From assembly GCA_025055115.1 (NCBI GenBank), contig JANWYJ010000038.1:1-64000 (forward strand): a stretch of DNA of 64,000 nucleotides, in the 5' to 3' direction. This document shows, piece by piece, positions 1 through 64,000 of the stretch. The stretch comes from Gemmata sp. (lineage in GTDB: Bacteria; Planctomycetota; Planctomycetia; Gemmatales; Gemmataceae). The notes beneath the pieces were generated by a model, which saw nothing but the letters and a program-made list of their open reading frames with translations, did no database searches and was not told the origin of the DNA. The first letter of the stretch is position 1. Each line of letters begins with the position of its first letter. Made by a program: the position numbers and the translations under genes.

Positions 1-1739
1 AAAAGTTCGACCGACTAGTCGAGCGGCTCTTCGACAAGGGCTATCCCAATGAAACGTCCATCGTCTTCGTTGGCGACACGGCCTATTGTCTGCTTCGGCG
101 AGACGGTGAAGGGGCGGGTAACGAGACCGCTATGCTGGGCATCGCCCAGGCTCCGTTCACCAAATGGGAATGGAAGGATCTCGGCGTACGGATCGGTGGG
201 CCGCACATGATCCGTCTTCCCGATGGCCAATTCATCGCCGCTGTGAGACTCTATGACAAGAACGTTCGCACCTCCCTGTGCCGACTCGACCCGGTCGCGG
301 GGAAGCTCACGGAGTTCCTCCCCCTGCCCTCCGGCGGTGACACCAGTTATCCCGGTCTGGTGGTGTATCGGGACGAATTATGGATCAGCTACTACTCCTC
401 CCACGAAGGCAAGACGAACATCTACCTGGCTCGGATGCCAATAGACCGGCCTGTTCGGGACATCGGCTCACGACGTGAGTTGTTCGTCGATCATTATCTG
501 ATTGAGCGATTAAACAATCTCACCTTGAAACTCCACGAGCCTTGCCCCGCCCCGCCGATGACTCAGCCCGCGGATAACATCGAATATGGCACGGTCATCA
601 AGGATGGCGACCTCTACCGCTTCTACACTCGTGACGGCCGCGGGGCCAAAGTCGATGGCGACCCGGCCGAGGTGACCCGTTATTGCGAAAGCAAGGACGG
701 CATCCACTGGACCAAACCCAAACTCGGTTTGTTTGAGATCGACGGCTCCAAGGAGAACAACGTCATCCTGCACGAGGCCCCATTCTGTCATAACTTCTCG
801 CCTTTCCTCGACCAGCGGCCGGGGGTTCCTGCGGAGCAACGTTTCAAGGCCCTGGCCGGAACGGTCCAATCCGGGCTGTTTGCGTTTGTCTCCGCCGATG
901 GCATCCGCTGGCGAAAGCTCCAAGACAAGCCGGTGATCACTTATACCAAGGAATATGCCTTCGACTCGCAGAACGTGTCGTTCTGGTCCGAGGCGGAGGG
1001 ATGCTACGTCTGCTATTTCCGACACTTCCTCGATAAGCAACTCCGTTCTGTTTGCCGCACGACCTCGACCGACTTTGTGAACTGGACCGAGCCGGTGCCG
1101 CTCAAGCCCAACTTCCCCGGCGAGCACCTGTACACCACGATGACGCATCCGTACTTCAACGCACCGCACATCTACATCGCCTTGCCGACCCGCTTCCACC
1201 CGACCCGTGGGGAGAGTACCGACATCCTGTTTATGACAGCTCGCGGGGATGGCCCATTTGACCGCACGTTCCGGCAGGCTTTCCTCCGGCCGGGCCTGGA
1301 CCCCGCTCGCTGGGGTAACCGGGCCAACTACGCCGCGTTGAATGTGGTACCCACTGGTCCTGATGAAATGTCCATTTATGTATCGCCGTTTCGTCGTTTC
1401 ACCCTGCGGACCGACGGATTCACTTCCATCCACGCCGGGGCCGATCCAGGCGAAATGCTGACCTGCCTGCTCCGCTTCACGGGCAACGAATTAGTCGTCA
1501 ATTACTCCACCAGCGCGGGAGGCGGCTTGCAGGTGGAAGTCCAGGACGATTCTGGCAAGCCGATTCCCGGCTTCCGCTTGGATGAGTGCGTCCCCCTCGT
1601 GGGGGACGCGATCCAGCAGCCGGTGCGCTGGAAGAGCAACCCCGATCTCGCCCGCCTGGCCGGGAAAATCGTGCGCCTGCGGTTCGTGCTTTCCGACGGC
1701 GACCTGTACGCGATCCAGTTCTCAAAAGGCGGCTCATGA
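1..1739 (+). CDS. Sialidase/glycoside-hydrolase-like protein, 5' end missing
   Basis: The frame is open from the left edge (first whole codon at position 3), so the true start is outside the window; 578 residues are visible. Residues 1-145 look like part of a sialidase-type propeller (for example WEWKDLG and GGPHMIRLPDG). From about residue 150, at GSRRELFVDHYLI, a second unit begins that resembles the GH32/GH43-like propeller proteins frequent in planctomycetes. A role in binding or cleaving sugars is inferred; I cannot assign catalytic residues. An alternative is a non-enzymatic propeller protein. It has no co-directional neighbour and is followed by a long repeat-containing gap. Confidence 0.6.
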   Translation, partial: KFDRLVERLFDKGYPNETSIVFVGDTAYCLLRRDGEGAGNETAMLGIAQAPFTKWEWKDLGVRIGGPHMIRLPDGQFIAAVRLYDKNVRTSLCRLDPVAGKLTEFLPLPSGGDTSYPGLVVYRDELWISYYSSHEGKTNIYLARMPIDRPVRDIGSRRELFVDHYLIERLNNLTLKLHEPCPAPPMTQPADNIEYGTVIKDGDLYRFYTRDGRGAKVDGDPAEVTRYCESKDGIHWTKPKLGLFEIDGSKENNVILHEAPFCHNFSPFLDQRPGVPAEQRFKALAGTVQSGLFAFVSADGIRWRKLQDKPVITYTKEYAFDSQNVSFWSEAEGCYVCYFRHFLDKQLRSVCRTTSTDFVNWTEPVPLKPNFPGEHLYTTMTHPYFNAPHIYIALPTRFHPTRGESTDILFMTARGDGPFDRTFRQAFLRPGLDPARWGNRANYAALNVVPTGPDEMSIYVSPFRRFTLRTDGFTSIHAGADPGEMLTCLLRFTGNELVVNYSTSAGGGLQVEVQDDSGKPIPGFRLDECVPLVGDAIQQPVRWKSNPDLARLAGKIVRLRFVLSDGDLYAIQFSKGGS

Positions 1740-2358
<619 letters not shown>

Positions 2359-2796
2359 GAGAGGCGCTGACCACAACGACAGCGTCGCGGTCGTTGTGGT
2401 TCGCTCATCGATTTCAGCATAGCAGACAATGACCGCTGCGACAACCGACGGCACAACGGACCAGACCCGTTGGAACGGCACAGGCGGGCCTTCAGGGTCG
2501 CGATACCCCGCGATGACAGGTCGGAATCTTCCCGACCCGGTGCCGTGGCAACGGTCGAGTGGTTGCAGCCCGGAGGAGGCTGCTGCCGGCTACGACGAGA
2601 GGATGGCCAGCCAACGACCCGCCGATGATGTTGATAACGCCCAGTTAGGTCGGGCATTTCTGACGGTGACGATGGCATCTTGCTGCCGCTGGATTGACCC
2701 CAATTGGATGGAGAAGCAATCAGGTCGTGCATTTCCGACGGTGGCGATGGCATGGCCAGCCAACGATCGACCCTCGGCGAGCCGTATAATGCTGGC
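2359..2796. repeat. Non-coding gap with paired repeats, upstream of the desulfurase gene
   Basis: Nothing here looks like a gene. It holds a hairpin (2370-2380/2390-2400) and a 32-bp direct repeat at 2647-2678 and 2722-2753 (three mismatches, offset 75). An ATGGCCAGCCAACGA unit is present near 2603 and 2752. It separates divergent tRNA-Ser and the cysteine desulfurase gene. Confidence 0.75.
2784..2789 (+). promoter_or_regulatory. Candidate -10 box giving a leaderless desulfurase mRNA
   Basis: A perfect TATAAT is followed after seven bases by the ATG at 2797, so initiation at the usual distance would fall on or next to the start codon. No clear -35 box and no ribosome binding site were seen. 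The leaderless reading is an inference. Confidence 0.45.
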
Positions 2797-4044
2797 ATGC
2801 AGGTGATTTATCTGGATCACAACGCGACAACGCCGCTGTTACCGCAGGCGTGGGCGGCGATGCAGCCGTTGATGGTGGACATTTTCGGCAATCCATCGTC
2901 GGCCCATGCCTGGGGCCGGGCGGCGCGCCGGGCTCTCGACGATGCCCGGGAACAGATCGCGGCCCTCCTTGGGGCGGAGCCGGATGAAGTCACTTTCACC
3001 AGTGGAGCCACTGAGGCGAATAATCTCGCCATTTTTGGGCTGGCAGGCACACCGCGGCCGTTTTCCACCGCCATCTCCGAAAGCCAGCGTGTGCCCGTTT
3101 CGGCTTCTCGGCCTTCCCCCTCCGTTGCCCCGGAAGGCGGCAAGTCGGACGGCGACACGAGGGCAGGTCAGCTGCGCGTTTTCACTTCACCCATCGAACA
3201 CCCCTGTGTCGTTGAACCGGTGAAGCAACTCGAAGGGGCGGGGGTTCCGGTGGTGTGGCTGCCGGTCGATCGTCGCGGCATCGTTCAGACCGACGGCCTG
3301 ACGGCCCAGCGTGGGGATTTGGTGTGCGTGATGCTGGCCAACCACGAAACGGGAGCTGTGCAACCGGTGCGGGAGATGGTGTCGGCGTTGCCGCCGGGGG
3401 TGCGGTTCCATTGCGACGCTGTGCAGGCTGTGGGGAAAATCCCGGTGAACTTCCGCGAACTGGGTGTTGCGACGCTGAGCGTCAGTGCCCATAAGTTCGG
3501 CGGTCCCAAAGGGATCGGCGCATTGCTGGTCCGCCGTGGTGTGGAGCTGCAACCGCAGACGTGGGGCGGCCATCAGCAGAAAGGGCGACGGCCAGGCACC
3601 GAACCGGTGGCCTTGGCCGTTGGAATGGCGGTCGCACTCGACCACACGCTACGGCATCGGGAGGACCAGCGGGCGCAACTGGAATTGCTCCGCGAGCGCC
3701 TCTGGGCTGGCTTGCAGCAACGCTGTGCTCCGGTCGTTCTCAATGGTCCGCCCGTAGGTGCCTGCGACGTGGTACCCACAACCCTGAACGTCTCCTTTCC
3801 CGGCTGCCGTGCCGATGTACTGCTGATGGCCCTCGATTTAGCCGGCGTGGCGTGTTCGACGGGCTCCGCCTGTTCCAGCGGTAGCCTGTTGCCCAGCCCG
3901 GTGCTGCGGGCTATGAACATCCCTGACGACCTCCTGCGCTCCGCCATCCGTTTCAGCCTCAGCCCCCGGCAAACCCCGGCCGAAATCGACGACGCCGTCG
4001 AGCGGATCGCGGCGTGCGTCCAACGGATTCGTCGGGCCTTGTAA
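2797..4044 (+). CDS. Cysteine desulfurase (IscS/NifS family)
   Basis: A PLP enzyme that takes sulfur from L-cysteine for Fe-S cluster or thio-cofactor synthesis. The start at 2797 gives MQVIYLDHNATT, the usual N-terminus; the frame opens 31 codons earlier but that part is repeat sequence. The PLP lysine is about Lys233 in SVSAHKFGGPKG. The catalytic cysteine is about Cys359 in STGSACSSGS, and the His motif ATEANN is present. At 415 residues it is longer than the usual 380-400 because of a polar, low-complexity insertion at about 84-125, between NLAIFGLA and the FTSPIEHP strand. No iscU, iscR or thiI neighbour is present, so the exact sulfur acceptor is unknown. Confidence 0.93.
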   Translation: MQVIYLDHNATTPLLPQAWAAMQPLMVDIFGNPSSAHAWGRAARRALDDAREQIAALLGAEPDEVTFTSGATEANNLAIFGLAGTPRPFSTAISESQRVPVSASRPSPSVAPEGGKSDGDTRAGQLRVFTSPIEHPCVVEPVKQLEGAGVPVVWLPVDRRGIVQTDGLTAQRGDLVCVMLANHETGAVQPVREMVSALPPGVRFHCDAVQAVGKIPVNFRELGVATLSVSAHKFGGPKGIGALLVRRGVELQPQTWGGHQQKGRRPGTEPVALAVGMAVALDHTLRHREDQRAQLELLRERLWAGLQQRCAPVVLNGPPVGACDVVPTTLNVSFPGCRADVLLMALDLAGVACSTGSACSSGSLLPSPVLRAMNIPDDLLRSAIRFSLSPRQTPAEIDDAVERIAACVQRIRRAL

Positions 4045-4176
4045 GGACATTGGCACCAGCGTGGTTCAAGTCGGTGGAATCCGTGGCTATTGTTCCACAA
4101 GTCCTTTCTCTAAAAAGACTTAAGCACGGACTACTGGCCTTTACCCCGTGAGCAAAATGGCTAAAATAACACCAGA

Positions 4177-5262
4177 ATGAAGACTGCGACGCGATCGCCG
4201 TGGGTACTCTCTGTGAGAACCGCGGCACAACCGCGACAGGACTGCCAATCCTCCAGGCATGAGGCCGACCTGAACGCCCCCTCACTCCACCGCTGGAACG
4301 ACTTCCTGGTACTGCCGGAGAACCGCCTGGCGGTTCGCGCGGTTCGAAGCCTGTGTCGCGCCGTGGAAGCTGGGAAACGTCTTCCCGCCAACCCTCTGGT
4401 TCTCCACGGCTGTCCCGGAACGGGTAAATCGCACCTGCTCGCTGCACTCACCACACAGTTGGCCCGTTCGCCGCAGGGGTTTTCCATCCGCACGGTCGCC
4501 AGTGGTGATCTGGCCCGCACAAGTGAAGACGACGGGGCGGATACCCAGAATTGTGATGTCCTCGCCCTCGAAGATGTTCAACATTTGGACAGCCACTGGG
4601 TGGCCGTGGTTTGTGCTTGGCTCGACCAGCGCTTGGCACGACGGCAAGCAACAATTGTGACAGCGCACGCCGGCCCAGCTCGGTTAACCGAGCTGCCCCG
4701 CCGCTTCACCTCGCGGTTAGCTAGTGGCCTGGTGGTTCAACTGCAACCGTTATCCGTCGCCAGCCGCCGGTTAATTGTCGCGGAGGCGGCGAAGGAGAAA
4801 AACCTGTCTCTGACCGCCGACGCCCTCGATTGGCTGGCTGCCCAGGCTGGTGGTGGAGGCGTTCGTTTGGCCCTGGGCCTGCTCCAGAACGTAGCGCTGG
4901 CTGCTCGGCGATTCCCAGGTCCGTTGGGTCAGGCGGAGGTGGAACGGATTGTGGCGGAGTCAGGCCTGCCGACTTCGTCACAGCCCGATGTGAGCCGGAT
5001 TGTGAAGACGGTGGCCGAAGCGTTTGGTATCAGCCACCAGCAAATACTGGGCACCAGCCGGCTGCCGGGTGTGGTGCGGTCGCGGCAAGTGGCTATGTAT
5101 CTGGCCCGCGAGCTGACAACGCTCTCGCTCCCACGATTGGGCGCAGCGTTCGGCCGGGATCACTCGACCGTGCTGCATGCGTGCCGCAAAGTGGAACAGG
5201 CGATGGGGTGCAATGCCGCCTTGGCTCAGCTCATCCGCGAGTTGCGTAGCCGCTTGCAGTAA
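4177..5262 (+). CDS. dnaA: Chromosomal replication initiator DnaA, short form
   Basis: AAA+ initiator that binds DnaA boxes and opens oriC. Walker A GCPGTGKS is at 78-85, Walker B DVLALEDVQ at 127-135, and the C-terminal DnaA signature around 309-340 includes GRDHSTVLHACRKV. At 361 residues it is about 100 shorter than the E. coli protein: only about 40 residues precede the AAA+ fold, so the N-terminal domain I (helicase and self interaction) is absent. An in-frame TAA at 4162 limits upstream extension, so 4177 is the first possible ATG. TAAAAT at 4162-4167 could be a -10 for a nearly leaderless transcript. It is followed by the candidate oriC, then dnaN, dciA and gyrB. Confidence 0.94.
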   Translation: MKTATRSPWVLSVRTAAQPRQDCQSSRHEADLNAPSLHRWNDFLVLPENRLAVRAVRSLCRAVEAGKRLPANPLVLHGCPGTGKSHLLAALTTQLARSPQGFSIRTVASGDLARTSEDDGADTQNCDVLALEDVQHLDSHWVAVVCAWLDQRLARRQATIVTAHAGPARLTELPRRFTSRLASGLVVQLQPLSVASRRLIVAEAAKEKNLSLTADALDWLAAQAGGGGVRLALGLLQNVALAARRFPGPLGQAEVERIVAESGLPTSSQPDVSRIVKTVAEAFGISHQQILGTSRLPGVVRSRQVAMYLARELTTLSLPRLGAAFGRDHSTVLHACRKVEQAMGCNAALAQLIRELRSRLQ

Positions 5263-5614
5263 TTGAGCCAGGCGACGGTTGGTGGGGTGGGAACAGGGCT
5301 GTGGAAAACCCGGCGCGCCGCTGGCGCGCCTCCGAGAGTTGTTGGCGCCACAATTGCAGAAAGATGGTTTCGCCCCCCCGGGTTTGGATTGGCGCGGCGC
5401 GTTATCACTGCGGCGCGCCAGCGGCGCGCCAGGTTTTCCACAGGTGAAAAAGAGCCGAATGGAGCGAGAAATCCGCACATGCCAGGACGTTGGTGACCGA
5501 ACAACTGAAGACCTTACTGCTACTTCTGGATGTTGACATCAAGAGAAGGAAAGTATTGCAAAGGGCGTTCGACGGGAAAAACCCTCACTCTCAGACGGCG
5601 AAGGAGGACGCGCC
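5263..5614. other. Candidate replication origin (oriC) between dnaA and dnaN
   Basis: A 32-bp inverted repeat has arms at 5299-5330 and 5412-5443 with a single mismatch. Each arm has a DnaA-box-like TTTTCCACA at its outer end (reverse strand 5300-5308, forward strand 5434-5442), and the inner part of each arm contains GGCGCGCC twice. The boxes differ from TTATCCACA at one position. TTGACA at 5533-5538 with TATTGC at 5554-5559 is a weak promoter candidate for dnaN. Position next to dnaA and dnaN supports an origin; no clear AT-rich unwinding element was found, so the call stays tentative. Confidence 0.55.
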
Positions 5615-6748
5615 ATGAAGATAACCTGTCCGCGGGAAAGTCTCCAAATGGCTTGCCAATTGGTATCTGTCGCGGTACCGGCCGCGACGACCATCCCCGC
5701 CTTGAAAAACTTCAAAGCAACGGCCCAAGACGATGCGCTGTTCCTTGTCGCCTACGACCCGACCCAAGGGATTGGCATTCGCTATGAACTCCGCGGCATT
5801 ACGGTGGCGCGAGCGGGGGCGTGCATTCTTCCCAAAGACCAACTGATCGACATTCTCCGCGAAAGCGCCGAGGCCGAAATCAGCATCGACGCGGGTAAAG
5901 AAGCCGTGGTTGCCAAAGTCGGTGGTGGTCGCTTCGAGATGCTCAAGCTCGATGTTGAGGAGTTCCCCGACATTCCCGCATTCGATGCTGGCGGTCACTA
6001 CCACGAAGTTACTGCCGGCACCCTCCGCACTCTCATCAAACGCACCGCCTTCGCTGCGGATAAGAAAGATACCACGGCGAAGTTTGCCCTCAGCGGCGTT
6101 TTGTGGGAGACCGACACCAACAAAGTCCGGCTTGTGGCCACCGATACCAAACGGCTCGCCCTTGGGGAAGGACCGGCCACCCGGGCTGGCACCCCAGGCG
6201 ATGTGAAAGCGGTTCATCTGATTCCCCTGAAAACCGTCAACTTGCTCGAACGCAACCTCACCGACGATAAGGAATTGGTCCGGGTGAGTCTACGGACCAA
6301 CGATGCTTTGTTCCAAACCGAACGAGCGATGATCTACACCTCGCTGGTGCAGGGGAAATTCCCGCCCTACCGCGACATCGTCAGCAAAACCCGTAACGAC
6401 GCCACGCAAACGATCTCGCTGCCGGTGGCGGCGTTTTTAGCACGGGTACGGCAAGCCGCCATTATGACCGACGACGAGAGCAAACGCGTCGATCTGACGT
6501 TCAGCCCCGGGCAACTGACGCTTGAGGCCCGCGGGGCCAACACCGGCTCCAGTCGCGTAGCGCTGGAGTTGCCCGAATACACCGGTCCTGAATGGAAAAT
6601 CGCCTTCGACCCGCAGTTCCTCATCGAGTTCTTGCGGGCCTTAGAAAACGAGCCAACTGTGATTTTAGAAGCCTCCAGCGGCAACCGCGCGGCACTCTTC
6701 CGCTGCGGCGACGATTACTTGTACCTGGTGATGCCGTTGGTGGGTTGA
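5615..6748 (+). CDS. dnaN: DNA polymerase III sliding clamp (beta subunit)
   Basis: Ring-shaped processivity factor that tethers the replicative polymerase to DNA. The start MKITCPRESL is placed by AAGGAGG at 5601-5607, seven bases upstream. The 377 residues match the usual 365-380 and contain the three tandem clamp domains, including the N-terminal A-x-x-x-IPALKNF region and a C-terminal LYLVMPL motif typical of DnaN. It follows dnaA and the candidate origin and precedes dciA and gyrB, an arrangement known from many bacteria. Confidence 0.97.
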   Translation: MKITCPRESLQMACQLVSVAVPAATTIPALKNFKATAQDDALFLVAYDPTQGIGIRYELRGITVARAGACILPKDQLIDILRESAEAEISIDAGKEAVVAKVGGGRFEMLKLDVEEFPDIPAFDAGGHYHEVTAGTLRTLIKRTAFAADKKDTTAKFALSGVLWETDTNKVRLVATDTKRLALGEGPATRAGTPGDVKAVHLIPLKTVNLLERNLTDDKELVRVSLRTNDALFQTERAMIYTSLVQGKFPPYRDIVSKTRNDATQTISLPVAAFLARVRQAAIMTDDESKRVDLTFSPGQLTLEARGANTGSSRVALELPEYTGPEWKIAFDPQFLIEFLRALENEPTVILEASSGNRAALFRCGDDYLYLVMPLVG

Positions 6749-6821
6749 TCGACCGCGTGCTTTTGCTGTCCGCTTCGCCCCTGAGGATGAGCTGTGTTCC
6801 TCAAGCGCTGGGATAACCGCA

Positions 6822-7133
6822 ATGAGTGAAGCGAACCAAGGTCCTGAGAAGCTCGCCGATATTCTCGGCCGGTTGTTTACCGCCCGGGGCTGGGGACGCA
6901 AAAGCGAACGGCTCCAGCTTGAATCGGCCTGGGCGGGAGCCATCGGCGAGGAACTGCTCCAGCAGACGCACGTTCTGGGGCTGCGCCGCGGTGTACTCGA
7001 AGTGGCCGTACGCAACGCGGTGCTGCTGCAAGAACTGACACAGTTCCACAAACGCCGCCTGTTAACCAAGCTGCGTGCGGCCATGCCCGGTGTCACGGTC
7101 ACGGATCTGAAGTTCCGCGCTGCCGTCTGGTAG
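6822..7133 (+). CDS. dciA: DciA-type helicase loader (DUF721)
   Basis: Small protein of 103 residues with the DUF721 pattern: a helical N-terminus, WAGAIGEELLQQT, and a C-terminal KH-like fold (LEVAVRNAVLLQEL, then VTDLKFR). Proteins of this family load or assist the replicative helicase in bacteria that lack DnaC or DnaI. The position between dnaN and gyrB is typical for dciA/recF-region genes. recF is missing from this cluster. The ribosome binding site is weak. Confidence 0.85.
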   Translation: MSEANQGPEKLADILGRLFTARGWGRKSERLQLESAWAGAIGEELLQQTHVLGLRRGVLEVAVRNAVLLQELTQFHKRRLLTKLRAAMPGVTVTDLKFRAAVW

Positions 7134-7242
7134 CAGGACATGGACAACACCCCAGCCGCGGAAGAATTCCAGCGGCCTGCCGACGGTTTGTGGGACGATG
7201 GGTGCAATCACCAGGTTTGTTCGAGGAGAGGATCGCAACACG

Positions 7243-9675
7243 ATGAGCAACGATACGCTCGGTATGGTGGCTTACACCGAAGAGAACATGAAAACCCTCA
7301 AGGATGCCGCCCACATCCGGCAGAATCCGGGTATGTATGTCGGCAATACCGACATCGAAGGGCTGCACCATCTTGTGTATGAAATCGTCTACAACTCGGT
7401 CGATGAAGCCCTGGCGGGTTTCTGCCGGCGGATCGACGTGACGATTCACCGCGATGGCTCCATTACCGTCGCCGATGATGGCCGGGGCATTCCCGTGGGC
7501 ATCAAGAAAGATACGGGCAAATCGACACTCGAAGAAGCTCTGACGGTCGCGGGTACCAGTGGCAAATTCGATAACGCGGCGTATCGGGTTTCGGCGGGAT
7601 TGCACGGCATGGGAGCCAAAGCCATGAATGCCCTGTCGGAATGGTGCGAAGCCGAAGTGCACCGCGACGGCCGCGTCTGGCGGATGGAGTTTGAACGCGG
7701 TTACGCCACCAGTGAATTGCAAGACACAGGCCCAGCCCCCGCGGGCCGCACCGGTACCACCATCACGTTCAAACCCGATCCGGAAATCTTCGGTACCCTC
7801 ACCTTCGACTACGAAAAACTCGCCAACCGCTTCCAACAAATCGCCTTTCTCAACAAAGGCCTGGTCATCACCATCAAGGATGAACGCGACGGCCGCACGG
7901 ATACCTTTGTTTCCGAAAAAGGCATCCCTGAATATGTCGCCTTTCTCAACGCCGGGGAAGAACCCGAGCATCCGCCGATTTACATCAACAAGCAAGTCGA
8001 TGGTGTGACGGTCGAAGTCTGCCTGCAGTACACCACCGGCGAAAGCAAGTTGGAAATGTGCTTCACCAACAATGCTTACAACAAAGACGGCGGTACCCAT
8101 CTCAGCGGCTTCCGCGCCGGCCTGACACGCGCTATCGGCAACTACGGCAAACGGGAAAACATCTTCAAAGACCTTGACATCCGCGGCGACGACTTCCGCG
8201 AAGGCCTGACGGCCGTTATCAGCATCGGTCACCCGGATCCGAGCTTCGAGTCGCAAACCAAAGTGAAACTCACCACTCCGGAAGTGGAAGGCTTGGTGGC
8301 CAGTGTGGTCTACGAGGCGTTGCAGGAGTACTTGGAAAAGAATCCTAAAGACGCCAAGCGGATTTGCGAGAAAGTCCGCCTGACCGCCGAAGCCCGCATT
8401 GCGGCCAAAAAAGCGCGGGATGCCGTCAAAGAACGCAAAAATGCGCTCTCCGGTGGCGGCTTACCCGGCAAACTCTACGACTGCACCTCCCGTGAACGCG
8501 ACAAAAGCGAACTGTTCCTCGTCGAAGGCGATTCGGCCGGCGGCAGTGCCGAAAGCGGCCGCAACCGCATGTTCCAAGCGATTCTGCCATTGCGCGGCAA
8601 AGTGCTGAATGTCGAGAAAGCCCGCCTCGAAAAACTGCTCGACAACAACGAAATCTCCGCCCTGATCGCCGCCATCGGCATCGACATCGACAACGTCGAA
8701 GATGTCAGCAATGTCCGCTATGGCAAAATCATCATCATGACCGATGCCGACGTCGATGGACAGCACATCCGCACCCTGCTGTTAACCTTCTTCTTCCGGC
8801 AGATGCGCAAGTTGATCGAAGCGGGGCACGTCTACATCGCTCGGCCGCCGCTCTTCAAAGTGACGCAAAAGAAGGAAACACGCTTCATCCAGACCCGCGA
8901 AGAAATGCTGCAAGAACTGACAGCACGCGGCCTGAAAGGCACAACCTTGCACATCACCCCACCCCAACAAGCGGCCAAAACGGTCCGCGGCGACGAGCTG
9001 GCCGAACTCCAAAAACTCGTGGCCGAAGCGGAAACGTCGATCCTCGGCATCGAGCGCCGCGGCAAATCCCTCGATGATTTCCTCGCGCTGGCCGTCGAAG
9101 GGACTTTACCCGTCTATCAGGTGCATCTGCGCGAATCGGGTCGCGACCACTGGTTCCGCAACACCGAGGAGGTCAGTGCCTTCAAAGCGCAATTGGCCGA
9201 ACAACTGGGACGCGAACCGGTGCCCGGCGAGGACTACACGCTCGATGAATGGCACGATGTCAAAGCCCTCAATCGGGTCTTGGCCAAGCTGAAAAGCGCT
9301 GGCTTCGAAGCCAGTGATCTGGTGCCACTGCCACGCATCGCCGGGCGCGAACCCCCGGTCCGCTTCGCCCTCGAACACGAGGGCACGACCAAGCCGCTGG
9401 CATCGCTACGCGAATTGGTCGCCGAAATCCGCCGCTTGGGTGAAAAGGGTATCTCGATCACCCGCTTCAAAGGGCTAGGGGAGATGGACCCCGAAGAATT
9501 GTGGGCCACCACGCTCGACCCCGCCCACCGCACCTTGATGCAAGTAACCCTCAACGACGCCTTCAAAGCCGAGGAGATGTTCCGCACGCTCATGGGCAAA
9601 GAAGTCCACGAGCGGCGCGAATTCATCTTCAAAAACTCACTGAAAAGTGTGGAAGAAATCGACTACGGCGCGTAA
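7243..9675 (+). CDS. gyrB: DNA gyrase subunit B
   Basis: ATPase subunit of the type II topoisomerase that introduces negative supercoils. The start at 7243 is chosen from GAGGAGAGG at 7223-7231; the frame continues 15 codons upstream without conservation. It has GHKL ATP-site motifs EIVYNSVDEALAG, DDGRGIPVG and GLHGMGAKAMN, then Toprim motifs LVEGDSAGGSAESGRNR and MTDADVDGQHI. The 810 residues include an extra segment of about 170 residues between the Toprim core and GLGEMDPEELW, as in Gram-negative GyrB. gyrA is not in the window. Confidence 0.97.
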   Translation: MSNDTLGMVAYTEENMKTLKDAAHIRQNPGMYVGNTDIEGLHHLVYEIVYNSVDEALAGFCRRIDVTIHRDGSITVADDGRGIPVGIKKDTGKSTLEEALTVAGTSGKFDNAAYRVSAGLHGMGAKAMNALSEWCEAEVHRDGRVWRMEFERGYATSELQDTGPAPAGRTGTTITFKPDPEIFGTLTFDYEKLANRFQQIAFLNKGLVITIKDERDGRTDTFVSEKGIPEYVAFLNAGEEPEHPPIYINKQVDGVTVEVCLQYTTGESKLEMCFTNNAYNKDGGTHLSGFRAGLTRAIGNYGKRENIFKDLDIRGDDFREGLTAVISIGHPDPSFESQTKVKLTTPEVEGLVASVVYEALQEYLEKNPKDAKRICEKVRLTAEARIAAKKARDAVKERKNALSGGGLPGKLYDCTSRERDKSELFLVEGDSAGGSAESGRNRMFQAILPLRGKVLNVEKARLEKLLDNNEISALIAAIGIDIDNVEDVSNVRYGKIIIMTDADVDGQHIRTLLLTFFFRQMRKLIEAGHVYIARPPLFKVTQKKETRFIQTREEMLQELTARGLKGTTLHITPPQQAAKTVRGDELAELQKLVAEAETSILGIERRGKSLDDFLALAVEGTLPVYQVHLRESGRDHWFRNTEEVSAFKAQLAEQLGREPVPGEDYTLDEWHDVKALNRVLAKLKSAGFEASDLVPLPRIAGREPPVRFALEHEGTTKPLASLRELVAEIRRLGEKGISITRFKGLGEMDPEELWATTLDPAHRTLMQVTLNDAFKAEEMFRTLMGKEVHERREFIFKNSLKSVEEIDYGA

Positions 9676-10531
9676 GGGAATGCCCCTGCGGGGAAAAAAC
9701 AACCCCGCAGCCGGGGTGAAAGTGACCGGCTCAAGCCCGTGGGTTTCGTGCTTGGCCTTCTTCACTGGGGAAAAATAAACAACCCCGCAGCCGGAGTGAA
9801 AGTCCCACCTGGGGCAACGCTCAACTCCGGAGAACGCCAGCGGAAATTGGCGGCGGTTCGTCCGTGGCGTGCGGCCGCGGCTTGGCAGTCGTGGTCGGTG
9901 CGGGTTTCCGCGTACTTCGTGACAACCTCGTTGGTGCAGCGTTGGTCTGGCTCCCTTCTGGTGGTTGCGGCCGGAAAACCAAAAAGCCAATTCTACACCT
10001 GCTCGTTGGTGCAGCGTTGGTCTGGCTCCCTTCTGGTGGTTGCGGCGGGGGACGGTGTACTGTGTGCCAGAATATCGTGTGGGTGCTGCCCATCAGCAAT
10101 TCCTCGCCGGCACGACGTTCCGCCGTCCCATCCGGAGGATGTCGCGTTTGGGCCGAACGTTCCCCGGGGAACGTCGGCGAACGTGAGAACGTCACGCCAA
10201 AGTGGTGATGGTTTCTGAACTTATGAATACTCATCCATTTTCCACGATTTGCCCCCTCGAATGGGCACGCTATTCGCACTAAACAAAAGTCAACATCTTA
10301 TCGCTCGCCGCAATCTTATCGCTCGCCGCACGATGGTCGCGGTAGCCGGAAGTGATGCTGTGGTCAGGATGGCCACGGCGCGGGCGGCCGCCGTGGGTGC
10401 CACCTTCGCGGTTGGGGTACAATCCGCGGTCGCGCTGTTACAGCGCCTTGTTTGGTGTACCAACTGCCCGACGAGCCATCTTGCGGCGGGGCGCAATCCG
10501 CGGCGGCGCTCGGGCAGAGGCAGCTTTGGGG
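9676..10531. repeat. Non-coding gap after gyrB with paired repeats and a hairpin
   Basis: No believable gene in 856 bases. CTGCGGGG (9686-9693) and CCCCGCAG (9703-9710) form a hairpin eleven bases after the gyrB stop, a possible terminator without a clear T-run. A 27-bp repeat is at 9697-9723 and 9777-9803 (offset 80). A perfect 45-bp repeat is at 9927-9971 and 10002-10046 (offset 75). An 18-bp tandem pair is at 10295-10312 and 10313-10330. The gap separates convergent genes. Confidence 0.8.
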
Positions 10532-10888
10532 CTACCTTTTCAACAGGTCGTTGATGACCAGCGGTGGTAGTTCCTCGCCGCCTTCGAGTTTCCAGCGGAT
10601 TTGGGCCTCTTCGAGCCGTTTTTTGACCGCTTGGAGTTGGTCGTTGTAGCGGTCGAAGAGGTCGTCTCGTTGTTCCGGGGTGAGCTTTTCGCGATTGAGT
10701 TTGTCCGCAGTGGCGTTGGCCCGTTCGATGGCTCGTTGAATTTTCTCCCGCGATTCTTTGCGTTCGATGAGGTCAGCACACAAGTGGAGATTGGCCAAAA
10801 ATTCGCGCATCAGCGAATCGGGACCGCTACAACCGCTGGCCCCCAGGATTACCAACCCCACCCCGGCGATCACCATAGCCCGCTTCAT
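10532..10888 (-). CDS. Small predicted lipoprotein with a charged helical domain
   Basis: The start is put at 10888, where MKRAMVIAGVGLVILGASGC gives a clear signal peptide ending in a lipobox-like ASGC; the frame continues 22 codons upstream without signal-peptide character. The mature part (about 98 residues) is mostly charged helix (ESREKIQRAIERANATADKL, then a Gln/Lys-rich segment), suggesting a coiled coil. No family was recognised. It lies 123 bases downstream of the LysM gene on the same strand. Confidence 0.7.
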   Translation of the reverse strand: MKRAMVIAGVGLVILGASGCSGPDSLMREFLANLHLCADLIERKESREKIQRAIERANATADKLNREKLTPEQRDDLFDRYNDQLQAVKKRLEEAQIRWKLEGGEELPPLVINDLLKR

Positions 10889-11011
10889 ACCCACCTCTCC
10901 GGCAGCACAGTTCACGCGTGCGATTCCTCGCGCGGTAGCGACACTATACTGCAAGCGTAGTCCGTCATCAGCGGGGGACGGTCAAAAAACAACTGGTACT
11001 GTGCCTGAACG

Positions 11012-12888
11012 TTAGGGCATTTTCAATTCCGTCCCCGCGGGCAGTAGGGCTGAGGGTGAATACTGGGGGTTGAGGTCCCAAATTTCGCTCCAGCGCTGTT
11101 CGCTTCCGAGCATGCGGCGGGCAATGTCCTTCATCGTCAGTCCGCCGGGGGGAACGACGAAGGTATTGCGGACGCTGGGAGATGGGTCCGCGCGGCTGGC
11201 AGAACCCCATTGCACGCCCGTGTTGGTGCTGGCGTCGATGAGTCCGGGGAATTGCTTGCGCAGAATATGCAGGGGGGGTACTTCCACCATCCGGCCACCT
11301 TGGAGCGGGAGGTTGCGGTTGAATGCGCGCAGGGCATTGGCAAAGCGACGATCGTTGTAGAATTCCAAACTGATGGATTCATAGGTGTCGGTGGCGCTGG
11401 GATGATGCAGATCAACGTCGAAAGTCGTTCGCGGCTGGGATTCGGGCAAGGGCGGTTTGACCTCGGTGGTGGCCGGGGGTTTGGTGTACGACGCTGGCGT
11501 ACCGGGCGTGGTTGGCGGTTGGGCCTGTGGGGGGTCTGATTAGCCGGGGGTGTTGGGAGCTGGGTGGCCGGCTCGACCGACGGGGGGAGCACGCTCGGCG
11601 GACTCGCTCCCGGCGCGACGGTCGCTTTCGGTTCCGGTTGCGGCACCGGGGGGAGCAGGGGGGATGAACCTCCACTGGCCGGCTTCGCTTGTGGATCGAC
11701 CGGAGGAATGGCCGGCTTCGCTTGTGGATCGACCGGAGGAATGGCCGGGCTATTGCCGCGCGGGGTTGGTTCGGGTGGTGGTGTGGGGGTCGGAATCGCT
11801 GGTATGGGGTCTGAAGACGGCGCGGGCGGCAATGTCGGAGCCACCGGTTCCACATTCGGGACCGGAAGGGCTGGCGCAGGCGGAGTGACAGTCGGCGTGG
11901 TGGGCGGATTGGTCGGTTGTGTCGGAGGAAGGACCGACGGCGGTGGCACACCCGGTGCGGCGGCTGGTGCTGGCGGAGTTCCGGACGTTGGTGGTGCGGG
12001 CATGGCTGGCAACGGTGGCAACTCGGGGGCTGGTCCTTTTGGTATTGAGGGGGGATTCGTGCCACTGGCCGGGGCAACGTCGGGAATCAGTGGCAGCGCG
12101 GCTCCCCCCGGTGTGAGGGTGGCGGGTGGAGCGATCGCCGGTGGCGGTACCGCGGGTGATCCCGACTGGGCCGTGGGATTGGCTGGAAGATTCGCCGGTG
12201 GAACCACAGTTGCTGGCGGCACGGGGGGGACAGTGGGTTCTAATCCGCTGGTAGGCGTGATTGTGGGTGGCTCGATCACTGGGGCAACGGGCAGCTTGGG
12301 CGGCTCGGGTGAAGGAAGGATCGGTGCCGCACCGGGTTGCGGCAGACGCGGCTCGGCGGGTTCTGGTGTCACCGTTGGGGCGGATACCGGGGCAGACGTT
12401 GCCGCTTTGGTTTCGCTGGCACGGTTGCGGCGGATGACGGTGTCCTCATTGGGCCACTCGGCACTGGCCGACGGTGGCGAGGCGGGTTCCCGAGGGAGCA
12501 CCGCGCGTACCACGACGATCCCGGCGACCACACTGACCACCGCCAAGGCTGCGATCATCGCGGGTTTTTGGCCCCAGAAGGCCAACCGTCGGGGCGAATC
12601 CGCGGCGGGATTCGTCGTGGCTGAGGGCGCTTGGGTATCCGGAGTGGTGGTGGCCGTTTCCGTGGCAGCCGGGACCTTGGCTTCTGGAGTGGATGGTGGC
12701 GTCGATGGTGCTGCAGCGGGTGTATCCACGGCGGCCTTCCCCGGAGCCAGAGGAACGCTCAGCGTCGGGGCCGGGGATGGTGCCACGACCGACGCAGCAA
12801 CGGTGGCGGTCGCCGGAGGCATCGGTGTTGGGGTTGAGCGGGAGAATGCCGGTTTGCCCGGGACATCCACAGCGATCGGTTCGGTCAT
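11012..12888 (-). pseudogene. Membrane-anchored proline-rich LysM-like protein with a frameshift
   Basis: Two overlapping frames together encode one sensible protein. The frame starting at 12888 (MTEPIAVDVPGKPAF) gives a cytoplasmic Pro/Ala-rich tail, one membrane segment (PAMIAALAVVSVVAGIVVV, about residues 108-126) and some 300 residues of Pro/Ala/Thr-rich linker, including a doubled IPPVDPQAKPA. Near 11530 the coding pattern jumps by -1 into the frame ending at 11012, which carries a C-terminal LysM-like domain (VVPPGGLTMKDIARRMLG, then IWDLNPQ and LLPAGTELKMP). The jump maps to a run of six C on the coding strand (11529-11534); one extra C would restore a single frame. It could be a recent mutation, a sequencing error or slippage. 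It lies 38 bases after rsmH, the usual ftsL position. Confidence 0.7.
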
Positions 12889-12926
12889 CCTTGACCCTCA
12901 AAAAGGTGCCGGTGTTTGCGGTGTGT

Positions 12927-13817
12927 TCACACATCGGCTATCCGCTGGGCCACACGCAATTTCGCGCTGCGTGCCCGTGGATTGCGGTGAATTTCCTCCG
13001 CGGTCGCTTCCACGGGCTTTTTGGTCAGCGGTTGCCAGACGCCGGGAGTACGGAAAGCCTGTTTCACCCGTCGATCTTCCAGCGAATGAAAGCTGATGAT
13101 GCCAACTTTCCCGCCTGGGCGAACCACGCGCGGCAGCACTGCCAACAGCCGTTCCAGACAGCCGAGTTCATCGTTGACGGCAATCCGCAAGGCTTGGAAA
13201 ACCCGCGTTGCCGGGTCGATACGGCCCGAGCGGGGCACACAGCGCCGTACCAGTTCAACCAGTTCTCCAGTTGTGGTGAACGGCTTGTCGCGGCGGCGTT
13301 CGACGATGTGCCGGGCCACCCGGCGGCTGTATCGTTCTTCGCCATACTCCCAAAACACATGCGCCAGGGCCGCTTCGCTGAGCGTATTGACCAGTTCGGC
13401 GGCAGTTGTGCCCTGGGTCGGGTCCAGCCGCATGTCGAGTGGGCCATCGTCGCGGAAACTGAATCCCCGTTCGGCACACGCCAACTGGTCGGAACAGAAC
13501 CCCAGATCCGCCAGAACGCCGTCCACGTGAGCGATCCCGTGGGTGATCAAAATATCACTAAGTTGATCGAAATTCGCATGAATCCATGTAATCGGTAACG
13601 ACCGGTCGGAACACTGTTGCGCCAGTTCCAGCATGGCCGGGTCTTGATCCAGGGCCAGAACGCGGCCCGTGGGAGCCACGCGTGCGGCCAATAAACGGGT
13701 GTGCCCGCCGCTGCCGACCGTGCAATCGACCCACGTTTCACCGGGTTGCGGATCAAGCCAGGACACGACTTCGGCCGGTAGCACACTGGCATGCACTGGC
13801 ATACGGGGAGCGGACAT
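12927..13817 (-). CDS. rsmH: 16S rRNA (cytosine1402-N4)-methyltransferase RsmH
   Basis: SAM-dependent enzyme (MraW) that methylates C1402 in the ribosomal P site. The start at 13817 gives MSAPRMPVHASVLPAEVV, the standard beginning; 29 upstream codons are ignored. Motifs are VDCTVGSGGHTRLLA (SAM site), LADLGFCSDQL, RGFSFRDDGPLDMR, VFQALRIAVNDEL and ISFHSLEDRRVK. Length is 296 residues, close to the family norm of about 310. mraZ does not precede it here and the following gene is the LysM-like membrane protein rather than a recognisable ftsL. Confidence 0.96.
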   Translation of the reverse strand: MSAPRMPVHASVLPAEVVSWLDPQPGETWVDCTVGSGGHTRLLAARVAPTGRVLALDQDPAMLELAQQCSDRSLPITWIHANFDQLSDILITHGIAHVDGVLADLGFCSDQLACAERGFSFRDDGPLDMRLDPTQGTTAAELVNTLSEAALAHVFWEYGEERYSRRVARHIVERRRDKPFTTTGELVELVRRCVPRSGRIDPATRVFQALRIAVNDELGCLERLLAVLPRVVRPGGKVGIISFHSLEDRRVKQAFRTPGVWQPLTKKPVEATAEEIHRNPRARSAKLRVAQRIADV

Positions 13818-14023
13818 AGGCAGCTTTGGAAATGGCGTCAAGATGAAGGCCGCGGACCGCGGCTGTTGGGGGTATTCTACGCCGCGGTGGGGGTCCGGGG
13901 GCATGAGACGCGGGTTTCGTAACGCCGGCGCGTCGGCCTGTCGGTGGTTGACCGGCGCGGGTTTCGTAACGCCGGCGCTGTTGCGGAGTGCGCGGTGGGC
14001 TGTTACGGTGTGAAGCCGGCGGT

Positions 14024-15466
14024 CTACCAGCGGCTGAGGGCTGGGTTGAGGGGCCTGCGGAGTTCGGCCCGTTGGAGAATGGCATCGTGGGTGGCGAGTT
14101 TGTACAAGTCGCCGAGGGTGGGGTAATTGAAGCAGGTGCTGAGGAAGAGGTTAGCGTCGCCGCCGGTCATCATGGCGACCAGGCCGATGTGAACCAATTC
14201 GGAGGCTTGTTCGCCGATGACATGAACGCCGAGCAGTTTCAGTTCGTCGCGGCTGAAGATGAGTTTCAAAAAGCCGGTTTTTTCGCCGATGATCTTGCCG
14301 CGCGGGTTTTGTTCATAGCGGGCACGGCCGACAACGTAGGGAATGCCTTTGTCTTTCACTTCTGTTTCGGTCATTCCCACGGCACTGACTTCGGGAATGG
14401 TGTAAATCCCCGCGGGTAGGAACTTCGCCAGCGCTTGCTTGGCATGGGAACCGAAGGCATGGCAGGCGGCCACGCGGCCTTGCTCGGCGCTGGTACTGGC
14501 CAAAGCTGGGAAGCCGATAACATCGCCGACCGCGTAGATGTGTGGCACCGTGGTGCGGAAATGTTCATCAACGGGGATCAACCCGCGCGAAGTCACGCCC
14601 AATCCGGCCAACTCTGGGCGCAGGGCGTTGGCGGCACTGGTTCGTCCGGCACACACCAACACATGATCGACGGCCAATTCCCGGCCAGATTTCAGGCGTA
14701 ATTCGATTTCCCCGGCTCGGGGTGCATGGCACGCTTCGACGGCATCCTTCCACCAAAACACAATGCCTTCATCTTCCATAGCCCGACGGAGGGCTTTTGA
14801 TAAGTCGGGGTCGAGAAAGGGCAGCAGGGTATCGCGGCCGTCGATGAGATGGACGCGCACTCCCAGAATGGCGAACATACAAGCGTATTCGCTGCCAATG
14901 ACCCCCGCGCCGATGACGGCCAGCGAACGGGGAATCGACGTGATGTAGAGCAATTCGTCGGAATCATGAACCCGGGGATGCTCGAAGGGGAAGACCGGGG
15001 GCCGGATGGGTTTGGAACCGATGGCGATGATGATTTTCTCAGCCCGCAGATCGGTGAAGCCGCCCGGGGGTGTGGGGTGCTCAACGCGAATCGTGTGCGG
15101 ATCGAGGAATCGCCCGGTGCCGTGAAAAACCATCACACCGTAGCGATCGAGCAGGGTCCGCATTTGCTGTGATTCCGAGGCTTTGACGGCCCGCTCATGC
15201 CGCATCAGATCTTCCACTTTGGCTTGGCGTTGCAGCGAGACATCGACGCCGATGAGGGCCCGGGCTTTCACCCCCGCAATCGCCAACGCTGTTTCACGCA
15301 AGGTTTTGCTGGGGATCGTGCCCGTGTTGACGGCCGCACCACCCACCATGGCGTTTTTTTCCACCACCGCCACGCGCTTGCCCAAGAGAGCGGCTGTGTC
15401 GGCGGCCGCAACGCCCCCCGGTCCGGCCCCAATCACCACCAGGTCAAAATGCTGGACGTTGGACAT
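14024..15466 (-). CDS. sthA: Soluble pyridine nucleotide transhydrogenase
   Basis: FAD enzyme of the disulfide-reductase superfamily that exchanges hydride between NADPH and NAD+. The start at 15466 ([18 protein letters not shown]) follows a GGGAG site; upstream in-frame sequence is not conserved. FAD motif [10 protein letters not shown] is N-terminal, NAD motif [15 protein letters not shown] is central, and the dimer domain is C-terminal. The redox-active CxxxxC of lipoamide dehydrogenases is replaced by [12 protein letters not shown], the hallmark of SthA. Length 480 is normal (about 465). It is divergent from nadA, across a 158-base gap. Confidence 0.92.
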
Positions 15467-15624
15467 ACGGCGAACTCCCGATAGCTGCGGGGTCTGACGG
15501 CATCTTATGCGCAATCCGGCGGGTTTTCCCGCTCGTTTTCGCCAGCTCAGGGCGTATGATGCCAGAAAGCGATTCTGCGTTGCGTGGGTTGGCCCTCCGC
15601 CACACAAAAAACAAGGAGCCGATC

Positions 15625-16611
15625 ATGCCCGCCGTGGCCCCTGTCGTCGACGACCTTTCCGCCGAGATTCTGGAACTGAAAAAACAACTCGGTGCCACGA
15701 TCCTGGCCCACTACTACCAAGAGGGCGACATTCAGGCCTTGGCCGATGTCACCGGGGATAGCCTCAAACTCGCCCGCGCCGCGACCCAGGTGAATTCCCC
15801 GGTCATCGTCTTCTGCGGCGTGTTGTTTATGGCCGAAACCGCCAAGATGCTCAACCCCAGCAAAACGGTCCTGCTACCCGACCTCCAAGCCGGCTGTAGC
15901 CTTGTCGATGCCTGCCCGGCCGACAAACTGGCCCGCTACCAAGAGATGCTCCGCGCCAACGACCGCAAATTCCAAACCGTCTGCTACATCAACTCGTCGG
16001 CGAAGGTCAAAGCTCTGTCAGATTGGGTGGTCACCAGCGGTAATGCCGTCGAAGTGGTTCGCGACAAAGTTCCGCCAGGCTACGAGATTCTGTTTGTCCC
16101 CGATAAGCACCTCGGCCGCTACCTCCAAGAAGTCACCGGCCGCCCCATGATTCTCTGGGATGGCTCGTGCATGGTCCACGAAATTTTTAGCGTCACCGAT
16201 CTGATCAAGCAGAAGAAGGAACATCCCCAGGCGGTGACGATTGCCCATCCCGAGTGTCCCAAGAACATTTTGGATTTGGCCGATTTCGTCGGTGGTACCG
16301 AGGCCATGATCCGCCACGTCGGCACATACACCCAGCCCACCGAGTTTCTCGTGGCCACCGAAGCCAACATGATGTGGGAATTGCAACGCAAGTATCCGCA
16401 GCACACCTACCTGGGGGTACCGGGGATTACCTGTTCGTGCAACAAGTGCCCGCACATGGCCCGCAATACGCTCGAAAAGGTCCGCGATTGTATGAAGAAT
16501 CGCTGGCCGGAGATCACCTGGCAGCCGGAGTTCGACAAAGCCAAAGAAGTCTTGGAGCGCAGCCTGCTCAACCCACCGTGGACCGCCCCGGTCCAGCCTT
16601 TGGGGGATTGA
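15625..16611 (+). CDS. nadA: Quinolinate synthase
   Basis: Fe-S enzyme that condenses iminoaspartate with dihydroxyacetone phosphate in NAD synthesis. The start at 15625 ([15 protein letters not shown]) is chosen from AAGGAG ending eight bases upstream; the longer frame from 15556 adds unlikely residues. The substrate motif [19 protein letters not shown] and cluster cysteines Cys91 (AGCSLVD), Cys182 (DGSCMVHE) and one of Cys270/272/275 (CSCNKC) are present. At 328 residues it is a normal NadA. TATGAT at 15555-15560 may be its -10. Its last 13 codons are part of a sequence that is repeated behind the toxin gene. nadB and nadC are not in the window. Confidence 0.96.
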
Positions 16612-16677
16612 ACCGATGCCCAAGCCGACCAAAACCCGCAATTCCACCAAGGCCGCCCCGGGCGCGCCAACCGCCAC
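16572..16677 (+). repeat. Left copy of a 106-bp direct repeat flanking the toxin-antitoxin pair
   Basis: Covers the last codons of nadA and the first codons of the HTH gene. It matches 17631-17736 at an offset of 1059 with about three mismatches, and its first 31 bases match 17588-17618 exactly. Confidence 0.9.
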
Positions 16678-17134
16678 GCCGACTCCGCCATCGGCTTTGA
16701 CGGCCCAGGAGGCGACCGCGTCGGCCCCGTCAGCCCCGTCGGCCCCGCTGTCGGTCTCGGCCACCCAGGAGGCGACCGCGTCGGCCCCGCCGGCCACATC
16801 GTTGGCCCCGGCGGCCGCAATGTCCGAAATTCTGACACTCCCTGAAGCCGCCGTGTTTCTTCGTGTTCCTGAGGAGGGGCTGAAGGCCGATGCGATGGCC
16901 GGCCGCATTCCGGCACGCTGGGTTGCCGGTGACTGGCGGTTCAGCCGGTCGGCTTTGATAGCGTGGCTCAGCCAGCCGGAGCGGCCCCACAAGCGATTCC
17001 CCACCGGAGTGGAAGTGGCCGCACAGCTTCACGAACAGCCCCTGCCTCCGACCTATGCCGCCGATCCGCAACAAGTCGAGCAGGAAATTGCGGAACTCGC
17101 CACAATCCGCAAAACGATGTGGTTGGTGGAGTGA
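16616..17134 (+). CDS. Excisionase/MerR-type HTH protein, probable antitoxin
   Basis: Residues 1-68 are Ala/Pro/Ser/Thr-rich with an internal repeat (QEATASAP twice). From Met69, MSEILTLPEAAVFLRVPEEG is the start of a helix-turn-helix of the excisionase/MerR type, with the wing GDWRFSRSALIAWLS. The C-terminal 45 residues may neutralise the toxin. The stop is six bases before the PIN-domain gene, so translation is likely coupled. The start at 16616 lies four bases after nadA; Met69 at 16820 is an alternative start without the low-complexity arm. The antitoxin role is inferred from the neighbour. Confidence 0.75.
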   Translation: MPKPTKTRNSTKAAPGAPTATPTPPSALTAQEATASAPSAPSAPLSVSATQEATASAPPATSLAPAAAMSEILTLPEAAVFLRVPEEGLKADAMAGRIPARWVAGDWRFSRSALIAWLSQPERPHKRFPTGVEVAAQLHEQPLPPTYAADPQQVEQEIAELATIRKTMWLVE

Positions 17135-17140
17135 TGGGCG

Positions 17141-17560
17141 ATGTTCATCCTCGATACGGACATCGCAACGTTGGCATTCCACAACCACCACCGGGTGATG
17201 CAACATATGATGCAAGCCGAAACAACACCCGTTGTCCTGAGCGTGGTAACCCGTTTGGAAATGTTGTATGGGCGGATCGAGGCAGTCCGCAAGGCGGCCA
17301 CAGGAGCAGAACTGCTCCGGGCGACGGATCGGTTGATGCAAACAGAGGCCTTTCTCGGACGGTTCGCGATCGTATCGATCCACCCCGGTGTGGCCGAGCA
17401 GTTCGACGCCCTGCGGAAATTGAAGAAGCTTCAGACGATGAACGCTGGCGACCGGTTGCAAGCGGCCATTGCGCTCGCCGGCGGGGCCACCCTGGTGACA
17501 CGCAATACCAAGGACTACGCGAACGTGCCGAATCTGCCGCTGGCGAACTGGGCCGCGTAA
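17141..17560 (+). CDS. PIN-domain ribonuclease, VapC-like toxin
   Basis: 139 residues with the PIN-domain pattern: the N-terminal MFILDTDIATLAFHN carries two acidic residues (Asp5, Asp7), SVVTRLEMLYGRIE supplies the conserved Glu, and NAGDRLQAAIAL then TRNTKDYANVPNL supply the C-terminal acidic/Asn residues. VapC proteins cleave tRNA or rRNA; the target here is unknown. The gene starts six bases after the HTH gene and is followed by a degraded copy of the nadA end and antitoxin start. Confidence 0.85.
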   Translation: MFILDTDIATLAFHNHHRVMQHMMQAETTPVVLSVVTRLEMLYGRIEAVRKAATGAELLRATDRLMQTEAFLGRFAIVSIHPGVAEQFDALRKLKKLQTMNAGDRLQAAIALAGGATLVTRNTKDYANVPNLPLANWAA

Positions 17561-17918
17561 AGCGGCCGTGTCCCCGCCGGCGGCCCCACCCACCGTGGAC
17601 CGCCCCGGTCCAGCCTTTGTGGCGGCCTCACCCACCGCAGACCGCCCCGGTCCAGCCTATGGGGGATTGAACCGATGCCCAAGCCGACCAAAACCCGCAA
17701 TTCCACCAAGGCCGCCCCGGGCGCGCCAACCGCCACCAGGGCTACGCGCCCCCAATAATGGAAAGCCATTCGGCGGTGTCAGAATGTCTGACACTTCGGC
17801 CTCCGGTCGTTGTCCGGTCGTTGATTGAGTGTTCGGTGCTGACCGATCCTCACCAGTGGTTCGGGGGCCGATGATTCTCTGGCCAAAATGGCACTATCAC
17901 TTGGGAAGGATTACCGCG
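17561..17918. repeat. Duplication remnant after the toxin gene
   Basis: Contains a 31-bp exact copy of the nadA 3' end (17588-17618), then a 106-bp copy (17631-17736) of the nadA end plus the antitoxin start. From 17759 to the next start no feature was recognised apart from the GGAAGG site before 17919. Confidence 0.88.
17675..17758 (+). pseudogene. Truncated second copy of the HTH antitoxin start
   Basis: Begins with the same 21 residues as the HTH gene (MPKPTKTRNSTK and onward), then diverges to RATRPQ and stops. It is best explained as the leftover of a tandem duplication of the nadA-end/antitoxin/toxin segment whose second unit was mostly deleted. Confidence 0.75.
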
Positions 17919-18602
17919 ATGCCATCCATCATCCCCCATCGTTTCTTGGTTCGCATCAGTCATCCGTGCCCGTTTGTCAAGGATGCCCCACGCGATGCCG
18001 ACGACGATGAACACCTCCTCGAACTGCCCGAAAGTGCCCGGATTGATAACTTCGCCGCCCTCGATGGCCAGACGAACTTTGCCGATGTCCGCCTGGCCTG
18101 GAACGACTTTGGGCTGGCCGTACAGGTCGAAGTGACCGGCAAACGGCAAGAACCGGTTGGTGATGCCGAGAAACCCCTCAGCACCGACGGGCTGCGCCTG
18201 TGGCTCGACACCCGCGACGCTCGCACCAGCCACCGCGCCAGCCGCTATTGCCATCAGTTTCTCTTCAGCCCTACAGGGGGCGGACCAGACAAAGACGAAC
18301 CCTTTGTGACGCAGTTGAAAATTCACCGAGCCTTGCACGATGCCCCGATGGCGAATCTGGGCGATGTGCTGTTCCGCGCTCACCACCGTCAAGGGGGCTA
18401 CCGGCTCGAGGCGTTCCTGCCGGCGGCTAGTCTCTACGGCTTCGACCCCCACGAACACCCGCGGCTGGGCTTCTACTACTGCCTGCGCGATCACGAACGG
18501 GGTGACCAGTTTTTGAACGTCGGCTGGGATTTCCCCTTCGCGGAAGATCCCTCCCTGTGGGCCGTGCTGGAATTGGTGAAATCCTCACACGTTCGGTCGT
18601 GA
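17919..18602 (+). CDS. CBM9/DOMON-like domain protein
   Basis: The start at 17919 (MPSIIPHRFLVRISHPCPF) is supported by a GGAAGG site; 30 upstream codons lack conservation. The 227-residue protein has the beta-sandwich pattern of CBM9-like/DOMON domains: FADVRLAWNDFGLAVQVEV, then DGLRLWLDTRD, a SRYCHQFLF strand and YRLEAFLPAASLYGF. Relatives in planctomycetes are usually uncharacterised. No signal peptide is seen, so it may act in the cytoplasm. Carbohydrate or cofactor binding is an inference from the fold. Confidence 0.7.
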   Translation: MPSIIPHRFLVRISHPCPFVKDAPRDADDDEHLLELPESARIDNFAALDGQTNFADVRLAWNDFGLAVQVEVTGKRQEPVGDAEKPLSTDGLRLWLDTRDARTSHRASRYCHQFLFSPTGGGPDKDEPFVTQLKIHRALHDAPMANLGDVLFRAHHRQGGYRLEAFLPAASLYGFDPHEHPRLGFYYCLRDHERGDQFLNVGWDFPFAEDPSLWAVLELVKSSHVRS

Positions 18603-18635
18603 TCCCCCCTGTTCGGTCGTGATCTCCTGAGCGGG

Positions 18636-19091
18636 TCAATTGAGGTGAATGTCGAAGGCGGCGGGTGGCGGGAGGGCGAGGGGGGGCGATGCCGCTTCAA
18701 GCTGAATTCCCAATCGCTCCGGGCTTGGCACGACCACAATCGGTTGGGGTGTGGGACGAACGGTGGGCGCCACCGGTTGGGGTGTCGGACTAACAGTGGG
18801 CGCAACCGCCACCGGCTGCGACTGTGGGGGTGCCAGGGGCCGCACAGGTGCTGGCGACGGCTGCGAGCGCGGCGCGGGCCGAACCCCATAGGGCGCAGGC
18901 ATCGCGGTACTTGCGCCATATCCGCCCCAACCACCGAAGGGATCGTACAGGATCGGCGAACCACCGATCGGGCCACAGCCCGTGGGTGCTCACCCCGCCC
19001 CCGAACGACCGGGGATGAGCGTGAACCACAGGCCCACACCCACCACCACAGCCGCCGCGGGCAATCCAGCCCAGAGCGCTACCCTGCGCAT
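18636..19091 (-). pseudogene. Membrane-anchored proline-rich protein interrupted by TGA
   Basis: From 19091, MRRVALWAGLPAAAVVVGVG encodes a basic start and one membrane helix, ending at TGA 18990-18992 after RSGAG. The same frame stays open after the TGA for 117 codons: a Gly-rich stretch (GGWGGYGAST), then a Pro/Val/Gln-rich domain with repeated PTPQP units, ending AFDIHLN. Reading the TGA as a mutated GGA gives one 151-residue protein. The product is either a recent nonsense pseudogene, a sequencing error or a readthrough case. Alternatively only the part from Met at 18902 is made. No family was recognised. Confidence 0.55.
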
Positions 19092-19551
19092 CACTTGCGT
19101 CCTTGCGTTCGGCGGGAATCCGTTCCCACCACTGGAGAGCGAAATAGCATTCCCGCAGCGAAAGAAAAAGCCCAATTTCGCCCCGTGCACCATTTCGCGC
19201 CGAGAGTGCGGATTCACAACCAACTAGTCGTTCCCCGTCCTGGAGCCGCAGTTCGGACCGTACTCTGGTGCTCCGGGAATGCCGATTCGCGTCTGCTCAA
19301 TCGTTTCCGTTCGCGCAAGTCGGACTGTGCCGTTGTGCCCCGATCTTGCCGGTGGGTGGCTTCACTCGCACTGCTGCGCGTCCTGCTGCACGTCCGTGGC
19401 GGATGGCTTGTTGGCTCGGTTGTGGCGACCGTGATATGCACTGCCTTCGCGGTGCGCGCGGCGGTCCGCGGCTTGCCCGCATCGTGGGCCACGGTGGATG
19501 AAACCCGCGGTGTTGGGGGGGATTATTCTTCTGGACAGAATTCGTGCCCCG
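19092..19551. other. Gap without recognised genes
   Basis: Between the Pro-rich gene and the bestrophin gene on the reverse strand, 460 bases hold only short open frames with no family resemblance. No repeat, RNA gene or strong terminator was recognised. Confidence 0.6.
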
Positions 19552-20481
19552 TCAGCGGCTCGGTTCCTCGGTGACGGTGGCCACGGAAGCATCGAGGGCG
19601 GCTGGCGCGGGGTCATGGTGGGTTTGCGGTGGCTCGGCCGCTGCGAGAATGGCGGCGACTTCACCCTGAATACGCTGGCAGTAATTCTGCAGCGGCAGAT
19701 CATCGACATCGTGGCCGAAGGGATTTTCGATCTCTTCGGCGGTCAGTTCGATGCCAAAAAGGAAATAAATGATCAGGGCTTGCACGGGTAACGCCCACAA
19801 CCCCAGGGCATGAATGAGATGCCACGGTGCCAACACCAAGCTCAGTAACAACCCGTGGCGGAGCAAGGCATGAAACGAGGGGGGGACCGGTGGCTGGATG
19901 ATCCGTTCGCAGTGCCCGGCGGCGTCCATCAAGGCACGAATGTTGGTTTCGATGGCCCACAGCCCAGGCAGATCGAGTTGGCCTTCGGTGTGCCAGAGGG
20001 CGGCTTGGGCGTACAGGCGACCGGCGATGTCAGCGGGAAGAGGGTTGGGTGGGGGCGAATTGGTTGTGAAACGGGCGACCGAGGGCCGGCGATGGTCGCT
20101 CTGCAGGTGATGGATCACGGCGACGGGGAAGGCCGCAACAAGTTGCTGGGTGCGTTGGCGGTCGTTGGTCGAGGCCCGCGTCAGATAAGCGACTTTCAGG
20201 GCCAGATTCCGGGCGTGAATCATCAGTTCAGCCCACAAGCGTTGGCCCTCGGTCCAACGATCGAATGCCGCCCGCGTGCGGATGGCCACCAACACCCCCA
20301 ACACGATACCGTTGACCAGCCCGAACTCGCTGGACCACCCGGGTAACGCCGCGATCAGCTCGCCGCCGAGCAGGTAAACGGCCAGCGAATAGAGGCTAGC
20401 CCCGAGGATCGTGAGCCATAAGCGACGGGCGACCGGCGGTGGGGGCCAAATCCACGTTTGCAGTTGAGGCCGGGAACGCAT
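19552..20481 (-). CDS. Bestrophin-like chloride channel (UPF0187 family)
   Basis: A 309-residue membrane protein with the bestrophin signature EIENPFGHDVDDLPL near the C-terminus and hydrophobic segments LWLTILGASLYSLAVYLL, FGLVNGIVLGVLVAIRT and ALIIYFLFGI. AFDRWTEGQRLWAEL matches the conserved helix after the second segment. Bacterial bestrophins form pentameric anion (or cation) channels in the inner membrane. The start at 20481 lies ten bases after the scpB stop; the frame extends 22 codons further into scpB. Co-transcription with scpB is likely. Confidence 0.88.
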   Translation of the reverse strand: MRSRPQLQTWIWPPPPVARRLWLTILGASLYSLAVYLLGGELIAALPGWSSEFGLVNGIVLGVLVAIRTRAAFDRWTEGQRLWAELMIHARNLALKVAYLTRASTNDRQRTQQLVAAFPVAVIHHLQSDHRRPSVARFTTNSPPPNPLPADIAGRLYAQAALWHTEGQLDLPGLWAIETNIRALMDAAGHCERIIQPPVPPSFHALLRHGLLLSLVLAPWHLIHALGLWALPVQALIIYFLFGIELTAEEIENPFGHDVDDLPLQNYCQRIQGEVAAILAAAEPPQTHHDPAPAALDASVATVTEEPSR

Positions 20482-20491
20482 AGCGGTTCCT

Positions 20492-21250
20492 TCACAACGG
20501 AGTGGCATCGCCCAGACGGGGCAAATCGTCGAGGGAACTGAGGCCAAAAGTGCTCAAAAATCGGGCAGTGGTGCCATAGCGGACTTCCCGCGCATTCGCT
20601 TCCGCCCGATGCTGCACCGCGACCAACCCCAGCCGCACCAATTGCCGCAAAACGGCCCCCGAATCAGTACCACGCAAGGCATCCACTTCCGCTTTACTGA
20701 CCGGTTGCCGATAGGCCACCACCGCCAGCACGTCCAGCGCCGCCTGGCTGAGCCGGGTTTCCCGCGGGCTACCGAAAAGCCGTTCGCGCAAAGGTCGGTA
20801 TGCCGGACGCAACGCCAAGACAAAGCCCTCGTGGCGGGGTTCGATCCAATAAGGCCGCCACTGGTCGCGGTAACGCTTGTTGAGAGTATCGATGGCCTGT
20901 TGAAATTGCTCCGGTGTCAGCCCGCGAATGGCCGAACAGGCCACCGCCGCCGTCAGTGGATGACCGCCAACAAATAGCATCGCTTCAATGATCTGTTCCA
21001 GGGATGGGGGAGCTTCGCCGGCTGGCGCCGCCGCCGTTGCTGCGACCTCCGTGGGTCGTTCCCCCTCGGCTTGCCGTGGGGGGGGGGCCGGCGGGCACAG
21101 CTCGGGGAGGGCTTCCACGGCTTCGGGGAGGGAGGAAATATCGGGAGTGTCCAGTTGCCACGCGCCACTCAGTTGCGAGGCCGCGCGGCGACCCAGGGCA
21201 AGCGGATCGGTTTCTTGCGAACCGGAGTCCGAATTCATCATTGGCTTCAT
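20492..21250 (-). CDS. scpB: Segregation and condensation protein B
   Basis: Winged-helix partner of SMC and ScpA in chromosome condensation. After a polar, Pro/Ala-rich extension of about 80 residues, the first winged helix begins at LEQIIEAMLFVGGHPLT. The second contains LDVLAVVAYRQPVSKAEVDAL and GLVAVQHRAEANAREVRYGTT, ending FLSTFGLSSLDDLPRL, all typical of ScpB. Length is 252 residues versus about 190-200 usually, owing to the N-terminal tail. scpA is not adjacent; the upstream gene is a four-helix membrane protein 14 bases away. Confidence 0.93.
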   Translation of the reverse strand: MKPMMNSDSGSQETDPLALGRRAASQLSGAWQLDTPDISSLPEAVEALPELCPPAPPPRQAEGERPTEVAATAAAPAGEAPPSLEQIIEAMLFVGGHPLTAAVACSAIRGLTPEQFQQAIDTLNKRYRDQWRPYWIEPRHEGFVLALRPAYRPLRERLFGSPRETRLSQAALDVLAVVAYRQPVSKAEVDALRGTDSGAVLRQLVRLGLVAVQHRAEANAREVRYGTTARFLSTFGLSSLDDLPRLGDATPL

Positions 21251-21264
21251 CAGTTAAGTGATGA

Positions 21265-21651
21265 TTAATGCGGCAGCCCCAACCCGGTGATGACGGTGCC
21301 TGTCCACAGAATACTGAAGATCACCGCCAGTACGATATGGAGCTGGATTTTCCGCATCTTGCCGCTAAGGAACATGGCTGGCAAGACCAGAGCCGCTGGG
21401 ACGGCGAACCACAGGTGGGTTCGCAGGGCTTGTCGGGCGTCGTCGTCGAAGGTGGCGGAAACGTCGATCCACTGCAACACCGCTTCAAAAGCGGCCACGG
21501 TCAGCAGGGTGAGGATGAAAAAGACGGTGTTGATCTGCCCATGCCGACGCGGCTGCTGGCGGACCAACGCCACCAATGAGGCGAGCAACAGCAGCGTGAC
21601 GGCTACCACGAGAACCTTCAATGTCAGGATGATTTGAGGTCCTGTCGGCAT
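21265..21651 (-). CDS. Small four-helix membrane protein
   Basis: 128 residues with about four predicted membrane helices: LKVLVVAVTLLLLASLVALV, INTVFFILTLLTVAAFEAVL, LWFAVPAALVLPAMFL and LHIVLAVIFSILWTGTVITG. A GGGAG site precedes ATG 21651. It resembles DUF420-type proteins in layout, but I cannot confirm the family. It sits between the tartrate-dehydrogenase-like gene and scpB with short gaps (44 and 14 bases), so it is probably part of one transcription unit. Confidence 0.7.
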   Translation of the reverse strand: MPTGPQIILTLKVLVVAVTLLLLASLVALVRQQPRRHGQINTVFFILTLLTVAAFEAVLQWIDVSATFDDDARQALRTHLWFAVPAALVLPAMFLSGKMRKIQLHIVLAVIFSILWTGTVITGLGLPH

Positions 21652-21695
21652 GCCGGCTCCCGGAGGGGCGAAGGATCGTCGGGGGGTGAACGGCC

Positions 21696-22760
21696 TCAGC
21701 CGAGGGCGGCGAGTACGGCGTCGCCCATCTGCGTGGTGGTGTTGTGGCCGCCGAGGTCGGGCGTTTTTACCTTCCCTGCGGCCAGAACCGTGGAAACCGC
21801 CTGGCGAACAACCGCCGCGCTGGCCTTCAACCCCAAATGATCGAGCATCAGAGCGGCAGACAGGATCGCGGCCAGAGGGTTGGCGATGCCCTGACCGGCA
21901 ATATCTGGAGCGCTACCATGAACCGGCTCGAACATACTGGGGAATTGCTTGGTGGGGTTGATGTTCGCCGAACTGGCGAGGCCAATGCTGCCAGTGACGG
22001 CCGCGCTCAGATCGGTGAGAATATCCCCAAAGAGGTTACTAGCGACAACCACATCGAACGATTCAGGTTTTCGGACAAAGTCCATCGCCGCCGCATCGAC
22101 CAAAAGCGAATGGCTTTCGACATCGGGATATTCGCGGCGGACGGTGTGGAAGACGTCGTCCCACAGCCCCATACCGTACACTTGGGCGTTCGATTTGGTA
22201 ATACTGGTGAGTTTTTTGCGGGGGCGTTGGCGGGCCGCCTCGAAGGCGGCGCGGAGAATCCGCTCGCAGCCTCTGCGGGTGAAAACACCGGTTTGGACCG
22301 CGATATGGTTCTCCGTACCGGGGTAAAGGTGGCCGCCGACAGGGGCATACTCGCCTTCGGTGTTTTCGCGGTAAACGAGCATGTCAATATCGCCGGGTTT
22401 TTTGCCTACAAGCGGGCAGGGCACGCCGGCGAACAGGTAGGCTGGTCGTAAGTTCACATACTGATCGAACTTCCGCCGCATGGGCAGCAACAGTTCATGA
22501 ACGGTGATTTTGTCGGGTACGCTCGGATCGCCGACAGCGCCAAAAAGAATCGCATCGAATGTCCGCAACTGGTCCCAACCATCCTCCGGCAGCATGCGGC
22601 CATGTTGTTTGTAGTAGGCCGTACTCCAGGGCAGCCTTGTCCAATGCAATTCGGCCCGATCCTGTTGCCGGGCTGCGGCTTCCGCGACGCGGACTGCCTG
22701 TTCGATCACTTCGGGGCCAATGCCGTCGCCACCGATCACTGCGATCTGGTAAACCGCCAT
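21696..22760 (-). CDS. Tartrate dehydrogenase / isopropylmalate-dehydrogenase-family enzyme
   Basis: NAD-dependent beta-hydroxyacid oxidative decarboxylase. Motifs are IAVIGGDGIGPEVIEQAV, ILFGAVGDP, FDQYVNLRPAYL, YRENTEGEY, KSNAQVYGMGLWDDVF, the metal-binding VVVASNLFGDILTD and FEPVHGSAPDIAGQGIANP. The wording around GDPSVPDKITVHELLLPMR and the Tyr/Lys catalytic pair fits tartrate dehydrogenases (TtuC/YeaU type) better than LeuB, but LeuB function is not excluded. Length 354 is normal. It is the first gene of the reverse-strand unit leading to scpB and bestrophin. Confidence 0.88.
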   Translation of the reverse strand: MAVYQIAVIGGDGIGPEVIEQAVRVAEAAARQQDRAELHWTRLPWSTAYYKQHGRMLPEDGWDQLRTFDAILFGAVGDPSVPDKITVHELLLPMRRKFDQYVNLRPAYLFAGVPCPLVGKKPGDIDMLVYRENTEGEYAPVGGHLYPGTENHIAVQTGVFTRRGCERILRAAFEAARQRPRKKLTSITKSNAQVYGMGLWDDVFHTVRREYPDVESHSLLVDAAAMDFVRKPESFDVVVASNLFGDILTDLSAAVTGSIGLASSANINPTKQFPSMFEPVHGSAPDIAGQGIANPLAAILSAALMLDHLGLKASAAVVRQAVSTVLAAGKVKTPDLGGHNTTTQMGDAVLAALG

Positions 22761-22958
22761 TGCAGATATCTCGCCTCGTGGTTATCTGACCGGCAAAGTT
22801 TGCCTACCGGTTAAGGTTCGACCACCTGTTGCTCGTCCACGTCCGGTTTATGGCCGCCCCCGGTAGACGTGGCGAGCCAGAGGGGGGAGAGTAACAGTAG
22901 GTAGCGGCTTCCTCGAGAAGCCCTCCGCTGGTTTAGCCGTCCGCGAAGGCGGGTCAAG

Positions 22959-23615
22959 ATGATGACCACAACGCGCATTCTCCACGACATGGCTCGTGGC
23001 CTCAGCCGACCCGGCGCTGTGGCTGCGGCGATGCTGCTGGCCTTGGCGGGGTGCAAGTCGAATCCGGAATTCCGGGGACTGGGCGTTTCGGGAGGCAAGC
23101 GGCCCGACCCCTTCCTGGCCGGCCCTGGCAATCTACTGCCCAAGCAGAATGTCCCGATTCCCGATCGCATGACCGGACCGACCAACCGCCCCGACCCGCT
23201 TGTGGCCCCGACCGGCTCCGGCAAACACGCTGGCTACAACGCCGACCCCGAACGCTTCCAGGGAACCGTTATTCTCAACCCCGCCAATACCCCCGCGGCC
23301 CTGGCCGGTCGCCTCCGGGACGGCGACGAACTGAAGATCGACGACACCACCGACGGGGTCCCACTGCGCCCCGTGGGGGGCGTTCTCGCTACGGAAAGTC
23401 GCGATACGACCGCGGATTTGGAACCGCTCTACGCCCAACTGTCTAAACTGGGTGTCCAGCCCAGCGACCGCATCCTCGAGCGCGAAGGCACCCAATGGGT
23501 CTTCCGTGCCAGCCTCGTCACCAGCGCCACCGGGGCCAAAACCCAATACACCGGCGTTGGCCGAACCGCACGCGAAGCGATCGAAAACGTGCTCGTGCAA
23601 CTCCCATCGCGCTGA
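22959..23615 (+). CDS. Predicted lipoprotein of unknown function
   Basis: The N-terminus has positively charged residues, the hydrophobic segment PGAVAAAMLLALAGC and a perfect lipobox LAGC, so it is probably anchored in a membrane by Cys32. The remaining 186 residues are Pro/Gly-rich at first (KRPDPFLAGPGNLLPKQ) and end in a small alpha/beta region (YAQLSKLGVQPSDRILEREG, then QYTGVGRTAREAIENVL). No family was recognised. It has no tight neighbour; 247 bases separate it from the PfkB kinase gene. Confidence 0.75.
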   Translation: MMTTTRILHDMARGLSRPGAVAAAMLLALAGCKSNPEFRGLGVSGGKRPDPFLAGPGNLLPKQNVPIPDRMTGPTNRPDPLVAPTGSGKHAGYNADPERFQGTVILNPANTPAALAGRLRDGDELKIDDTTDGVPLRPVGGVLATESRDTTADLEPLYAQLSKLGVQPSDRILEREGTQWVFRASLVTSATGAKTQYTGVGRTAREAIENVLVQLPSR

Positions 23616-23862
23616 AGCGGCTTCGCCGACCTATCCAGGTGGACTCCAAAAGGCGATTCCGTTCATCATCGCCGACTGGGCGGTCAATCGGACAAGCGTC
23701 TCTCCCATGCCCGGCGAGCTTAGAGGCGATGGGAGTGATCGCGACGTTCAGTTCGTGTGCGCATGCCAACGTTGCTGCTGGGGTTGGCCGGTGTGTCGTC
23801 ATCACTTGCCCGGTTGATCGGTGGTGATAGCGTAATCCCATACTGTCCGGGGAGATTCTGTT

Positions 23863-24948
23863 ATGCCGCTGGCCATTCGTACTGATCCGTGTGCTTTGGA
23901 TCTGTTGTCGTTGGGAGCTTTGGTTCATCGTCTCGATCCGGGGGCGATTCCTTTCCGCAAAGCGCGGAGCTTTGATGTTCACGTTTCTGGTGGCGAATAC
24001 AACGTGGCCGCCAACCTGGCCGATTGTTTCGGCCTGCGCACCGGCATCGCCACGGCGATGGTGAAGTACCCGGTGGGCGAGTTGGTCCAAGGCCGGGTAC
24101 GCGAAATGGGGGTCATCCCTTTCTACAAGATGTTCGAACATGATGGCGTTCGCGGACCCAATATCGCGACCGTCTACAGTGACCGGGGCCACGGTGTGCG
24201 GCCGCCAATCGTTTTCTACAACCGCGCCAATGAAGCTGCCGCCATGCTCAAACCCGGCGATTTCGATTGGCCAGCCATCATGACCGGCGGTTGCCGCTGG
24301 TTCCACTCCGGCGGTATTTTTGCCTCGCTATCCCAAACAACCCCCGAGCTGATCATCGACGGTATGAAAGCCGCCAAAGCCCAGGGAGCAGTGGTTTCCT
24401 TCGACCTCAACTACCGGGCCAAGTTGTGGAAAGCCGCCGGCGGCGACCAACGCGCCGTCGAAGTGCTACGCCGCATCGTGGCCCATGTCGATTGCCTCAT
24501 CGGCAATGAAGAAGACATGCAAAAGGGGTTGGGGATTCAGGGGCCGGATGTCACCAAACCCAGCGAATCGAAGCTCGATCCAGAAGTGTTCTTCGGAATG
24601 ATCGACCGGACAGTCAAAGAGTTTCCCAACATTCGCTTGGTGGCCACCACACTGCGCGAAGTCCATTCCACCAACCGGCATGATTGGGCCGCGGTGCTGT
24701 GGTACGAAGGGAAAAAATACGTCAGCCCGACGTGCCATCTCGACGTGATCGACCGCATCGGTGGTGGCGATGGCTTCGCCGCGGGCACCATTTATGGCCT
24801 TCTTACTGGCCGTGATCCGGAAGAAGCTCTCCGCCTTGGCTGGGCCCACGGGGCACTGCTGACCACCTACCACGGCGATACGACCATGGCCACGCTCGCC
24901 GAAGTGGAAGCCTTCGCCGCCGGTGGCGGTGCCCGTGTCCAACGCTAA
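23863..24948 (+). CDS. PfkB-family sugar kinase (2-keto-3-deoxygluconate kinase-like)
   Basis: Ribokinase-fold enzyme that phosphorylates a sugar or sugar acid. HVSGGEYNVAANLAD matches the N-terminal substrate motif, FDLNYRAKLWK is typical of KdgK-like enzymes, and IDRIGGGDGFAAGTIYGLL carries the anion hole and catalytic Asp. A GGGGAGA site precedes ATG 23863. Length 361 is slightly above the usual 310-340. No KDPG aldolase or uronate pathway gene is adjacent, so the substrate is inferred from similarity only. Confidence 0.85.
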   Translation: MPLAIRTDPCALDLLSLGALVHRLDPGAIPFRKARSFDVHVSGGEYNVAANLADCFGLRTGIATAMVKYPVGELVQGRVREMGVIPFYKMFEHDGVRGPNIATVYSDRGHGVRPPIVFYNRANEAAAMLKPGDFDWPAIMTGGCRWFHSGGIFASLSQTTPELIIDGMKAAKAQGAVVSFDLNYRAKLWKAAGGDQRAVEVLRRIVAHVDCLIGNEEDMQKGLGIQGPDVTKPSESKLDPEVFFGMIDRTVKEFPNIRLVATTLREVHSTNRHDWAAVLWYEGKKYVSPTCHLDVIDRIGGGDGFAAGTIYGLLTGRDPEEALRLGWAHGALLTTYHGDTTMATLAEVEAFAAGGGARVQR

Positions 24949-24987
24949 CGCTCATGGCTGCGAAAACGCGCACTCGGAGGCCTAACG

Positions 24988-25722
24988 TTGGTGTCATGGG
25001 TGCCCTTGGGTGACGAGGCCGTTCTGGGCTACTTCGCCAATGAAGCAGCGGCCGTGCGCTGCACCAGGGCGCTGCGCGCGATCAACCCGCCGTGGCTCGT
25101 GGATGTCGTGCCCGCTTATGCCAGTGTCGGAGTTTTCTTCGATCCCGCGCAAATGCGCCTGACCGACGTACTCCACTTCCTATCGGCCGCGGAGGAATGG
25201 ACCGGCACCGAGGCGACGCCAACGTCGGCTCCGCCCGCTTGGATCGCTCGCATTCCCGTGTGTTATGAGATGCAGCTCGATATGGCCCGGGTGTGTGACG
25301 CCACAGGGCTGAACCCCGAGGCGGTGATCCGCCTGCATACTGCCACCATCTACACCGTGTACGCGATCGGTTTTGTACCGGGGTTTCCATACTTGGGATA
25401 CCTGCCGCCACCTTTGTGCGGCGTCAGTCGGTTGCCAGCGCCGCGGCTGCGCGTTGCACCCGGTAGCGTCGGGCTGACCGGTCGGCAAACGGGGATTTAC
25501 CCCTTGCCACGGCCCGGTGGTTGGAACCTCATCGGCCGCACGCCACTGGTGATTGTTGATGTGGCCGAGGGGTTCTTTCCGCTGCGTGTCGGTGACCAGG
25601 TCCAATTTGAACGCATCGACGAACGGCAATTCCGGGAACTGGAAGGCGAACGGCTGCCACGACCCCATCGGGCTGCGGCGCGCGATGAAGGGGGGGCGAT
25701 CGCCGACGAGTTCGCAAGCTGA
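24988..25722 (+). CDS. pxpB: 5-oxoprolinase subunit B (PxpB/KipI family)
   Basis: One subunit of the ATP-dependent bacterial 5-oxoprolinase, which opens 5-oxoproline to glutamate. Motifs are YAIGFVPGFPYLGYLP, APRLRVAPGSVGLTGRQTG and YPLPRPGGWNLIGRTP. The start is TTG at 24988 (or GTG at 24991), placed by GGAGG at 24976-24980; there is no ATG nearby. Length 244 is normal. The partner genes pxpA and pxpC are not next to it, which is unusual. The sugar-kinase gene ends 39 bases upstream and may be co-transcribed. Confidence 0.9.
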   Translation: MVSWVPLGDEAVLGYFANEAAAVRCTRALRAINPPWLVDVVPAYASVGVFFDPAQMRLTDVLHFLSAAEEWTGTEATPTSAPPAWIARIPVCYEMQLDMARVCDATGLNPEAVIRLHTATIYTVYAIGFVPGFPYLGYLPPPLCGVSRLPAPRLRVAPGSVGLTGRQTGIYPLPRPGGWNLIGRTPLVIVDVAEGFFPLRVGDQVQFERIDERQFRELEGERLPRPHRAAARDEGGAIADEFAS

Positions 25723-25998
25723 GAACCGAGGCAAAACCGCGGCGTGAAGAGGTCGCTCTTGGCGTGAAGAGGTCGCTCTTCGGGTTGGCCCCTTGGTTGG
25801 CCCCCTGCGGGAGGTGGCCGAGGGTTGAGAATCGGATGGGTTGTCGCGGTTAATGTATACTTTTGTATAATAATGTCTACTTTTGTCTAGTAATTGTGGT
25901 GCGCAACACATGGGGGGCAAAAATTGGGAAAACCCGATGAGTATTCCTATGTTCAATATTGGCAATGCCTTCGGCGCGACATTCTAACAATCGCCGAC

Positions 25999-26012
25999 GT
26001 TCCACGTGGAAC
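25999..26012. promoter_or_regulatory. parS-like centromere site
   Basis: Perfect palindrome GTTCCACGTGGAAC, identical to the four sites next to parB in this window. It differs from the textbook GTTTCACGTGAAAC at two symmetrical positions. Confidence 0.7.
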
Positions 26013-26144
26013 ATATGGACAAAAGTAGACATCCACAGAGTCACGACGACGACACAACCAGAATCGCCCCCCGGTCACGATCGCCAGCCAGTGGTTCAAC
26101 GCCCCGAACGACCCCCGAGGCGTGCCAACTTCCACGAGTGCCAA

Positions 26145-26319
26145 GAATGCTTGTTCTTTAAGGAAATGCATCCACCTTCGGAGATTGTCAGGGACACGTG
26201 CTGAGAGTGCCAGGAACACGTGTTCTCCGGGGAATTGTGTTCACCTTCCGCGAGTGCCAGGAACACATGTTCTCTGATAAAATGCGTTCATCTTCTGTGA
26301 GTGCCAAGAACGCCCGTTC
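26145..26319. repeat. Array of four GAAC-N4-GTTC palindromes
   Basis: Palindrome cores are at 26145-26156 (GAATGCTTGTTC, one base off), 26214-26225 (GAACACGTGTTC), 26261-26272 (GAACACATGTTC) and 26308-26319 (GAACGCCCGTTC). The last three are exactly 47 bp apart and each is preceded by GAGTGCCA. The centre varies while the outer arms are kept, which hints at a protein-binding site. Confidence 0.7.
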
Positions 26320-26585
26320 TCCAGGAGAATGCGCCCACATACTATGAGAATGCGCCCACATACTATCGCTACCCACAGTAAGCCGACTCCCGAGCGCGTT
26401 AACCGCACTTCCCACTTCCATACGCGGTGATGGACCGGGGCTAGTTGACGGCCTGTGCCGTGCGCGTTAACCGCACTTCACACTTCCATACGCAGTGATG
26501 GACCGGGGCCAGTTGACGGCCTGTGCCGTTCACGCTGCGACCATGCGTGACTCTCAGTTTCAGTGCGATGGCGTTGTTGGAGTGT

Positions 26586-28001
26586 TCAATAATCCCGTCG
26601 CACCATTCGCACGCATGCCAACGCTAGCATCAGCGCGATGAAGGCCAAGGTTACCGCAATGGTGCTTTCCCACGAAGGATACTCGATCGAGGCCAGCCCG
26701 AAGGTCCGGCGCTCGGCTTCGGTGAGTGTACCATCGGCGATGAGTTTGCTGGTGAGTTTGTCGAGATCTTTGTACCGGGGTAGCCAATTGTTCAGAGCAT
26801 CGACCAGTGTGAAGACCCACGCTGGCATGGTGTCGCTGCGTTCTTCGAGGCGGAGCCGGTCGAAGATCGTTTTGACCTGCCCGACGATGTAGAGGAACAG
26901 CATGAAGCCGATGGACACGATCATCGCCGCGATGGGGCTGCGGGTGACAACCGCCACCAGTGTGGACACTGCGTAGACAATGGCGAAGGTGAAGGTCAGA
27001 AGCGGGATAACCGCCAGAAACCGTAAGTCCCAATGCCCGCTGCGCAAGCCGATGGCCAGCCAAATACCACCCACTGTGAAACTGGTGATGAGGAAGACGA
27101 AGGTCAGGCCGCCGATGTACTTGTAAATCAGTAGTTGCGCGCGGCCGATCGGTTTGCACAGCAACAGGTCGATGCTGCCTTTGCGAAGCATGTTCGGGAT
27201 GAAAAAGGCGGTGATAATCAAGCCGATCAACAACGCCACGGCCCCGCCGACACCATTGATGATTTGATCTTCAATGATCCACAGTACGGTGCCGAGGTTG
27301 ACATCTTCAGAGACGGTGACGGTTCCAAAGAACATCTTCATGGTGTGTGGCCAACCGCGGACTGCCGAACCACCGCTGGTTGTCACGTCGAACTCGTATT
27401 GGGGTTCGTCGGCGGGGAGCCGCTGGACGGTTGCTGTCAGGCCGGCGTGGATGGCGAATTGATGGCGGAGGAATTCTTCCATGTCGGCGTTGGTAACGGC
27501 GCGTTGTTCGTCGAGGGTGGCTTCTTGGTTGAGACTGAATTCGATCTCGGGGGGCGGCGATCCACTGCCGCCGGGGCCGCTTTGTTGTTGCTTGCCGGCG
27601 AGGTCCGACATCTTCACGGTGCGGCCGGGTTGCTTGAGCCATGCCGCGACCGTGCGGCGGAATGAATCGCCCTGTGGCGGCTTATCCGGTTCGTTGGCTC
27701 GGGAGCCATTCGCGGTCACTTTCAGCCGGAGCCGGTAGCCGTCGCCTTCCGGTTTGACCTCCGTGGCTGCGTAGCGGTTCTCGAACGACGCACTGATCAC
27801 CCGGCTGCGGCCTTTGTCTGGGAATGTCAGTGAGAAACGCTGGACAATCGCTTCCAGGGCCGGACCTGGTTCGGCTGGCATAAACGACATGCTGGCCACA
27901 ACCAGGATCACCACCGACGACAGGCCGAGCATGACGTAGATGACGAAACCATCGACGGCTTCTCGGAACGAATCCTTGAGGATCGCGAAGAACGACTGCA
28001 T
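26586..28001 (-). CDS. ABC-2 type transporter permease
   Basis: Membrane subunit of an ABC exporter. The first hydrophobic segment follows MQSFFAILKDSFREAVDGFV (about residues 18-40), then comes a soluble domain of about 190 residues. About five more helices follow (GGAVALLIGLIITAFFIPNM, FVFLITSFTVGGIWLAIGL, FLAVIPLLTFTFAIVYAVS, IAAMIVSIGFMLFLYIVGQV, and a last one before the C-terminal RRDY). The loop LRKGSIDLLLCKPIGRAQLL is typical of ABC-2/NatB-type permeases. Its start is three bases after the ATPase stop, so the two are co-translated. Confidence 0.9.
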   Translation of the reverse strand: MQSFFAILKDSFREAVDGFVIYVMLGLSSVVILVVASMSFMPAEPGPALEAIVQRFSLTFPDKGRSRVISASFENRYAATEVKPEGDGYRLRLKVTANGSRANEPDKPPQGDSFRRTVAAWLKQPGRTVKMSDLAGKQQQSGPGGSGSPPPEIEFSLNQEATLDEQRAVTNADMEEFLRHQFAIHAGLTATVQRLPADEPQYEFDVTTSGGSAVRGWPHTMKMFFGTVTVSEDVNLGTVLWIIEDQIINGVGGAVALLIGLIITAFFIPNMLRKGSIDLLLCKPIGRAQLLIYKYIGGLTFVFLITSFTVGGIWLAIGLRSGHWDLRFLAVIPLLTFTFAIVYAVSTLVAVVTRSPIAAMIVSIGFMLFLYIVGQVKTIFDRLRLEERSDTMPAWVFTLVDALNNWLPRYKDLDKLTSKLIADGTLTEAERRTFGLASIEYPSWESTIAVTLAFIALMLALACVRMVRRDY

Positions 28002-28004
28002 AAT

Positions 28005-28976
28005 TCAGTTTCCTCCGCCGACCGGTCGGGCTGCTCCGCGGCGCCGTTGACGATCGACCCCCGGCTCGGCTGCTTCGACAGTCTTCATGAAAACGTCTTC
28101 GAGCGTCTGCTTTTGTTCCACCAAATGCCGCAGGCTCAGTCCGCGTTCGACCAGAAGCTGAATCACCGGGTCGATCGTTTGGCCATCGCTCATGGCGATT
28201 TCCACGGCTCCCGGCGGTTCGGCGAGCGAACGAACCGTGTAACCCCGTTGTGTGACAGCCTCGACGGGGAAGCTTTGTCCTTCGGCCAGTCGCAGAACAT
28301 AGAGGCCTTTCTGCTGCGTCAATTCAGCGATGGTACCTTCGCGGACCAATTGCCCACGTTGTAGGATGGCCACGCGGTCGCAGATCATTTCCACTTCGCC
28401 CAAGAGGTGGGAATTCAAGAAGATGGTGTGGCCGCTCTGTTTCAGTGTCGCCATCAGTTCGCGAATCTCTTTGCGGCCCATCGGGTCGACGCCGTCGGTC
28501 GGTTCGTCAAGAATGATCAATTCTGGATCGTGCATTAGGGCTTGCGCGATACCCAGGCGCTGCTTCATCCCTTTGGAGTAGGTTTTGATTTTCGAATGCA
28601 TCCGTCCGGCGATGCCGACCAGTTCCAGCGTTTCTGGAATTTTGCGCCGCCGTACACTGGCTGGCACACCATATAGGCTGCCGTAAAAATCCATGAGCGA
28701 ATACGCGGTGTGATAGTGGGGAAATTGGTGATCTTCCGGCAAATAGCCCACACGCCGCCGCACACCGACCGTGCCCGCCGGTTGGCCCAACAGCGTCGCG
28801 GCACCCTCCGTGAGCCGCACCAGACCCAGCAGAATCTTGATCAGCGTGGTTTTTCCTGCGCCGTTTTGCCCCAGCAAACCATAAATTTGCCCTTTCTCGA
28901 CACGCAGCGAAACACCTTTGAGGGCTTCAATGCGTCCATATGTTTTCGTGAGATTGTGGGTCTCGATAATCGACAT
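28005..28976 (-). CDS. ABC transporter ATP-binding protein
   Basis: Nucleotide-binding subunit of the exporter. Walker A is GQNGAGKTT, the signature is YSKGMKQRLGIAQAL, Walker B is LIILDEPTDGVDP and the switch His lies in FLNSHLLGEVEMI. The start at 28976 (MSIIETHNLTKTYG) is preferred over 28982. The C-terminal 100 residues are an accessory domain ending in a basic Gly-rich tail. ABC-2 systems of this class move lipids, polysaccharides, drugs or act in stress defence; the substrate is not visible. Confidence 0.93.
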   Translation of the reverse strand: MSIIETHNLTKTYGRIEALKGVSLRVEKGQIYGLLGQNGAGKTTLIKILLGLVRLTEGAATLLGQPAGTVGVRRRVGYLPEDHQFPHYHTAYSLMDFYGSLYGVPASVRRRKIPETLELVGIAGRMHSKIKTYSKGMKQRLGIAQALMHDPELIILDEPTDGVDPMGRKEIRELMATLKQSGHTIFLNSHLLGEVEMICDRVAILQRGQLVREGTIAELTQQKGLYVLRLAEGQSFPVEAVTQRGYTVRSLAEPPGAVEIAMSDGQTIDPVIQLLVERGLSLRHLVEQKQTLEDVFMKTVEAAEPGVDRQRRRGAARPVGGGN

Positions 28977-29212
28977 GACCACCGCCTCCGGCTGGGCCCG
29001 ACGGCGCTAACGGCTCCCCAACCAACCATTCGCCGACACGCAGAGGATATTGACACAAATCGTTGGCAGCAATGGATAGCTGCCCAGGGTTTTTCACCGG
29101 GCGTTGAGTTCACCGGGCGTTGAGAATGGATAGCAGATTTCGCCATTGAGATTTGGCCATTGAGAGTATGCGCAACAATGGCTGGGCTTTTAGGCGCAAC
29201 AATGGCTGGGCT

Positions 29213-30271
29213 TTATCCGCCGATGGCGTGCATCGTCCGCTGCGGTTTGATGAAGGTGGCGGCGTTGATTTCATGACCTTCCCACTTCGCCCAAACGCTC
29301 TCACGCAAGGCCGTGGCGATGGCCGAGCGTTGGGGAGGCGTGGCCCGCAGATAGGCCTTCACGTCGGTTTCTTCCAACGCGAACAGACAGTTGCGGAGTT
29401 TACCATCGGCGGTCAGCCGCAGGCGGTTGCAATGATGGCAGAAGGGCCGTGATACCGAGGCGATGACGCCAACAATACCGCCACCATCGGTGTAGGCATA
29501 ATCTTGCGCGGGTGCGGAGGGATCGTGCGGCACAGGAACTACAGTAGCCACTTCGCGGTTGATCAGATCGAGAATTTCGTGAGCGAAGAAGACTTTGTCG
29601 CGTTCCCACGAATCCGCACCGATGGGCATATACTCGATGAAGCGCAGCTCAAAGCCATGAGCGCGGCAATACTGGGCCAGCGGGACGACATCGTGCTCGG
29701 CAAAGCCGCGCAGAGCGACAGCGTTCACCTTGATTGGAGCAAAGCCCACCCGCTTGGCTTCGGCTAAGCCAGCGAGGACGCGATCGAGTCCCTCGCGCCG
29801 CGTCAGGGCGCGGAAACGATCGGGGTTGAGGGTATCGAGCGAAACATTGAGCCGGCGCAGGCCGGCATCAAACAATTCGGCGGCATGATCGGCCAGTAGC
29901 AGGCCATTGGTGGTTAGCCCCAGATCGTCAATACCCGCAATGGCAACCAAGAGGCGGACGAGCTTGTGCAGTTCCTTCCGCATGAGCGGTTCGCCCCCGG
30001 TCAGGCGAACCTTATTGACCCCGAGCGACGCCGCAACCTCTACAAACGTGGCGATTTCTTCAAAACTGAGCAACTCCCGCTTGTCGCGGAAGGTCACTTC
30101 TTCCGGCATGCAGTAGGTGCAGCGGAGGTTACAACGATCGGTCACCGAGATGCGCAGGTTATTGTGCCGACGGCCGAAGGAATCGACCAACCCTGGAGCC
30201 TCGGTGGGCCGCCGTGTGGCCGCGCGGGGCAGGACCGTTTCGCCAGCGAGTTGCAGAGGGTGCCGAATCAT
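29213..30271 (-). CDS. moaA: GTP 3',8-cyclase (molybdenum cofactor biosynthesis protein A)
   Basis: Radical-SAM enzyme that converts GTP to 3',8-cyclo-GTP in molybdopterin synthesis. The N-terminal cluster motif is Cys47-x3-Cys51-x2-Cys54 (CNLRCTYC). The C-terminal cluster is CHHCNRLRLTADGKLRNC, and the protein ends in Gly-Gly (MHAIGG), which the reaction requires. Length 352 fits the family (about 330-350). It is the last gene of the folE/glcDF/moaD/moaE/phosphatase/moaA run on the reverse strand. A 21-bp repeat pair (29170-29190 and 29194-29214) abuts the stop codon. Confidence 0.96.
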   Translation of the reverse strand: MIRHPLQLAGETVLPRAATRRPTEAPGLVDSFGRRHNNLRISVTDRCNLRCTYCMPEEVTFRDKRELLSFEEIATFVEVAASLGVNKVRLTGGEPLMRKELHKLVRLLVAIAGIDDLGLTTNGLLLADHAAELFDAGLRRLNVSLDTLNPDRFRALTRREGLDRVLAGLAEAKRVGFAPIKVNAVALRGFAEHDVVPLAQYCRAHGFELRFIEYMPIGADSWERDKVFFAHEILDLINREVATVVPVPHDPSAPAQDYAYTDGGGIVGVIASVSRPFCHHCNRLRLTADGKLRNCLFALEETDVKAYLRATPPQRSAIATALRESVWAKWEGHEINAATFIKPQRTMHAIGG

Positions 30272-30345
30272 GGCGACAGTGCGTCGGGGTCGTTCACGGA
30301 GTCCGCACGATGTTCGCGAAGTATCGTGCGGATGGCTGGGGGTTG

Positions 30346-30918
30346 TTAGCTATTCCACACTTTGATGGCCGGTTCGTGGCGATTGTTGTGGTTGAAGCTG
30401 AGAATACTCACCGATGCGGTGTCGAGCAGTAATGCTGCCCCCAGTTGCACCGGGAAGTTGATCCACCGCGCGGCAATGACGCGCAGAATGTGCCCGTGGG
30501 CAAAGCAGAGGATGTTGCCGTGGAGATTTTTCCATTTTGCGACCAGGCGATCTGCCCGGTCGGCTATCTGCTGGGGTGTTTCGCCATTGGGGGTACCGTC
30601 GCGGAACAGGTCCCAACCCGGGCGTTGCCGAGCAATCTCGGCGCTGGTGATACCTTCGTAGTCGCCATAGTTCCATTCGCGCAGGTCGTCGTCGAGTTCG
30701 GGAGTGAAACCGGCCAGTTCGGCGGTGCGTTGGGCACGGCGCAGAGGGCTGCTGAACACATGGCGGAATTGCAAGCCCGCAAGCCGCTCACGCAGCTTCC
30801 GGGCCGCGTCTTCGCCCGCTGGTAAAAGTGGCAAATCGGTGTAGCTGGTGTGCTGGCCAGACTGCGACCACGCCGTTTCACCATGCCGAGCCAAGTAAAC
30901 GGTTGGTAAATCACTCAT
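30346..30918 (-). CDS. Histidine phosphatase family protein
   Basis: Phosphoglycerate-mutase-like phosphatase. The start at 30918 (MSDLPTVYLARHGETAW) overlaps the moaE stop as ATGA. The catalytic RHG is in LARHGETAW, FSSPLRRAQRTAEL gives the second Arg, and the second His is in CFAHGHILRVIAARW. The 190 residues are normal for small members (CobC, GpmB, SixA-like). The substrate is unknown; its place inside the molybdopterin genes might mean dephosphorylation of a pterin or GTP-derived intermediate, which is speculation. Confidence 0.9.
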   Translation of the reverse strand: MSDLPTVYLARHGETAWSQSGQHTSYTDLPLLPAGEDAARKLRERLAGLQFRHVFSSPLRRAQRTAELAGFTPELDDDLREWNYGDYEGITSAEIARQRPGWDLFRDGTPNGETPQQIADRADRLVAKWKNLHGNILCFAHGHILRVIAARWINFPVQLGAALLLDTASVSILSFNHNNRHEPAIKVWNS

Positions 30919-31367
30919 CGCTGCTCCTCGGCGGGCGAACGCGGGGCACATGTCGATACCGATTGATGAACCCATTCCCCGTGGCCATCCGGGGCTATTT
31001 CCTTCTTCCAGATCGGTACCAGTTCTTTGAGTGTGTCGATGGCGAATTGACCAGCGGCGAACGCCTCATGGCGGTGCGGACAACTGACCGCCACCGCCAC
31101 ACTCACCTCCCCCACCGCCAAACGCCCTAAGCGGTGGACCAAGGCCATGTCTCCGATCGGCCAGCGCCGGCGAACTTCGGCTTCGATCTCCGCCAGTTTC
31201 TTTTCCGCCATCGGCGCGTAGGCTTCGTAATCGAGAAAAACCGTGACCTGTTGGCCGGTCAGTTCACGCACAGTGCCCAGAAACAGCACCACAGCACCAC
31301 AGCGGGGCGAGCGCACCGCCTCGGTCAGAGTGAAGTAGTCAATCGGTTCGCGGATTAAACGGAACAT
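30915..31367 (-). CDS. moaE: Molybdopterin synthase catalytic subunit
   Basis: Large subunit that uses MoaD thiocarboxylate to add sulfurs to cyclic pyranopterin. Motifs are CGAVVLFLGTVRE, LDYEAYAPMAEKKL, VHRLGRLAVGEVSVAVAVSC, HRHEAFAAGQFAIDTLKE and VPIWKKE with the catalytic lysines. Length 150 is normal. The stop overlaps the phosphatase start and moaD ends 15 bases upstream, indicating one operon. Confidence 0.96.
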   Translation of the reverse strand: MFRLIREPIDYFTLTEAVRSPRCGAVVLFLGTVRELTGQQVTVFLDYEAYAPMAEKKLAEIEAEVRRRWPIGDMALVHRLGRLAVGEVSVAVAVSCPHRHEAFAAGQFAIDTLKELVPIWKKEIAPDGHGEWVHQSVSTCAPRSPAEEQR

Positions 31368-31382
31368 ACCGTCAATATACCA

Positions 31383-31628
31383 TTACCCCCCACTCACGGG
31401 AGGAATAACCGCAACTTCATCGGTGGCTTGCAGCACCTGGTCGTTGTTGGCGAAGTCGTGATTGACTGCGATCGCCGAACGCATCAGTAGCGCCTGTGTC
31501 TGGGGCCATTGCGTTGCGAGTTGCCGGCGCAATTGGGCCACCGTTGCCCCTGGGGGTAATGCGATGTCGAGGGAATCGCTGCCTGTGAATTCCCGCATCG
31601 CCGCGAAAAGTTTCACACGAATCACCAT
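31383..31628 (-). CDS. moaD: Molybdopterin synthase sulfur carrier subunit
   Basis: Ubiquitin-fold sulfur carrier of 81 residues, start MVIRVKLFAAMREFTG, ending in EVAVIPPVSGG. The C-terminal Gly-Gly is the site of thiocarboxylation. The adjoining moaE is its partner. No moeB adenylyltransferase is in the window. Confidence 0.95.
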   Translation of the reverse strand: MVIRVKLFAAMREFTGSDSLDIALPPGATVAQLRRQLATQWPQTQALLMRSAIAVNHDFANNDQVLQATDEVAVIPPVSGG

Positions 31629-31694
31629 CGGACGCCCTCATTGGCGGATGATCTCTCATGATCACGCAGGCCCTTGGGGGGGTCCATCATGAAC

Positions 31695-34637
31695 TCACCG
31701 GCTCCAGGGCCGCTGCAGGCGGGCTTCGATTTCCGGCAATAATCCGTAGGCAAACGCAAGATACTGAATCGGGTGGAGTGTCCGTTTGCCGCTGCCTTGT
31801 TCCATTTGTAACCGGCAGGCGCTGCATTCGGTAGAACCCAGGAGAACGCGCGGTCGATCCAATTCGCTGAACAGCGCAGCCCCCGCGGCCAGCGACGCCG
31901 CGTAGTTCGTGGCCTTCAGACCCCAGGTTCCCGCCATCCCCGAACAACCGACGTCAATCGTTTGCACGCGAACACCCGGAATACGCCCGAGCAATTGCGG
32001 AGCCACCACGGGACCTCGCAAGGCCTTCATGTGACAGGGGATGTGGTGGCCTAGAGTAACATCGAGTCTGCGGAAATCGGTGCGGAGTTTGCCGGCGGTG
32101 AACAATTCCCCCAGATAGGCCATGATTTCGGTGGTGTGAGCCGCGACCAGCGCGGCGTCGGGGTCGTCGAGCAAGTCGAGATAATCCTGCTTGAACATGA
32201 GGGCGGAAGTCGGTTCGAGGCAGACAATGCGGTAGCCTTCGCGGACCAGATTGGCGAACAGGCGGACGTTGGAGCGGGCAATGTCGCGAGCCGAGTCGAG
32301 ATCGCCGCGCACCAGCGGCGCGATACCGGAGCTGGCCTGTCGGCGCGGCACATACACAGCAATGCCGTGATGCTTCAATACCGCGACGGCGGCCAGGCCG
32401 ATAAGCGGGTCGTTGTAGGCGGCAAAAAGATCGACAAACAAGGCCACGCGGGGCTGGTTCGGCTCCCGTTCGACACGGCTTTTGCGGGTCAGTCCGGCCC
32501 CGCGGGCTTTGCGGAAGAAGTTGCGCAGGGCGAATGTCGGGAGTTTGCGCTGCCGCGCCAGCCCCAGGAGCTTTTCCAACAACCAGCGGGCCGAAGGGCG
32601 GCGCAACAGGAAGTTGACCACGGGGGCAAAGTTGCTCCCGACGGCGGCCCAAGTTTCGATGCGGGCCAAGAACCAATCGGCGCGATCCAGACCCACTTCC
32701 GCAAATATCCGGGCTTTGGTTTCCAACATCAATTTGGGAATGTTGATGCGGGCATCGCATTCGTCGCGGCACATCTTGCAGTTCACGCACCATTCGGCCG
32801 CTGTCCAGATTTCGTCGGCTGTGGCGGCTTGCGGATCAACCAGGACGCGCAGCAGGTTCGCCATCGCGCGGGGGCTAGCGGCTTCGTCGCTGGTGGCGCG
32901 GAAGGCGGGGCACATCCGTCGCTGTGGCGAGCGCGTGCGGCAATCGCCACAACCAGTGCAGCGCGCCACTTCCTGTGCCGGCGAGGTGTCGCGCCAGATC
33001 AGCAACGGGAAAGGACCTTCCTTCGTGGCCTCTCGGCTCGGGGAATCGTTGCTGGCTGGCTCGGCCATTCCGCGACGCACTGGCTCAGCCGTTCTGCGAC
33101 GCAGCGGCCATGCTTCCCGACTGGGATCGGGACCAACAATCTTACCCGGGTTGAGAATGCCCTTGGGGTCGAAAATCGCTTTCAGTTCACGAAAGACCGA
33201 AGCGAGTGAACCGTACTGCCGTTCGACCCACGGTGTACGGGCAATCCCGGTGCCGTGTTGCGTGCTGATTGTGCCACCCAGAGTGATGGCCAAGGTGTGA
33301 ACGGCTTCGGCCAGCGGCCAGAGCTTGGCGCGATCGGTGGGGTTGTGCAAATCCAACAACGGCCGGGTATGAACTTGACCGGTGAGCGTATGAATCAAGA
33401 AGGTGCCGCTGATTTCCAAACGTTTGAGAATCGCGTGAACACCCGTCAGATATTCCGGCAGGGCCTCCGCGGGGACGCCAACATCTTCGATGAAAGGCAG
33501 CGGTCGTGGCCCTCCCGAGGCATACAGGCCCGAAACCGCCGCTTCCCGCACCTGCTGAATGGCGGCGATTCCGTCCGGAGTGCAGGTAGGTTCAGCCAGG
33601 ACGCGGAGGATGTGCTGTCGCCGCAAGGTTTCAATCGCGCCCCAGGTCCGTTCGGTGGCGATGCGTTCCGTATCGGCTTCAAACGTCACGACCAAAGCCG
33701 CCCCCAAGCCGGGTACACCCACCGTGCGTGTCACGGAGAGTAACCGACGGTCGAGCAGATCGCAGGCGACCGGTCCTAAGGTCCGCAACGCAAGCCCGGC
33801 TCGAACGGCAGCATCGAGCGTGGGGAACCCCAGCAGTGTCAGGCATGTTCCGCCAGCCAAGGGCACGGTGCGGAGTTTGGCTGCGGTGATGATAGCCAGC
33901 GTGCCTTCCGAACCGGCCAGAAGTTTCGGCCACGCGATTCCGTTGGGGCCGGCTACACCGTGGAGCTGATAGCCGCCTCGATCGAAGGGGGTTCGTGGGC
34001 GTGCCTGGGCGATGCGCTCGGCGTTGGCGGCCAGAAGTTTCGTCACCTCGCGGCCGATGGTCGTGGTGCGGCTGTCCGTGGGTGTGGTGATGGCCGTTGG
34101 GGTACCTTCTTCAAGCCAGGCGCGGTCGCCGTTATCCCACACCACGCCAAGTCCGGCGATGTAGTCACGCGTGTAACCGTGGCGAAAGGCGTTGCTGCCA
34201 CTGGCGTTGGTGGCGATCATGCCGCCGAGAGTGCAGGTGGCGGCACTAGCCGGATCGGGGGCGAAGCGGCGGCCGATTTTCGCCAGTTGGCTGTTGAGTT
34301 GCTCCAGCACCACACCGGGTTGAACCGTGACGGTGTCTGCTTGGATGGCGAGAATCTGGCGGAAGTGAACGCTCAGGTCGAGGATCACCGCCGCGCCCAG
34401 GGTTTCGCCACTCAGTCCGGTCCCTGCGCCGCGGGGAATGATCGGAAGAGCATGAGTATGGCAATAGCGGACTAGCGCCGCCAGGCTATCTTCATCCTCT
34501 GGGATAGCGACGGCCAGTGGTTCGATCTCGAAGGGGCTGGCGTCCGTGGCATAGCGAGACCGCGCCAGCCGGTCGAAGTGCAGTCGGCCGCGGAATTGGC
34601 CGCGGAGTTCGTCGGTGATCAGCTGGGGGTCAAGCAC
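31695..34637 (-). CDS. FAD-linked oxidase fused to an Fe-S/CCG subunit (GlcD-GlcF type)
   Basis: A 980-residue fusion. Residues about 1-470 are a GlcD-like FAD oxidase: IPRGAGTGLSGETLGAAVIL and GGMIATNASGSNAFRHG are FAD-binding motifs. About 540-720 carry two ferredoxin-like Cys motifs (CTGCGDC, then CVNCKMCRDECD). The C-terminus has CCG-type Cys-containing loops (HIPCHMKAL, GCSGMAGTWG, STECSACRLQME). Such fusions oxidise D-2-hydroxyacids such as D-lactate, glycolate or D-2-hydroxyglutarate and pass electrons on through Fe-S clusters. The start is GTG at 34637. It lies in the folE-moa run, 66 bases before moaD. Confidence 0.9.
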   Translation of the reverse strand: MLDPQLITDELRGQFRGRLHFDRLARSRYATDASPFEIEPLAVAIPEDEDSLAALVRYCHTHALPIIPRGAGTGLSGETLGAAVILDLSVHFRQILAIQADTVTVQPGVVLEQLNSQLAKIGRRFAPDPASAATCTLGGMIATNASGSNAFRHGYTRDYIAGLGVVWDNGDRAWLEEGTPTAITTPTDSRTTTIGREVTKLLAANAERIAQARPRTPFDRGGYQLHGVAGPNGIAWPKLLAGSEGTLAIITAAKLRTVPLAGGTCLTLLGFPTLDAAVRAGLALRTLGPVACDLLDRRLLSVTRTVGVPGLGAALVVTFEADTERIATERTWGAIETLRRQHILRVLAEPTCTPDGIAAIQQVREAAVSGLYASGGPRPLPFIEDVGVPAEALPEYLTGVHAILKRLEISGTFLIHTLTGQVHTRPLLDLHNPTDRAKLWPLAEAVHTLAITLGGTISTQHGTGIARTPWVERQYGSLASVFRELKAIFDPKGILNPGKIVGPDPSREAWPLRRRTAEPVRRGMAEPASNDSPSREATKEGPFPLLIWRDTSPAQEVARCTGCGDCRTRSPQRRMCPAFRATSDEAASPRAMANLLRVLVDPQAATADEIWTAAEWCVNCKMCRDECDARINIPKLMLETKARIFAEVGLDRADWFLARIETWAAVGSNFAPVVNFLLRRPSARWLLEKLLGLARQRKLPTFALRNFFRKARGAGLTRKSRVEREPNQPRVALFVDLFAAYNDPLIGLAAVAVLKHHGIAVYVPRRQASSGIAPLVRGDLDSARDIARSNVRLFANLVREGYRIVCLEPTSALMFKQDYLDLLDDPDAALVAAHTTEIMAYLGELFTAGKLRTDFRRLDVTLGHHIPCHMKALRGPVVAPQLLGRIPGVRVQTIDVGCSGMAGTWGLKATNYAASLAAGAALFSELDRPRVLLGSTECSACRLQMEQGSGKRTLHPIQYLAFAYGLLPEIEARLQRPWSR

Positions 34638-34732
34638 AATGCGCCGTTCCGAAGGTCCGCCTTCACCCAGGAGGTACTTCTTTCCAGATAGAGTACCACG
34701 ATAACGGTGCGCGGGAACCGTTGGTCGGCCAA

Positions 34733-35443
34733 TTACCGTGACCCGCCGAACACCAACGACATCAGCTCGGCCCGAGTGGCGGGGAATTCGAGGAAACCGC
34801 CACGCATGGAGCTGGTGATCGTCTTAGCCCCCGGTTTGCGGACGCCGCGAATGCTCATGCACGTGTGCGCGGCTTCAATAATGACCCCGACACCGCGAGC
34901 ATTCAGATGCGTCATGATGAGGTCGGCGATTTCTTCGGTCATCCGTTCTTGGACTTGGGGCCGCCGCGCCACAGCATCCACGACACGGGCCAATTTCGAC
35001 AGCCCCACAATTTGCCCATTGGGAAGATAGGCGATATGGGCTTTGCCGAAAAACGGTAGCAGGTGATGTTCGCACATGCTGCTGAATTCGATGTCCTTCA
35101 CCAGAACCATTTCGTCATGCTTTTGGGTGAAGGTTTTTTGCAAGAAAACCGCAGGATCCGTGTGGAGGCCGGCGAAGATTTCGGCATACATCCGGGCGAC
35201 GCGGTCGGGGGTGTCGATCAGGCCTTCGCGGTCCGGGTCTTCCCCGATGGCGATGAGCAGCTCGCGGACCGCGCGGCGGAGCCGGGCATGATCGACGGGC
35301 AGCGGTTCAAGTTCGTGAGAAGAACCGAGTGGCCCGCTGTCGTCGTGGGTGGGGAGGCTATTGCGGGTGGCGTTGTTCAAGTCGCGGCTCCGGGCTGGGT
35401 GATGGCTATTCAACGTTCGTGAAGTTATTGTACGCGGATTCAT
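34733..35443 (-). CDS. folE: GTP cyclohydrolase I
   Basis: Converts GTP to 7,8-dihydroneopterin triphosphate, the first step to folate. Motifs are [37 protein letters not shown] with zinc Cys/His, [22 protein letters not shown] and [17 protein letters not shown]. The conserved core begins at about residue 45; the start at 35443 ([11 protein letters not shown]) leaves a polar N-terminal tail and is preferred to 35518. It is divergent from the FkbM gene and upstream of the glcDF/moa genes, both pathways drawing on GTP. Confidence 0.95.
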
Positions 35444-35561
35444 CAGCGTTACCGCTCGGGAGGGAATCGGGAGGAGATTCTGTCGCTCACCATGCGCGCT
35501 TGCAAATCCCGGGGCCATCCGTTAGGGTGAGCCGTCGGCTCTGGGTTCGCAAGGATGCGCT

Positions 35562-36356
35562 ATGTACACCTACTTTCGGAATCTGGCGAAAAAGACGCCT
35601 CTGGGAGCGATCGTCCGCTGGTGCAAACGGCACTGGCGTCCGCCGTCTTCTGAAACCGTACTGGATCCGATCGCGCAACAGCACCGCGCCTACGATCGCG
35701 ACACCGTGGCGATTATCCACCGGGTACTGCGGGGTGCGGCCGTGGGGGTGGATGTTGGTGCCCACGCTGGAGTGATTCTCCGGGCGATGGTCGCGGCGGC
35801 TCCGCAGGCCCGGCATTATGCCTTCGAACCGCTGCCCCATCTGGCCGCCCAACTCCGCGCCGACTTCCCCCAACTGCGGATTTATCCCTACGCGGTGGGG
35901 GATACCGCCGGAACGACCACGTTCTTGCATGTCGTCAACGATCCGGGCTACAGTGGTCTGCGTCGCCGCGATTACGACCGACCCGACCCCGTGGTCCAAG
36001 AAATCCCGGTGACCGTCGTTCGCCTCGATGATATTATTCCCGCGACGGAATCGATTGCGTTTATCAAGCTGGATATCGAAGGCGGGGAATATCACGCCCT
36101 CCGTGGGGCGATGGCGACAATTCGTCGCAGCCGTCCGGTGATCGTCTTTGAAGCGGCCCGCCGTTCCACCGGCTGCTATGGGGTTAGTGCCGGCGATCTG
36201 TTCCACCTCATCACGCACGACATCGGCTACCACCTGTGGACACTGGCCGGATGGCTCCACGACCAGCCCCCCTACACCTACACAGCTTGGGAAGACCATT
36301 GGCAAACGGGGCAAGAATACTACTTCGTCGCAGCACCGCCGCGGCGGGCCGGTTGA
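35562..36356 (+). CDS. FkbM family methyltransferase
   Basis: SAM-dependent O-methyltransferase of 264 residues. VGVDVGAHAGVILRAMV is the SAM motif, YAFEPLPHLAAQL the acidic loop, and FIKLDIEGGEYHALRGA is the FkbM hallmark. Family members methylate sugars, antibiotics or lipids; the target here is unknown. The N-terminal 30 residues are basic (KKTPLGAIVRWCKRHWR), which could favour membrane association. Confidence 0.88.
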   Translation: MYTYFRNLAKKTPLGAIVRWCKRHWRPPSSETVLDPIAQQHRAYDRDTVAIIHRVLRGAAVGVDVGAHAGVILRAMVAAAPQARHYAFEPLPHLAAQLRADFPQLRIYPYAVGDTAGTTTFLHVVNDPGYSGLRRRDYDRPDPVVQEIPVTVVRLDDIIPATESIAFIKLDIEGGEYHALRGAMATIRRSRPVIVFEAARRSTGCYGVSAGDLFHLITHDIGYHLWTLAGWLHDQPPYTYTAWEDHWQTGQEYYFVAAPPRRAG

Positions 36357-36381
36357 TCGCGGCGCAGAGCAAGCGGTTGGA

Positions 36382-36387
36382 TATAAT
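36382..36387 (+). promoter_or_regulatory. Candidate -10 box of the acyl-CoA dehydrogenase gene
   Basis: Perfect TATAAT in GGATATAATGCCG, 65 bases before ATG 36453. No good -35 box at 16-18 bp was found. Confidence 0.4.
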
Positions 36388-36452
36388 GCCGTATCACAGC
36401 CGCACGAACCTCTCTCATTGTCCTTCGTGCGGCCGACTTTGAGGGGTTGGTC

Positions 36453-38255
36453 ATGGCTCTCACCGCACAGCAGATCGCCGAACAACGCAAAGATGTTGAA
36501 GAACTCATCGCCGGTCCGGATGTTGGCTTCGCCAAAGCGTTGTTCTTCGGCAAATTCAAGGGGGAACTGCTCTTTCCCTACCCCATCCTACCGCCCGATA
36601 AGCAAGCGGCGGCCGATGAGATCGCGGCCAAGGTCAAAGCCTTCGCTGAAGCTCACATCGATCATATGAAGATCGACCGCGAAGCCCGTATTCCCGATGA
36701 GGTCATCCGCGGATTGGCCGACATTGGGATGTACAAGCTGACCATCCCCACCGAATACGGCGGCCTTGGCTTTGGTCAGCAGCAATACTTGAAGTGCATG
36801 GAGATTCTCGGTGGGCACTGTGCCAGTACCGCGGTGTTTGTCAATGCTCACCATAGTATCGGTGTGCGGGCGTTGTGTTTGTTCGGAACGAAAGAACAAC
36901 AGGCGAAGTGGTTGCCCGGCCTCTACGATGGAACCAAGCTGTGCGCCTTTGCCTTGACCGAGCCGGAAGCCGGTTCGGATGCCGCCAGTGTCCGCACGAC
37001 GGCCACCCCCACCGACGATGGCTCCGCCTTCATTCTCAACGGCATCAAGCACTACATCACCAACGGTGGTATTGCCCATGTGTTGACGGTGATGGCGCGC
37101 ACGCCCGATCCGAGTACGCCCAAGGGGAAAGTGACGGCCTTTCTGGTCACCCCCGATATGCCGGGCTTTGAAGTGCTGGAAGCGCGGGCCGAAAAATGCG
37201 GCATTCGCGGCACGGCCACGGGCAAGATTCGCTTCACCAACATGCGCGTGCCCAAGGAGAACATCCTCGGCCAGATGGGCCGTGGATTGCAAGCGGCCCT
37301 CACGGTACTCAACTATGGCCGCGTGACCTTCGGGGCCACCTGCACCGGGCATGCCAAAGCCTGCATCAAGGCCATGACCGAACACGCCAAGAAGCGAATT
37401 CAGTTCCAACAGCCGCTCAGCGAATTTCAACTGGTCCAGAAAAAGATCGCCTTTGCCGCGGCCCACTGCTTTGCCATGGAAGCCGCCACCACCGAATGTG
37501 CGGCCTTCATCGACCGCGGCGCGCCCGACTACATGCTCGAAACGGCCATTCTCAAAGTCTTCGCTACGGAACATTTGTGGACGATCGTCAACGATACGCT
37601 GCAAGTATGGGGCGGCAAAGGGTACTTCAGCGACCAGCCGATCGAACGGTGGATGCGCGATGCCCGCATCAACATGATCGGTGAAGGGGCCAACGACGTC
37701 CTGAAGGCGTTCATTGCGGTGGTGGGTTGTCGCGGGCCAGGGATGTACCTCAAAGGCCTGCGCGATCAAGCCCTGAGCGGAGGCGTGATGGGCTTTCTGC
37801 GCAGTATCCCCGCAGCACTGGGAGTAGGCACCAAGCTCGTAGCCCCCTGGTTGACAACCAGCGCCCCCAGCATTCCAGTGCGCGCCAGCGAATTGAGCCA
37901 GGCCGCCTATACCCTCGCCCGCTTGGTTCGCGAATTCGGCCTGAAGCTGCCGCATGTGTTTCTGGCCGCGAAAACCGAAGAGAACTTCGCCCAAGCCCAA
38001 CTCGTGCACGAACGGATCGCCGATATCGCCATCGATCTGTACGTCAGTGCCTGTGTGTTAGCGCGGCTCGATCACATTCTCAGCAGCAAAACCGGCAACG
38101 GGAAACCGGCCAACGATCCCTACGCTGATCCAGCAGCCGGCCAGTACTTCCTCCAAATCGCTTTCCGCCGCATCCGCCAGAACTTCGCCGCTCTCGACGA
38201 CAACGACGATGCCGGCCTGTTAGAATGTGCCCGGACCACCATCGCGAAATTCTAG
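36453..38255 (+). CDS. Acyl-CoA dehydrogenase family protein with C-terminal extension
   Basis: FAD enzyme of 600 residues that oxidises acyl-CoA at the alpha-beta bond. GAGGGG at 36441-36446 places ATG 36453. Motifs are CAFALTEPEAGSDAASV (flavin site), FNGIKHYITNGGIAHV-type sequence, GRVTFGATCTGHA, and the catalytic base Glu in GEGANDVLKAF near residue 410. The extra 150-190 residues at the C-terminus resemble the extension of very-long-chain enzymes. Chain-length preference cannot be read from the sequence. No electron-transfer flavoprotein gene is adjacent. Confidence 0.92.
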   Translation: MALTAQQIAEQRKDVEELIAGPDVGFAKALFFGKFKGELLFPYPILPPDKQAAADEIAAKVKAFAEAHIDHMKIDREARIPDEVIRGLADIGMYKLTIPTEYGGLGFGQQQYLKCMEILGGHCASTAVFVNAHHSIGVRALCLFGTKEQQAKWLPGLYDGTKLCAFALTEPEAGSDAASVRTTATPTDDGSAFILNGIKHYITNGGIAHVLTVMARTPDPSTPKGKVTAFLVTPDMPGFEVLEARAEKCGIRGTATGKIRFTNMRVPKENILGQMGRGLQAALTVLNYGRVTFGATCTGHAKACIKAMTEHAKKRIQFQQPLSEFQLVQKKIAFAAAHCFAMEAATTECAAFIDRGAPDYMLETAILKVFATEHLWTIVNDTLQVWGGKGYFSDQPIERWMRDARINMIGEGANDVLKAFIAVVGCRGPGMYLKGLRDQALSGGVMGFLRSIPAALGVGTKLVAPWLTTSAPSIPVRASELSQAAYTLARLVREFGLKLPHVFLAAKTEENFAQAQLVHERIADIAIDLYVSACVLARLDHILSSKTGNGKPANDPYADPAAGQYFLQIAFRRIRQNFAALDDNDDAGLLECARTTIAKF

Positions 38256-38318
38256 TGGTGGCCCCCGGGGCATTGCCCTGGCCTGTGCGGTGAAAAAGAC
38301 CATGGCGCGAGCTGGGGT

Positions 38319-39050
38319 ATGACTGAATCGCAATGGTATGAAACGACCGATCTCTGGGAAATCTACCATCGCGCGCTGGCGTTCCGGGTGCGGAAAACCG
38401 ATCCGTATCCCCAAATCACGCGGCGTGTCGCGGTCCTGATCGGCTTGGCGTGTTTGCGTGCCACCCCGCAGGTGCAACGGCAGACGTTTGTCCTCCAGGC
38501 GATGGAGGTCGCCGAAGCGGCGGTTGAAAACAATCAGTGGCAACTGTTGGACGACTTTGGACCCCAAGCACAGCAGAATTGTTACGACGCGGTCGCACAC
38601 TCTGGCATCGACACCGCCCCCCATTTCTGGGCGCTGGCGGCCTTCAGGTTAGTCGATCGCGGAATTGAACTGTATGGTTGGCATGTGCCATATTTTGTGC
38701 TCAAAGCGATCCGGCGGGCGGCCAACATCGAGCGAATGGCGCAGCTATTCGCCCACCTGCTCCGCGATCTGCTTGGCAATCCCTTCCGCGGTGGACGCGG
38801 CGAACAGTTCGAGAAACGCCGGCGCAAGCGCTGTCAGACAACCTTTTTCCCCCCCTGGCGTACCTCCGACGTGATGTTACTGGCGCAGGGGATTTACGCC
38901 GAGCGGGCCTTCCAGCGAATGCCAATCTTGGCCGATGCCCTCCAAGAAGCCGGTTGCGACGACGACGCAATCCTTTCCCACCTGCGTGATTCTTCATTGC
39001 TCCATGACCGCGGCTGTTGGGTGATCGATCTGGTGCTGAACCGATCGTAG
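38319..39050 (+). CDS. Gemmataceae-type repeat protein of unknown function
   Basis: 243 residues. The N-terminus MTESQWYETTDLWE and a His/Arg/Cys-containing helical middle part lead to LLGNPFRGGR and TSDVMLLAQGIYAERAFQRM. The end, ILADALQEAGCDDDAILSHL and RGCWVIDLVL, is a module I know from large families in Gemmata and relatives. Its function is unknown. The last 43 bp of the gene, stop included, are duplicated right behind it (39008-39050 and 39051-39093). Confidence 0.8.
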   Translation: MTESQWYETTDLWEIYHRALAFRVRKTDPYPQITRRVAVLIGLACLRATPQVQRQTFVLQAMEVAEAAVENNQWQLLDDFGPQAQQNCYDAVAHSGIDTAPHFWALAAFRLVDRGIELYGWHVPYFVLKAIRRAANIERMAQLFAHLLRDLLGNPFRGGRGEQFEKRRRKRCQTTFFPPWRTSDVMLLAQGIYAERAFQRMPILADALQEAGCDDDAILSHLRDSSLLHDRGCWVIDLVLNRS

Positions 39051-39093
39051 CCGCGGCTGTTGGGTGATCGATCTGGTGCTGAACCGATCGTAG
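39008..39093 (+). repeat. 43-bp tandem duplication at the gene end
   Basis: Two identical 43-bp units abut: the first encodes the C-terminus and stop of the preceding gene, the second is non-coding. It indicates a recent local duplication. Confidence 0.95.
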
Positions 39094-39267
39094 CCCCGGC
39101 TGTGGAGCTTTTCGTGCCCAGTGCGGACGAGTGACCGATGGCGGCATCCTCGCTTGTCCTGAAGTGGAGGGGTTTGTTCTCGCGGTTGCCCGTGGCGCCA
39201 ACTTGGCGTAGCTTACAGGTATCTTCGAACGTTGTCGTCTTCCGCCAGATTTCGGAGCTGCCTGGTT

Positions 39268-42200
39268 ATGCCGCGTTTTGCCGTCGCTGCCATGTTGGTC
39301 TTTTCCATCGTTTGCGCTGTGGCTCTCATTTATGTCATTTCCTCAACTCCCGATGGTAGCCCGGCGGCCAATGCCCAGCAGGAGGAAGACGAGGCATCGA
39401 CCATGCCCACTCCGGAGGAAGCGCTGAGCTTGGTGAAGCTTACCGATCCGCGGATGCGAGTGGAGCTGTGGGCCGCCGAGCCGCTGTTGGCCAATCCTGT
39501 CAGCTTTTGCTTCGATGAAAAGGGACGGGTGTACATCGCCGAAACCACCCGTTTCGGCAACGGTGTGCCAGACACCCGGCACCACATGCAATGGCTGGAA
39601 GAGGACCTCGCCAACCGCAGCATCGACGATCTGTTGGCGATGTACAAAAAGCACCGATACACCGGTTTTGAAAAATTCGACGACCAAATCCGCCTGGTGT
39701 GGGATAGCAACGGTGATGGCAAGGCGGATAAGAGCGTCGTTTTCGCCAAGGGTTTCAATCGGCCGCAGGATGGCCTGGCTGCCGGTGTGCTGGCTCGCCA
39801 AGGTCGCGTCTATTTCACCTGTATTCCCGATCTGTACGAATTGCAGGACACCACCGGCGACAACCACGCCGATGTGAGAAAGTCGCTGGCGAGCGGTTTT
39901 GGTCCCACCGTGCAATATCTCGGTCACGACCTGCACGGGTTGCGTTTTGGCTTCGATGGCAAGTTGTACTTCACTATGGGCGACCGCGGCTTTGTGGTCA
40001 CCACCAAAGAAGGCCAGAAGCTGGAATATCCCAACACCGGGGCGGTGCTGCGCTGCGATCCCGATGGCCGCCATTTGGAGGTGGTTCACAGCGGTTTGCG
40101 CAATCCGCAAGAAATCGCCTTCGACGACTACGGCAATCTTTTCACCTTTGACAACGATTCTGATAGCGGCGACCGGGCGCGGTGGGTCTACGTCGTCGAA
40201 GGCGGGGAAAGCGGCTGGCACGGCGGTTTTCAATACGGTACCGACTACCACACACCCGAGGTCCGGCAGGGCAACCGCGGTGCGTGGAATGTGGAACGGA
40301 TGTGGGAGCCACACCGGCCGGAGCAACCAGCGTTCATCGTGCCACCGCTGGCCAACTTCGGCAATGGCCCCGCGGGGATCACTTACTATCCCGGCATCGG
40401 CTTGAGCGACAAGTATAAGAACCACTTTTTCTGCTGCGATTTCACGTCGAGTAACGTCAGCAGCAAAATCTGGATGTTGACGGTGACGCCCCAGGGGGCC
40501 AGTTTCACGGTCAACAAACCGGAAGTGTTCATCAGCGGCTTGGTGCCCAGCGATTGTGAGTTTGGCCCCGATGGGGCTTTTTATTGGAGCGATTGGACCG
40601 GCGGTTGGGCACCACCCAACAAGGGGCGGATTTTCCGCGTTACCGATCCGGAGGGGATGAAAAACCCTCTTGTGGCCCAAGCGCGGCAATTGCTGGCCGA
40701 AGGTTTCGCCACCAAGACGGCCGAGGAGCTGGAAAAACTCCTGGAATTCCCTCATCAGCAAATCCGCCGGGAAGCGCAATTCGAACTGGCCTCACCACAA
40801 CGCCGGGCCGATGGGTCGTTCCGCCGCGTGTTGCGGGAATCGAAGAACTCTCTGGCCCGGCTGCATGCGGTGTGGGGGTTGGGGATGTTGGCTCGCCGCA
40901 AACGGGACGCGGCGGGAGCGTTGCTGGAGGTGGCGCAGAACCCCCGCGAGGATGTCGAAGTGCGCCGGGTGGCCGTCGAACAACTCGGCCAGGTGATCCG
41001 CTACGGCCGCAAAGACGACGCGATGGACCCCAGCGCCCAGGAAGTCCAGGAGGCTTTGCGGCCTTTGTTCAACGATCCGAATGATCGCATCAAAGCTGCG
41101 GCGGCTGTGGCTTTCGGCAAGATCGGGCAGCCGCCGTCGCCTGTCCGTGCAGCCGGTGAACGGACCTACTTCACCCCCTACTTCGACTTGCTCAAAGCCA
41201 ACGACGACAAAGACCCGTATCTTCGCCATGCTGCGGTCATGGGGTTATACTATGTCGTCCGCCAGCCCGCGGATGTGCTGCGGGTATGGAAGGAAGCGGC
41301 GGCGCAGGAGCCGGCGCGGTACGATGTTCCGGCCGTGCGGCTGGGTGTGTTGCTGACCTTGCGGAAGCACAAAAGCCCCTTGTGTGCGGAATTCTTGCGC
41401 GATCGCGAACAGCGCATCGTTGCCGAGGCGGCCCGAGCGATTTACGATCTGCGGCTGGGTACGGAGGCCATGGAGGCTCTGGCCCAACTGGCCGACCAAC
41501 CACAACAACCCGACGCGATCCGCTACCGGGCATTAGCCGCTAACTATCACTTAGGTACCCCCGCAGCGGCACGACGGGTCGCCAGCTTCGCGACACGGAC
41601 AAACGAAGCCGATTACGTGCGAGCTTTCGCGTTAAAGCTGCTGGGGCAATGGCCGCAACCGCCGCGCCGCGATCCGATCACCGGCCTGACCCTCGATCTG
41701 GCCCCCCGCGATCGGCAAGTGCCCGTGGCCGCCCTGACCCAGGCCGGCGTGGCCATCTTCTCAGGCTCTGAGGGAGTGCGCAAACAAGCCGCGCAAACCG
41801 TGGCCAAACTCAACATCCAGGAATTCGCAGCCACGATGGGGCAATTGGTACAAGATGCGCAAAACCCAGTGGCTGTACGCATCGAGGCGCTTTACGCCGC
41901 CGAAGCTCTTCAAAGTGATCGGTTGAAGCAACTGGCCGAAGCAGCCCTGAAATCGTCGGAACCGCCACTGCGGGCCGCCGCTCGGGCAGTACTGGCCCGG
42001 CTCGATCTCGACGCGGTTCTCCCCCAACTGCGGACCTTGTTGAAAGATGACACGGTGCCGCTGGTCGAACGCCAGGCCGGCTTCGAGATACTGGCACGCG
42101 CGCGCGCGTCGGCGGAAGCCGATAAACTTTTGGCCGAATGGCTCGACGCAGCCAACGCCGGACAAGTGCCGGCGGCACTTGTCCTCGACGTTCTCGAAGC

Positions 42201-42783
42201 GGCCGAAAAACGCTTGCAATCCCCCCAACTCAAGCTCTTCTCGCCCATCAAACAGAAGCTCCAAGCCTTCCGCAACGCGCAAACACAGCGTGCCAACGCC
42301 CCCGGCGGTGACCCACTGGCCCTCTACAGCGAAACCCTCGAAGGGGGGGATACCCAACGCGGTCGCACCATTTTCCTCAATAACACCGCGGTCTATTGCC
42401 AACGCTGCCATCAACTCGATGGCCAGGGTGGCCAGGTCGGCCCGCCCCTCAACGGCATCGCCGCCGACCCGCAGAAAGATCGCCGCTACCTGCTCGAATC
42501 GATTGTGCTGCCCAGCGCCAAAATCGCACGCGGCTACGATACCGTGATTCTGCTTCTGGCCGACGAAAGCACCGTTTCCGGGATCATCCAAAGTGAGGAT
42601 GCCCAACGGATCAAACTCATCACCCCAGAGAATAAGGAGGTGGTCGTTGCGGTAAGCGATGTCGTTCGTCGCCGCACCGGCCCCAGTGCCATGCCGGAAG
42701 ATTTGCATAAGAAACTCAGCCGCCGGGAACTGCGCGACCTGGTGGAATTCCTCGCCAGTTTGAAAGAACCTCTCACGAAGTGA
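39268..42783 (+). CDS. PVC-type propeller/HEAT/cytochrome c protein
   Basis: A 1171-residue exported protein. The start at 39268 (MPRFAVAAMLVFSIVCAVAL) gives a signal peptide or anchor and has GGAG upstream. Residues about 60-440 are a sorbosone-dehydrogenase-like propeller (GRVYIAETTRFGNG, LHGLRFGFDGKLYF, SGLRNPQEIAFDDYGN, DWTGGW). About 460-990 contain HEAT repeats. The end is a cytochrome c domain with the haem motif Cys1044-x2-Cys1047-His (CQRCHQ) and GPPLNGIA. The family is characteristic of Planctomycetes and Verrucomicrobia and probably oxidises sugars in the periplasm. It overlaps the convergent phosphoesterase gene by 11 bases. Confidence 0.93.
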   Translation: MPRFAVAAMLVFSIVCAVALIYVISSTPDGSPAANAQQEEDEASTMPTPEEALSLVKLTDPRMRVELWAAEPLLANPVSFCFDEKGRVYIAETTRFGNGVPDTRHHMQWLEEDLANRSIDDLLAMYKKHRYTGFEKFDDQIRLVWDSNGDGKADKSVVFAKGFNRPQDGLAAGVLARQGRVYFTCIPDLYELQDTTGDNHADVRKSLASGFGPTVQYLGHDLHGLRFGFDGKLYFTMGDRGFVVTTKEGQKLEYPNTGAVLRCDPDGRHLEVVHSGLRNPQEIAFDDYGNLFTFDNDSDSGDRARWVYVVEGGESGWHGGFQYGTDYHTPEVRQGNRGAWNVERMWEPHRPEQPAFIVPPLANFGNGPAGITYYPGIGLSDKYKNHFFCCDFTSSNVSSKIWMLTVTPQGASFTVNKPEVFISGLVPSDCEFGPDGAFYWSDWTGGWAPPNKGRIFRVTDPEGMKNPLVAQARQLLAEGFATKTAEELEKLLEFPHQQIRREAQFELASPQRRADGSFRRVLRESKNSLARLHAVWGLGMLARRKRDAAGALLEVAQNPREDVEVRRVAVEQLGQVIRYGRKDDAMDPSAQEVQEALRPLFNDPNDRIKAAAAVAFGKIGQPPSPVRAAGERTYFTPYFDLLKANDDKDPYLRHAAVMGLYYVVRQPADVLRVWKEAAAQEPARYDVPAVRLGVLLTLRKHKSPLCAEFLRDREQRIVAEAARAIYDLRLGTEAMEALAQLADQPQQPDAIRYRALAANYHLGTPAAARRVASFATRTNEADYVRAFALKLLGQWPQPPRRDPITGLTLDLAPRDRQVPVAALTQAGVAIFSGSEGVRKQAAQTVAKLNIQEFAATMGQLVQDAQNPVAVRIEALYAAEALQSDRLKQLAEAALKSSEPPLRAAARAVLARLDLDAVLPQLRTLLKDDTVPLVERQAGFEILARARASAEADKLLAEWLDAANAGQVPAALVLDVLEAAEKRLQSPQLKLFSPIKQKLQAFRNAQTQRANAPGGDPLALYSETLEGGDTQRGRTIFLNNTAVYCQRCHQLDGQGGQVGPPLNGIAADPQKDRRYLLESIVLPSAKIARGYDTVILLLADESTVSGIIQSEDAQRIKLITPENKEVVVAVSDVVRRRTGPSAMPEDLHKKLSRRELRDLVEFLASLKEPLTK

Positions 42784-43624
42784 CCGTCGGCAGAGCGGTT
42801 GGGCTGTCGAGGGTCAAGAGTGTCAGTTCAGGACGGCTGCCGTAGCGGACCGGCACACCCGAACAACCCAGTCCGCGCGTCACATACACCGGGGCGACCG
42901 GTCCTTGCACCCACCCGTGCTGATATTTCCGCCCATAGCGGCTCGGCACGAACGGGGCCTGCCCCGTGGGGAAAACAACCTGCCCCCCGTGCGTATGCCC
43001 GCTGAGAACCAACCCCACCCGTTCATCGCGGAGGGTTTCCGCCACGTCGGGATTGTGGCTGATCACGATGCAGGCGTCGTGCGCGGTGGCATCGCCAACG
43101 GCCGCAGCCACATCAACTCGCCCCATCCACAGATCATCCACACCGGCCAGCCGCAACCGGTAGCCGCCCCGCGTCAGCCACACGCCGCGATTGGTCAACT
43201 CGGTGATCTTCGCCGCAGCCAGACCGGCTCGGGTTTCCTCCAGACCGTGCCAATAGTCATGGTTTCCCAACACCCCGTAAACCCCCAGGGGCGCCGCTAG
43301 CTCGGCCAACACGCGGAAACAGGGCCGAATGTACCGTGCATCTTTGAGCGAGTAATCGCCACCCAAAACGATCAGATCGGGTTGAACGGCGAGCGTCGTG
43401 CGGACCACGGCACGCAGATAATCCAGCGTGGTGAACGGCCCATGATGCAAATCTGCCAGAAAGGCGATTTTCAGACCGTGGAACGCAAGCGGTAACTGAC
43501 GCAGTGATCGACGGATGCGGACCACTTGTAACCAGTTGGCTTCAAACAACCCGTACGAAGCGGTGATAGCCGACAGTGGAACAACTGCTGCGGCCGCCGT
43601 TTGCAAAAAGATACGACGATCCAT
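42773..43624 (-). CDS. Exported metallophosphoesterase
   Basis: Calcineurin-like phosphoesterase of 283 residues. MDRRIFLQTAAAAVVPL resembles a twin-arginine signal. Metal motifs are IAFLADLHHGP, LGGDYSLKD, GVLGNHDYW, ISHNPD and SGHTHGGQVVFP. It is similar to the YkuE/YaeI-type enzymes thought to act on cell-envelope substrates. GCSGVPVRYGSRPEL is a typical C-terminal loop of this group. It is convergent with, and overlaps, the PVC cytochrome gene. Confidence 0.9.
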   Translation of the reverse strand: MDRRIFLQTAAAAVVPLSAITASYGLFEANWLQVVRIRRSLRQLPLAFHGLKIAFLADLHHGPFTTLDYLRAVVRTTLAVQPDLIVLGGDYSLKDARYIRPCFRVLAELAAPLGVYGVLGNHDYWHGLEETRAGLAAAKITELTNRGVWLTRGGYRLRLAGVDDLWMGRVDVAAAVGDATAHDACIVISHNPDVAETLRDERVGLVLSGHTHGGQVVFPTGQAPFVPSRYGRKYQHGWVQGPVAPVYVTRGLGCSGVPVRYGSRPELTLLTLDSPTALPTVTS

Positions 43625-43838
43625 CCGATGGCCCTGAGCGAGTGAACCTGTCGGAAGGATACGGCGTGCCCAAACACAAAGTCTAGAGCAAGATCGGGCT
43701 GTTGCCAGAAATCGGTAGGGATTTTTTCGCTGGTTGGCCGCGCGGTTAGCACCCTGTTGCCAAAAGTTAACAACAATCTCGACGGAGCCGGATCACTGGC
43801 GATGTCCACGGTGTGGATCCCGGCGAGGCGACGATCAG

Positions 43839-43913
43839 TCGGGGCGGCGGGATTTGAACCCACGACCTCCTGCTCCCAAGGCAGGCGCGCTAACCAGGCT
43901 GCGCTACGCCCCG
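43839..43913 (-). tRNA. tRNA-Pro (anticodon TGG)
   Basis: On the reverse strand, acceptor arms CGGGGCG and CGCCCCG pair fully, the D arm contains AGCCTGGTTAGC, the anticodon stem-loop is CCTGC-CTTGGGA-GCAGG, and the T arm has GGTTCAAATCC. The discriminator is A. CCA is not encoded. The C at position 1 is usual for bacterial tRNA-Pro. Confidence 0.97.
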
Positions 43914-44309
43914 AATCACTCCTGTTCGTCGATTCTTGTCTGATGGCTCAACACAGCTAGCCGCTGGCTACCACCAGTAGCCGCTGGCTACCACCAGGGG
44001 AAGTTCGCCCACACCCGTGGTCGGTATCTTCCCCCGGAAGAAATTCCGGCATACCGGTGACAGACTTCTTCCACAAGGGGAAGTGGCCACGTCGGCGGAA
44101 GTGGCCACGTCGGCGGAATCTCCATCGGAAGCTATGTTACGAACTTGGACAGTGCCGCGGTAGAGCGAGTTCGCTCCCCGAGGGCCAAAATTCACACGGT
44201 GATGTTCGCAGGACTCCTGGACGGGGTCTTCTCGTATCACTTGCACAGTCGGGCTATCCAGCCACGACACGCGGCGATGTCGCAGGAGTCTTGGTCGGAT
44301 TTTCTCGTA
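43914..44309. repeat. Gap with short tandem repeats
   Basis: No gene was recognised in 396 bases. A 20-bp tandem pair is at 43958-43977/43978-43997, and an 18-bp period pair starts at 44081 and 44099. Confidence 0.8.
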
Positions 44310-44828
44310 TCACTCGACGATGTCGAACGAGTCGATGAACTGCTTGGCCTCGGTGCTACTGGCGACGAAATCTTTCGAGCCGAAAACGAAGACCTGGTAC
44401 AACCGGTTGCCCACCAAGACCAGTTTGCCGTGCATGGCCCAGTCGCGCGGTTCGTCTTTCTCGGCTTTGATCAGCCGGGCCGGGTATTTCTTTGCCCCGT
44501 GTTCGGTCGGCGTGGCTTCCGTCACTTTGGCACGGAAGTTGTCCTTCAGACCGGTGATGCCGCTATCGAGAATCTGGTCGGCGGTGGCGGCTTTCACTTT
44601 GTCTGTGGGGAGGTCGGAGTAGACGACCATGAAGCCGGCTTTGCCTTGGTCGTAGTCGGCGAACGTCATGTGTACGGTCAGTCCACCGGCTGTCCGCGTT
44701 TCGGCTTTGGCTTCGCTGGGAAATTTGGCCGTGAACTTCCCGGCTTTCATCAGCTCCGCGGGGGTGGTGGGTTGGGCATTGAGGACGCCGCAACTGCCAA
44801 GCAGAAGGATCACGACGATAGTTCGCAT
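44310..44828 (-). CDS. Secreted protein, third of three tandem paralogues
   Basis: 172 residues starting with MRTIVVILLLGSCGVLNAQ, a signal peptide. The mature part shares the pattern of the next two genes: a KFPSEAKAETR-type strand, MTFADYDQGKAGFMVVYSDLP, a KVKAATADQILDSG helix, KYPARLIKAEKDEP, then GNRLYQVFVFGSKDFVASS and FIDSFDIVE. The fold is not recognised; the family is probably periplasmic. It lies 20 bases after the middle copy and is the last gene of the unit. Confidence 0.8.
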   Translation of the reverse strand: MRTIVVILLLGSCGVLNAQPTTPAELMKAGKFTAKFPSEAKAETRTAGGLTVHMTFADYDQGKAGFMVVYSDLPTDKVKAATADQILDSGITGLKDNFRAKVTEATPTEHGAKKYPARLIKAEKDEPRDWAMHGKLVLVGNRLYQVFVFGSKDFVASSTEAKQFIDSFDIVE

Positions 44829-44848
44829 CAGTGGCTCCCTGGTCGGTT

Positions 44849-45364
44849 TCAGTTCGAGGTCAGTTCGAAGGTTTTGAAGAAGGCGGTGGCATCGCGGCCT
44901 TTGATGAAGTCCGCGCTACCCATCGCTGTGATTTGGTACAAGCGTTGGCCGCGGAGAATCAACTGGCATTTGATTCGCTGGCGGCCTTTCTCCACGACAA
45001 ATTCGCGGCCGGGGTACTTTTCCGGGCCGATGGTCAATTCCTTCTCGCCGGGGGCCATTTTCCCCTCGGCGGTTTTGACGCTATCGCGAATTTCATCGAA
45101 TAGCGCCGCGACTTTGGCTGGTTGGACAGCTTCGGCGGGGTAATCGGTATAACTAACCATCAGGATGTTGCCTTCGGAGGTCGCGTAGGTAGCGATCACC
45201 ACATGCAGATCACCCAAGGCCGTTTTGACCGTTTGCTCGCTGATTTTCGGCGGCCTGGGGAAACGCACCCGGTATTGCCCCTCGGCGGAAGTGTACGACG
45301 CCTGCTGCCCCAACGCCACAGGGCCGAAGAGCATAAGCCAACTGGCCATCAGTGCAGCTCGCAT
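44849..45364 (-). CDS. Secreted protein, second of three tandem paralogues
   Basis: 171 residues. Signal peptide MRAALMASWLMLFGPVALGQ is followed by YRVRFPRPPKISEQTV, ATSEGNILMVSYTDYPAEAV, DEIRDSVKTAEGK, KYPGREFVVEKGRQRIKCQL, GQRLYQITAMG and FFKTFELT. It aligns along its length with the flanking paralogues (shared YPGREF, RLYQ, SFEL-like ends). Ten bases separate it from the first copy. Function unknown. Confidence 0.82.
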   Translation of the reverse strand: MRAALMASWLMLFGPVALGQQASYTSAEGQYRVRFPRPPKISEQTVKTALGDLHVVIATYATSEGNILMVSYTDYPAEAVQPAKVAALFDEIRDSVKTAEGKMAPGEKELTIGPEKYPGREFVVEKGRQRIKCQLILRGQRLYQITAMGSADFIKGRDATAFFKTFELTSN

Positions 45365-45374
45365 GGTTGCCTCA

Positions 45375-45893
45375 CTACTTCGTCAGTTCGAAGGAATTGA
45401 TGAATTTGTCCGCCGCAGACGACGTCACGACCTCTTTTGTCCCCTGAACCATCACCTGGTATAAGCGCCGGCCCACAATGACGACACGATTGCGCAGATA
45501 ACCCTGGGGTGTTTCAATCAATAGGTCACGCCCAGGAAATTTCTCCGAACCTAGCGACAAGGTGATGTCTTTCTCCTCGATCACCTGGCCACGCTCGCCT
45601 TTGTTGCCGTCGCGGACCTTATCCAATCGCGGACCCGCGGGCTTCTTCGCCACTTCTTCCGACGCATCCACATAGCTGACCAAAAAAACCGTATCGCCCT
45701 TCAATTCCACGCTATCCAAATACAATCGAAGCGTCTCTTTTCCCGCAGAAATTTCTCGGACCTCGCTTTTGACCGCCCCCGGAAACAGCACTTTATATTT
45801 CCCCGCCGCCGAGGCAAACCACTGAAACTCCTGGCCGCTAGCGATCCCTGCCGCGACAACGACACCAACCACCACACCCCATAACTGGCGCAT
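45375..45893 (-). CDS. Secreted protein, first of three tandem paralogues
   Basis: 172 residues starting at 45893 with MRQLWGVVVGVVVAAGIASG, a signal peptide; the open frame continues upstream through a repeat region and is not believed. The mature part has YKVLFPGAVKSEVREI, FLVSYVDASEEVAKKP, DKVRDGNKGERGQV, KFPGRDLLIETPQGY, GRRLYQVMVQG and FINSFELTK. It probably starts the three-gene transcription unit. Function unknown. Confidence 0.82.
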   Translation of the reverse strand: MRQLWGVVVGVVVAAGIASGQEFQWFASAAGKYKVLFPGAVKSEVREISAGKETLRLYLDSVELKGDTVFLVSYVDASEEVAKKPAGPRLDKVRDGNKGERGQVIEEKDITLSLGSEKFPGRDLLIETPQGYLRNRVVIVGRRLYQVMVQGTKEVVTSSAADKFINSFELTK

Positions 45894-46527
45894 CGCCCAC
45901 CCTCCTTGGCCTTCGACAAATCGGCACCAAGGTAACGGATTGCCAGAAATCCGACAAGACCCACCATCCCAGAATGACATCCCAGGATGACATGCCCAGC
46001 CGGCGGCATGGGCCGGTGTCGCCATCATCGCTTGGGGGGGAAGCCCTCGACCGACTCCCCGGACTGCCACTTGGTCTTCCTCCTGGAATGTCGCCATCAT
46101 CGCTTGGGGGGGAAGCCCTCGACCGACTCGGCCGCTACCACCATGCGCCAACCATGCGCCAGCACGGCCGAACAACGTCCGTTCCCGCGCAGAGCCAGCC
46201 CCTCCGGTCTCTGAGTGTTCTCTTCCCTGAACCACCACAAGGAAGGCCACCCCACCTGCGCCACTTCCGACGCCGTTCGACTCTTGGCTGTGTGCTCCAG
46301 GAACTCGCCAGATGAAAAGACTACCCCACACGTTGGCTTCTCCAGGGCACCTGGGGGCTTCAACTGCACCTGGGGGCTTCAACTGTACCTGGGGGCTTCA
46401 ACTGCACCTGGGGGCTTCAACTGCACCTGGGGGCTTCAACTGCACCTGGGGGCTTCAACAAACAACTCCCCGGAAGTGGCTTCCGGGGAGTTGGGGGAGA
46501 ATCTGGTTGCGAGGATTGCTGGCCGTT
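45894..46527. repeat. Gap with a 41-bp repeat pair, a 19-bp tandem array and a hairpin
   Basis: No gene was recognised in 634 bases. An identical 41-bp repeat lies at 46017-46057 and 46089-46129 (offset 72). Six copies of a 19-bp unit beginning CTGGGGGCTTCAA start at 46351, 46370, 46389, 46408, 46427 and 46446. A hairpin follows towards parB. Confidence 0.88.
46464..46492 (-). terminator. Strong hairpin after parB, probable terminator
   Basis: A 13-bp perfect stem (46464-46476 with 46480-46492, loop of three) lies 35 bases after the parB stop. On the reverse strand it is followed by GTTTGTTG, a weak T-rich tail. Confidence 0.6.
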
Positions 46528-47469
46528 TCAGGGCCGCTGCAACGCTTGAATGATCCGTTCGAAGTCGTCGTTGGATTCGAAGCCAATGACGATCTGCCCC
46601 TTGTCCTTGGCTTTCACTTTGATTTCGACTTTGACGGCCAAGCGCTGTCGCAGGTCATCTTCAATCCCTTTGACGTGTGCGGTTTTCTCGACGACAGGGC
46701 GAGCCGCGGCTGGCTTGGCCGCCGTCGCCGGCTCGGGTATCGCGCCGATGTACTTCTGCTGTTTGACCAGCAGCTCCAAGGCGTGCACCGAGTAGTTCTT
46801 CATGATGGCTTCCTTCGCCAAAGCCACCAGGCGGTTCTGGTCGAACACGGCGCGCAGAACCTTGGCATGACCCATCGTGAGCTGACCATTGCGGACCGCG
46901 GCTTGCACCTCCTCCGGCAGACTGAGCAGACCAATGAAGTTGCTCACCGTGGTGCGGTCCAACCCCAAGCGAGCGGCCAGTTGTTCCTGGGTCATGTGGA
47001 ATTGATCCATGTACTGCTTAAAGCCTTGGCCTTTTTCGATGGGGTTGAGGTCGGTGCGTTGAATGTTTTCCACCAAGGCCGCTTCAAACACTTGCTGATC
47101 ATTGAAGGCGACGATGTGCACTGGTACTTCGGTCAGCCCGGCGGCTTGGGCGGCGCGAAGCCGGCGTTCGCCCGCGATCAGTTGGTAGTCGTCGCCCTGA
47201 GCACGGACCAGCAGCGGTTGAAGAACACCGTGTTGGGTGATGCTTTCCGCCAAAGCCAACAGTTCGTCATCGTCGAATTGCTTGCGAGGCTGGTAGGGGT
47301 TGTTCTTGATCTTGGCAATTGGCACGCGGATAACGCCCGATCCACTGCCGCCCGGGCTAGGATGGGCCGGCGGCGACGGGTCCGCCGACCGCGCGGCCGA
47401 CAGGTCGTCCAGGTCGCCCAACAGAGCGTTCAGTCCGCGGGCTAAACGGGGCTTCACAGTCGCTTCCAT
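46528..47469 (-). CDS. parB: Chromosome-partitioning protein ParB
   Basis: CTP-dependent DNA clamp that loads at parS and organises the origin region. MEATVKPRLARGLNALLGD is the usual N-terminus, then NPYQPRKQFDDDELLALAES, GERRLRAAQAAG (CTP-binding region) and VENIQRTDLNPIEKGQGF. The parS-reading HTH is TQEQLAARLGLDRTTVSNFI, followed by GHAKVLRAV. The start at 47469 has a GGGAG site eight bases upstream; Met at 47508 (13 codons earlier) also has one and is a real alternative. No parA is adjacent or elsewhere in the window. Four parS palindromes lie upstream at 47.8-48.1 kb. Confidence 0.95.
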   Translation of the reverse strand: MEATVKPRLARGLNALLGDLDDLSAARSADPSPPAHPSPGGSGSGVIRVPIAKIKNNPYQPRKQFDDDELLALAESITQHGVLQPLLVRAQGDDYQLIAGERRLRAAQAAGLTEVPVHIVAFNDQQVFEAALVENIQRTDLNPIEKGQGFKQYMDQFHMTQEQLAARLGLDRTTVSNFIGLLSLPEEVQAAVRNGQLTMGHAKVLRAVFDQNRLVALAKEAIMKNYSVHALELLVKQQKYIGAIPEPATAAKPAAARPVVEKTAHVKGIEDDLRQRLAVKVEIKVKAKDKGQIVIGFESNDDFERIIQALQRP

Positions 47470-47832
47470 GCGCGAATCTCCCAGAGGGGATGAAATCGAG
47501 GGCTTCATAGCAATCTCTCCCAAGGGGGGAAGGGGAATTACGGCTGCCAACGTCCTTCCCGGGGAAGGCCCGATGTCGTCGGATACGTGACAAGGTCTTC
47601 CCGCGCCGTCGGTCGCGACGGATGGTCCGAGGGGAAATGACACCGCGCTGGATGGAGGGAAACCGCTGCTCGGCTTGTTCCGGAAACGAACTGTTCTTCA
47701 GAAAGCCGAAAACCGACAGGAACGCCCACAGCCGGAGATTTTCCAGTCTCAACCCAAATCATGCGCAATCGTGGAGCCAAAAGCAAATCATCGGGCCATT
47801 TTTTCGCTCAGTTCGTGTGAAGCTGCGCAAAG

Positions 47833-47846
47833 GTTCCACGTGGAAC
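47833..47846. promoter_or_regulatory. parS site 1 near parB
   Basis: Perfect palindrome GTTCCACGTGGAAC, two symmetrical changes from GTTTCACGTGAAAC. The nearest of the four to parB. Confidence 0.85.
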
Positions 47847-47895
47847 ACAAGTGGCGGTCAGAATGTTCGGCGCAGTGGTGTGAAGCTGCGCAAAG

Positions 47896-47909
47896 GTTCC
47901 ACGTGGAAC
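47896..47909. promoter_or_regulatory. parS site 2 near parB
   Basis: Same palindrome, 63 bp from site 1. Confidence 0.85.
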
Positions 47910-48004
47910 GTCAGCGATTGTGAGAATGTCCTGTCGGTCGGCGGAAGCCACCTTCAACCCGAACCATCCGCAGTAGCGTTCGTTTCCTGTTAAACGGCGC
48001 AAAG

Positions 48005-48018
48005 GTTCCACGTGGAAC
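48005..48018. promoter_or_regulatory. parS site 3 near parB
   Basis: Same palindrome, 109 bp from site 2. Confidence 0.85.
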
Positions 48019-48067
48019 ACAAGTGACGGTCAGAATGTTCGGCGCAGCGGTGTGAAGTTGCGCAAAG

Positions 48068-48081
48068 GTTCCACGTGGAAC
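48068..48081. promoter_or_regulatory. parS site 4 near parB
   Basis: Same palindrome, 63 bp from site 3, repeating the spacing of sites 1 and 2. Confidence 0.85.
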
Positions 48082-48674
48082 ACAAGTGGCGGTCAGAATG
48101 TCGTCCGGTGGCTGTTCGCCACCTCGGCTCCACGGCAGCGGAAAAGACCGTGACCACCGGTGGCGAGAATCGCCACTCTCACCACGGCCAGCGCGGCCGC
48201 CATCGCAGCCGGAAGACCGATCGTGACCACCGGTGGCGAGAATCGCCACCCTCACCACGGCCAGCGGGGCGCCTTCCAGTGGGGCCTTCGAGTGGGGCTG
48301 TGGGGCAGTATTTGCTCCGCAGAGGCTGCCAGTTGCTGGAGCGAAAAAAATGCTCTTGTCGCGCGAAAGAAATCTGAATTACCATCCGCCCCGCTTGGCC
48401 GCTGGACCGGAACCCGGCGGCTGGCCCGAGACACTCGCGGACCGGAACCCGAGAGTGCCACGGACACGGTGGAAGCAACTTCCGCCGACCCGGAGAAGAG
48501 GTGTCGAGATACGCTGACGCGCAGCGCGGTGCCTGATCGCGAACTTCGCGTGAGCCATTCCACACCACCCGGAAGCGCATGACCCGCTCGCCATCCGCGC
48601 CGCGACGGCGCCGGCTTGGCACGCCGGCTCATGCTCCTGTATCCCTTCTTTTTGGTTGTGTAGGAGCGCTGCGC

Positions 48675-49769
48675 ATGGATGCGACTCGTGGACCGATTCT
48701 GTTTCGCTGCGATGGTACCCCCGACCACGGCTGGGAGCCGTTCTATCAGTGTTTGTCGCTGGCTGCGGCTCTGCAACGCCGCCGCCGCGGAACCTACTTC
48801 TTCAGCTATCTCGATCCGCTGTCGCTGGCGACGGTCATCAGTCGTGGCAACAACGAGTGGATCGCGGCCGAACGGCGGATGGGCGATGATGGCGATCTCG
48901 AAGCCACGATCGCTCAGGCCTACCGGCTCAATGCTGCGGCCATCGTTCTGGCGGGGCAACACTACAGCGCTGAGTACATCCGCGAACTGAAGAAAACCGG
49001 AGCCTTGGTGATGTGCTTCGACTCGACCGCACGCATGATCTTTCCGGCCGATCTGGTGGTCAATCCGCTGTTGGCCCCCACGCGGAAACACTACCGCATC
49101 GAAGCCGGCGGACAGTTGTTGTTGGGTTTTCGCTACACGCTCTGCCGGGGTGTGTTCCGCCGGCAACGGACCATTCGCGCCATCGAGCCGCCACAACCGT
49201 TTCGCGCTTTGGTCGCAATGGGCGACAACGACCTGCTCGGCGAATGCATCACGCGCACACAGCAGCTGCTGGAGATGGAACGCGTGGCGAAAGTCACGAT
49301 TGCGACCCGCTCGCATCACTGCCACAGTGAAGCGATTCAAGAACTGGTGGCCCACAGTGGCGGTCGCGTGGAAGTGGTCAGCGAACCCAAGGAACTGATG
49401 ACCCGACTGGTGCGCGTTCACTTTGCCCTGACGGCCGGCGACATGTGGTCCCCGGAATTGTGCGTTGTCGGCATCCCGCAGCTGATTATCAGCCAAGCGG
49501 CACACCATGCGGGCAACGGCAAGAAACTCGACGAAGAAGGGGTAGCCACCTACCTGGGCGATGCCCGGGATGTCACCTTCGACCAACTCAAGGAAGCCGT
49601 TGATTTGCTGCTCGACGACCCGATGGAACGCAAAGGCATGACGCGCTGCGCTCGCAATACCTTCGATGGCCGTGGACCCGATCGAATCGTCAACGGTCTG
49701 GAGATTCTCCTGCATAGCCCGACACGCAAACGCGCAGTCGCCAGCCAGCCGCTGCGTGCCGCCGCGTAA
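48675..49769 (+). CDS. PseG-like UDP-sugar hydrolase/glycosyltransferase-fold protein
   Basis: 364 residues from 48675 (MDATRGPILFRCDGTPDHGW) with a GGAG site upstream; 32 earlier codons are ignored. The N-terminal FRCDGTPDHGWEPFYQCLSL is like the IRxDAS..GxGHxxRCL motif of PseG. The C-terminal part has VEVVSEPKELMTRLVR, FALTAGDMWSPELCVVGIPQ and a GNGKKLDEEGVATYLG helix typical of GT-B/PseG proteins. PseG removes UDP in pseudaminic acid synthesis, but no pseB, pseC, pseH or pseI gene is nearby, so the role is open. Confidence 0.75.
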   Translation: MDATRGPILFRCDGTPDHGWEPFYQCLSLAAALQRRRRGTYFFSYLDPLSLATVISRGNNEWIAAERRMGDDGDLEATIAQAYRLNAAAIVLAGQHYSAEYIRELKKTGALVMCFDSTARMIFPADLVVNPLLAPTRKHYRIEAGGQLLLGFRYTLCRGVFRRQRTIRAIEPPQPFRALVAMGDNDLLGECITRTQQLLEMERVAKVTIATRSHHCHSEAIQELVAHSGGRVEVVSEPKELMTRLVRVHFALTAGDMWSPELCVVGIPQLIISQAAHHAGNGKKLDEEGVATYLGDARDVTFDQLKEAVDLLLDDPMERKGMTRCARNTFDGRGPDRIVNGLEILLHSPTRKRAVASQPLRAAA

Positions 49770-49973
49770 CAACGGCCTGAGCCAGACCGTTTCGTCGCGT
49801 GCCGGGAGTGGCAGCTCCCGGTACGCCCTTTCCGCCCCAACCGCCGCCCAGGTCCTGCGGTGTTCGTGGCTCGTGGACCGAACACTTCCTTGCCGAGTGC
49901 TTGCTCCTACCGACCTTTCACCCACCATCCCCTCGTATGGTATCCTCAGACTAACACGTATGCGAGAACGCAC

Positions 49974-51728
49974 ATGACCAAAGAACAAGTCGCCGAAGCC
50001 CTCAACGAAATCGGGACTTTGCTCGAACTCCAAGGCGAGAACGTCTTTCGGGCCAATGCCTATCACCATGCGGCCAAAGCGGTTCTCGAACTGTCAGGTG
50101 ATTTGCGGCAGATGGTCGCCGATGGCAGCATTCGCGCTGTGCCGGGCATCGGTGCCAGTGTCGCCGACAAGATTCGAGAATTGGTGACCACCGGTGCGCT
50201 GGCATACCTCGACGAACTGCGTGCGGCTGTTCCACGGGGCTTGGTCGACATTCTCCGGGTGCCAGGGCTAGGACCCAAAAAAGTGAAAGCCCTCTACGAT
50301 CAGTTGCACATTGATAGCCTGGAGAAGCTCAAAACCGCTTGCACCGCCGGGCAGGTGGCGACGCTCAAAGGCTTTGGGGCCAAAACTCAGCAGAAGATTC
50401 TCGAAGGGCTGACATTGCTCGAACAGATGGGCCAGCGCGTGCGCCTGGACCAAGCCCTGGCCTTGGGCCAAGCATTGCTAGAACAGATTCGCACGTTCCC
50501 CGAGGTGGTGCGCTGCGAGCTGTGCGGCAGCCTGCGGCGACGCAAAGAAACCTGTGCCGATCTCGATATTCTCGCCAGCAGCTCCGATCCAGAGCCGATC
50601 ATGGCACGCTTTGTCCAACTGCCGCAGGTGATTCAAATACTGGCCCACGGACCCAGCAAATCCAGTGTGCGGACCGAGATGTACCTCCACGGTGACAAGG
50701 TAGTGATGCAGGCCGATCTTCGCGTGGTCCATGAGGAGCAATATCCCTTCGGCTTACTGCACTTCACCGGCAGCAAAGAACACAACGTCCGCCTCCGGCA
50801 ACGCGCCATTGACCGTGGTCTGACACTCAACGAATACGCCCTGGCCAACGCGCAGACGTCGATACCCTGCCAGAATGAGGAAGAGATTTATGCGGCTCTC
50901 GGCTTGCCCTTCATCCCGCCGGAGTTGCGCGAAGATACAGGCGAGATCGAAGCGGCCGAAGCCGGAACACTCCCAGTGCTAGTGACACCAAGTGATCTCC
51001 GCGGCGTCTTCCACAATCACACTCTCTACAGCGATGGGACGGCGTCCCTCGAAGCGATGGCGCTGGCCGCCAAGAACCTCGGCTTTGAGTATTTTGGTGT
51101 GGGCGATCATTCGCAATCGCTAACCGTCGCCCACGGTTTGCCGCCCAGCGCGGTCCGCAAGCAGTGGGCCGAAATCGAGCGGCTCAACCGCAAATTGCAC
51201 GGCATTCACATTTTCCGAGGAACCGAGGTCGACATTCTCGATGATGGCACACTCGACTATCCCGACGAACTGCTCGCGGGGTTCGATTATGTTGTGGCCA
51301 GCGTTCACACCCGCTTTGGCCTGCCCGAAGCCGCGATGACGGCGCGCGTGTGCAAGGCCCTGGCGCATCCCGCGGTAACTATGCTGGGCCATGCCACCGG
51401 CCGATTGCTACTGCGTCGCGAAGGATACAAAATCAACCTCGATGAAGTGCTGAAAGTGGCCGCGCAACACGGCAAGATGATCGAGATCAACGCCCAGCCA
51501 TCACGGCTAGACCTCGACTGGCGCTATGTGAAGCAAGCGAAGGCGATGGGTATTCCAATCGTCATCAATCCGGATGCGCACAGCGTGGGCGAATTGGCGT
51601 TTTACCGTTTTGGCGTCGATGTCGCCCGACGAGGGTGGCTGACGAAAAACGACATCTTCAACACGCGCTCCTACACCGAAGTGAAGAAGGAACTGGCACG
51701 GCGCAAACGGCTGTGGACCCCCAGCTAA
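49974..51728 (+). CDS. polX: DNA polymerase/3'-5' exonuclease PolX
   Basis: X-family repair polymerase fused to a PHP domain, 584 residues from ATG 49974. HhH motifs AVPGIGASVADKI and RVPGLGPKKVKAL are N-terminal. CELCGSLRRRKETCADLDIL carries the nucleotidyltransferase GS and DxD residues. The PHP domain begins at GVFHNHTLYSDGTASLEAMA and continues through FEYFGVGDHSQS, YVVASVHTRFG, LGHATGRLLLRREGYK and VINPDAHSVGEL. Bacterial PolX acts in gap filling and base-excision repair. The stop overlaps the convergent Uma2 gene by four bases. Confidence 0.95.
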   Translation: MTKEQVAEALNEIGTLLELQGENVFRANAYHHAAKAVLELSGDLRQMVADGSIRAVPGIGASVADKIRELVTTGALAYLDELRAAVPRGLVDILRVPGLGPKKVKALYDQLHIDSLEKLKTACTAGQVATLKGFGAKTQQKILEGLTLLEQMGQRVRLDQALALGQALLEQIRTFPEVVRCELCGSLRRRKETCADLDILASSSDPEPIMARFVQLPQVIQILAHGPSKSSVRTEMYLHGDKVVMQADLRVVHEEQYPFGLLHFTGSKEHNVRLRQRAIDRGLTLNEYALANAQTSIPCQNEEEIYAALGLPFIPPELREDTGEIEAAEAGTLPVLVTPSDLRGVFHNHTLYSDGTASLEAMALAAKNLGFEYFGVGDHSQSLTVAHGLPPSAVRKQWAEIERLNRKLHGIHIFRGTEVDILDDGTLDYPDELLAGFDYVVASVHTRFGLPEAAMTARVCKALAHPAVTMLGHATGRLLLRREGYKINLDEVLKVAAQHGKMIEINAQPSRLDLDWRYVKQAKAMGIPIVINPDAHSVGELAFYRFGVDVARRGWLTKNDIFNTRSYTEVKKELARRKRLWTPS

Positions 51729-52522
51729 CTGGCCGGCTTCAGCAGCGAATCGGGATCAAGGCCCAGTTCGCGCAACTTGGCGGCCAGGGCTTCTTTGGCG
51801 GCCCGTTCGGCTTCGGCCCGTTGGCGTTCGGCTTCGGCCCGTTGGTGCTCGGCTTCGGCGCGTTGGCGTTCGGCTTCGATTTGTTGCATGGCGTGCAACG
51901 CCCGCTGACGTTCTTCTTCAAACGCCAATTGCGTTTTCCGCAATTCCTCCTGAATCTCTTCGACACGCTTTTCGCGGGTCACGAATTCTCGACCCTCGGG
52001 GGTATACAGCTTCAGCTCGCCGCCCGACTCCTCAAAGCGAATGCCCAGCCGCGGACTGATGTAGCCGTCGATGGGGTAGACATGCACATATTCTCCGTTG
52101 CTGCGAACCCAACCCATTGCGGTATTTTTGTAGGGGTCGATCAGGTAGTATTCCTCCACACCGTAGCGTTGGTAGAACTTCAGTTTGTTGGCCATTTCGT
52201 CGCGCGTGTTCCGGGGAGAGAGTATCTCGAAGACGACCTGCGGCGCGATTCCGCCTTCTTCCCATTGTTTGTAGCTACCGCGATAACCCGGTGGACGCCC
52301 GAACACAACCATGACATCGGGGGCCTGGACGATATTGGGGTTACCTTCAACGGGATACCAGAAAAGATCACCGGCCACAAAAACTTCCTGGCCAGCGAAC
52401 AGCTCGCGCAGTTCGCCAACAATTTTCACCATCCAATCCCATTGCAGGGTGTTGTCCGCCATGGGTTGGCCATCACTTTCGGGGTAAACAATCGTATCGG
52501 TCGTGATCGCAGTCGTGTTCAT
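51725..52522 (-). CDS. Uma2 family nuclease-like protein with coiled-coil tail
   Basis: 265 residues. The core has the DUF820/Uma2 PD-(D/E)xK pattern: VFVAGDLFWYPVEGNP, QAPDVMVVFGRP, APQVVFEILSPRNTRDEMANKL, YGVEEYYLIDP. From about residue 185 it becomes a charged helix with near-perfect repeats of ERQRAEA, a coiled coil. The family is greatly expanded in planctomycetes and cyanobacteria and its role is unknown; a nuclease is predicted from the fold only. Confidence 0.9.
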   Translation of the reverse strand: MNTTAITTDTIVYPESDGQPMADNTLQWDWMVKIVGELRELFAGQEVFVAGDLFWYPVEGNPNIVQAPDVMVVFGRPPGYRGSYKQWEEGGIAPQVVFEILSPRNTRDEMANKLKFYQRYGVEEYYLIDPYKNTAMGWVRSNGEYVHVYPIDGYISPRLGIRFEESGGELKLYTPEGREFVTREKRVEEIQEELRKTQLAFEEERQRALHAMQQIEAERQRAEAEHQRAEAERQRAEAERAAKEALAAKLRELGLDPDSLLKPAS

Positions 52523-52550
52523 GATACGAACTCTCCGCGGAGGGTATCGA

Positions 52551-53813
52551 TCAACATAAGCGGTACTTGGGATGAGCGGCGAGATAGGCTTTCACACGCT
52601 CAGTGCGGGTTATCGCGTCGCGGAAAAAGTCGACCGCTTGCACCAGCCGTTCGTCGGGTTCGGCACAACTGAAGCGGATGAAGCCTTGGCCCGCCGCGCC
52701 AAAACACTCTCCGCCCAAACACGCCACCCCGCGTTGCTCGTCGGCACCTTCCAGAAGATACATCGCCAATCCATGCGAGGTGATGCCCAGACGCCGGCAA
52801 ATCGGCTCGACACGGGGAAAGACGTAGAACGTTCCCGCTGGCATAAGCACGGTGACATCAGGCACTTTGCGCAGTTCGTTCACCAGTAGCTCCACTTTCT
52901 GGCGGAATAGCGCCATGGTGGCATCGCGTTCGGCGGCATCGTGTTCCAAGGCGGCCTTGCCAGCCATCTGCACCATCGGCGGTACGCACGACAGCGAGGT
53001 GTTGATCATCTTGCCCACCACCTGCACGACTGAGGGCGAAGCTACCATGTAGCCGCAGCGCCAACCGCTCATGCTGTAGCTTTTGGAAAAGGTGAACGCC
53101 CCCACGCACTGATCCAACATGCCCGGTTCGGCCAAGATGCTGTGATGCCGGCCTTCGGGGGTCCACACCATGTGGCAGTACGGTTCGTCACTGAAGATGG
53201 CGATGTTGGTACCCCGAACAATGTCGGCGATGCGGCGCAGGTCGTCGTGGGTGGCAACGCCGCCGGTGGGGTTGTGGGGAAAGTTGAGGAAGATCGCGCG
53301 CGCTTTGGGTTCCGAGCGGACGAAGGCTTCGATGGCCGCAATGTCGGGGCGGAACTGGTTTTCTTGCTTGAGCGGAACGTACAGCGGCTGGGCTCCCCGG
53401 CGGCGGATGTTCGGCTCAAAGGTAGGAAATGCCGGTTGGAAAACCAACACGGCATCGCCGGGTTCCAGGAACGCTTCACAGAAGTACGTTTCAAAAATCT
53501 TGGCCCCGGGACCAACGGCAACATGGTCGATAGTGGCCGGAATACCGAATTCGGCTTGCACTGTGCGGGCAATGGTTTCGCGAAATTCCGGCAAGCCCAG
53601 TGACGGGCAGTAGCGCGTCAGCCCAGCGTCGATGGCGGCGTGGGCGGCGCGGATGGCATGGGCCGTGGTCGGAAACGGGGAATCGCCGATTTGCAGGGCG
53701 ATCACGTCTTTGCCGGCGGCCATCAGTTTCCGCGCCACGGCGAGCACATCGAAGGCAGTTTCCGTGGTTAAGCCTTGGGCGAATTGGGAGAGGGAAGGCA
53801 TTTTCGGTGTCAT
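52551..53813 (-). CDS. Class I/II PLP aminotransferase
   Basis: 420 residues from 53813 (MTPKMPSLSQFAQGLTTETA). Fold type I motifs are YCPSLGLPEFRETIA, FLNFPHNPTGGVATHDDL, FSDEPYCHMVW, the PLP lysine in FTFSKSYSMSGWRCGYM, and GQGFIRFSCAEPDERL with the substrate Arg. Similar enzymes include aspartate and LL-diaminopimelate aminotransferases; the substrate is not certain. The gene is 28 bases upstream of Uma2 on the same strand. Confidence 0.9.
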   Translation of the reverse strand: MTPKMPSLSQFAQGLTTETAFDVLAVARKLMAAGKDVIALQIGDSPFPTTAHAIRAAHAAIDAGLTRYCPSLGLPEFRETIARTVQAEFGIPATIDHVAVGPGAKIFETYFCEAFLEPGDAVLVFQPAFPTFEPNIRRRGAQPLYVPLKQENQFRPDIAAIEAFVRSEPKARAIFLNFPHNPTGGVATHDDLRRIADIVRGTNIAIFSDEPYCHMVWTPEGRHHSILAEPGMLDQCVGAFTFSKSYSMSGWRCGYMVASPSVVQVVGKMINTSLSCVPPMVQMAGKAALEHDAAERDATMALFRQKVELLVNELRKVPDVTVLMPAGTFYVFPRVEPICRRLGITSHGLAMYLLEGADEQRGVACLGGECFGAAGQGFIRFSCAEPDERLVQAVDFFRDAITRTERVKAYLAAHPKYRLC

Positions 53814-54020
53814 GGTGAGAGCCACTATTTGGTGTCGCACAAGAGTTCGGCCAAGGGCGCAAGCCGGTTGTGGCCGAGTCGTAGGTAATCCCGACAGTGT
53901 CGGAAAAAAATCGACACCGCCGGGAAGCATGAGCTAGAGTTAGCGTACGAATCGTGGAAGTTGTTCGCCCGTAACATTTCGCCCGCTTCGGCTGGTGAGA
54001 ACTGTTCGGGGGCTGCAATC

Positions 54021-54461
54021 ATGTCGCGCATGTTTCGGCGCAGCCACAGCGCAGCGAGGATCGGGATTGGCTATTGGTGCGGCCTTGGCTTTATCTTCGC
54101 GGCCAGCGTGGTGAACCTGCTCTTCGACACTTACTTGAGCGACACACGGTCGTTCCCGCGATTCTTGGCTGGCGCGCTGGAAGTCGGCGGCAAGTTGGGC
54201 CTCACGTTGATGCTGGTGGCCATGGGCCTGGCGTTCATCGGGATGAATTGGCTGTTGGCGGATGCAACGACCCAGCCTGGGAATCGTCAGACGCGTCCAG
54301 TGTGGTCATCGCAACTGTACTTCTACGCGCCGCCACCGTTACCGGACGAGCCGCGCTCCCGTGGACCGATGGTTCTGGAAACGCAACGGTATCTTCCCCC
54401 GCCACCACGCTTGAGTGAACTGGCCAAACGCTCACAGGCCAAACCCACTTCCACACCCTGA
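54021..54461 (+). CDS. Small membrane protein of unknown function
   Basis: 146 residues from 54021 (MSRMFRRSHSAARIGIGYWC). Two membrane helices are seen (GIGYWCGLGFIFAASVVNLL and GLTLMLVAMGLAFIGMNWLL), followed by a Pro-rich cytoplasmic tail (FYAPPPLPDEP, PPPPRLSELAK). No family was recognised. The gene lies alone between the aminotransferase gene and a convergent unknown gene. Confidence 0.6.
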   Translation: MSRMFRRSHSAARIGIGYWCGLGFIFAASVVNLLFDTYLSDTRSFPRFLAGALEVGGKLGLTLMLVAMGLAFIGMNWLLADATTQPGNRQTRPVWSSQLYFYAPPPLPDEPRSRGPMVLETQRYLPPPPRLSELAKRSQAKPTSTP

Positions 54462-54838
54462 GACACCAGTGGCAAGAAGGGCGAAAATGCTGCCGCAACC
54501 GCTTTCGTCAACCGCACCAAGTGGCTGATTTACCCCGCGGAGCCGCCGCAATATCCTCCCAAAATACCCCCCGCAAGGACGGCGTCCTGCGGCGCCCAGA
54601 GGCCGCAGCCCAGCGGTGATGGCAACACCCACCGAAAATGCCTACCCGCAAGAACAACCGCTGCGGCCTGCTGACGACCTGCACAGACAAGCGATCAAGC
54701 TCACCGAAAATGCCCACCCGCAAGAACAACCGCTGCGGTTGCCCCGCAGCGGTTAGGTTCCGCCATCACCGTTGGAATTAGGTTCCATCATCGCCGTTGA
54801 ATTCCGTACGTCTGAGCCCTGGCATGTTGGCCCTGCGC
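54462..54838. repeat. Gap with a 37-bp repeat pair
   Basis: No gene was recognised in 377 bases between convergent genes. A 37-bp repeat is at 54630-54666 and 54702-54738 (one mismatch, offset 72). A shorter TTAGGTTCC-containing unit is doubled near 54754 and 54778. Confidence 0.85.
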
Positions 54839-55585
54839 TCACTGTTTGGCGGCAATGGCTTTGGCCAGAGGATGGATGATGTGCGGCACAACGTAGGTGC
54901 TTGTCAGTTCATCCAAGATACGGCGCTGATGATGGTAGCTTTCGACATAGGTTTTGAACGGTTGTTTGCCCCAGAACTGGCGCAGGGTGAAGTAGACGGT
55001 GATGGGCGCTTCGGGGAAATTGTTGGTGCGCACTTGGAAGGCGTTGGTACGGGTTTCGATACTCAGCCGGCATTGCAGTTGGCAGCTTTCATCCAGACTG
55101 AGGGTGAGAGTGGGCTGGTAGTGCAGCACGCGCGCCGCAGGAATTTGCGTGAAGCCTTCTAAGGGTGTGCCGGTGGCGAACGCTTCAGCCACCACTTCAT
55201 CATGATTGCCCTGGTAGGTGAAGTCGAAGTAGTACAGCACATCCATCGAATCGGTTTGTAGACTGGTGAGGTCTAGATGGTAGGGGGCGATTTCGAGGAT
55301 GCGTTCGTTGTGGGCGTCGGCGTCGTCGAGAGACGGAGGATTGACGTAGCCGCAGCAGAGGCGGCGCAGGTCCAGTGATGTCCAGCGGTAGCTGCCGGAA
55401 TCGCGTTCTTCTTCGAGCAGGTAGTCGTTGTCGCCCCGTTTCTCGAAATCGGTCATCTTGGGAAAGGCTTTCTGCACCGTTTCAAAGAAGTGCAGGACCG
55501 TTTCGCGACTGGTCGGCATCTCGAGTTTGCTGTGAACATACGTTGAGACTCCAAAGTCGTCGCACAGCGCGGCATAGGAGTTCAT
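54839..55585 (-). CDS. Conserved-looking protein of unknown function
   Basis: 248 residues, no signal peptide or membrane helix. MNSYAALCDDFGVSTYVHSK is followed by a helical part (FFETVQKAFPKMTDFEKRG). A beta-rich middle follows (WTSLDLRRLCCGYVNPPS, DVLYYFDFTYQGNHDEVVAE) and a C-terminal YFTLRQFWGKQPFKTYVESY. Codon use and protein-like composition support a real gene. I do not recognise the family; the layout is reminiscent of TIGR04255-type proteins but this is not confirmed. Confidence 0.7.
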   Translation of the reverse strand: MNSYAALCDDFGVSTYVHSKLEMPTSRETVLHFFETVQKAFPKMTDFEKRGDNDYLLEEERDSGSYRWTSLDLRRLCCGYVNPPSLDDADAHNERILEIAPYHLDLTSLQTDSMDVLYYFDFTYQGNHDEVVAEAFATGTPLEGFTQIPAARVLHYQPTLTLSLDESCQLQCRLSIETRTNAFQVRTNNFPEAPITVYFTLRQFWGKQPFKTYVESYHHQRRILDELTSTYVVPHIIHPLAKAIAAKQ

Positions 55586-55862
55586 GGTACTTCCTCAGGT
55601 CTGAGCCGGTTGGCGTGGCAGCCTCCGGTAACGGCGGTGTCCACACAACCGGGGATATCTCTTGTCTATTGTTCGTTTCCGGCTGTCTGGTTACAAGTCC
55701 GGTAGCCTGGGGGATTGGGCAGAATCGTGATTTTTCGCAACTTCCTTCGGCACACCGGCGCTGGGTTCGGGAGGCTTGACTGACGCTAGCCTCTTGCGAA
55801 CTGGCGCGGGGCTTCTTACCGTGAAGTCAGAGTGCGTGTCAGACCTTCATCCTGGTTGTCTC

Positions 55863-58034
55863 ATGACCGTTCGCGCGAGTGGATCGTGGTGGTCGGGTGT
55901 TGGGAGTGTGGTTGTGCTGCTGAGCGCAGCCGGGGCTGGTTGGGGCCGCCCTGTCGATGCTGAAACGCTTGTGGCCAAGCGCTTCGAGTGGCATCGTCAC
56001 TCAGCCCGGCTCGAAGTGGCAGTTGAAGAAACCCGCCAGGTGGCTGCGCCGCGTGTAGGCGGTTCGACACTCCGCGACTTCCAAGACCCCAGCGCCGTCT
56101 TACGCGAACTGCGGCTGGTTCTGACCGACGATTACACTGCCTTGCGCAATGCCGTCAACAAACTGGCCGACGACGCTCAACACCGACGGATGCAAGCCCA
56201 GAAACTCTGGGAAGACGTCTACCGCGAGCGCATCCAATTCGGCCTGTACAGTGATGAACAGCAAGCGCGCTACGGCTTCGATTGGGAGCAGCGAACACCG
56301 CTGCCCTTGCGCCCCACGATCTTCGATGCCTTCATCGTGGCGTGGGCGCTGGGCATTTTTGTGGTGGCGGTTCGTTTCGCTCGGCATGTGCGTCGCGTGG
56401 CACTGCGTCGTGCCGCCCGAGCGGCTGCAACAGTGGTGCTGCTGGGTGTGGTAAGCCTACCCGGATGCTCCCAGCGACCGAACGACCGACCGTGGCTGGT
56501 TCGCGAAGACGAAAAGTTGACGACCCAATTGAACGAAACCATCGCCAAGGCCGACGCTGCCACCGCCCAAGCGCAGCAGAAATGGCAAGCCACGCTCGAC
56601 GGATGGATGGCCCTGCTGGCAGTTCCTGGGACCAGCGGCGAACCGGTGGAGCGAATTGTCCGCGATGGCGAAACCGAGGTCCGCACGCGCTTCAACGAAG
56701 CAGCTCTTGAAGCCCGTTTGGCGGAGCGGCTATTAGCCGAAGCCGAAACCGAACGCGCCCAACTGGCCACAGATCGCAACGAACTGACCGATCTGCGCAG
56801 CCGTTCCGTGTGGCGGGCTTCCGCCTTTGCCCTGCTGCGCGCTGGTGCCGCGGTGGTGCTATTGGGGCTAGCGGTCCTGCCCTATTGGCGGGCGCAACGC
56901 CAGGAGGCGGCGATCATCCGCGACGACGCCAAGAAGTGCCCGCGCTGCTTCAGCGAACGACTGGTGGTAGAGAAGTCGGCGCCGCCGCCGACAACTCCCA
57001 GTCCGCCGGCGCGGTCTGCGCCGCGCTATCGCCATCCGCAGGCCGCGTCGCCGAAAACGACCCCGGCGCTACCATCCCCCGCCGCCGACGACGCACCCCA
57101 AGAAACCGGTTACATTGAGTGCCAAGCCTGTTCGTTTCGGTTTCTGCGCAGCTACCAGAGGGTGCGGCGATTGTGCTTCCCAGTGGTGGGGGTGCGGGCC
57201 AGTGGCAAAACGCACATGCTCGCCACGGGCTACGATCGGGTACGCAAACGGACCGCACCGACGATTGCCGTCATCCAGCCAGCCCCCTCGTTAGGAGATG
57301 CCCGCTTTGAAAACTACATCGATATGATCCTGAATCTCAAACGCGACGCCGGCGGTACCGTGCACGCCCTGCCCGACCCCGTGATGCTCCACCTCCGCGA
57401 TGCCGACCCGGCGGGTCCTAACACCGCCTTGGTCAACCTCTTCGATTACTCCGGCGAACTGGTCGATTCCAGCGTCGATGTCGACCGGCTCAAAAAGCAA
57501 GCCGTCATGATGGACGGTTTCATGCTCTTCCTCGATCCGACGCAACTTTACGGCGATGGCTCGAACGTCACCCTCGATCGGCAAATTGCCAAACTCAACG
57601 AGTTCATGGCCGACATGCGCGAAGCTCGCCACGTGCCCGTGGGGCAGATTATCCCGGTACCTGTCGCGGTCTGCATTCCCAAGTTCGACTTACTGCTGAC
57701 GGAAAATCCCATTCAGGGTCAGTCGATTCCTTTTATCCGCAAGCTGGTGTCGCAACTGAACCCGCCGCCGAAACAAACCACCCTTCAAACCATCAAAGCG
57801 CGTAGTGAACTCGTCGAACAGATGCTCGAACTGATGTTCCGCGGGGTCGATATTCGTGGTTTGGTCGAAAGCTACTTCGGCCCCCAGGTGATGTTCTTCC
57901 CAATGACCTCTGTCAGCCTCTTCGAGAATGAATTGGGCGTTCGTGATCTGTCGAAGCGAACCATCGCACCATATGGTGTTGCCGAGCCGTTTTTGTGGCT
58001 GCTGCACATGCACGGTTATGAGGTGTTCGCGTAA
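55863..58034 (+). CDS. Membrane-anchored zinc-ribbon GTPase
   Basis: 723 residues from 55863. A hydrophobic N-terminus (about 13-29) resembles a signal peptide. Further membrane segments are at about 153-171 and 187-202 (ending LPGC), and one at about 321-341 after a helical, probably coiled-coil stretch. A split zinc ribbon has Cys359/Cys362 (CPRC) and Cys420/Cys423 (CQAC) around a Pro-rich loop. A GTPase-like domain follows: P-loop GVRASGKTH (443-451), DYSG (about 528-531) as G3, and PKFD (about 606-609) as G4. It looks like a TRAFAC-type or double-GTPase-related protein. Function unknown; it is convergent with a TPR protein gene. Confidence 0.75.
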   Translation: MTVRASGSWWSGVGSVVVLLSAAGAGWGRPVDAETLVAKRFEWHRHSARLEVAVEETRQVAAPRVGGSTLRDFQDPSAVLRELRLVLTDDYTALRNAVNKLADDAQHRRMQAQKLWEDVYRERIQFGLYSDEQQARYGFDWEQRTPLPLRPTIFDAFIVAWALGIFVVAVRFARHVRRVALRRAARAAATVVLLGVVSLPGCSQRPNDRPWLVREDEKLTTQLNETIAKADAATAQAQQKWQATLDGWMALLAVPGTSGEPVERIVRDGETEVRTRFNEAALEARLAERLLAEAETERAQLATDRNELTDLRSRSVWRASAFALLRAGAAVVLLGLAVLPYWRAQRQEAAIIRDDAKKCPRCFSERLVVEKSAPPPTTPSPPARSAPRYRHPQAASPKTTPALPSPAADDAPQETGYIECQACSFRFLRSYQRVRRLCFPVVGVRASGKTHMLATGYDRVRKRTAPTIAVIQPAPSLGDARFENYIDMILNLKRDAGGTVHALPDPVMLHLRDADPAGPNTALVNLFDYSGELVDSSVDVDRLKKQAVMMDGFMLFLDPTQLYGDGSNVTLDRQIAKLNEFMADMREARHVPVGQIIPVPVAVCIPKFDLLLTENPIQGQSIPFIRKLVSQLNPPPKQTTLQTIKARSELVEQMLELMFRGVDIRGLVESYFGPQVMFFPMTSVSLFENELGVRDLSKRTIAPYGVAEPFLWLLHMHGYEVFA

Positions 58035-58136
58035 ACCCAGCCATTATTGTGGTTGTTGAGTATGCGCGGTGGTGCGGTGTGCGCGGAAGCCATGTTGTGT
58101 CCAGCGTTGTCGTGCCAGCGCGCCGTGACGTGATGA

Positions 58137-58237
58137 GCCTGTGTTGGGAGCGCAGCACGGGTGGCCTCCCCCTGCGGACCGAGATGCTGCCATAGTAAGG
58201 GGTGGTGGGCCTGTGTTGGGAGCGCAGCACGGGTGGC
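58137..58237. repeat. 29-bp repeat pair between convergent genes
   Basis: Identical 29-bp copies at 58137-58165 and 58209-58237 (offset 72) fill the 214-base gap between the GTPase and TPR gene ends. Confidence 0.9.
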
Positions 58238-58248
58238 GAATCCCCTCG

Positions 58249-60591
58249 CTACTTCTTTTCCGGCTTGAACCACACCTTCTCCCAGTACTCGCGGCTGTAT
58301 TCGCCTGTTTTTTGCGTGAAGGCACTGGGGGGAAGATGGTCGAAAACGTCTTTCATGCGGTCGAAGATGCTTAGGGCACTACCAGGATCATTGAGTTGTT
58401 TGAAGGCGTGGTACATGAGACTGAGAATGATGAGTTCTTCGACCGTGCCTTTGTAGCGTTCGAGCATGAAGTTGGCTTCGTAGAGCAGATCGCGAGCACT
58501 GGGGATGGTCTGCATTTTCTGATAGGCTTGCAAGATGCGGACGGCCGCTTGGGCGCGGAGGCGCGCATCCGCTTCCGAAAGGCGGCCCGTGCGCCGCTCG
58601 ATGGCGTCGCAATCGGCGACCACTTGTTTGAAGTGGCCAAGGGCTTCCTGGCGCATTTTGGTGGCGTCGCCTTCGGCTACACCAGGGCTGCTGGCGCGTT
58701 GCAGCAAGGCGACGCCCAACAGAAGCCGGGCCTGAGGGGCATACGGACCGTTCGGATAAAGCCCCAATTGTGCCCGGGCGCGGGCTTCGGCATCGGCGAA
58801 CTGGCCGTCGTGGATGAGCAAAAAGGCCAGATCGCTGAAGGCGCGTTCGTGGTATTCGCGTTCTTCCGGTGTCACGTTCTGTTGCTTGGTGATTTGTTCG
58901 AGCAAGGCACGGCCCACCGGGAGAAGTCCGCGATGCCGGGTTTCGACAAACGCCCGCGCCAGGCGGTAGCGTGCCGCCGTCGCCGGGGGAGTACCTGCGG
59001 CCATGATCTTGTTGAAAATCTTGAGAACGTCGTCGGGCCGATTGGCGGCTAACAGGGCATCGGCCAATTCCAACCACACGCTTGGCAGGATATTTTCGGG
59101 TAAGTCGGGCAGTTGCAGAGCTTCTTCCAGCCGTGCGGCAGCGGCGCTGGGGTCGTGGGCACGACGCGAGCAGGCCGCGGCGCGGCGGAGCATTTCGAGT
59201 TTGCCATCGGACTTCGGTTGCAACGGCGTCAAAGCAACGTACTCCGCAGCGGCGGCTTGGAATTTCGCCCGGGCATCCTGGGGTTGACTCTTTTCCCAGG
59301 CGATGCCCCAGGCGGTGAGAATGTCGGCTCGCCGTTCCCGATCGCGGCCAGGTGGGGCTATGGCGGCATAGGACTCGGCGACAGTGAGGGCTGTTTCAAA
59401 GAGGTTATCGTTGACCAGCGTGGTGATGGCCAATTCCAACGTGGCTTGGGCTTCGTTGAGGGGAATGAGTGTCGGGTCGTAGTGCGCCGGTTCACGAATT
59501 CCGGCCAGTGCGCGGCTGAGCAGCTCGACGGCCAGTTTGTGCCGGGCCGGGTCGTTGCTGCGGAAGTGCAGATCGGCCAGTTGCAGGGCGGCGGCTCGGG
59601 CCTCGGCGGTATCGCCCTTGGCCGCTTCCTCGAACAACCGGGCGGCAATGTCCACTTCCCGAAGCTTCAACTTGCAGACGCCGAGTTGATACGCGGCTGC
59701 TTGGCGCAGCAGGGGGGGGACACCGGGGGCGGCGCGGAGTGTCTCCAGTTCTTTGGTTGCGTCCAGCCAATTCCCCTGACCCATGTAGACTTGAGCCAGA
59801 AGTGTTTTGGCGGGGGCGAGAATTTCCGGCGGTGCATCGGTGCCGATTTCTTTCAGCCAACGCAGGGCTTGATCGTATTGTCGTTCGGCTAGATAAAGCT
59901 CACCCAGCCGCAAGCGTGCTCGAGCCAGCGCGATCGGCGGTGTGGAAATCCCAGCCGTGAGGTATTGCGTCAGGGCGATTTTGGCCCGCGACACATCGGG
60001 GGGAGTCATCTGCAAAGCCAGATCGGCAATGAGCCGATGGGTCTCGCCGGGTTCTTCGTTCTGCTGCGGCGCGGAGAGAATGTTGATAAGAATGGCAATG
60101 TTGGCGTTTGGAAACCCGGGGGGCAGGCCGACTGCCGCTTGGGCTTTGGCCGAGCGGAAGGCGAGCTTGGGCGCGTCGGCTGGGTCGCGCAGTTGTTGGT
60201 CTTTCACCAGGTCGAAGTGCTGCCGGGCCAACGTCCAATAGCCATACGATTCATCGAGGGCTGGCGTGATTTCCGCCAGCCGCACATAGCCGCTGCCGAG
60301 GTGGAAGCGCGCGGTCGGGGCCAGGTCCGGGTAGAGTTCAATATTGGCTGCCACACGGTTGAGGAGATTCTTCAGCTCCGTCGGGTCGGGGGTCACTTTC
60401 TCGTAGGCGTTCTTCAAGGCGATGACATCTTGGACGAACGCCGCGGCCGGATCGGCTGGCCCGAGGGGCAACCAGCCCTTCCAAGTGGCGACAAACAGAA
60501 CCACAGCAGCCAGCAGCAGCGGGACTTGCCAGAAGTGCCGAGTCGGGTCCGTTGGGGGAGAAACCGCGGCAAGGGCCGTATCCGTGGCCAT
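58249..60591 (-). CDS. Membrane-anchored TPR protein
   Basis: 780 residues. One membrane helix at about 22-38 (VPLLLAAVVLFVATWKGWL) follows a short cytoplasmic N-terminus. The rest is alpha-helical with many TPR-like units, for example ARARLRLGELYLAERQYDQA, LLAQVYMGQGNWLDATKELE and AQARLLLGVALLQRA. This layout suggests a periplasmic scaffold resembling YbgF/BamD-like TPR assemblies in general form. No enzyme motif was seen. The small coiled-coil gene upstream on the same strand may be co-expressed (gap 172 bases). Confidence 0.82.
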   Translation of the reverse strand: MATDTALAAVSPPTDPTRHFWQVPLLLAAVVLFVATWKGWLPLGPADPAAAFVQDVIALKNAYEKVTPDPTELKNLLNRVAANIELYPDLAPTARFHLGSGYVRLAEITPALDESYGYWTLARQHFDLVKDQQLRDPADAPKLAFRSAKAQAAVGLPPGFPNANIAILINILSAPQQNEEPGETHRLIADLALQMTPPDVSRAKIALTQYLTAGISTPPIALARARLRLGELYLAERQYDQALRWLKEIGTDAPPEILAPAKTLLAQVYMGQGNWLDATKELETLRAAPGVPPLLRQAAAYQLGVCKLKLREVDIAARLFEEAAKGDTAEARAAALQLADLHFRSNDPARHKLAVELLSRALAGIREPAHYDPTLIPLNEAQATLELAITTLVNDNLFETALTVAESYAAIAPPGRDRERRADILTAWGIAWEKSQPQDARAKFQAAAAEYVALTPLQPKSDGKLEMLRRAAACSRRAHDPSAAAARLEEALQLPDLPENILPSVWLELADALLAANRPDDVLKIFNKIMAAGTPPATAARYRLARAFVETRHRGLLPVGRALLEQITKQQNVTPEEREYHERAFSDLAFLLIHDGQFADAEARARAQLGLYPNGPYAPQARLLLGVALLQRASSPGVAEGDATKMRQEALGHFKQVVADCDAIERRTGRLSEADARLRAQAAVRILQAYQKMQTIPSARDLLYEANFMLERYKGTVEELIILSLMYHAFKQLNDPGSALSIFDRMKDVFDHLPPSAFTQKTGEYSREYWEKVWFKPEKK

Positions 60592-60763
60592 GTGTTGATC
60601 CCGCTAGGTGATACTGCGACGAACGTGGTGTGATTTCCCAAACCCTGGGAAGCGAAGTAGAGCCGCGCTGAGGGACACCTGTCAAGCCCAACTGCCCAGA
60701 ACACCGACTCCAATCGGATCGGGGCCGAAACGATAGGCCGTGGGTTGGCCGATCCGACCACGC

Positions 60764-61012
60764 TCACGGCACCAGGGATTGGCTGTGGGCTGCCAGATAC
60801 TGCTTGGCTTCCAGATCACGCTGACGGATTTCCTGCAAGGCGTCGGTTTTTTTGCGGAGCCTGGTGGCTTCTTGCTCGGCGGCTTCGGCGCGTTCTTGCT
60901 CGCTGCGGAGTTTCTCGAACCCCACGGGCAGAATGATGGCCGCGGCCAACAACATACCCATAAGGAGGAAAATGACATCCCGCCGCCACGTCGTCCATTG
61001 CATTGAGACCAT
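60764..61012 (-). CDS. Small membrane protein with coiled coil
   Basis: 82 residues: a basic start (MVSMQWTTWRRD), one helix VIFLLMGMLLAAAIILPVGF and a charged coiled coil (SEQERAEAAEQEATRLRKKT). GGGAGAG five bases upstream supports ATG 61012. No family was recognised. A 37-bp repeat covers its ribosome binding site and is duplicated 74 bp upstream. Confidence 0.7.
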   Translation of the reverse strand: MVSMQWTTWRRDVIFLLMGMLLAAAIILPVGFEKLRSEQERAEAAEQEATRLRKKTDALQEIRQRDLEAKQYLAAHSQSLVP

Positions 61013-61121
61013 ATCATCTCTCCCGAGGGGCTAAGAGGTTCACTCACAACGATGCTGCTGCGGCACCCTTTGCGTCGGAGCCGGATATCATCTCTCCCGA
61101 GGGGCTAAGAGGTTCACTCAC
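61011..61121. repeat. 37-bp repeat pair between divergent genes
   Basis: Identical copies at 61011-61047 and 61085-61121 (offset 74). The first overlaps the start region of the small coiled-coil gene, so the second is a duplicate of its leader. Confidence 0.95.
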
Positions 61122-61143
61122 GCCGCCGGCGTGAGGTTTAGCG

Positions 61144-61149
61144 TACAAT
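61144..61149 (+). promoter_or_regulatory. Candidate -10 box of miaA, leaderless spacing
   Basis: TACAAT is followed after seven bases by ATG 61157, the same spacing as at the desulfurase gene. No ribosome binding site precedes the start. Confidence 0.4.
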
Positions 61150-61156
61150 CGTACTT

Positions 61157-62119
61157 ATGTCTGGATTTGCGAGTGCAGTCATCCTTACAGGGCCAACGGC
61201 CAGTGGCAAGAGCGCTGTGGCCTTAGAATTGGCCGAGCGGCTGAACGCCGAGATTATCGCACTGGATTCGATGACGGTCTATCGGGGCATGGACATTGGT
61301 ACGGCGAAGCCCTCGGTGGCGGAACGAACGCGGGTGCGGCACCATTTGGTGGATGTGCTCGACCCGTGGGAATCGCTGACGGTAGCGTGGTGGTTAGAGC
61401 AAGCGAAAGCGGCTTGCGCTGCGATCGCAGCGCGCGGCCAGCGGGCGATGTTCGTAGGGGGTACGCCATTTTATCTGAAGGCGTTGCTGCATGGGTTGTT
61501 CCCCGGTCCACCCGCCGACGAAACCTTGCGGCAAGCATTGGAAGCCGAAGCCGCCCTGCGGGGCAACGCCGCTCTTCATGCGCGCTTAGCGGCCGTGGAC
61601 CCCAAAACGGCGGCACGGTTACACCCGAATGACGTCCGCCGCGTGGTGCGAGCGCTGGAAGTGTATATCCTGACCGGTCAGCCCATTTCTGCTTGGCAAC
61701 AGACCTGGGATACGGCCGCGTTTGCCGCGCCGGGGCGACCGGTGCCGCCGCCCGCACCGATTCCGGCGGTGGTCCTGGAATTACCACGGCCGGTGTTGTA
61801 CGAGCGTATCCATCGCCGTGTCGATGCCATGTTGGCCGCCGGTTGGTTGGAGGAAGTCCGGCGGTTGCGGGAACTGCCACGCCCCCTCAGCCGCGAAGCC
61901 CGGCAGGCGTTAGGCTATCGCGAACTGCTGGCGTATTTGGAAACTGGCGGCGATTGGCACCACACCGTGGAGCAAATTCGCACCCACACGCGGCAATTCG
62001 CCAAACGGCAACTGACGTGGTTTCGCCATCTGCCGACGTTGGTGCCCGTGCCCGCGGATGCCGCCGATGTCGTGGAGCAAATCCTCCGGGCTTGGGAAAA
62101 TTCGCCCCGCCGCGTCTAG
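61157..62119 (+). CDS. miaA: tRNA dimethylallyltransferase
   Basis: Transfers the dimethylallyl group to A37 of tRNAs reading UNN codons. The P-loop is LTGPTASGKSAVALELA; DSMTVYRGMDIGTAKPS, HHLVDVLDPWE, VGGTPFYLKALLHGLF, NDVRRVVRALEVY, QALGYRELLAYLE and FAKRQLTWFRHL are all family motifs. Length 320 is normal. The miaB partner is not in the window. Confidence 0.97.
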   Translation: MSGFASAVILTGPTASGKSAVALELAERLNAEIIALDSMTVYRGMDIGTAKPSVAERTRVRHHLVDVLDPWESLTVAWWLEQAKAACAAIAARGQRAMFVGGTPFYLKALLHGLFPGPPADETLRQALEAEAALRGNAALHARLAAVDPKTAARLHPNDVRRVVRALEVYILTGQPISAWQQTWDTAAFAAPGRPVPPPAPIPAVVLELPRPVLYERIHRRVDAMLAAGWLEEVRRLRELPRPLSREARQALGYRELLAYLETGGDWHHTVEQIRTHTRQFAKRQLTWFRHLPTLVPVPADAADVVEQILRAWENSPRRV

Positions 62120-62225
62120 CTGGTTGGCAGGCTGGGGAGCTTCGCTTACACTGGAAACAAGCGAGGATGGGCCATCTCCGTAGAGACCCTGAAACGAGCC
62201 TGTGAACTCGCCCCCCAGACAACGA

Positions 62226-64000
62226 ATGCCCAGTTGGCCGACTCAATCCGACTACAAGGACGCCTTGCAGAACCCCGATTCGGCGTTCCGCGACCCGGAC
62301 CTGCGCTTCAGCCAAGCCGAGCGCAGCCCGATGGGAGTGCCGCGGGCACGCTCGGGGGCGTTCGCCAGCGTCTACAAAATGATCGGCCCCAAGGGTGTCC
62401 TGGCGCTGAAACTGTTCAACTTCCCCAACGACGAACGCGCCCGCCGCTACCAGGCCGTCTCCGACTATCTGGAACGGCAGTTAGGGCCGAAGAAACCCGC
62501 CTGCTTGGTTCGCTTCCAATATCACCTGGAAGGGATTCGCGTTGGTCGAGCTTGGTACCCGACGCTGACCATGCCCTGGGTAAAAGGTGTGACCCTCGGC
62601 GAATGGGTGCGGCAAACCGTGGAACGCAAAGTACCCGATGTCGCCGCGGTACGCCGCATGGCCGACCAATGGGGCACCCTCATTCAGCAACTGCAGGAGG
62701 TGAAGATCGCTCACGGCGACTTGCAGCACGATAACGTGATGGTGGTCAACGATGCGCTGGTGTTGGTGGATTACGACGGCATGTGTGTACCGGCGCTCGA
62801 TCCACCGCCACCAACTCCCAAGCTCGACCAACTCGAATTCGGCAAGCCCGCCTACCAGCACCCTGACCGGGCCAACCAACCACTCAGTTGTGAACTGGAT
62901 CACTTCGCGGCTTGGATCATTCTCATTGCTCTGCGTGCGATCGCCGCTGAACCCCGCCTGTATGTTGAGTACATCCTCAAACCCGATAACGAAAACCTGC
63001 TCTTTACACCGCACGATCTGACGGCGCCGGCCTCGTCACGGTTGTGGGCCGACTTGCTCCGCAGTCCCGATGCCGAGGTGGTTGCCTGGTCGCGGCAGCT
63101 GCGGGCTTCACTCGATCAACCGTTCGACAAAATTCCCCGTTTCACCCTCGATCCGTTCGACCAATTGCGGCGCTTGGTGGCTGCTGTGCCACGCGATTGG
63201 GCACAGATCGAAGCGGAAAGCGAACGCTTACGGCGCGCTGGCAAGCCCTTGCCGCCCGACCTGCAAGCGCGGGCCGACCCCGTGCAAGCACTTCAGGAAC
63301 TGTGTGCTGCCCGTCACAAAGATTGGCCAGCGATCCTGGCCACCGGCGAATCCTTGCTGGCCCGGCGAAAAGCGCTGCCGTCGGACCTGCTCAAAGCCCT
63401 CACCGAAGCTCGGCAACGAGTGCGCGCTCGCGAGGCCCTTCAACAGGCCGTGGCTAGCCGCGATCCACGGGCGATTGTCGCAGCGTATCGACCGGAGTTG
63501 GTCGATTCGTGGGTCGAACCGACGTTGTTAGTCAGCGCTCGGGCAGCCGCGGGGCAAGTGGCGTGGCTGGAGAAGTTGAAAGCAGCGGTTGCTTCCCCCG
63601 GTGATGGCCGCGGCCTGGTCGCGTTGTGGCAACAGGCCGCCCCTGTGTTGGCCGGCGTACCGGAGGCGATCACCTATCAACAAGCGGCCGAAAGTTGGCA
63701 AGCCCGCCTTCAAGCCGCCAACGACTTTCTGCGTGTTTATGAGAAATCGCCACAGAAAGAACGGGAACTGGCCCATGCCTGGAGCGCGGTCCTGGCGGCC
63801 GGCCCGCCGCATCCGTCGCTGACCCGCTTGCATCGCAAACGTGGTGAAGACGCTCTCCGCTGGGCACCGCTGCTTGATCAACTGCGGGCACTTCCCAAAA
63901 TCGCCTCCTACGAGACCGACCAACAGCTGGTGGAATTGTGGGGCACAGGCGCGGCGCTGGCTGGCTGCGCCGAGGCCGCGGAGTTCGCCTCACGTGTTCA
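62226..64000 (+). CDS. Protein-kinase-fold protein, 3' end cut off by window
   Basis: Open from ATG 62226 (MPSWPTQSDYKDALQNPDSA) to the window end without a stop, 591 residues visible. The N-terminal 300 residues are kinase-like: SGAFASVYKM glycine loop, VLALKLFNF with the ATP-site Lys, the catalytic loop HGDLQHDNVMV (Asp and Asn kept) and metal motif LVDYDGM in place of DFG. The rest is helical, with TPR-like character. Similar kinases occur in planctomycetes and some TerY/PP2C-linked systems, but no such partner lies in the window. Substrate unknown. Confidence 0.75.
   Translation, partial: MPSWPTQSDYKDALQNPDSAFRDPDLRFSQAERSPMGVPRARSGAFASVYKMIGPKGVLALKLFNFPNDERARRYQAVSDYLERQLGPKKPACLVRFQYHLEGIRVGRAWYPTLTMPWVKGVTLGEWVRQTVERKVPDVAAVRRMADQWGTLIQQLQEVKIAHGDLQHDNVMVVNDALVLVDYDGMCVPALDPPPPTPKLDQLEFGKPAYQHPDRANQPLSCELDHFAAWIILIALRAIAAEPRLYVEYILKPDNENLLFTPHDLTAPASSRLWADLLRSPDAEVVAWSRQLRASLDQPFDKIPRFTLDPFDQLRRLVAAVPRDWAQIEAESERLRRAGKPLPPDLQARADPVQALQELCAARHKDWPAILATGESLLARRKALPSDLLKALTEARQRVRAREALQQAVASRDPRAIVAAYRPELVDSWVEPTLLVSARAAAGQVAWLEKLKAAVASPGDGRGLVALWQQAAPVLAGVPEAITYQQAAESWQARLQAANDFLRVYEKSPQKERELAHAWSAVLAAGPPHPSLTRLHRKRGEDALRWAPLLDQLRALPKIASYETDQQLVELWGTGAALAGCAEAAEFASRV

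Follow-up and report, generated by a model that had tools for sequence, protein, structure and literature searches.

An inverted repeat between dnaA and dnaN of a Gemmata genome is very probably part of oriC and resembles a symmetric, phased variant of an opposed-array origin

Opposed arrays of weak DnaA sites are known mainly from Escherichia coli oriC, with Vibrio cholerae oriC1 as the most similar origin, and both are among the closest known systems to the locus reported here. In E. coli oriC, clusters of four weak sites, 2 bp apart, lie in the R1-R2 and R2-R4 gaps (PMC6070618), and two pentamers face each other on five boxes per side, the two sides being oppositely oriented (PMC10316083). 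The distance from R1 to R4 is 180 bp, start to start. The search for a Bacillus subtilis-type BUS required three or more trios no further than 16 bp from a DnaA-box (PMC8287927), and in Thermotoga maritima oriC the boxes that are 2 bp apart give most of the DnaA-DnaA complex (PMC10316083). A full-text literature search (DoriC, which may list a predicted oriC here, preprints and most subscription papers lay outside its scope) listed, as judged by titles and the openings of abstracts, no paper describing planctomycete origins or a layout such as the one below, and the available part of PMC4403523, on two dnaA genes, names no planctomycete.

The locus is located in a 64,000-nt stretch, hereafter the window, with which contig G000:C33 (122 kb) of a Gemmata sp. 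genome (4.93 Mb, 100 contigs) begins. The gene order is a class-V aminotransferase gene, a short dnaA, a gap with the inverted repeat, dnaN, dciA and gyrB, with the following coordinates:

4177-5262, plus strand: short dnaA (361 aa), with AAA+ (Pfam PF00308) and domain IV (PF08299); no domain I found
5615-6748, plus strand: dnaN (beta clamp), with three Pfam DNA_pol3_beta domains
6822-7133, plus strand: dciA (helicase operator), PF05258
7198-9675, plus strand: gyrB, with PF00204, PF00986, PF01751 and PF02518

The preliminary description had placed an inverted repeat between dnaA and dnaN, with arms at 5299-5330 and 5412-5443 that differ by one base, each with the DnaA box TTTTCCACA outermost and two GGCGCGCC units inside, and direct reading confirmed each of these points. 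The left arm is CTGTGGAAAACCCGGCGCGCCGCTGGCGCGCC, and the reverse-complemented right arm is one base off it (CCC vs CCT before the first unit); both are in the gap between the end of dnaA and the start of dnaN. A repeat finder gave arms of 39 nt with a complementarity of 90% and 67 nt between them. When TGTGGAAAANNNGGCGCGCC was searched with zero mismatches, it was found at two places only in the 4.93-Mb genome, which are the two arms, so that the repeat exceeds what chance would give. Upstream of dnaA, at window positions 4091-4099, a TGTTCCACA was observed that is one base off TTTTCCACA, and it is a possible candidate for an autoregulation site. The elements of the repeat and of the DNA that it encloses are listed below, with offsets counted inward from the outer box and proportions of arms (genus-weighted) taken from the relatives:

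5300-5308, minus strand: left outer DnaA box, TTTTCCACA by sequence; partner 134 bp away in the window
5311-5319, minus strand: putative left weak site +11, core CGGCG, within the first GGCGCGCC unit; 0.86 of left arms
5322-5330, minus strand: putative left weak site +22, core TGGCG, second unit; 0.69 of left arms
5343-5351, minus strand: putative left weak site +43, core TGGCG; 0.62 of left arms
5352-5390, no strand: central gap between both arrays, beyond the phased sites; little conserved in the stacked frames
5391-5399, plus strand: putative right weak site +43; 0.60 of right arms
5412-5420, plus strand: putative right weak site +22; 0.57 of right arms
5423-5431, plus strand: putative right weak site +11; 0.71 of right arms
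5434-5442, plus strand: right outer DnaA box, TTTTCCACA by sequence; spacing recurs in relatives

DnaA was sought in 59 genomes, the window's own included, and in the family (80 of 95 at E≤1e-25). The DNA after the short dnaA was extracted from 80 loci, of which 69 reach dnaN and 11 are without dnaN, and the 69 gaps were scanned for inverted box pairs at any distance with a score of at least 16 of 18. Such a pair was present in 49 of the 69 gaps, and in 0.14% of shuffled gaps. The start-to-start spacing of the 49 strong pairs was 133 bp in 30, 134 bp in 9, 135 bp in 6, 123 bp in 3 and 301 bp in one (G078, where a pair at 133 bp scores equally), so that 45/69 family gaps have outer boxes TGTGGAAAA ... 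TTTTCCACA opposed at 133-135 bp. No pair of this score was found in the other 20 of the 69 gaps, some of which have a weaker pair at 133-135 bp. The three 123-bp pairs are from a single genus and are about one helical turn below 133-135 bp; a spacing of 123-124 bp, about one helical turn shorter, was noted for the genera g19 (L091, L093, L095, L183) and g15 (L185, L193). Within the genus, the typical gap reads TGTGGAAAAC.TGGCGCGCNNNTGGCGCGC ... GCGCGCCANNNGCGCGCCA.GTTTTCCACA, then GTGCGCGCCAGAAA, then CCTTACTACTGCTACTGGATGTTTAAAATAAAGG, and the strict frame TGTGGANAA N123-126 TTNTCCACA was found once per genome in 18 of 19 genus genomes, with 0 matches for the control pattern. The sole genome that misses it, G014, differs at a single base of the right box, and G007 has a second match under a looser frame pattern. 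A related-locus search in genome contigs with short DnaA confirmed none. The expectation that the boxes would be conserved in relatives was strongly borne out, both by the spacing that recurs in the family gaps and by the strict frame in the genus.

The phase of the inner sites was counted in 59 frames with a spacing of 133-135 bp from 25 genera, 55 of them from the gap scan (score of at least 14) and 4 from a pattern search; the count excluded pairs with low scores as well as the genera g19 and g15 with their 123/124-bp spacing. These frames had been selected by boxes and spacing, independently of the weak sites. The motif YGNYG was found inward of the outer box, in left/right arms (genus-weighted), at +11 in 0.86/0.71, at +22 in 0.69/0.57, at +33 in 0.60/0.40 and at +43 in 0.62/0.60, with a shuffle null of 0.03 and every other offset at 0.18 or below. 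Altogether 320/472 slots were filled at these four offsets, and when the offsets were shifted by -6 to +8 only 1-55 were. In the window, +11, +22 and +43 are filled on both sides, which accounts for three weak sites per arm, and the +33 YGNYG site is absent from both arms. When frames were stacked by their outer boxes, the genomes without GGCGCGC carried TGTTG/TGTCG-like cores in the same positions. Because YGNYG is phased with the box across the frames, GGCGCGCC appears to be the GC-rich form of a row of degenerate sites that repeat every 11 bp, keep the register of the DnaA box and share its orientation.

The frame has in common with E. coli oriC, and also with V. cholerae oriC1, the inverted strong outer boxes, the weak sites at 11-bp pitch, the two facing oligomers that are proposed and an unwinding element outside the frame (PMC4285127, PMC6070618, PMC10316083). 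Four weak sites per arm and the box orientation, as in E. coli, are found family-wide by sequence, with the window having three per arm. In contrast to E. coli oriC, the Gemmata frame is shorter (133-135 vs 180 bp) and symmetric, its weak sites are uniformly YGNYG, no central R2 was noticed, and no domain I was found in the DnaA encoded beside the window frame. Comparable in T. maritima oriC are the boxes 2 bp apart and the TAG repeats of its unwinding element (PMC10316083); that origin differs in having its five boxes in a single cluster, with one box inverted, and no opposed symmetric arrays.

The motif YGNYG is far from the DnaA consensus, and the unit itself is strongly unlike TTATCCACA. 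Both outer boxes could therefore be DnaA sites while another protein, acting with or against the short DnaA, occupies the phased YGNYG/GGCGCGC sites. Candidates for it are the long DnaA paralogue and some unrelated protein that binds or bends origin DNA. At least two DnaA matches were found in 34 of 37 family genomes (one only in G015, G027 and G033), and the window's own genome encodes a second, longer paralogue with a weak domain I (G000:C62:114290-115207, L039). The long DnaAs read differ in their recognition segment, which is GRDHSTVLHACRKVE (canonical) in the window's short DnaA vs GAKTHSTAVAAEKKV (altered) in the long DnaA of the same genome, a difference that speaks for this alternative. 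In the three long DnaAs scanned, domain I had an E of 0.006 (G000) and 4e-4 (G019), both below the curated cut-off, and 5e-7 (G050), above it; in the window's short DnaA, domain I (PF11638) was not listed at E≤1. A profile of 21 short DnaAs matched 8btg with an E of 2e-67. The invariant columns of these 21 proteins include what we take, from an alignment to solved DnaAs, to be Walker A, the arginine-finger segment and the sensor-2 arginine. Against binding by another protein, the 11-bp pitch in the register of the box and the common orientation favour a DnaA filament. In addition, the sister family f2 (G037-G043) has the long DnaA only in 7/7 genomes, yet upstream of dnaN no box pair above 14 of 18 was found in the 6/6 f2 genomes with a dnaN locus. 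We regard this alternative as unlikely, and the phased sites as probable sites of DnaA.

The distribution of the short DnaA was compared with that of the frame. G027 and G048 have neither a short DnaA nor a frame upstream of dnaN, and in the outgroups G142, G145 and G058 the short dnaA adjoins dnaN with no such box pair. G156 has the long DnaA only and yet a strong box pair, spaced 137 bp, and two frames are present in G066, where no short DnaA was found, so that the link between frame and short DnaA is imperfect. The two frames of G066 (L124, G066:C191:10065-10208, and L184, G066:C409) are each followed by trio-like DNA, and only one is upstream of dnaN; a second origin, a second replicon or a mixed bin are the alternatives for this pair.

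With arms of 32 bp and a single mismatch, the repeat could also act through its symmetry, either as a hairpin or cruciform or as a single-strand initiation site whose stem holds a DnaA box. The linkers of the left and right arms are alike beyond permuted arms (linker 1: 0.83 vs 0.62, genera g1 and g57), but this match is barely above that of the nearest relative (0.83 vs 0.74), and when the permutation was set beside the nearest-relative control, neither a hairpin nor concerted evolution of the arms was established. Outside the genus, 24 or fewer of 32 arm positions are alike in 31 of 42 frames (the lowest value being 15), with spacing and phase kept. Moreover, the second right-hand GGCGCGC unit is at +33 instead of +22 in G063 and G081, which does not suit a stem. 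A box other than TGTGGAAAA was observed in 28/59 frames, and the variant was identical in both arms in only 4 of these 28 (G016, G028, G063 and G077; not, e.g., in G031, G078 and G116). The conserved core of the inverted repeat is the frame and not the palindrome, and a function of the symmetry itself is very improbable.

On the dnaN side of the frame, in the same dnaA-dnaN gap, the window carries two further elements:

5514-5529, plus strand: DnaA-trio run TTACTGCTACTTCTGG, four 3'-GAN-5' units on the opposite strand
5530-5560, plus strand: A/T-rich stretch, putative unwinding element, by sequence

The trio units, CTG CTA CTT CTG, are at 5517-5528 and their number reaches the at least three trios used in the search for a BUS; the run begins 71 bp past the end of the right box. 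At the same place a relative (locus L012) has the A/T-rich sequence ATGTTTAAAATAAAGGATAACAAG. The exact trio motif was in range in 40/55 family frames and absent in 15/55, and 34 of the 40 with the motif have it at 89-92 bp, counted from the right-box start. The remaining distances were 80 bp (window), 79 bp (G017, the closest relative by DnaA), 78, 86, 95 and 96 bp; those of 78-80 bp are about one helical turn below the common value, and 86, 95 and 96 are not. An extra degenerate site was found 61 bp after the right box in 21/55 frames, and at 62 and 63 bp in 6 each. In the window, the 61-bp extra weak site was not evident in 5443-5513, a stretch that falls short of its length in most relatives by about one helical turn.

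This region shares with the B. subtilis-type BUS a trio run with a middle A, followed by A/T-rich DNA, upstream of dnaN, as well as, in many relatives, a degenerate site shortly before the trios. It differs from it in that the consensus box of the window ends 71 bp from the trios, more than 16 bp, with no clear weak site in the place of that degenerate site. It differs from E. coli oriC in that the A/T-rich element of the window is 71 bp off the nearer box, with trios, and not directly beside the outer box. The preliminary description had portrayed the locus as two boxes around GC-rich palindromes, unlike the usual origin, and by implication as lacking an AT-rich element. A better reading of the first part is that the relatives keep a phased row of weak sites in each arm, near the R1/R4 design of E. 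coli. The second part was not sustained: the trios and A/T-rich DNA at 5514-5560 had been overlooked.

The frame is not always found between both genes. In G071 and G024 the frame and trios adjoin dnaN, with the short dnaA on another contig, where the 1.3 kb or 0.4 kb read downstream of it held no frame. G195 shows the reverse, a frame beside the short dnaA with dnaN on a different contig, and in G111 about 1.3 kb separate dnaA and the frame. Since the frame was found with dnaN alone or with dnaA alone, an origin is favoured over a control element of the operon. That the GC-rich inverted repeat, located between both genes, serves transcription of the dnaA-dnaN operon instead, as a terminator, an attenuator or a site of autoregulation, is thus hardly credible, given also that the 67-nt loop carries the phased sites and that no T-run is present past the right arm.

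With a strict class-wide pattern, the frame was detected in 30/297 genomes, all of them in the window's family, and in 0/220 outside it. The reading as a family-only feature that this pattern gave was overturned by looser boxes, with which 6/220 genomes outside the family matched, and by scans anchored at dnaN. In these scans, the DNA upstream of dnaN of 29 genomes from other families of the class was searched for pairs in a range of 40-299 bp. The best or joint-best inverted pair was at 133-136 bp in 12 of the 29 outgroups (families f3, f4, f5, f6, f9, f11 and f14), several of them through ties, and in the remaining 17 it was not. The tie-weighted count at 133-136 bp was 8.3, vs 0.33 in shuffles, and was the top value among all 4-bp windows. 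In these 12 outgroup frames, weak sites filled 25/96 slots at the right phase vs 0-10 at shifted phases.

The GC skew was also analyzed and was uninformative to weak as a guide to the origin. The raw profile of the window gave no signal, and in the relative G016 (9.8 Mb; 40 samples of 20 kb) no switch was observed (two-breakpoint split, permutation 0.76), with the cumulative minimum at 6.64 Mb and the frame at 4.03 Mb. When the third-position skew of G016 was corrected for gene strand, the best grid origins were 4.42, 4.66 and 4.17 Mb, with a difference of only 0.022. The best is 0.39 Mb from the frame, and this very small signal is weakly consistent with an origin near the frame. Gene co-orientation in G016 does not favour the frame, where it is neutral (0.49), and has its maximum of 0.57 at 6.63 Mb.

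The inverted repeat is very probably part of oriC, where chromosome replication begins. The earlier assignment as an origin is well supported by the conserved frame, by the trios and A/T-rich DNA, by the single strict match per genome and by the retention of the frame at dnaN when dnaA is elsewhere. The feature would then be ordinary in kind and place, and its anatomy, as judged from the sequence, that of a symmetric, strictly phased variant of an opposed-array origin. It is probable that this oriC has two opposed weak-site rows anchored by the outer boxes, on which the short DnaA would form two facing oligomers that open the A/T-rich element. From the boxes with their recurring spacing, the phased sites, the trios and A/T-rich DNA, the recurrence in relatives and the linkage to dnaN or dnaA, all of which are read directly from the DNA, we infer that the YGNYG sites are occupied by DnaA, that this is the short DnaA, how large its oligomers become and where the DNA opens. 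The inverted strong outer boxes would anchor the two opposed rows at a pitch of about 11 bp (a 9-mer plus 2 bp) and would be bound by the short DnaA encoded next door. With a strong site and as many as four weak ones in every arm, two facing oligomers nucleated at the outer boxes are proposed; these head-to-tail DnaA oligomers may reach about 5 protomers each. They would guide DnaA onto the trios and unwind the A/T-rich element, which lies some 70-80 bp beyond the right box on the dnaN side, and DciA may assist the arrival of the helicase at the opened element.

Shared origin architecture is hard to see because bacterial origins look so different. A symmetric, 11-bp-phased frame of near-fixed length in several families of another phylum would be a clean natural system in which to test whether origins are generally opened by two facing DnaA oligomers, and it raises the question of which role a domain-I-less DnaA has at the origin beside a second DnaA. 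A tentative proposal for the Planctomycetia is that a rigid, symmetric twin-oligomer scaffold, varied mostly in steps of about one helical turn, might be loaded by the domain-I-less DnaA, and that the domain-I-bearing DnaA might have another job, e.g., helicase recruitment or regulation. If this were true, the opposed-array design of E. coli would be either ancient or convergent, and these bacteria would have a division of labour between two initiators.
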